From positions 1 through 26,733 of the forward strand of contig BRYA01000002.1 in assembly GCA_030267965.1 (NCBI GenBank): a stretch of DNA of 26,733 bases. The letters run 5' to 3'. Positions 1 to 26,733 of this stretch are shown one piece after another. A model generated the notes under the pieces. The model ran no database searches. It was given only the letters and a program-made list of their open reading frames with translations, and had not been told where the DNA came from. Source of the DNA: Triparma columacea. Taxonomy: Eukaryota > Sar > Bolidophyceae > Parmales > Triparmaceae. The position numbers and the translations under genes are program-made. Each line of letters begins with the position of its first letter. The stretch's first letter is position 1.

Positions 1-66
1 CCTAACCCTAACCCTAACCCTAACCCTAACCCTAACCCTAACCCTAACCCTAACCCTAACCCTAAC
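1..66. repeat. Telomeric repeat (CCTAAC)11
   Basis: Eleven uninterrupted copies of CCTAAC, the C-rich strand of the TTAGGG telomere, start at base 1. The window therefore begins at a chromosome end. The TTAGGG type is shared by animals, fungi and many stramenopiles, so alone it does not fix the lineage. Confidence 0.97.
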
Positions 67-532
67 CCCCACTCACTACACACCCTTTACTCACTACACA
101 CCCTTTACTCCTACACACCTTTTCACTACCAGATCAAAAAGTAACGGTTATCATATTCTACACACACCTTGCCCTTACACCAACACAAACACATAAACAC
201 CTTCAACCACATTTACAAATACACAAACACGATATCACCATATACCCTCCTCTCCTCTACTCTCCCCCCTCACTTCCTCTCTCTCCTCTACACAACCACA
301 TCCATCTATCTTTTATTCATCCCCATACACATCAACTACACTTCTATCATACTCATAAACAACTATAACACTTCCACATACTTTTCAAAACTCCATCCAC
401 ATCTACTTCACTTCCTTCATACTTACAAACCATTTTTAAATTGCCACCCTCACTCCAAACAGCACTAAAACTTACACGAAATTCACAACTATAAAAAATC
501 AAATCATTCTTCCTACAAATGTTGCTGCCCCT
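67..532. other. G-depleted subtelomeric spacer, no gene seen
   Basis: A short direct repeat (ACTCACTACACACCCTTTACT, first copy partly overlapping 71-90, second near 92-112) follows the telomere. From about 160 to 480 the plus strand has only a handful of G residues. The 99-codon open frame at 169-468 has low-complexity H/T/Y/L composition and is best explained by scarcity of G, which removes TAG and TGA stops. I see no splice-bounded coding exon here. Confidence 0.6.
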
Positions 533-819
533 TTAGTTACTCCCCATCCTATCTTCCATAGGCACAACACTGCTTACTTTAACATTCCCACCTCCTTCTC
601 CTGTAATATCTCCACCATCAGCGCCTCCAACACTTGCTCTCCTAATTTTGCTCTCAAAGAACCTGCTAGACCACCCTTAGCTTCAGCATCAACACTTGCA
701 CTCATCACTCTCTCTCTCTGCTACCTTTATCTCCAGCTTTGGGAATGTATTCAACATGTACAAGTGCCTTTGGCTTATCTTCAAACCATTCTTGCTTTTC
801 AGTATCCCATCTTCTCAGC
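533..819 (-). pseudogene. Frame-broken 3' continuation of the START-TM gene
   Basis: Downstream of the TGA at 820-822 coding-like sequence continues on the minus strand in other frames. One frame reads MSWTELRRWDTEKQEWF and continues to the CT/AG repeat near 707-720; another then reads MSASVDAEAKGGLAGSL; a third contains KIRRASVGGADGGD and ends at TAA 533-535. The frame changes coincide with an A5 run, an (AG)6 run and an A4 run. Either the gene end has decayed close to the telomere, or the consensus has homopolymer errors and the true protein ends at 533. The Trp-rich and RRAS-type composition fits the C-terminus of the upstream protein. Confidence 0.55.
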
Positions 820-3800
820 TCAGTCCAACTCATTTTTGTTCTCCCATTCAATGTCATTTAATACAGCATTTTTCAAAACCGTATAATTTCTTTTTGGGAA
901 GATTGTAGATTTTGATCTTTTCAACTTTTTAGCTGTTGTTCTTCTGTGAATTCTCTCTGTTTCTCTATCAATATCAGTGGGGATAAATTCGAGAGGAACT
1001 TTTGACCTAAAAATGTCATTAAACCATGTTGGTCTTGTATCTGCTTGGTGGTAGGGGATGGTGAAGGGGTTGGAAATGACAAGCAAAGAGAGGAGAGAAG
1101 TGACAACTTGACAACCATACTCTGCATTCTCATCCATGTTTTACGTTCATACTGAATTCTTCTTTGCCTTGAAATCCACAACCAACTCACCTTCCCATTT
1201 TTCCCAGTTTGATCCTATCCATGTGCGTACTTCAGCCTCAATTTCCTTCCAATGATTATTTGATACCATTAGCATTGAAGCCTTTGATTTATCACTAATA
1301 CTATCTGTAAATTTTCCCACAGTGAAATCTTTTCCCTTCTGTGTGCTATAAAATGTCCACAAGTAACGTCTTTCAATGTTGAGTAAGAAGATGGTAAAGA
1401 GTATCATAATAGCGGGGACCAGAATAGATTGAGCCATAAAGGCAACTTCTATTATGAATAGCAATCCACCGCTCTTCACATAACATCCAATTGCGATTGG
1501 TAGACTAACTAGTGTAAGAATACATTCAAATAGCCAGTACAGACCTCCAAGCTCATAGGGATGCCTAAACTGCACAATTGATGTAAAATCTGTTATGATT
1601 TTAACAATGATTCTTGCAAAGATACTAGTCACTATCTCCATTTTTCCACCAACCGGAGCCCAATACCAAAAGTCCCTTCTGTACAGCTTGATCGCAAGGT
1701 AAAGTGCCAGGTCACTACTCAAGTATAACAGGACAATCTTCTTACTGATCAAACTAAGAATCACGATAGTCATGCATCTTACCAAAAGCATCCCTGCGCA
1801 AAAGAATGTCATGGTCGCAAAGACAATTGACCTCTTTGTGGCGTTTGAAGGAACATAGCCATAAAAATCTAGCATATTATCCCTGTTGTTAGGGTCGGTA
1901 TCATAGTCGTAACTGAGTGTGCTGCAGATGAAACCTGTGCTGATGGCAGATGAAAAAAGGCTGATCCAAGCACCAACATTGGAATTGTTTGATGTTGTAA
2001 TGGCCATGAGCTGAATTATAACTCCCGGTATAGCTTCAGCAAATATCTCACTTGCCTTGATGACACTCATCTCTGTCATGGTGTCGAAAGAAGCTCCAAC
2101 CTCAGCCTTAATTCCCTTTGTAACTCTATATGCATCCAAAGCAGGTTTGCAGCAAATTAGAATTGGCAGGATCTCTCTCAAAATTTTACGCCAGCCTAAC
2201 TTTCTGTTCTGCATGATAACTCCTAAGATTTGAAAAAGAATAGAAAAGGTCAAGCTTGCTACAGATACATTGAAGTATGTCCGCATTTTTTCTCCGTCAG
2301 TCCAGAACATGTATGTGACGTAGATATCAGTAAGCAAATCACTCATACTTGTAAAGGCTCCTAGACTCACCCTCCAAAGAAGACCCCAAGGGGCAGTCTT
2401 CACCACTCCCTTCCCTATCTCCACAAACATGCCCTCCATCCATGGAAACTCCTCAAACAGCTCCCCAACGGCCCTGTTCTGCAATTTCCACATATCTACC
2501 CCAGCCTCAATTACCTTCCTGCTCTTCAAACAAGGCATCAAGTTGTTTCCGATAATCCTTGCTTCCTCTGTGCCAACACACGCAAGTTTCCCTGATCTTG
2601 CACTATTTACTTTGAGCTGCCCAAGCCGACACCTCTTTAGCATGATAACGAACCATGGGTACTTCTGTACTACCTCTCTAAGTGCTGTGCTCCTCTCACA
2701 CACATCCTCAACATGCCTCTCTCTGTCCTTCCTTGAATGTGCTCCTCCAAGTTGTCCTCCATCCCAAACCAAATCAGCACCCAAGGCCTCGCCAACTTGC
2801 TTAGACATCTCCATTAAAGGGACGAGGTTAGTAAAGTATCGTTCTGCTTCAGAAGCCTCATCAAGGTGCCTCTGCAGAGCAATCTTGACTGCACCATCGT
2901 TTACTTTCTTCTTGAGATTGAGGTTTGTTACAAATTCGACTTTTGTCTCTTTCTTTCCCTTCCTCGTAAGTCTTACACTTACACTTTCCTCGCCTCTTTT
3001 GGCATGAGAATAGACCATCTTGTGCAAAATTGTCTTTCGTAATTTAATTCCCCTTTCCAGTGGCAGTGACTTGATCACAATGGTGTTATTGTCTACCTTA
3101 AAGAGCTTCATGACGTTCCAGAATTCCCTATAATGATGAATCTTCTTAACCTTTGCATCAAGTTTTTGTAACCTTCGCACCGTAAGCTTCCAACCAGGAT
3201 TTTTTTCTTCAATAACTCTTTCAATGTCTCCAGTTGTCTCTGCATGAGCGCAGCTCTCAAAGTCCCAAAAGAAGGCTGCAGTTTCCTCAAGCGTTGCCCA
3301 GACATTGACAACTGTCTTTCCCCATCCCTTGCCAGGTCCAATGACTGCAATTGATGTTTCTGACAATGGAAATGATCCCTTGACTTGTTTCTTCCCTGCA
3401 TGATCTTTAAAGAGAGATTCAATAGACTTGTGTGACTTCCAAGTCTTTAGCTTCATCTTAATCAGCTTATCACGAATTGCAGCCCTGTTGTAAGCATCAA
3501 TCTCCTTGCTCTTTGAAAACTCCTTCTTCAGTATTGTAAGGGAAGAAAGGAACTGGGGGGCCTGTTTGTTTATTATTCGAGTAGGTATGGACCCCTTCAA
3601 GTCAATCTTTGCACAAATTGTGACCCTAGTTTGTGCTTCACCGCCCTTGTCAGGAATAGCCTCAAACAAATAAACTGTAAAGGCAGATCCAAGAATTGTG
3701 TTTGTAGAGGAACTTGACAGTGCACCTTCGTTGTCATCTAGATCCTTACAGACAATCCAGATCTTATCATCTTCCTTTTTGAAGTGTACAGAAGTTCTAA

Positions 3801-6800
3801 ATTCTCGGTCTGCAATTCCAGGGACTCCTAGATCTTTCGTTAAAAGGTAATGTAGAGTCACGCTGTTTACAGGTTTGATGGTATTCCTCACAATTCCATA
3901 CTTTTTTAGGTCCCTGAGTGTAACCCTACTACCTAAACTATTCCACTGGAAAGCGGCACACATTGCTGGTGTACTATCAACAACAGTAGTCTTTGTTGCA
4001 GTCCCAATGCCAGATCTGTCCGAAAAAACAACACCCACCACCTGATCAGTGGTCTTGTTATTTGGCTCCATTTGTTCTTGAGTCTGCTTCACTTTCTCAT
4101 AAAGCTCCTTGCCACTATTCAAAATATTTGTCTCTTCAATTGTGTAGGTATGATTTTGCATCATGGTCGCTGCCATCAAGCCTCTGGCGACTTGGTCAAC
4201 TTTTTCATCCAGGTTGAACTTCCTGATAACTTCATCAATCAAGCTTAGGGATCTAGGAACATTAGCTAAAATGAGTGACTTTGGGATAAAGCCTCCTGCA
4301 TCAACGTGCTGCATTATGTGAATTTTGCAACTACTAGGCATTCCGTTGTTTGTTGGTCGGTTGGTAAATGTGAAAAGAGCTGTTCCTCTTCCCCTAACTA
4401 GACGCCCAACGCCTCCCCCCCAGTCAACTTTGTTGTCTACTGGAATGGCAGCAACGGAAATGCTGCCATCGGGGTTCCTTTTCCAGTAGGACTTGAAGAC
4501 AAACTCCCTATTTAACATATAAAACGGCATCTTCTTGATGCAGGCAAATAGCTTCTCGTTGTGCTTCTCCTCCTTTTCATCTATTAGTTCAATCCTCGCT
4601 GGAGGATTTCCAGCTTCAAAATGGAGTCTGTTCCTGTACCTGCTGCAAAAAAGAAAAATGTATGCAGCAGCTTCCTCTGCTTTGCAGTCTACAAAACCCG
4701 ACGTACGGCCAACTACAATGCTCTTCTTCTGCTGCTGCTGATATTTAAACTCATATGTGGCTCTAGCATAAGGTGAATCAATGGTTTGCCAACCATCACC
4801 CTCAAAGAGCTTGCCCAATGAAATGAATACTTTCTCCTGTTCTTCACTCATCTTCAAGCCTTCCTCCATCCTCGTGCTCATGACCTTCCGAATTTCCGCG
4901 TCTACTTCCTCCTCGTTCCTCCTATATTTTTCAAGCTCCCTATTTGCCCATTTTAATTTGAGTCTCGCAATTCGCTCAAGAACTGGTGTTGGAAGATTAA
5001 CCTTGAGGTCGACATATTGGCATCTCAACCACCTGCAGACATTAGGCGATATCTCAGTTATAACCTGTATACAAATTGTTTCAGCCATTTCCATTCCATC
5101 AAGGTTGCTGTTGGTGTCAGTAAATGAGTGTTCGCCATTAAGGGGTACATAACCACACCTGTAAGAAGTTAGACCGTTTTCTGTGTAGAGAAGTTGAAAG
5201 AGTAAGAATTTGTTCTAGCTGTATGTACATGCATTCAGTTGAAACTCACCAAGTTTGACTTCCTTCCACGTGCCGCACATCTCAAACAGGCGATTCTTGT
5301 AAGCCCCAGGGAAATGATGGCCAACACGGTAGTAAATACTGCGTGCTCCACGTTTGCTCTCCACAACTCTGACAAGATCTCTGTTCTCAAGCTGCAAGAG
5401 GGACCAGAATGAACAAAGAAAGGGGGTTGAGAATCGGATTAGAGATTGCGAAACAGGCAACCACGAATCAAAATAACACAAAGAACCACAGCAACAACGT
5501 CATTACCGCCCTATATGCGGAACACTCATTATCTTCTCTCCTCATCATCATCTCACCTGGTGTTCCCTAGCTTGATCATAAGAATTGACGTTAAACAAAT
5601 TTGCAAGCAGAAGCTTCGCAGAACAATCTACCGTCAATCTAAAACCTCCCATAATTTTGCCGTTGTCTCTCCAGAGGAACTTGTCTACATCCTCCTGTAG
5701 AGTTCCCCAGACTCTTTTTCCCTTGCTACGAAGGTCTTCCTCGAGCCAATCAACCCTGTGGAAGATTTTTTCATCTTCTGCTGTTAGTGGTGGCACAGTT
5801 GTCATGGTGTAATTGATGAAGTGCTCTGCCCTCCTTTTGTCTATGACCACTGGCTTTTGGAAGTGCCTCTCGATGTCTTTTAGGATGCCCTTGAGAGTAT
5901 AGAATAACATTTTGCAATCTAATTCGCTGCTTCCACTTGGCAACAATATGTTTGTGCTTGCCTTGCGTAAGAACGCAGCAGCAGTCTTGGGGGAGGCACG
6001 CTGAATATTCCTTATGGCAGAACCTCTCCTCAGGTGCCTGTTAGGGTTTGGGATACTGTTTCTGCGGGAAGATATTTTAGATTTAGTGAGAGAAGCTACA
6101 TATTGCACCATATCTTTGTTTCTCTTTTTGCTTACCTAGCCTCAAGGGAGCCCACAAGAGTAACTGCTGATTGCCCTAGCTCAAACTTGTGTATTATCAT
6201 TTCGCCCTCGAGGATCGCCCTGGCAGAATCAGCATTCGCCTCAATAATAGACTCAAGCTTCGTGATGGCCATCCTTGGTAATCTGTTTTCCTCAAGGGAC
6301 TTCGAAGGGATGTGTGTTAGAAGGCAGTATGACCATTGAAAGTCTAAAGCTACAACACACACACACACACACAATAAGACCGGACACATGAGTTCTAAAA
6401 TGGTAGCCATCAAAGCCCTCACCTTAATCTTGATCTCTTCTGATGAGTCTTGTGGTGACTTAGAAATCCTCATATCCAGCACATACTCAACCAACTTTTC
6501 TCCCCTCTTAGGATAATACTGCCAAAAGACAATCATGTGCTTCGTGTTCGTCTCCAAAGAGAAGTCATACTGTAATTTGCCGTGTTAGAATAACCTTGTT
6601 AAGTTGTTGAGATGCACGCATCTGTGTGTACGCATCTGTGTGTACGCATCTGTGTGCAAGTACCTCTTAAAATCTCACCTCGTGAATAATGTGCCTTCGA
6701 AACTTGCCACTATTACATGGTTTTAGGAGAAACTCACAAACACCCTCGGGTTGTTCATGGATTACCTGCAAATAGCAAAGGGGAAATTAACGACGTGGTG

Positions 6801-9800
6801 TTAGTTTAGTGTACCACTTTGCTGCTACTTTCGTTGTTGACTTTATAATGAATTCTTCTTGATATTCATGATGACGGTTCGCTAGTTTCTCACGCTGTTA
6901 GGGTTCTGCTCGTAGTTCCATGCTCCCTTACGATACGTGTCCTTACCGATGCTATATTGACGTTGTATGAGAAAGTCTGTTGCTCATCCGCCAGGGACAA
7001 GTTATGGGTAATTGGTTTGGAATCGTCGAGAAGACCTAGCACTGCACCTCTATATTTGAGCTTAGTGATCAACATGTTGTGCTCTTTCACGTCTCCGAAG
7101 GTCCTGTGATGCTTTGGAACATCGGAGCGACTGAACCCTTGCTCCAATAAGACAGTTGAAGACGAGTTTGGGTTGTGACCATATTCAGAGTCTGCGGTAA
7201 TGGCGATTATGGTGCTTGTTAGTCAAAATGAAAAGATTTCCACGTGGTCGCCAGAGACAGATCCAATGCGGTCGCCACAGACCAGCGCGAACGCGTGCGC
7301 CGAGGCCGCCGCTCGTTGAGCTCGACGCCGAGGGCCAGGCCCTCCACGAGCGGCTCCGCACGTTCCGCATGCAGGCGGTGAGAAAACTACAAAGTTGCAA
7401 CGCTTCCTCCCGCGACTCTCCCGCTCTCCCCTAGAGTATTAAAATGTGTTTTCCTTTTTCACCTCTCAACGCACAACTCACCTTGTCCGGCGTCCTTATG
7501 ACCATTCTCAGAGTCTGCGGTAATGGCGATTATGGTGTTTGTTATGTTAGTCAAAATGAAGAGATTTCAACGCGTGCTCCTCGATTCTGTGTAGCATATC
7601 AAGCGCCCCACGCGGTAGCCGGAGACGGAACCCATGCGGTCGCCGCAGAAGCGCCCCATATGGTCGCCGCAGACGGAACCCATATGGTCGCCACATGAGC
7701 GCCACATGAGCGCCCCATGAGGTCACCGCAGAAGGAACCCATGCAGTCGCCGGAGACAGATCCCATGCGGTCGCCACAAACCGGCGCGTGCACGCGTGCG
7801 CCGCGGCTGCTGCCCGTCGAGCTTGATGCCGAGGGCCAGACTCTCCGCGAACGGCTCCACGCATTCCGCACGCAGGCGGTGAGAAAACAACAAAGTTGCA
7901 ACGCTTCCTCCCGCGACTCTCCCGCGACTCTCCCGCTCTCCCCTAGAGTATTAAAGTGCGTTTTTCTTTTCCGCCTCTCAACGCACAACTCACCTTGTCC
8001 GGAGTCCTCATGATCATTTTCAGAGTCTGCGGTAATGGCGATTATGGTGTTTGTTATGTTAGTCAACATGAAAAGATTTCCACACGTGCTCCTACATAAA
8101 GTCCTCATTGCCCTTTAAAATATCGAGCGTTTCCGCCCCTAAAACCTCCTGGCACGAACTCACCTCGTCCTGCGTCCCCAGAAAGTCTTCCAATTGACAT
8201 AGACTGAGTAATTTGCCTCTCATGGCCTAGATCGACGGCCGGTGTAACGCTTAGATTTTTGTCGCCTGCTACTCCACCGTTATTAAAAGGATTGCTGGCA
8301 ATTTCGATGTTGTTATTTTCAAATTGAACTCGAGGTTTCGATCTGCGGACATAAATTTCTGGGGGTGATTTTGGGGAGGGTGTTTTGAGAAAAATTACAA
8401 AGTTTCAACGCGTCCTCCGCGACTCTCCCGCTCTCGCCTAGAGTATTATATTGTGCTTTCTCTCTTCCGGCTCTCAACGCACAACTCACCTCGTTCAGCG
8501 TCCTCAAGACCATTTTCAGAGTCTGCGGTAATGGCGATTATGGTGTTTGTTATGTTAGTCAACATTAAGAGATTTCAACGCGTACTCTTCGTTTCGGTGT
8601 AGCATATCAAGCGCCCCACGCGGTCGCCGGAGACAGAAGCCATGCGGTCGCCGGAGACGGAACCCGTGCGGTCGCTGGAGACTGAACCCAGCGGTCGCCG
8701 CAGACGGAATCCATGCGGTCGCCGCAGAAGCGCCCCATGCGGTCGCTGCAGATGGAACCCACGCGGTCGCCTGAGACGGATCCCATGCGGTCGTTGCAGA
8801 CTGGCGCGCGTGCGTGTGTGCCGCGGCCGCTGCCCGTCGAAAAAGACGCCGAGGGCCAGGCCCTCCGCGAACGGTTCCGCGCGTTCCGCACGCAGGCGGT
8901 GAAGAAAACTACAAGGGTCTTCCCCCCAACAACCCCCTGAAACAAACTTACCTTGGTCTTGTCCAGCGTCCTCGATTGAGCTTTTAGATTTAGAGACTGC
9001 AAGGGGACAAAATTGTTGTAAAAGTGAGAAAACTACAAAGTTTCAACGCGCCCTCCCGCGACTCTCCTGCTCTCCCCAAGAGTATTAAAATGTATCTTTC
9101 TTTTCCGCCTCTCAACGCACAACTCACCTTGTCCGACGTCCTCGTGGCCGTTTTTAGAGTCTGCGGTTATGGCGATTATGGTGTTTGTTATGTTAGTCAA
9201 CATTAAGAGATTTCAACGCGTACTCCTCGTTTCTGTGTAGCATATCCAGCGCCCCATGCGGTCCCCGGAAATGGAACCCATGCGGTCGCCGCAAAAGCAC
9301 CCCATGCGGTCGCCGCAAAAGCACCCCATGCGGTCGCCGCAGACGGAACCCACGCCGTCAACGGAGACGGATCCCATGCGGTCGCCGCAGACCGGAGAGC
9401 CCATGCGTGCGGCGCGGCTACCGCCCGTCTAACCCCCCGAGGGCCAGGCCCTCCGCGAACGGCTCCCCGCGTTCCGCACGCAGGCGGTGAGAAAAAACTA
9501 CAAAGTTTCAACGCGCCCTCCCGCGACTCTCCTGCTCTCTCCTAGAGTATTATATTGTGCTTTCTCTCTTCCGGCTCACAACGCACAACTCACCTTGTCC
9601 AGAGTCCTCGTGACCATTTTCAGAGTCTGTGGTGCATGTAATGGCGATTATGGTCTTTGTTAGTTAAAATGAAAAGATTTCGACGCGTGCTTCAACATAT
9701 CGTCTCCATTTCCCTTCACAACATCACACGTCTCCGCCCGTACAAATCCCTGACACGACTCTCTCACCTTGTCCAGCGTCCCCACGAGGTCTTTCAATTG

Positions 9801-10116
9801 ACGAAGACGGAGTAACTTGCCTCTCATGGCCTAGATCGGGTTCTGAATGGCAGCTATCGGACATCGGGGCGTCAACTTGAAGTGTATGAGTCTCCTCTAG
9901 ACGCTCGTTTCTCCCTCCTCGGGATTTATTTTTCGTGTCCATGTGCTGTGAGCTCAACTCTCGCGGGGATTTAGAATCTGTAGGAGCATGGGTACGTTTG
10001 GGGAGAGTAAGAATACTGTCGGTCTCGTCCCATCTCTGAGATAGATGTTGCCCTCGATCACTTAAGCCGGCATTTAGGCCCCTTCTGAGAATCCAACACA
10101 CCACAACAGCATGCAT
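820..10116 (-). CDS. START-domain multi-pass membrane protein, 16 exons
   Basis: I assemble 16 exons with matching phases: 9768-10116, 9594-9626, 9128-9160, 8952-8996, 8490-8522, 8164-8358, 7994-8026, 7482-7514, 6947-7191, 6679-6765, 6423-6569, 6136-6299, 5557-6061, 5250-5391, 1191-5180, 820-1040, giving about 2084 residues. The start ATG at 10116 is the first after an in-frame TAA. Residues ~1-330 are charged and low-complexity, with 11-residue repeats such as DSENGHEDSGQ. START-like lipid-binding segments lie near residues 580-720, 810-1000, 1090-1240 and 1300-1460; one contains KTVVNVWATLEETAAFFWD. Eight to ten hydrophobic segments follow (about 1608-1953), beginning with a SDLLTDIYVTYMFW motif weakly like XK-related proteins. 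After them come Trp-rich WEKWE and RPTWFNDIFRSKVP motifs. The last intron (1041-1190, GTGAGT to CAAGCAG) is stop-containing read-through if unspliced. Role is probably membrane lipid sensing or transfer; substrate unknown. The joining of the mini-exon region to the START exons is inferred from phase only. Confidence 0.72.
6300..6422 (-). other. Short intron 11 with a CA repeat, frame-neutral
   Basis: This 123-nt segment is bounded by AAG|GTGAGG and CCTTCGAAG|TCC, with a TTCTAAC branch-like motif near the acceptor. It is a multiple of three and has no stop, so read-through would insert 41 residues including a CVCVCV run encoded by the CA microsatellite. I treat it as an intron because of the donor, the branch motif and the microsatellite, but the acceptor is not a classical CAG. 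Confidence 0.55.
6354..6372. repeat. (CA)n microsatellite
   Basis: About nine CA dinucleotides in a row, inside the presumed intron of the START-TM gene. Confidence 0.9.
6617..6656. repeat. 14-nt tandem repeat in an intron
   Basis: CGCATCTGTGTGTA occurs twice perfectly (6617-6644) and is followed by a 12-nt partial third copy. It lies inside the intron 6570-6678 of the START-TM gene. Confidence 0.9.
7192..7481 (-). mobile_element. Introner-like intron 8, long class, 290 nt
   Basis: Minus strand: starts at the donor GTGAGTTGTGCGTTGAGAG and ends CGCCATTACCGCAG. It has the GC-rich middle shared with the other long copies but only about two units of the 24-nt minisatellite, and lacks the TATGCTACACAG block. 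It separates mini-exon 8 from exon 9 and is phase 1. Confidence 0.7.
7515..7993 (-). mobile_element. Introner-like intron 7, long class, 479 nt
   Basis: Donor GTGAGTTGTGCGTTGAGAG, acceptor CGCCATTACCGCAG on the minus strand. Contains about seven copies of a 24-nt GC-rich minisatellite (about 7606-7787) and the TATGCTACACAG block near the acceptor. Open frames on both strands here are produced by the 24-nt periodicity, not by coding. Confidence 0.75.
8027..8163 (-). mobile_element. Introner-like intron 6, short class, 137 nt
   Basis: Begins GTGAGTTCGTGCCAGG and ends CGCCATTACCGCAG. It shares the last ~55 nt with the long class but has a different, shorter middle and no minisatellite. Its closest relative is intron 1 (9627-9767). 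Confidence 0.7.
8359..8489 (-). mobile_element. Introner-like intron 5, truncated class, 131 nt
   Basis: The donor half (GTGAGTTGTGCGTTGAGAG through the TTGAAACTTTGTA block) matches the long class; the acceptor half is unrelated. Frame requires the acceptor TCACCCCCAG at 8359 rather than the nearby TGTCCGCAG 15 nt downstream, which would give a stop-containing frame. Confidence 0.6.
8523..8951 (-). mobile_element. Introner-like intron 4, long class with altered donor, 429 nt
   Basis: The donor end is GTAAGTTTGTTTCAGG, unlike the family, but from the TTTTCTTCACCGCC block onward it matches the long class. It carries about eight 24-nt minisatellite units (about 8611-8797) and ends CGCCATTACCGCAG. 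Confidence 0.7.
8997..9127 (-). mobile_element. Introner-like intron 3, truncated class, 131 nt
   Basis: Donor GTGAGTTGTGCGTTGAGAG and the following ~90 nt match the long class. It then switches to an unrelated acceptor region ending TGTCCCCTTGCAG. Same architecture as intron 5. Confidence 0.65.
9161..9593 (-). mobile_element. Introner-like intron 2, long class, 433 nt
   Basis: Donor GTGAGTTGTGCGTTGTGAG, acceptor CGCCATAACCGCAG. Contains about six 24-nt minisatellite units (about 9252-9395) and the TATGCTACACAG block. Confidence 0.75.
9627..9767 (-). mobile_element. Introner-like intron 1, short class, 141 nt
   Basis: Donor GTGAGAGAGTCGTG and acceptor ATGCACCACAG; a four-base insertion alters the usual CATTACCGCAG end. 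Otherwise it aligns with intron 6 along its whole length, including GCGGA and the AATCTTTTCAT block. Confidence 0.65.
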
Positions 10117-10572
10117 TGCCTCTCTCCTCAGGTCTCTTTCTTGCCACTTTGTGTTGATTTACGCCTCCTCCGCCCCACCGGCGTATATATTCTTCCGTTT
10201 ATCTCCCCAGCAACCTACCTGCTCAGCAACTGTCTTGTAGCCCCACTCCTTCAAGGGTCTTCCAAAAAATTAGCCCCGACACAGATTTATACTATTTCAC
10301 TTGCACAATGTTGTGCTTCCGAAGCGACTATCTTTTTACGCCTCTTAGGTGCAATCCCTCGGTAGATGTTTGTTTAGCTACAGTTATTGATTAGGGATCC
10401 AGACAAGGGTTAACTTTGTAGCAGCACACAGAGATGGGGCGCACCGAAGAAAAAAGGCGCAGGCGACAAAAACAAATTTTCCACTTCTTCCCAAGCGTTC
10501 CTTAACGGTTTTTTCAACGCTCGGTATCATCAACTAGAACCGTCCCGACATTTTTTGAACCCAAAGCTTACC
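10117..10572. promoter_or_regulatory. Shared upstream region of two divergent genes
   Basis: This 456-nt spacer separates the start of the minus-strand START-TM gene from the start of the plus-strand kelch gene, so both promoters must lie here. A TATATAT motif at 10184-10190 is about 70 nt upstream of the minus-strand ATG and could serve it. No coding exon is evident; an 84-codon open frame at 10111-10365 has no recognisable content. Confidence 0.4.
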
Positions 10573-11917
10573 ATGAAGTCCTTCTCTGCTTCCTTTTTAT
10601 GGGGCCTTTTGCTCACAGCCACGACTTCACCGGATGTCGTTCTTGGGGATCATCCTCATAATCACGACCATAATGACGGTATCGACTGGACTCACATGCT
10701 TGATATGCCTGTGGCGAGGTCCGATCTCACAGCCACCTCCGTGTTTGTCAACGGCAGGGACAAGATCTTCCTATTTGGTGGATGTGCTGCAGATCAGGTC
10801 CGAGCTCCTTGGGACAGCAGTTCGTTCTACTGCCCAACGATCACCAACCGCTGCGATGTGTTCGACCCAATCACTAAGGAGTGGAACGACGGCACCAAGT
10901 GCACCGATGCTCCCCGTGTTCGCTACAGGCACACTGCTGTTGCAGTTGATAACAAGATCTACCTGATTGGCGGTGTCGATGGTAATGACGACGCTGTTAA
11001 TGAGATCGACGTCTACGACCCTTCTGATGGCACCTGGTCCATCTTTGGAATCTGGAATGCCACCACTGACCTCGCTTCCTTTGTTGTTGACCATGACATT
11101 TACGTCGTCGGTGGTTACAAGGTCCCCGAGTACCAAGCCCAGTCTAGCGTTTACAAGTTCGATACTACCGCTCTTTCTTTGTCCCTCACCGAGGAGGACT
11201 CCTTAAAGCACGCCCGCGGTGACATCTTCGCAGCTGTCTCTGACCACTATGTCTACATCACAGGAGGTTGGACCCACGCCAACGGGTGGGCCGAACCCCT
11301 GGAGACCGTCGAGAGGTGGCACCCCCCGAGTGGCCACGGTCACGGCGCCGAGGAATCCAAGTGGGAGCGCGTTGCCAACATGACCCACAACAGGGGTGAC
11401 AAGGCCCTGATGCACATGAATGGCAAGGTGAGAGATGGGGAGTTGAGAAGAGCACCACCTGGAAGCGAAACGCAGCGACAGCTTCGTTTTCCGCATAGCC
11501 TTCCAACCAATGCAAGCACTAACGCAACCCTTCCGCATTCCTTAGATCTACGCCATTGGCGGTGAGAATGAGGCTGACGAGAAGGCCGTCAAGGTTGTTG
11601 AGGTTTTCGATGAGAGCACCGGCGAGTGGTCCGACGCCGGTTCCATCGTCGACGAGACCTTCCGCTTCGTCGCCGTTGCCCACGAGCCCACCGAGTCCAT
11701 CTACATTTTCGGAGGGCAGAACTTCTACAATGAAACATGCGACTGCTTCAAGATCTCCAAGGAGGTTCTCAGGTTTGTTGACATGGACTGGGCGATCGAC
11801 GAAATCGACGCCGGTGGACATGATGGACATGGACATGGACCTGCCTGCATCGCTACCCTTAGCAGCGCTATTGGTGGACTCGCCCTTGCCTTCACGGTCC
11901 TTGCCCTGTTTGCCTAA
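10573..11917 (+). CDS. Secreted kelch-repeat propeller with hydrophobic C-terminus
   Basis: Two exons, 10573-11427 and 11546-11917, give 409 residues. The intron (GTGAGAG to TTCCTTAG) joins MNGK to IYAIGG in phase 0, inside one kelch blade. The ATG at 10573 has an ACC context and opens a signal peptide of about 20-26 residues (hydrophobic FLWGLLLTATTS core). Six kelch units with a GG pair can be read (FLFGG, YLIGG, YVVGG, YITGG, YAIGG, YIFGG), enough for a six-bladed beta-propeller. His-rich patches lie after the signal peptide (HPHNHDHND), in the middle (GHGHG) and near the end (GHDGHGHG). The last ~25 residues are hydrophobic and end the protein, fitting a GPI signal or a single membrane anchor. 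Codon use is strongly C-ending, unlike its neighbours, which suggests high expression. Ligand unknown. Confidence 0.88.
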
Positions 11918-11983
11918 GTCAAGCGAGCAAGGGGGGGTGTTGAGATTGGTGGACGTAAATGAGGATGTCGTTGTCTTCTCGTC

Positions 11984-12040
11984 TTAATCGTCGATGGCGT
12001 CGTCAGTATCCACTATCCGCAGCCGCGCGCAGTAACAACA

Positions 12041-12075
<35 letters not shown>

Positions 12076-12520
12076 AAATAAGAAAATGGAACGCACAAGC
12101 TGACAAGCTGAAGAGAGGGACTTCACAAAACAATCCGTAACCGCGGGTTGTCCATGATAAGTTTGTGTGTTTTTCTGAAATTAATTCCCAGTTTTTTCCT
12201 GGCGGCTGCTGTGACTGTCCAATCGTCGTCACTCCGTCCGGGATTATGATGGCTGCGAGGGAAGAGCATCCCCTGAAGGCGAATTCACCAATCGACTTCA
12301 CTCCGTCTGGGATTGTGATGGCTGTGAGGGAGGAGCATCCCTCGAAGGCGTAATTGCCAATCGTCGTCACTCCGTCTGGGATGGTGATGGCCGTGAGGGA
12401 GGAGCATCCCCTGAAGGCGCTATCCCCAATCATTGTCACTCCCTCTGCAAAAGTCACCTCCGTGAGTTCATTGTTGTTACTGAAGCTCTCTACGCCAGAG
12501 TACACTGCTGAGCTGGACAT
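11984..12520 (-). CDS. BspA-type leucine-rich repeat protein, short copy
   Basis: The frame starts MSSSAVYSGVESF and runs into about four 23-residue repeats of the BspA/LRR-5 type, with the core GCSSLTAITIPDGV and TIGxxAF. Such repeats form a solenoid used for binding or adhesion. After residue ~100 the repeat stops abruptly at TTIGQ and the remaining ~75 residues are unrelated, including an SLSLSLS stretch encoded by a CT repeat (12041-12071). The repeat domain matches the longer copy at 15896-16630, so this looks like a truncated duplicate or a gene whose 3' exon I could not identify; the pyrimidine tract could belong to an intron. Confidence 0.65.
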
Positions 12521-12700
12521 CTCGGAGAAGATGGAAGTGGTAGTACTGATAGCGCTTGAGCTAAGATATAGCGTGAATGTTTAGATGGAGAGGAGGAGAT
12601 TGAAAAAGTCAGGGAGGACGATGTTGTTTTGTTGGGGACCAAATTTGAGCTCAAAATACAGTGTGTTTGAATATAGTGTAGGTATATCGTTGTGTTTGTA
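12521..12700 (-). repeat. 5' leader shared with the second LRR gene (copy A)
   Basis: Upstream of the start codon, sequence such as AATCTCCTCCTCTCCATCTA and CCCCAACAAAAC recurs in the same order upstream of the LRR gene at 15896-16630 (16631-16830). Homology across the non-coding leader shows the two genes arose by duplication including the promoter-proximal region. Confidence 0.7.
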
Positions 12701-12953
12701 TTGTGAAGTTGTGAAGAGTTTGCAATTTGGAGGTTTTTGGAGTCCGAAGGAGGGAGATATTGAGTCCAACTCTTTTGGACTCCCTCCACTTTCCTGACAA
12801 TCTGAATCCTCTTCTCCTCATTCTCATTTTCTTCCGAAGGAACTGGACTGAACAGTTTCAGCGATCTGGTCCACCCCTTAAAGCGGACGTTTCGCTGCCT
12901 TCATCCCCCTTCTCCCCTCCTCCTTCCTTCTCTTTAGTGTATCTAGTTTCTGA
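12701..12953. other. Intergenic region between divergent genes
   Basis: Upstream region shared by the minus-strand LRR gene and the plus-strand bactofilin-like gene. A pyrimidine-rich stretch (12890-12940) precedes the ATG at 12954. No exon was recognised. Confidence 0.35.
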
Positions 12954-15499
12954 ATGTCGCCAACGCCTAGTCTCCCCTCCCGTCCAGGTCGGAAGGCCAA
13001 GTCCCCGAGCCCCGGTCCCTCTCCAAAGAACAGGTTAACAAGCAATCCGATTGACTTCTCGAACGACCCGACGGTTATTATATCGGCTATGGCGGCGCAC
13101 GAGGAGCTGCAGAGGCTCAAGGAGATGCACCACGGTGCCACAAAGAGAAGAAGGGTGAGTGAAACAGTCCGGGAGTGGGGGAGGGGGGGGGACTAGAAAC
13201 TGCAGGAGGAGAAGGGGGTGGAAGGGGGAGGCAAGAAACGACGGCGGCGTGTGTCTAACCACTTACTCCCTCAACGCAACAACACCCCTTTCATTCAACC
13301 CAAAACAGGGATCGGTCGTTCGTAGGCAAGGCCTAGCAAAGGAAAAACTTCAGGAGAGGTTGCAGAAGAAAAAGACCATGGCTGTTAACAAATTAAAGGT
13401 GAGGGTCCAGGGGGGGGGGGGGGNNNNNNNNNNNNNNNNNNNNNNNTTTGGGTCTTATCCTAATCCTCTTACTCCCTTCCCCTCCCCCTCCCCACCCCAC
13501 CCCATTTCCCTAGGCCTTCTCTGCCTTCTCTGGTGGACTAGGTTCAATGTTCGGTAGAAGTCTATCCCCGGGTTCCGCTGCTGACTTGGCAGCAGCTCAA
13601 GCAGCGTCGAACTCAGCTCTTGAAGATGAGTGGGTTTCACCGAAGGAGGAGGAGGAGGAGGGTGAGGGTTTCATGGTTGGGGGGGAGGGGGAACTTTCAC
13701 CCCCACTACCAAGTAAAAGACCGAAGAAGAAGAAGAAGGAGAAGAAGAAGAAGCAGAAGAAAAGTAAGAAGGAGAAGAAGGTCTTCACCAGTGGTGACGA
13801 GAACGACGTTTGGGAAGGCCCGACTTCCGCTGCTGCTGAAGGTACTCCTACAGGTGGAACGAAGGGAATATCACCGACCCCACCCAAGGAACCCCCTAGT
13901 ATGCCGCCTAGGAGGACCAGGTTGTCATCAGTTAGGGAGGCTTGGGTTGATAAGGAGGAAAAAAAGTCTGAGGGGGAGGGTGGAGGGGGGGAGGGGGGGG
14001 AGGATATAGCACCTACAACACCACCAAGGAGACGGAACAAGGGTAGGGTTCAAAAGCAGGATCAGGGGAAGATAGAAGGGGAGAAGGGGGGAGAAGTTGA
14101 CGACGGAGGTGGAGGTGAAGAGGCCTCCGATGGGGGTGGGGACGTAAACCATACCCCTCAGCTAGAGGTGGGGGGAGATAAACTAGACTCAACAAGTCAG
14201 GAAGTCAGTCCTGGTTCACGTCCCCCTACTGCTTGGTCGACGGCATCGAGCTCGTCATCTGAAGAAGCGTCATCGAAGTCATCCATGAATTTAGCGACGC
14301 CGCTACGACCTGGGATACCAGACGAGTCTTTAGACCAGCCACCCGAGCTGTTAATATCACCCCGCATGAAACTTGTAGGTAAAGTTTCATGGAGCCAGCT
14401 ACTCCAGGTAGAGGGTCACCTCGAGGGTGAACTCGTGGGGGGTGACGATAGCACTGTCGTGGTGGCGGACGGGGGGGTAAGGGTTGGAGACGTTACGGGG
14501 GTATGCAACGTTGAGGTTGAGGGGGGGGGGAGACTTTTTGGGAGCGTAGAGGCGGCTAACGTTGTGGTCAAGAAAGGGGGGGTACTGGTGGGGAACGTTT
14601 TCGCGGATAGTATGACGATTGAGGGGGGGGGAGTACTGGTGGGGACGATTGAGATAAGGACGGAGGTTAGTGGGAGGAACTTGTTTGATGATAATACTGG
14701 GGAGGGGGAGGGGGAGGGGGAGGGGGAGGGCGAGGGCGAGTGGGATGATGAGGATGAGGATGATGAGGGAGATGAGGATGATGTGGGAGATGAGGATGAT
14801 GAGGAGAATGCGCAGAACGAGGAGGTGCAGAGGGAGGAGGAGCAGAGGGAGCAGGAGCAAAGGGAGCAGGAGCAGAGGGAGCAGGAGCAGAGGGAGCAGG
14901 AGCAGAGGGAGCAGGAGCAGAGGGAGCAGGAGGAGGAGGAAAAAGAGAGGGAGAAGGAGCAGAAGGAGAAGGCGCAAAAGGAGAAGGCGCAAAAGGATAA
15001 GGCGCAAAAGGAGAAGGCACAGAAGGAGAAGGAGAAAGCGCTGAAGGAGAAGGCAGAGAAGGAGAAGGCGGAGAAGGAGAAGGCGGAGGAGGAGGAGAAG
15101 GAGAAGGCGGAAGAGGAGGGCGAGGGACTTGTTCAAGGCTTGGCCAAGATGCTAGGACTGAGTGGTGACGAGGATAAGGAGGCTCAGGGAGATGGTACGA
15201 AGGAGAAGGATGAGAAGGAGAAAGACGAGAAGGAGAAGGAAGAGGATGAGAAGGAGAAGGAGAAGGAGAAGGAAGAGGAGCACAAGGACGACAAGGAGGA
15301 GGAGCACAAGGACGACAAGGAGGAGGAGCACAAGGAGGTTGGAGATGTGAAAAAGGAAGATGAGGGGAAGGGAGATGAGGGGAAGGGAGATTTTGAAGAG
15401 ATAGATTTGGGTAAGGATGTAAAGTTGGACGTTGTAAAGGAGGAGGTTGTAAAGGAGGAGGTTGTAAAGGAGGGGGGTGTAAAGGAGGGGGATGTATGA
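12954..15499 (+). CDS. Bactofilin-domain protein with long charged tail
   Basis: Three exons, all phase 0: 12954-13154, 13309-13398 and 13514-15499, giving about 758 residues. Exon 1 starts MSPTPSLPSRPGRK and contains a basic helical stretch. Residues ~125-370 are disordered and rich in K, E, P and S. Residues ~375-485 form a bactofilin-like beta-helix: LVGKVSWSQLLQVEGHLEGE, then repeated V/I-x-G turns (GGVRVGDVTG, GGRLFGSVEA, GGVLVGNVFA, GGGVLVGTIEI). Bactofilins are self-polymerising cytoskeletal proteins mainly of bacteria. The rest is a highly charged tail with five or more REQEQ repeats, KEKAQ repeats and EEHKDDK repeats, interrupted by one amphipathic segment, LVQGLAKMLGLSG. Intron 2 contains an assembly gap. 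Likely a filament-forming or scaffold protein; function in the alga unknown. The family assignment rests on the pattern read by eye. Confidence 0.72.
13411..13446. other. Poly-G run followed by a 23-N assembly gap
   Basis: A run of 13 G precedes Ns at 13424-13446. It lies inside intron 2 of the bactofilin-like gene, between the donor AAAG|GTGAGG at 13399 and the acceptor TTTCCCTAG at 13513, so the coding sequence is not affected. True intron length is uncertain. Confidence 0.95.
14826..15100 (+). repeat. 15-nt and 12-nt coding tandem repeats (E/Q/K/R)
   Basis: GAGCAGAGGGAGCAG-type 15-nt units encode successive REQEQ pentapeptides, followed by GAGAAGGCGCAAAAG-type units encoding KEKAQ. They form the charged tail of the bactofilin-like protein and are prone to copy-number change. 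Confidence 0.85.
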
Positions 15500-15693
15500 G
15501 GGGACGCAAAGAGGAGGATGACGGTAATGGTTTGATGAATGTATGGTTATGGTACAATGATTACGGTACAATGATTACGGCGAATAATAACGACGAAAAT
15601 GATTACGAGGAAAATTACGATGATAAAATGAATTAGTCCTTGCTGTATTTTGTGCACCACTTTTGGCATTTTTTACAACAACAACCAAGCTCT
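15500..15693. other. Intergenic spacer between convergent genes
   Basis: Short AT-rich 3' region with two adjacent copies of GGTACAATGATTAC near 15550-15577. Both flanking genes end here; no other feature seen. Confidence 0.5.
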
Positions 15694-15895
15694 TCACAGA
15701 AATTCCAGAATAACTCTCCACAAAACTTTGGGCATCTTCTCCCTTGCCTCAGTTGCCCTTAGCGCCGGTAAGGCTTCAACTCCGTTCAGTCTCTTCCGCT
15801 TCAGCCTAGCCGATCTCCTGGGTTGATTCTCAACGTGATCCCAGGTTCCCTTGAGGCACAGAAGAGCGTTGACGCGTTCACGTATGCGGTGCCAC
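15694..15895 (-). pseudogene. Out-of-frame C-terminal tail of the long LRR gene
   Basis: The frame one base away from the LRR reading frame runs RWHRIRERVNALLCLKGTW, then PRRSARLKRKRLNGV, and ends LWRVILEFL with TGA at 15694-15696. A basic RW..RERVNALLCLK segment immediately after the solenoid is what I expect for the C-terminus of this LRR family in heterokont algae. The shift occurs at a T5 run (minus strand CCATTTTTAGG), where one T fewer would join the frames. Either a real frameshift or a homopolymer error. Confidence 0.6.
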
Positions 15896-16630
15896 CTAAA
15901 AATGGAGAAGGGCCTCGACAGTCGGCATATTATTGTCGGCAGCGGCAGTGATAAGGGCAGTGCAGTTCTCGAAGCAGTTTTCACCGATGGAAACGGCAGG
16001 TGATAGAATGAGTTTCGTCAGGGCGAAGCAATCCATGAAGGCCGCACGGCCAATCGACGTCACTCCATCTGGGATGGTTATGGCCGTGAGGGAGGAGCAT
16101 AGGTAGAAGGCGAAATTGCCAATCGGTGTTACTGAGTCCGGGATTGTGATGGCTGTGAGGGAGGAGCATCCGTAGAAGGCGCATCTGCTAAGCATCGTCA
16201 CTCCGTCCGGGATTGTGATGGCTGTGAGGGAGGAGCATCTGTAGAAGGCGCCCTTGTCAATCATCGTCACTGAGTCTGGGATGGTGATGGCCGTGAGGGA
16301 GGAGCACCCCAAGAAGGCGCCATCGCCAATCATCGTCACTCCGTCCGGGATTATGATGGCTGTGAGGGAGGAGCATCCGTAGAAGGCTTCATCGGCAATC
16401 GATGTCACTCCGTCCGGGATTGTGATGGCTGTGAGGGAGGAGCATCCTTGGAAGGCGTTATTGCCAATCGACGTCACTGTGTCCGGGATTGTGATGGCTG
16501 CGAGGGAGGAGCATCCGTTGAAGGCGGCAGCGTCAATCGTTGTCACTCCCTTTGCAAAAGTCACTACTTCTATGAGCTCAGGATCTTCAAAGAAGGTCTC
16601 TGGGCCAGAGTACACTGCTGAGCTGAGCAT
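15896..16630 (-). CDS. BspA-type leucine-rich repeat protein, long copy
   Basis: Starts MLSSAVYSGPETFFEDPELI, like the copy at 11984-12520, and then holds about nine 23-residue BspA/LRR-5 repeats (GCSSLTAITIPDGV, followed by TSIGxxAF with small changes). The last unit, ENCTALITAAADNNMPTVEA, is a normal cap for the family. The frame ends at TAG 15896-15898, just where a conserved-looking basic tail begins in another frame. No signal peptide is seen. Probable role is protein binding through the solenoid; partner unknown. Confidence 0.75.
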   Translation of the reverse strand: MLSSAVYSGPETFFEDPELIEVVTFAKGVTTIDAAAFNGCSSLAAITIPDTVTSIGNNAFQGCSSLTAITIPDGVTSIADEAFYGCSSLTAIIIPDGVTMIGDGAFLGCSSLTAITIPDSVTMIDKGAFYRCSSLTAITIPDGVTMLSRCAFYGCSSLTAITIPDSVTPIGNFAFYLCSSLTAITIPDGVTSIGRAAFMDCFALTKLILSPAVSIGENCFENCTALITAAADNNMPTVEALLHF

Positions 16631-16830
16631 CTCGGGGAGGACAGAAGTGGTAGTACTGACAGCGCTCGAGTTAGGGTATGGTGTGAATGGTTAGATGGAG
16701 AGGAGGAGATTGAAAGGTTAGGGATTTGGGGCGATGTAGTTTTGTTGGGGACCAAATTTAAGCTACAAACTACAATGTGTTTGGATATGGTGTAGGTAGT
16801 AGTATCGTTGTTTATATTGTGAAGAGTTAG
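16631..16830 (-). repeat. 5' leader shared with the first LRR gene (copy B)
   Basis: Counterpart of 12521-12700: the same order of CAATCTCCTCCTCTCCATCTA-like and CCCCAACAAAACTACATCG-like blocks upstream of the start codon. No coding function is needed to explain it. Confidence 0.7.
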
Positions 16831-16942
16831 GTCGGTTGTAAAGAGTATCTAAAGCTTACAATCAGCTTATAATACACAGTTTTCTTGCCAATGCCCCCCA
16901 ATCCGGACCAAATCTCTCCAAATTTATTTCTCCAAATTTCTC

Positions 16943-19900
16943 ATGGTGTCATTAAGTGATGGTGTTGTGAAATTGACGATAAGTGAAGTAGCCCTATCTC
17001 ATCCTCATATCTCTCCATCTCCATCTCTCTCTCTCTTAATAGAGACTCCAGTAACATCACTTCTTTTAGCTGCTCCATCAAAACATATTTCCGATGAGGT
17101 TGGTGATAATGCTCATGATAATGTCAATGATAAGACTTATAGTGGTGATGATGGTAAGGGTGATATAACAATACCATCACACACTACATCTGCTACAAAC
17201 AATACAACATCATGCATACTAGAAGGTATTGATCTTCATGGATTTGAAGATTCAACTATAACTATTAATGTATTAGTTGGTATGGGTGTTGCTATGGGTG
17301 TTGGTATGGACGTTGGTCGAGGTGAGTTGTGCGTTGAGAGCTTCCAAAGAAAAACACATTTCAATAACTCTAGGGGAGAGCCAGGAGAGTCGCAAGAGGG
17401 CGCGTTGAGCTTTTTGTAGTTTATTCTCACCGCCTAAGTGCGGAACCTGCGGAGCCCGTTCAAGGAGGGCCTGGCCACTCGGCAACGAGCCTCGACGGGC
17501 GGCGGCCACGGCGCACGCCGCGCTGGTCTAAGGCGACCGCATGGGATCCATCTCTGGCGACCGCGTGGGTTCTGTCTGCGGCGACCGCGTGGGGCGCTTG
17601 ATATGCTACACAGAAACGAGGAGCACGCGCTGAAATCTCTTCATGTTGACTAACAAACACCATATCGCCATTACCGCAGGTATGGGATGTCAAAATGGAT
17701 TCAATGATAACAACTATGAGAAGGAATATGAGAAGCAGAATGAGAAGCAGATAAATGAACAACAACAACAACAGGGACAACAACAAGAGGGACAACAAGG
17801 AACAATAATAGGACCGAATGATACATCGACAATCAACACATCTACTACATCCTCTCCTAAACACACACCCACTAACTACAACTCACCACCAAATACCCCA
17901 ACTAGTGTATCCACTAATACATCCACCTCTACACACACCTCTACACACACCTCTACACCCAACACCGCTACAAACTCTCCAAACACACCCAACAACACAC
18001 CCAACAACACACCCAAAAACAAACACCAACCAAACAACACAAAGAGCAAACGGGAAGGGAAGAGAGAGAGCAGAAGAGCCAGCGTTGTTCGTAGCGTAAA
18101 CATCGTGCAGAAACAAAACATGGAACAGCAGCACAAGCGTAGAAACAGCAACCCAACAACCAACACACGCCGAACTTCTATCCTAGAAGCCATATCAACA
18201 GTACCAGGCTTCGAGCTTGTTCTAGGGAACCTACCATTGAAAAAATCAGAAGGATACTGGAAGGATTTAGGTGCTAAGCTAGGATATTACGGTAACGTCG
18301 GGGCGCATTTTTCAGGGACTCCCACTTTGAGTAAAGATGTAAATGTAGTTAAAGACATGGTCGTTAACTGTTCCCAAGATGGTATCTACGACATTCAAGG
18401 TTCACCTGCCTTCGCCAGAGTCGGGAGAGGAAGTTTTGATGCTGGACAGGGAACTTGGGAGGGTTGGATCGAAGTTGGGGATGGTGGGTGTGTTAAAGTT
18501 AAGGTTGAACCTGTGGTAGGGAAGGTGGGGAAAGAGAAACCTACCCTTCCTCCTTCTCCATCAGTATCAACACCTCCAACATCACCCAAACCACCAACCC
18601 CACCTCCCTCCTCCTCATCACCCTCAACATCTCCCGTCGATCCTTCCTACCTACCCACCGGTGTAATAACCTCCTTCACAATCCTCTCCCCAACCCCTCA
18701 ATCCTACCCTCCCCCTCCCTCCTCCCGTTGGGTCCCAAGCCCACCCAACGAAGTAGTTTCGACGCACCCTAATGACAACGCTATACCACAGCTGGAGTGG
18801 TTCCTACCTTCGTACCCAACACTATTATCACCGACACAACCAACGGTTAGAAGCTTGGTTAAAGTTGTACCGATCGATAACATAATTGACTTTGGTGAAG
18901 GGAACTACGCTGCGTTCAGGTGGACAACTATTTCTGCGGGGGAGGATAAAAACTACATACATGAGTTAACGACTTGGGAAAAAGTTGGAAGAGGAGGAGA
19001 GGAATATGGAGCGGGGGTTTGGGTACCGGTTACGTGCGCCATGGTTACTAGTATACCGATTGTTGGAAGGTGAGTATGAGGGGGTGGGGGGGGGAGGGGA
19101 ATGTTTTTTAAATGTTTAAAAGACAAAGGGCTAAACGAGGCGCAGAAAAACACACAACGGGAGAGGGCTTGACCATACCGTACCTAGATGCGATCCGTCA
19201 GTCCCAAATTTACACTTCAAAACTTACCACCCTAAACCCCTTCCCCGTCACCCCCCCCCTCCCCCCCCCACAGTATAAGGCGTTGTCTGGTCCGTCTACA
19301 GTCATCTCTCTCCACTCTCCCTCTCCCCTACCTCCGTCTCCACCTCTCCTCCTTAGCCCTTTCTACCCCCCGTCCCCTCCCCGGTGTATTAAATCTCTCA
19401 ATACCGTTTCTAAAGGGACCTAACATACAACTAAGTATAACACACCCGAAAGGACTACCACAACTACCGCATGGAGGAGCGTTGGAGAAAACTTTAAACA
19501 CACTTGGTTTAAACAACTTCCTCAAAATCCTCGCAGCATTAATGCTAGAGTCTAAGTTGCTTATAGTATCCCCAGATTCATGTCTCCGTAGTATGGTAAC
19601 AGAAGTAGCGCAAGCACTACTATACCCACTGGCTTGGACTTGGCCGGTTATACCTGTACTACCTAGGGGTATGGTTGAGCTGCTGCAAGCACCTGTACCG
19701 TGGATATTAGGGATTGATGGTGAGGATGGAATGGAACATGTGGGAGGGGATGTTGTCGTTATTGATTTAGGGAAGGGGATCTTTGGTAAAGGACATGAAC
19801 CGGGGGAAGAACTACCGGAAAGGATTGGGAAAGGGATTAAGGAATGCTGGAGAGAGTGGGAAGAGGGGAAGGGGGAGGGGAGGGGGAAAATCAATTATGC

Positions 19901-20675
19901 AGAGAAGGAAAAGAAGGGGGAAAGGAGATTCAGGGTTGGGGTTAGCTTGGAGATTAGCAAGTACATCAACTCCACGGGTGAGGTGCTTGGCGGGAGGGGG
20001 GGGAAGGAGGTTTCCTTCGCTAGGAAGCTGGCGGCGACACAAATGTTCAGCAACTTCGCAGAGAGGGTTGAGGAGGAAGGCGCGGCGTTCTTCCATGACC
20101 TAATGGACCTAGGGGAGATATCGGAATCCAGGGAGAGGGCGGTCAACGCGGGGGCGGCGGTTCTGGAGGAGTACGAGAGGATGGTCGAGAACTGGAAGAT
20201 GCCGACGCTAGATGAAGATGAAGAAGGTTACGTAGCGGAGGAGGGGGGGGGGGGAGGGTTCAATTGGATCGTCAACAAGGGGAAGGCTAGGAGCCAGACC
20301 GAGGAGGACTGCGAGTTCGCGTACGCTGTAGCCTCGGCGGCGGCGAAGAGGGCGGCGGAGATCATCAAGGAAGGGAAGGAGGAGGGGAACTCACCGAAGA
20401 GGGGCTCGGGGAGCAATAGGAGCTTGGGGGAGAAGGTGGGGGGGGGAGTCGATGATAGCATTGACCTGAGCGAGGTCAGGAACTGGGGGGATTATAAAGT
20501 CTTCGGGATATTCGGGGAGGACGACGATATCGGGGGGGGGGAGGGGGGGGGGAGAGAGAAGAGGAAGTGGAAGGTCGAGGAATGCGTAAGAGAGGGGAGA
20601 GAACAAAGGGAGAGGAAGGAACAAGAGAAAAGGGAGAGGAAGCAGGAGGAGAAGAGGGAAAGGAAGAAGGAGTAA
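16943..20675 (+). CDS. DENN-domain protein (probable Rab GEF)
   Basis: Three exons, 16943-17321, 17680-19069 and 19274-20675, join in phases 1 and 2 to give 1056 residues. Intron 1 is an introner-like element; intron 2 runs from GGAAG|GTGAGT to CCCCCACAG|TATAAG. The N-terminal ~450 residues are low-complexity (N/T/P/Q rich) with three basic phosphosite-like motifs (RRASV, RRNS, RRTS). A uDENN-like segment (LEWFLPSYPTLL through GVWVPVTCAMVTSIPIVG) spans about 500-590 across the intron. The core cDENN follows (about 630-740): NNFLKILAALMLESKLLIV, EVAQALLYPLAWTWPVIPVL, LLQAPVPWILG. A dDENN-like ATQMFSNFAERV comes later, and the C-terminus is acidic/basic with RERKEQEKRERK repeats. DENN proteins act as exchange factors for Rab GTPases in membrane traffic. 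The start at 16943 is the least certain point. Confidence 0.8.
17322..17679 (+). mobile_element. Introner-like intron in the DENN gene, 358 nt
   Basis: Plus-strand copy starting GTGAGTTGTGCGTTGAGAG and ending CGCCATTACCGCAG. It aligns end to end with the long-class introns at 7192-9593, including the TCTCACCGCC block, about three units of the GCGACCGCATGGG minisatellite and TATGCTACACAG. It sits in phase 1 (GGTCGAG|intron|GTATGG) in a gene unrelated to the START-TM gene and on the opposite strand, but in sense orientation in both. Confidence 0.85.
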
Positions 20676-21011
20676 GGGGGGGGGTGAAAGGGTATTAAGG
20701 GGGAGGCACGATGTTTGTTGTAAAATATCCGAAGGTCATTTTTTTTTCCCTCATTTTTTTCTCATTTTCTCTCCTTCAACTCTTTCGTCAACTCTTCATC
20801 CTTCATTTTGCCTCGCATCTCATTGAAATCCCCTGTTAAACCTTGTCACCCTACTCAAATCCCCCCCTCTTAATCACATCACGTCGTTCGTTGACTTTCC
20901 TAATTTGTCAACATCGCTCTTTCCGTCCCTCACGACCTACATATCTTTCCGCGCCCCGGCATCCAAACCCCCTCTCATTCATTAATGTTGGTGGCGAGGT
21001 AGTGGGGGAAC
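20676..21011. other. Intergenic spacer between convergent genes
   Basis: Begins with a G run and a T-rich stretch (20738-20770). It lies between the stop codons of the DENN gene (plus) and the DUF285 gene (minus), so it holds both 3' regions. No coding exon recognised; an open frame at 20843-21076 has no supported content. Confidence 0.45.
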
Positions 21012-24000
21012 TTAGATTGAGGTGCAATTGTTTTGGCCCTCTACGTACATTCCGGAGCCAGAGGTCAAACCAGTAGGGCAATCTATGCATTGTCCGTTAG
21101 CGTTGGGTTCCAGAGTAGTTCCTGATGGTTGGCCGGAGAGAGTGAACATGGATTCAAACAAGTCGACTTTGCATATATTCCAGACTGTGACGTCCTCGAC
21201 AAAGGCACTTGCGCCATAGAACATAGCCGTCATGTCTTCGACATTAGAGACATCCCAACTCCCAATATCCTGGTTGAATTCATAAGCGCGACTGCATTGA
21301 ATTCAATGCCGGGTGGAGATGTGCGAGATGATATTTGCGTGTGCGTGTGTGAATGTTAGAATGAGAAGCGAGTGTATAACATTACTTAAAATAGAATGCC
21401 GCAAAAAAAGCACGCAAACCACAAAGACCTCATCTCCAAAGCATCTCTCAATACTCACTAGAACATATATGCCATGTTAGTGACACTCGAGACATCCCAA
21501 CTCCCAATATACTTGTTGAAGACAGATGCCTCACTGCGTTTAATTTATTGCCGAGTGGAGATGTGCGAAATGAGATTTGCGTGTGCGTGTGTGAATGTTA
21601 GAATGAGAAGCGAGTGTATTTCTCAATATAGAATGCAGCAAAGAAACACGCAAACCACGAAGACCATCACTCCAAAGCATCTCTCAATACTCACCCGAAC
21701 ATTTCCTTCATGTCAGTGACACTCGAGACATCCCAACTCCCAATATCCTGGTTGAAGGCTTCTGCGAAACTGCGTTGAATTCAATGCCGAGTGGAGATGT
21801 GCGAGATGATATTTGCGTGTGCGTGTGTGAATGTTAGAATGAGAAGCGAGTATATTACTTATAATGGAATGCAGCAAAGATAGCACGCAAACCATGAAGA
21901 CCTCATCTCCAAAGCATATCTCAATACTCACTAGAACATAGACCCCATGGCATTGACACTCGAGACATCCCAACTCCCAATATCCTGGTTGAAGACATTA
22001 GCGCGACTGCATTGAATTCAATGCCGAGTGGTGATGTGCGAGATGAGATTGGCGTGTGCGTGTGTGAATGTTAGAATGAGAAGCGAGTATATTGCTTAAA
22101 ACAGAATGCAGTAAAGATAACACACAAACCACAAAGACCTCATCTCCAAAGCATCTCTCAATACTCACAGGAACATCTGATACATGTTAGTGACACTCGA
22201 GACATCCCAACTCCCAATATCCTGGTTGAAGAGTTCTGCTTTACTGCATTGAATTCAAGGTCGAGTGGTGATGTGCGAGATGAGATTTGCGTGTGCGTGT
22301 GTGAACGTTAGAATGAGAAGCGAATGTATTACTTAAAATAGAATGCAGCAAAGATAACACACAAACCACAAAGACCTCGTCTCCAAAGCATCTCTCAATA
22401 CTCACAGGAACATGTACGACATGTCAGTTACACTCGAGACATTCCAACTCCCAATATCCTGGTTGAGGTCATAAGCGTAACTGTAACTGCGTTTAATTCA
22501 AGGCAGAGTGGAGATGTGCGAGATGAGATTTGCGTGTGCGTGTGTGAATGTTAGAATGCGAAGCGAGTATATTGATTAAAATAGAATGCAACAAAGATAA
22601 CACGCAAACTACGAAGACCTCCACTCCAAAGCATCTCTCAATACTCACGCGAACATATTAGACATGGTGGTGACACTCGAGACATCCCAACTCCCAATAG
22701 TCTGGTTGAAGTCAATTGCGTAACTGCGTTTGATATAATGCCGAGTGGAGATGTGCGAGATGAGATTTGCGTGTGCGTGTGTGAATGTTAGAATGAGAAG
22801 CGAATGTATTACTTAAAATAGAATGCAGCAAAGATAACACGCAAACTACGAAGACCTCCACTCCAAAGCATCTCTCAATACTCACTCGAACATATACGAC
22901 ATGTCATTGACACTCGAGACATTCCAACTCCCAATAGGCTGGTTGAATTCATTAGCGCGACTGCGTTGATTTCAAGGCCAAGTAGAGATGTGCGAGATGA
23001 AATTTGCGTGTGCGTGTGTGAATGTTAGAATGCGAAGCGAGTGTATTACATAATATAGAATGCAGCAAAGATAACACGCAAACCACAAAGACCTCATCTC
23101 CAAAGCATCTCTCAATACTCACTTGAACATACGATTCATGTCAGTGACACTCGAGACATCCCAACTCCCAATATCCTGGTTGAAGTCATACGCGTTACTG
23201 CGTTGAATTCAATGCCGAGTGGAGATGTGCAAGATGAGATTTGCGTTTGCGTGTGTAAATGTTAGAATGAGAAGCGAGTATATTGCCTAAAATAGAATGC
23301 AGCAAAGATAACACGCAAACATCAAAGACCTCATCTCCAAAGCATCTCTGAAATACTCACCCGAACATACGATTCATGTCAGTGACACTGGAAACATCCC
23401 AACTCCCAATGTTCTGGTTGAAGACTTCTGCGTAACTGTGTTTAATTCATGCCGAGTGAAGATGTGCGAGATGAAATTTGCGTGTGCGTGTGTGAATGTT
23501 AGAATGAGAAGCGAGTGTACAACATTACTTAAAATAGAATGTCGCAAAAATATCACGCAAACCACAAAGACCTCATCTCCAAAGCATCTCTCAATACTCA
23601 CAAGAACATATATGCCAAGTTAGTGACACTCGAGACCTCCCAACTCCCAATATCCTGGTTGAAGACTTCTGCGTAACTGTGTTTAATTCATGCCGAGTGG
23701 TGATGTGCGGGATGAAATTTGCGTGTGCGTGTGTGAATGTTAGAATGAGAAGCGAGTATGTCACAGTATATTACTTGAAATAAAATGCAGTAAAGATAAC
23801 ACGCAAACCACAAAGACCTCATCTCCAAAGCATCTCTCAATACTCACTAGAACATATTAGACATGTCAGTGACACTCTTGACATTCCAATACCCAATATT
23901 CTGGTTGAAGTCGGTCGCGTCACTGCGTTGAATTTAATGCCGAGTTGAGATGTGTGAGATTAGATTTGCGTGTGCATTCAGTAGAATGAGAAGTGAGTAT

Positions 24001-26733
24001 ATTGCCTAAAATAGAATGCAGCAAAGATAACACGCAAACCACAAAGACCTTATCTCCAAAGCATCAATCAATACTCACTAGAACATATTAGACATATCAG
24101 TGACACTCTTGACATTCCAATACCCAATATTCTGGTTGAAGTCGGTCGCGTCACTGCGTTGAATTTAATGCCGATTTGAGATGTGTGAGATTAGATTTGC
24201 GTGTGCATTCAGTAGAATGAGAAGTGAGTATATTACTTAATATAGAATGCAGCAAAGATAACACGCAAACCACAAAGACCTCATCTCGAAAGCATCTCTC
24301 AATACTCACTAGAACATACTAGACATGTTATTGACACTCGAGACATTCCAACTCCCAATATCCTGGTTGAAGACTTCTGCGCGACTGCATTCAATTCAAT
24401 GCCGAGTGGTGATGTGCAAGATGATATTTGCGTGTGCGTGTGTGAATGTTAGAATGAGAAGCGAGTGTATAACATTACTTAAAATAGAATGCCGCAAAGA
24501 TAGCACGCAAACCACGAAGACCTCATCTCCAAAGCATCTCTCAATACTCACTAGAACATAGCCGCCATGTCAGTGACACTCGAGACATCCCAACTCCCAA
24601 TATCCTGGTTAAATACTCGTGCATCACTGCGTTGAATTTAATGCCGAGTGGAGATGTGCGAGATGAAATTTGCGTGTGAGTGTGTGAATGTTAGAATGAG
24701 AAGCGAATGTATTACTTATAATAAAATGCAGTAAAGATAGCACGCAAACAACGAAGACCTACACTCCAAAGCATCTCTCAATACTCACTAGAACATAGAC
24801 CCCATGTCAGTGACACTCGAGACATTCCAACTCCCAATATTCTGGTTGAAGACTTCCGCCTCACTGCGTTGAATTTAATGCCGAGTTGTGATGTGCGAGA
24901 TAAGAGATTTGCGTGTGCGTGTGTGAATGTTAGAATGAGAAGCGAGTATATTACTTAAAATAGAATGAGAATGCCGAATATGTAACACTCAAACAACAAT
25001 GACCTCCTCTCAAAAGCATCTCTCAATACTCACCGGAACATCTCGAACATGTTGGTGACACTCGAGACATCCCAATTCCCAATATTCTGGTTGAAGGCAC
25101 TAGCGTAACTGCGTTGAATTAATGCCAAGTGGAGATGTGCGGGATGAGATTTGCGTGTGCGTGTGTGAATGTTAGAATGAGAAGCGAGTGTATTACTTAA
25201 AATAGAATGCAGCAAAAGTAGCACGCAAACCACATAGACCTCATCTCAAAAGCATCTCTCAATACTCACCTGAACATATTAGACATGTCAGTGACACTCG
25301 AGACGTCCCATCCGCTGATATCTTCGTTGAATTCAATTTGTCCTAGGAATGCCCACGACATGTCAGTGACATCCTTCGAGCACCTGCTCAGCCGGCGATT
25401 TAATTTGGGTCCGCAGGGGTCGGATTGCCGAGAGGAGAATATAAGGGTTAGTTGTTACTGGGGCTCGCGTGTTCATCCTCCCATGATGCTTCGTTGTCCC
25501 GTCCTACTTTGTCCGCCTGCCCACCACATAGCCCCCTCTGCATTTTCTCTACTCGCTTGTTCTTCCAACTACTTACCAGTCCGTGATGTTGCCGTATGTG
25601 CTTGCCGCAAGGGTAGGATTATAAAACCAGACAGTAAGTGCCTTTCTGAAGCCAACATTGTCGAAGCAGGGTGGAAAAGGCACGGGAGTGGGCGATGCAG
25701 TAGGCGATGCAGTAGGCGATGCAGTAGGACTAGCAGTAGGCGATGCCGTAGGACTAGCAGTAGGCGATGGCGTAGGACTAGAAGTAGGCGATGCCGTAGG
25801 ACTAGCAGTAGGCGATGCAGTAGGCGATACCGTAGGACTAGCAGTAGGCGATGCCGTAGGACTAGCAGTAGGCGATGCAGTAGGCGATGCCGTAGGACTA
25901 GCAGTAGGCGATGCCGTAGGCGATGCAGTAGGCGATGCAGTAGGACTAGCAGTAGGACTAGCAGTAGGCGATGCAGTAGGCGATGCCGTAGGACTAGCAG
26001 TAGGCGATACAGTAGGCGATGGTGTAGGACTAGCAGTAGGCGATGGCGTAGGACTAGTAGTAGGCGATGGCGTAGGCAATGCCGTAGGACTAGCAGTAGG
26101 CGATGCAGTGGGTGAAGGCGTAGGCGATGGCGTAGGACTAGCAGTAGGCGATGGCGTAGGCGATGCCGTAGGACTAGCAGTAGGCGATGCCGTAGGACTA
26201 GCAGTAGGCGCCGGAGTGGGTGCAGGCGTTGGGCTGTCAGTTGGCTGTGGAGTTGTTGGCGCAAGTGTAGGCAATGGAGTGGGCGCGGGAGTGGGTGCAG
26301 GTGTCGGGCACGTTAGGATCGGGCACGCGGGAGTGGGTGCAGGTGTCGGGCACGTTAGGATCGGGCATGCGGGAGTGGGTGCAGGTGTCGGGCACGTTAG
26401 GATCGGGCACGCGGGAGTGGGTGCAGGTGTCGGGCACGTTAGGATCGGGCATGCGGGAGTGGGTGCAGGTGTCGGGCACGTTAGGATCGGGCACGTTGGC
26501 TGCGGAGTTGTGGGCGCAAGCGTAGGTGCAGGAGTAGTCGTGGGAGTGGGGTCAGGCGTCGGGCTGTCAGTGGGCCCAGTGAATTCCATGGCGCACGTGC
26601 ACGTGCAGTTGCCGGGGAAGTAGCTCCACTGCGAGGTAGCAGTGCCGGGGCCGCAGTTCCTGTTTTTGACTTGGTTGAAAGTAGCTTCCTTGTTGTCATT
26701 GTTCGCTGCGTTCAGTTTGCTTTGGATAACAGA
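21012..26733 (-). CDS. DUF285-repeat surface protein with Pro/Thr stalk (5' partial)
   Basis: Nineteen exons join in phase to 916 residues; the frame is open to the window end, so the 5' end is missing. Exon 1 (25577-26733) encodes a Cys-containing segment ([10 protein letters not shown]), a stalk with five [14 protein letters not shown] units and many ASPT/PSPT units, then [20 protein letters not shown]. Exon 2 (25270-25383) completes the entry repeat ([16 protein letters not shown]). Sixteen 75-nt exons follow, starting at 25034, 24789, 24552, 24310, 24079, 23848, 23602, 23361, 23123, 22886, 22649, 22406, 22169, 21932, 21695 and 21459. Each is one 25-residue DUF285 unit ([14 protein letters not shown] then DMxxMF). 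Exon 19 (21012-21291) has the last repeat and a Cys-rich end ([13 protein letters not shown]). DUF285 repeats form LRR-like surface solenoids. Probably secreted or cell-wall attached; ligand unknown. No stop interrupts any exon. Confidence 0.85.
22481..22486 (-). other. Duplicated acceptor in front of one DUF285 exon
   Basis: Upstream of the exon at 22406-22480 the minus strand reads CGCAGTTACAG, giving two AG acceptors six bases apart. The downstream one keeps the 75-nt exon; the upstream one would add two residues in frame. Confidence 0.7.
23848..24309 (-). repeat. Youngest duplicated cassette pair
   Basis: Exons 23848-23922 and 24079-24153 differ by one silent base and encode the same atypical unit ([19 protein letters not shown]). 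Both flanking introns are 156 nt and share the same shortened GTGCATTCAGTAGAATG block. Both units are 231 nt. Confidence 0.9.
25680..26215 (-). repeat. Minisatellite encoding the S/P/T/A stalk
   Basis: 12-nt units of the GCAGTAGGCGAT / GCAGTAGGACTA type (plus strand) encode ASPT and PSPT repeats on the minus strand. Open frames on the other strands (Val/Gly- or Arg/Ser-rich) are by-products of the periodicity. Confidence 0.9.
26286..26497 (-). repeat. 42-nt tandem repeat, five copies
   Basis: Five nearly identical 42-nt units encode [14 protein letters not shown] in the stalk, each with two cysteines that could form disulfides or cross-links. Alternate units differ at one base (CACGC versus CATGC). 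Confidence 0.9.

Follow-up and report, generated by a model that had tools for sequence, protein, structure and literature searches.

Exon-cassette arrays of a DUF285 repeat family in Triparma columacea and their probable diversification through exchange and selection

A gene in which each exon of a long tandem array encodes one whole repeat of a DUF285 protein lies at the right-hand end of a contig of 26,733 bases from the silicifying alga Triparma columacea (BRYA01000002.1; this whole stretch of DNA is referred to here as the window). The gene belongs to a young, expanded family of dozens of arrays, and its cassettes are common to unlinked contigs, are unequal in number between arrays, and are mosaic. 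We consider it probable, at roughly 0.7, that this is an expanded family of LRR-like solenoids in which cassette exchange is combined with diversifying selection on a recognition surface. The arrays are built from a 237-bp cassette of exon plus intron, which encodes one whole repeat between phase-2 borders. Unequal exchange and gene conversion within and between loci would add, remove, and mix cassettes, with the uniform introns and repeat cores supplying the homology for exchange and the exon borders keeping each exchange frame-safe. Diversifying selection would then retain and spread new variable residues, and these residues would form a surface for the recognition of microbes, viruses, mates, or the alga's own kind.

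Architecture of the array gene

The gene lies on the minus strand, and its 5' end is cut where the contig terminates at 26733. The first exon in the contig (25577..26733) is an open frame comprising an N-terminal region, a long Pro-Thr-rich linker, and a ...YGNITDW end that exits in phase 2, and similar modules are found on contigs C580 and C112. The N-terminal part within the contig (25577..26733) has no Pfam matches, and the true N-terminus lies beyond the contig. The linker is coded by a 24/36/60-base minisatellite (25687-26210), and a separate 42-base repeat (26284-26495; 5 copies, 97% matches) adds two Cys per copy. A first intron of 193 nt (25384..25576; phase 2, GT..AG borders, donor GTAAGTA at 25576), judged by eye not to be of the cassette family, is followed by a 114-nt exon (25270..25383) that encodes the N-cap and the first DUF285 unit and whose AG lies 114 nt upstream of the donor. 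This type of N-cap exon recurs in paralogs, for example on C218, C273, C109, C746, and C383. Sixteen cassette exons come next (21459..25108), each encoding one 25-residue DUF285 unit with phase 2 on both sides, and the last exon (21012..21291) encodes one further unit and the C-cap before the stop. The splice sites of the gene are predicted, having been read from the sequence.

Seventeen cassette-type introns of the form GTGAGTATT...CAG span 21292..25269. Their donors lie between 25269 and 21458, and the last 16 of these each have an AG acceptor 75 nt upstream. The introns preceding the 16 cassette exons are 156-171 nt long and the final one (21458-21292) is 167 nt. All 18 introns of the gene within the contig are in phase 2, and 17 of the 18 come from one sequence family. 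Tandem Repeats Finder describes the array as 17.2 copies of a period of 237, with a score of 5314 that is far above chance. All but one of the 16 cassette exons have a length of 75 nt. The remaining one (22406..22486) is 81 nt if its usual acceptor is used and 75 nt if splicing takes place at another AG located 6 nt further downstream, both acceptors being in frame.

These features had in large part been described in an earlier note made from the letters of the window alone. Translation of the 16 exons bears out its central claim that one exon equals one 25-residue DUF285 unit, and the phase-2 borders that allow cassettes to be gained or lost in frame, along with the near-uniform introns (156-171 nt, one sequence family), hold throughout. 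Its count of sixteen exons is correct, with the reservation that one of them (22486-22406) is 81 or 75 nt rather than simply 75. The range it assigned to the array, 21292..25269, corresponds to the span of the introns, and the gene itself runs on to the contig end on one side and through the C-cap exon to 21012 on the other.

The spliced N-cap exon and first five cassettes match PF03382 (DUF285) with 241 bits against a cut-off of 25 (E 1.8e-72). A close bacterial relative has an LRR-like solenoid fold, with a structural match to solved LRR domains. A sequence search of solved structures returned a single row with an E value of 0.96 and no relative, and an Rfam search of the 26,733-nt window returned zero matches.

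At its other end the contig starts with a telomere-like CCTAAC repeat (1-68). Two BspA-type LRR_5 genes with 69-base repeats, which represent another tandem-repeat LRR family, are found on the minus strand at 11984-12520 and 15896-16630. Between them, at 13547-15499 on the plus strand, a single open frame contains a Bactofilin-like domain and then a very long charged Lys-Glu repeat.

The cassette family across the genome

We searched one genome of 37.85 Mb in 789 contigs. The 237-bp exon plus intron unit has at least 294 matches (40 of 79 candidate regions scored), and those listed, self aside, are 86-92% identical over at least 217 bases and are found on many contigs. The cassette intron alone has at least 239 matches (40 of 85 candidate regions scored), the introns being about 90% identical to many copies across the genome. 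With two mismatches allowed, a 25-base donor motif matched 309 times and its reversed-pattern control 0 times, and the acceptor motif matched 241 times with a control of 0. The C-cap gave at least 60 rows on 42 contigs at 58-100% identity, the window gene included (150 of 826 candidates scored), and an internal stop is found in 2 of the 60. On C114 a cap runs into the next N-domain, and some proteins seem to have several arrays in series. The paralog on C112 has an N-terminal hydrophobic leader that, by eye, resembles a signal peptide, and the proteins of the family are likely secreted.

From this family, 165 cassettes on 26 contigs were extracted, which covers about half of the 309 genome copies. 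The finder required a stop-free frame, a frame-neutral length with phase 2, and four of five motif checks. Exactly 75 nt is the length of 145 of these cassettes, and 157 of the 165 have the donor GTGAGTATT. Position counts used the 145, with the odd window exon entered in its 75-nt form and the 20 cassettes of other lengths left out, and comparisons with introns used the 118 of the 145 that have an upstream intron of 120-210 nt. The cassettes fall into 45 uninterrupted runs, the longest containing 22 (C686), 16 (the window array), 11 (C393), 8, and 7 cassettes, and some runs are cut by sequence ends.

Because of these requirements intactness was assessed separately, and 162 of the 191 donor matches in the analyzed DNA had an extracted cassette. 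By reading, the remaining 29 comprise 11 N-cap exons, 4 exons with fused units, 1 that carries an insertion, 6 in-frame exons of other lengths, 1 ordinary exon that the motif check had failed to pick up, 2 matches in unrelated genes, 3 at contig ends or gaps, and 1 with a premature stop (C272). The earlier note had interpreted the array as a surface solenoid of which many versions arise by unequal exchange or by alternative exon inclusion. This interpretation stands in part, being consistent with the in-frame cassettes, the unequal cassette numbers of paralogous arrays (22, 16, 11, and many of 1-8), the LRR-like solenoid fold of the bacterial relative, and the replacement excess described below, where the proposal of exon inclusion is also considered.

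Other features were observed in passing. A cassette exon on C580 (4885-5217) has an in-frame Pro-Thr-Ser-Ala minisatellite block inside its repeat. Other DUF285 architectures are present in the genome, such as one on C369 in which DUF285 units and then ankyrin-like repeats follow in one open frame, by eye. Silicon-transporter matches of up to 380 bits are found on one genome contig, as would befit a silicifying ochrophyte.

Variable residues and diversifying selection

Variation within the repeat is concentrated at a few positions. In the 16 units of the window array, positions 1, 3, 21, and 22 hold seven different residues each, positions 4 and 8 hold five, and position 19 holds four, and codon 25 has eight different leading dinucleotides. 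Across the 145 cassettes, amino-acid entropy reaches 3.2-3.5 bits at positions 1, 3, 21, and 22, diversity at the leading bases of codon 25 is close to its maximum, and positions 4 and 19 are intermediate. Phe5, Asn6, Ile9, Trp12, Val14, Val17, Met20, Met23, and Phe24 show little or no variation in the 145 exons. The earlier note had named positions 1, 3, 4, 8, 21, 22, and 25 as variable, of which 25, 1, 3, 21, and 22 do dominate, followed by 4 and by 19, which is not in its list. Position 8, however, is mostly Asp (121 of 145). The core that it called fixed is nearly so, with single changes of F5 to L, of Q7 to K, and of M20 to L and two of S15 to K in the 16 units of the window.

The introns provide a reference for this variation. 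Among the 118 cassettes, mean pi at the variable sites (the first two bases of codons 25, 1, 3, 21, and 22) is 0.667, which is near saturation, versus 0.101 in introns, 0.100 at core third positions, and 0.003 at core first and second positions. The variable sites thus exceed the introns by a ratio of 6.6 (locus bootstrap 6.1-7.2), and the ratio in the window array alone is 5.9 (15 cassettes). None of 162 intron columns is as diverse as the lowest variable site. Variable-codon pN is 0.62 in 20 pairs of cassettes whose introns are 2-4% apart and 0.27 in 3 pairs below 2%. Relative to the introns, the variable positions thus show the excess of replacement changes that the earlier note had proposed to look for, and it supports diversifying selection on the variable residues, as judged from comparisons among paralogs. 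The introns may themselves be under constraint.

Two other sources of this contrast were considered and set aside. If the introns were younger than the exons, an introner having entered each already diverged unit, they could be uniform for that reason; this is disfavored, as core third positions are as diverse as introns (0.10 and 0.10). Codon bias as the cause of the quiet core was rejected because third positions of codons 6, 9, 17, and 24 reach 0.49-0.60 in 35 intronless units (23 of other DUF285 subfamilies and 12 from C580, C634, and C272), with the third position of codon 5 at 0.06 in this set.

Some arrays of the family have lost or never had the introns between units. In four of them (L052-L055, 30 units) the units are fused, with just as much variation at these positions, which indicates that exon borders are unnecessary for the variation. 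Third-position pi in these 30 units is 0.07-0.19 at codons 5, 6, 9, 14, 17, and 24. Their codon 25 has T as its third base in 25 of 30 units, versus 4 of 23 units of other DUF285 subfamilies, and this pattern fits with intron loss. On C580 and C634, fused and split units are mixed.

The fused arrays bear on the proposal that alternative exon inclusion is the point of the system, with cassette skipping yielding many isoforms per gene and with phase kept even and splice sites kept nearly identical in order to permit it. All 165 extracted cassettes are frame-neutral, which was itself a criterion of the finder, and nearly all share one donor. The first exon base, which is the third base of the split codon 25, is T in 136 of the 145 exons, so that stops are avoided at nearly all exon junctions whichever exons are joined, and one exon has two in-frame acceptors. 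All of this would suit skipping. The even phase, however, also follows from the mode in which cassettes multiply, and arrays that are fused, or that mix fused and split units, are part of the same variable family, so we regard exon inclusion as an unlikely explanation.

DUF285 arrays in bacteria, archaea, and viruses vary at the same unit positions as the cassettes (160 loci compared, the best 80 of 549 and the best 80 of 348), which makes tolerance of change at these positions a property of the fold. In 123 prokaryotic and viral arrays with at least 8 units, mean pi is 0.64 at variable sites and 0.39 at core third positions, and the median ratio is 1.6. The 11 cassette loci with at least 6 units have ratios of 3.4-9.3, two of the 11 being without any core silent change. 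A few prokaryotic or viral arrays match the cassettes, namely L160 (ratio 17) and L181 (7.5) on viral contigs and L100 (7.2), which is bacterial, and these may be young arrays under similar selection. What is unusual in the cassettes, if not wholly unique to them, is that change in young arrays exceeds the intron level.

The shared positions are also what would be expected if constraint were relaxed and the variable residues were merely tolerated and drifting. In keeping with this, silent differences are also elevated within the variable codons, with an NG86 pS of 0.47 versus a pN of 0.65, both uncorrected. Drift should nevertheless stay within the neutral level, whereas the variable sites stand more than sixfold above both introns and core third positions, and pN is already high in pairs whose introns have barely diverged. 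The raised silent change leaves the excess over the introns standing, and relaxed constraint is in our view improbable.

An ice-binding or matrix solenoid, in which the regular core face does the work and the variable residues are secondary, is a further alternative. One report describes diatom DUF285 genes and transcripts as abundant at high latitudes, says that the trend extends to other phytoplankton, and likens the fold to antifreeze solenoids (PMC11992049). The cold-water link is one of DUF285 at large, however, and not of the cassette subfamily, and such a role would leave unexplained why replacements at fixed positions exceed the level of the introns. We therefore think it quite doubtful as the main function of the arrays.

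Diversifying selection on the variable residues thus remains the preferred reading, and the silent sites suggest how it may operate. Pairs of cassettes that share a residue use different codons in 16-29% of cases at positions 1, 3, 21, and 22 and in 3-13% at most core positions, the exceptions being codon 15 (39%) and Ala2 (63%). Ala2 has a silent third base (exon base 7) that equals the selected codons in diversity and shows tight linkage with codon 3 (z about 12-22), in the combinations GCA-GAA, GCT-TAT, and GCG-ACC, a diversity that goes beyond selection on residues alone. Since silent change is raised inside the variable codons, the blocks are possibly older than the introns or were copied whole. 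It looks as if short blocks in the variable codons either arose once and were then copied around or are older than the adjoining introns. Selection may work through the maintenance and spread of old blocks no less than through the favoring of new point changes.

The third bases next to these blocks are quiet. Exchange between C and T is limited at codon 25 (T136/C2), codon 22 (T99/C4), and codon 1 (C93/T15), third-base pi is 0.12 at codon 25 and 0.07 at Phe24 (C140/T4) although both sit beside near-saturated bases, and the AAC codon of Asn6 is nearly untouched. A targeted mutator acting on the variable codons, diversity-generating-retroelement-like or similar, would fit codons 1, 22, and 25 ending mostly in one pyrimidine and the diverse silent base of Ala2, which is flanked by the variable codons 1 and 3, but it is highly improbable because third bases beside saturated ones would hardly be spared by a blanket mutator.

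Exchange between cassettes

Linkage within the exon is mostly lost over about 15 nt (145 exons). Near neighbors are linked, with z values of 5.3 for positions 1-3, 5.9 for 3-4, 6.2 for 7-8, and 12.2 for 21-22. Linkage between distant positions of the same exon is mostly near zero, with the exceptions of 19-25 (z 4.0), 13-22 (3.2), and 8-22 (3.1), and across introns it is absent in all 12 comparisons made (z -1.0 to 1.5). Consistent with such mixing, 144 of the 145 exons are distinct, and intron distance is uncorrelated with variable-codon distance (r 0.04). The nearest intron comes from the same locus in 29% of cases, versus 7% when shuffled, which suggests a partial homogenization within loci.

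The C-caps offer a further comparison. Their pS is 0.21 (21 caps), versus 0.20 in the cassette core over all core codons and 0.115 without codons 2 and 15. The caps are thus not clearly more diverged than the cassette core, and therefore this comparison gives no firm sign of homogenization between loci. The alternative statement, that caps are twice as diverged as cassettes, was discarded as it holds only with codons 2 and 15 left out. Taken across the paralogs, exchange of small pieces within and between loci would be the best fit to the pattern of linkage and mosaicism.

The cassette intron outside the arrays

Solitary copies of the cassette intron are found in two unrelated genes. One on C92 (12075-11911) is 165 nt long and 91% identical, and it lies inside a START-type gene. 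The other, on C403 (8308-8191), is a 118-nt form that is 92% identical over 107 nt, and its host gene is one that we take to be a Rieske/PAO-type oxygenase from a motif. An exact donor search (non-C at -3, which excludes the usual cassette exon end) recovered only these two besides two array exons, and a search of this kind would miss diverged solitary copies.

The window contains a paralog of the C92 gene, a START-type gene on the minus strand (1147-5094) that is 28% identical and lies next to the telomere. The site of the C92 intron corresponds to its Thr codon at 3313..3315 (minus strand), where the sequence is continuous and has no intron. The START-type family has at least 149 genome matches (150 of 388 candidates scored), of which the 148 other than C92 run through the intron site in one frame and start at query residues 2-9. 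C92 is the sole match among those scored that starts at the intron site. Because the site is uninterrupted in the 148 other matches, the C92 intron reads as a clear gain, and the array intron is its likely source.

The START-type genes are placed as the members of a subtelomeric family would be if they all kept one orientation relative to the chromosome ends. Of the best 29 rows after C92, with the window gene among them, 16 lie within 15 kb of a contig start on the minus strand, and the other 13 lie at 24 kb or beyond on the plus strand.

Discussion

Recognition, with a partner that we can only propose, is the best reading of a replacement excess on a solenoid of this kind. Beyond the architecture set out in the earlier note, the analysis adds a cassette family that is genome-wide, an intron that also occurs in unrelated genes, and prokaryotic DUF285 arrays that vary at the same positions. 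The prokaryotic and viral arrays share the 25-residue unit as well, differing in that their units are read in a single frame and that the contrast between variable and silent sites is usually small.

Introner elements are near-identical spliceosomal introns at unrelated sites, typically at many more sites than are found here. The algal intron resembles them in its near-identical copies at unrelated sites and in one clear gain, but only two copies were found outside the arrays by exact donor motif and alignment, and the others lie between repeat exons.

The het-d and het-e genes of Podospora encode proteins of NLR architecture. According to a study of these genes, their repeats are exchanged within and between family members and vary in number, and four residues per repeat are under diversifying selection at an interaction surface (PMC1805685), which may be compared with the variable residues of the cassettes. 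With introns as the reference, the alga likewise appears to have a few residues per repeat under diversifying selection. The Podospora repeats are WD40 repeats with a known function in allorecognition (PMC1805685), whereas the algal repeats are DUF285, LRR-like, and of probably secreted type.

The closest likeness in gene structure is with the 90-bp-exon LRR genes of the ciliate Tetrahymena. The report on these genes describes fixed-length tandem exons, phase-2 introns, a junction codon common to neighbors, an LRR-type repeat, recent clonal expansion, and a proposal of exon shuffling by unequal exchange (PMC6564038), all of which have counterparts in the alga. Its authors state there that they knew of no other eukaryote with such uniform exon and intron tandem repeats and suggest that the 90-bp pattern evolved only once (PMC6564038). 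Exon length differs, at 90 bp versus 75 nt in most of the extracted cassettes, and the algal introns are mostly 162 nt. The ciliate has tens of thousands of such exons and the alga about 300 cassettes, and one possible fusion is mentioned for T. thermophila as against several fused intronless arrays in the alga (PMC6564038). The same authors report purifying selection for most of the Tetrahymena genes, in contrast with the replacement excess at defined positions in the alga (PMC6564038).

The kind of system is therefore already known, from the exon arrays of Tetrahymena and from the exchange and diversifying selection of Podospora, and the alga combines features of both. New in the alga are its own exon length and repeat type, its fused forms, and a moving intron that is found alone in two unrelated genes. 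No description of DUF285 exon arrays was found among literature titles and abstract openings, and in a term search, the text covered of the Parmales genome paper contained neither "DUF285" nor "leucine-rich" (PMC10328945).

Two reports describe large DUF285 expansions in another alga, Aureococcus, and in the giant virus that infects it, whose virion contains two DUF285 proteins (PMC10720644, PMC7507832). By analogy, a conflict between virus and host is one candidate role for recognition. A more far-reaching reading, which we hold tentatively and think possible rather than probable, is that the arrays form a germline repertoire of variable LRR-like receptors in a protist, similar in logic to lamprey VLRs. 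Whole-repeat exon cassettes would be exchanged among dozens of loci, a mobile intron would have set the exon borders and would still provide the homology for shuffling, and unrelated genes would now be undergoing colonization.

The algal arrays are a separate case in a lineage far removed from Tetrahymena; they differ from those of the ciliate in repeat and exon length but agree with them in intron phase. Their introns act as a built-in yardstick that exposes a strong replacement excess at fixed residues, and the arrays bear on the ways in which a recognition repertoire is built by the shuffling of exons, the movement of introns, and selection. They also make it readily testable what is recognized by a phytoplankton protein family that has expanded massively and whose function is unknown.
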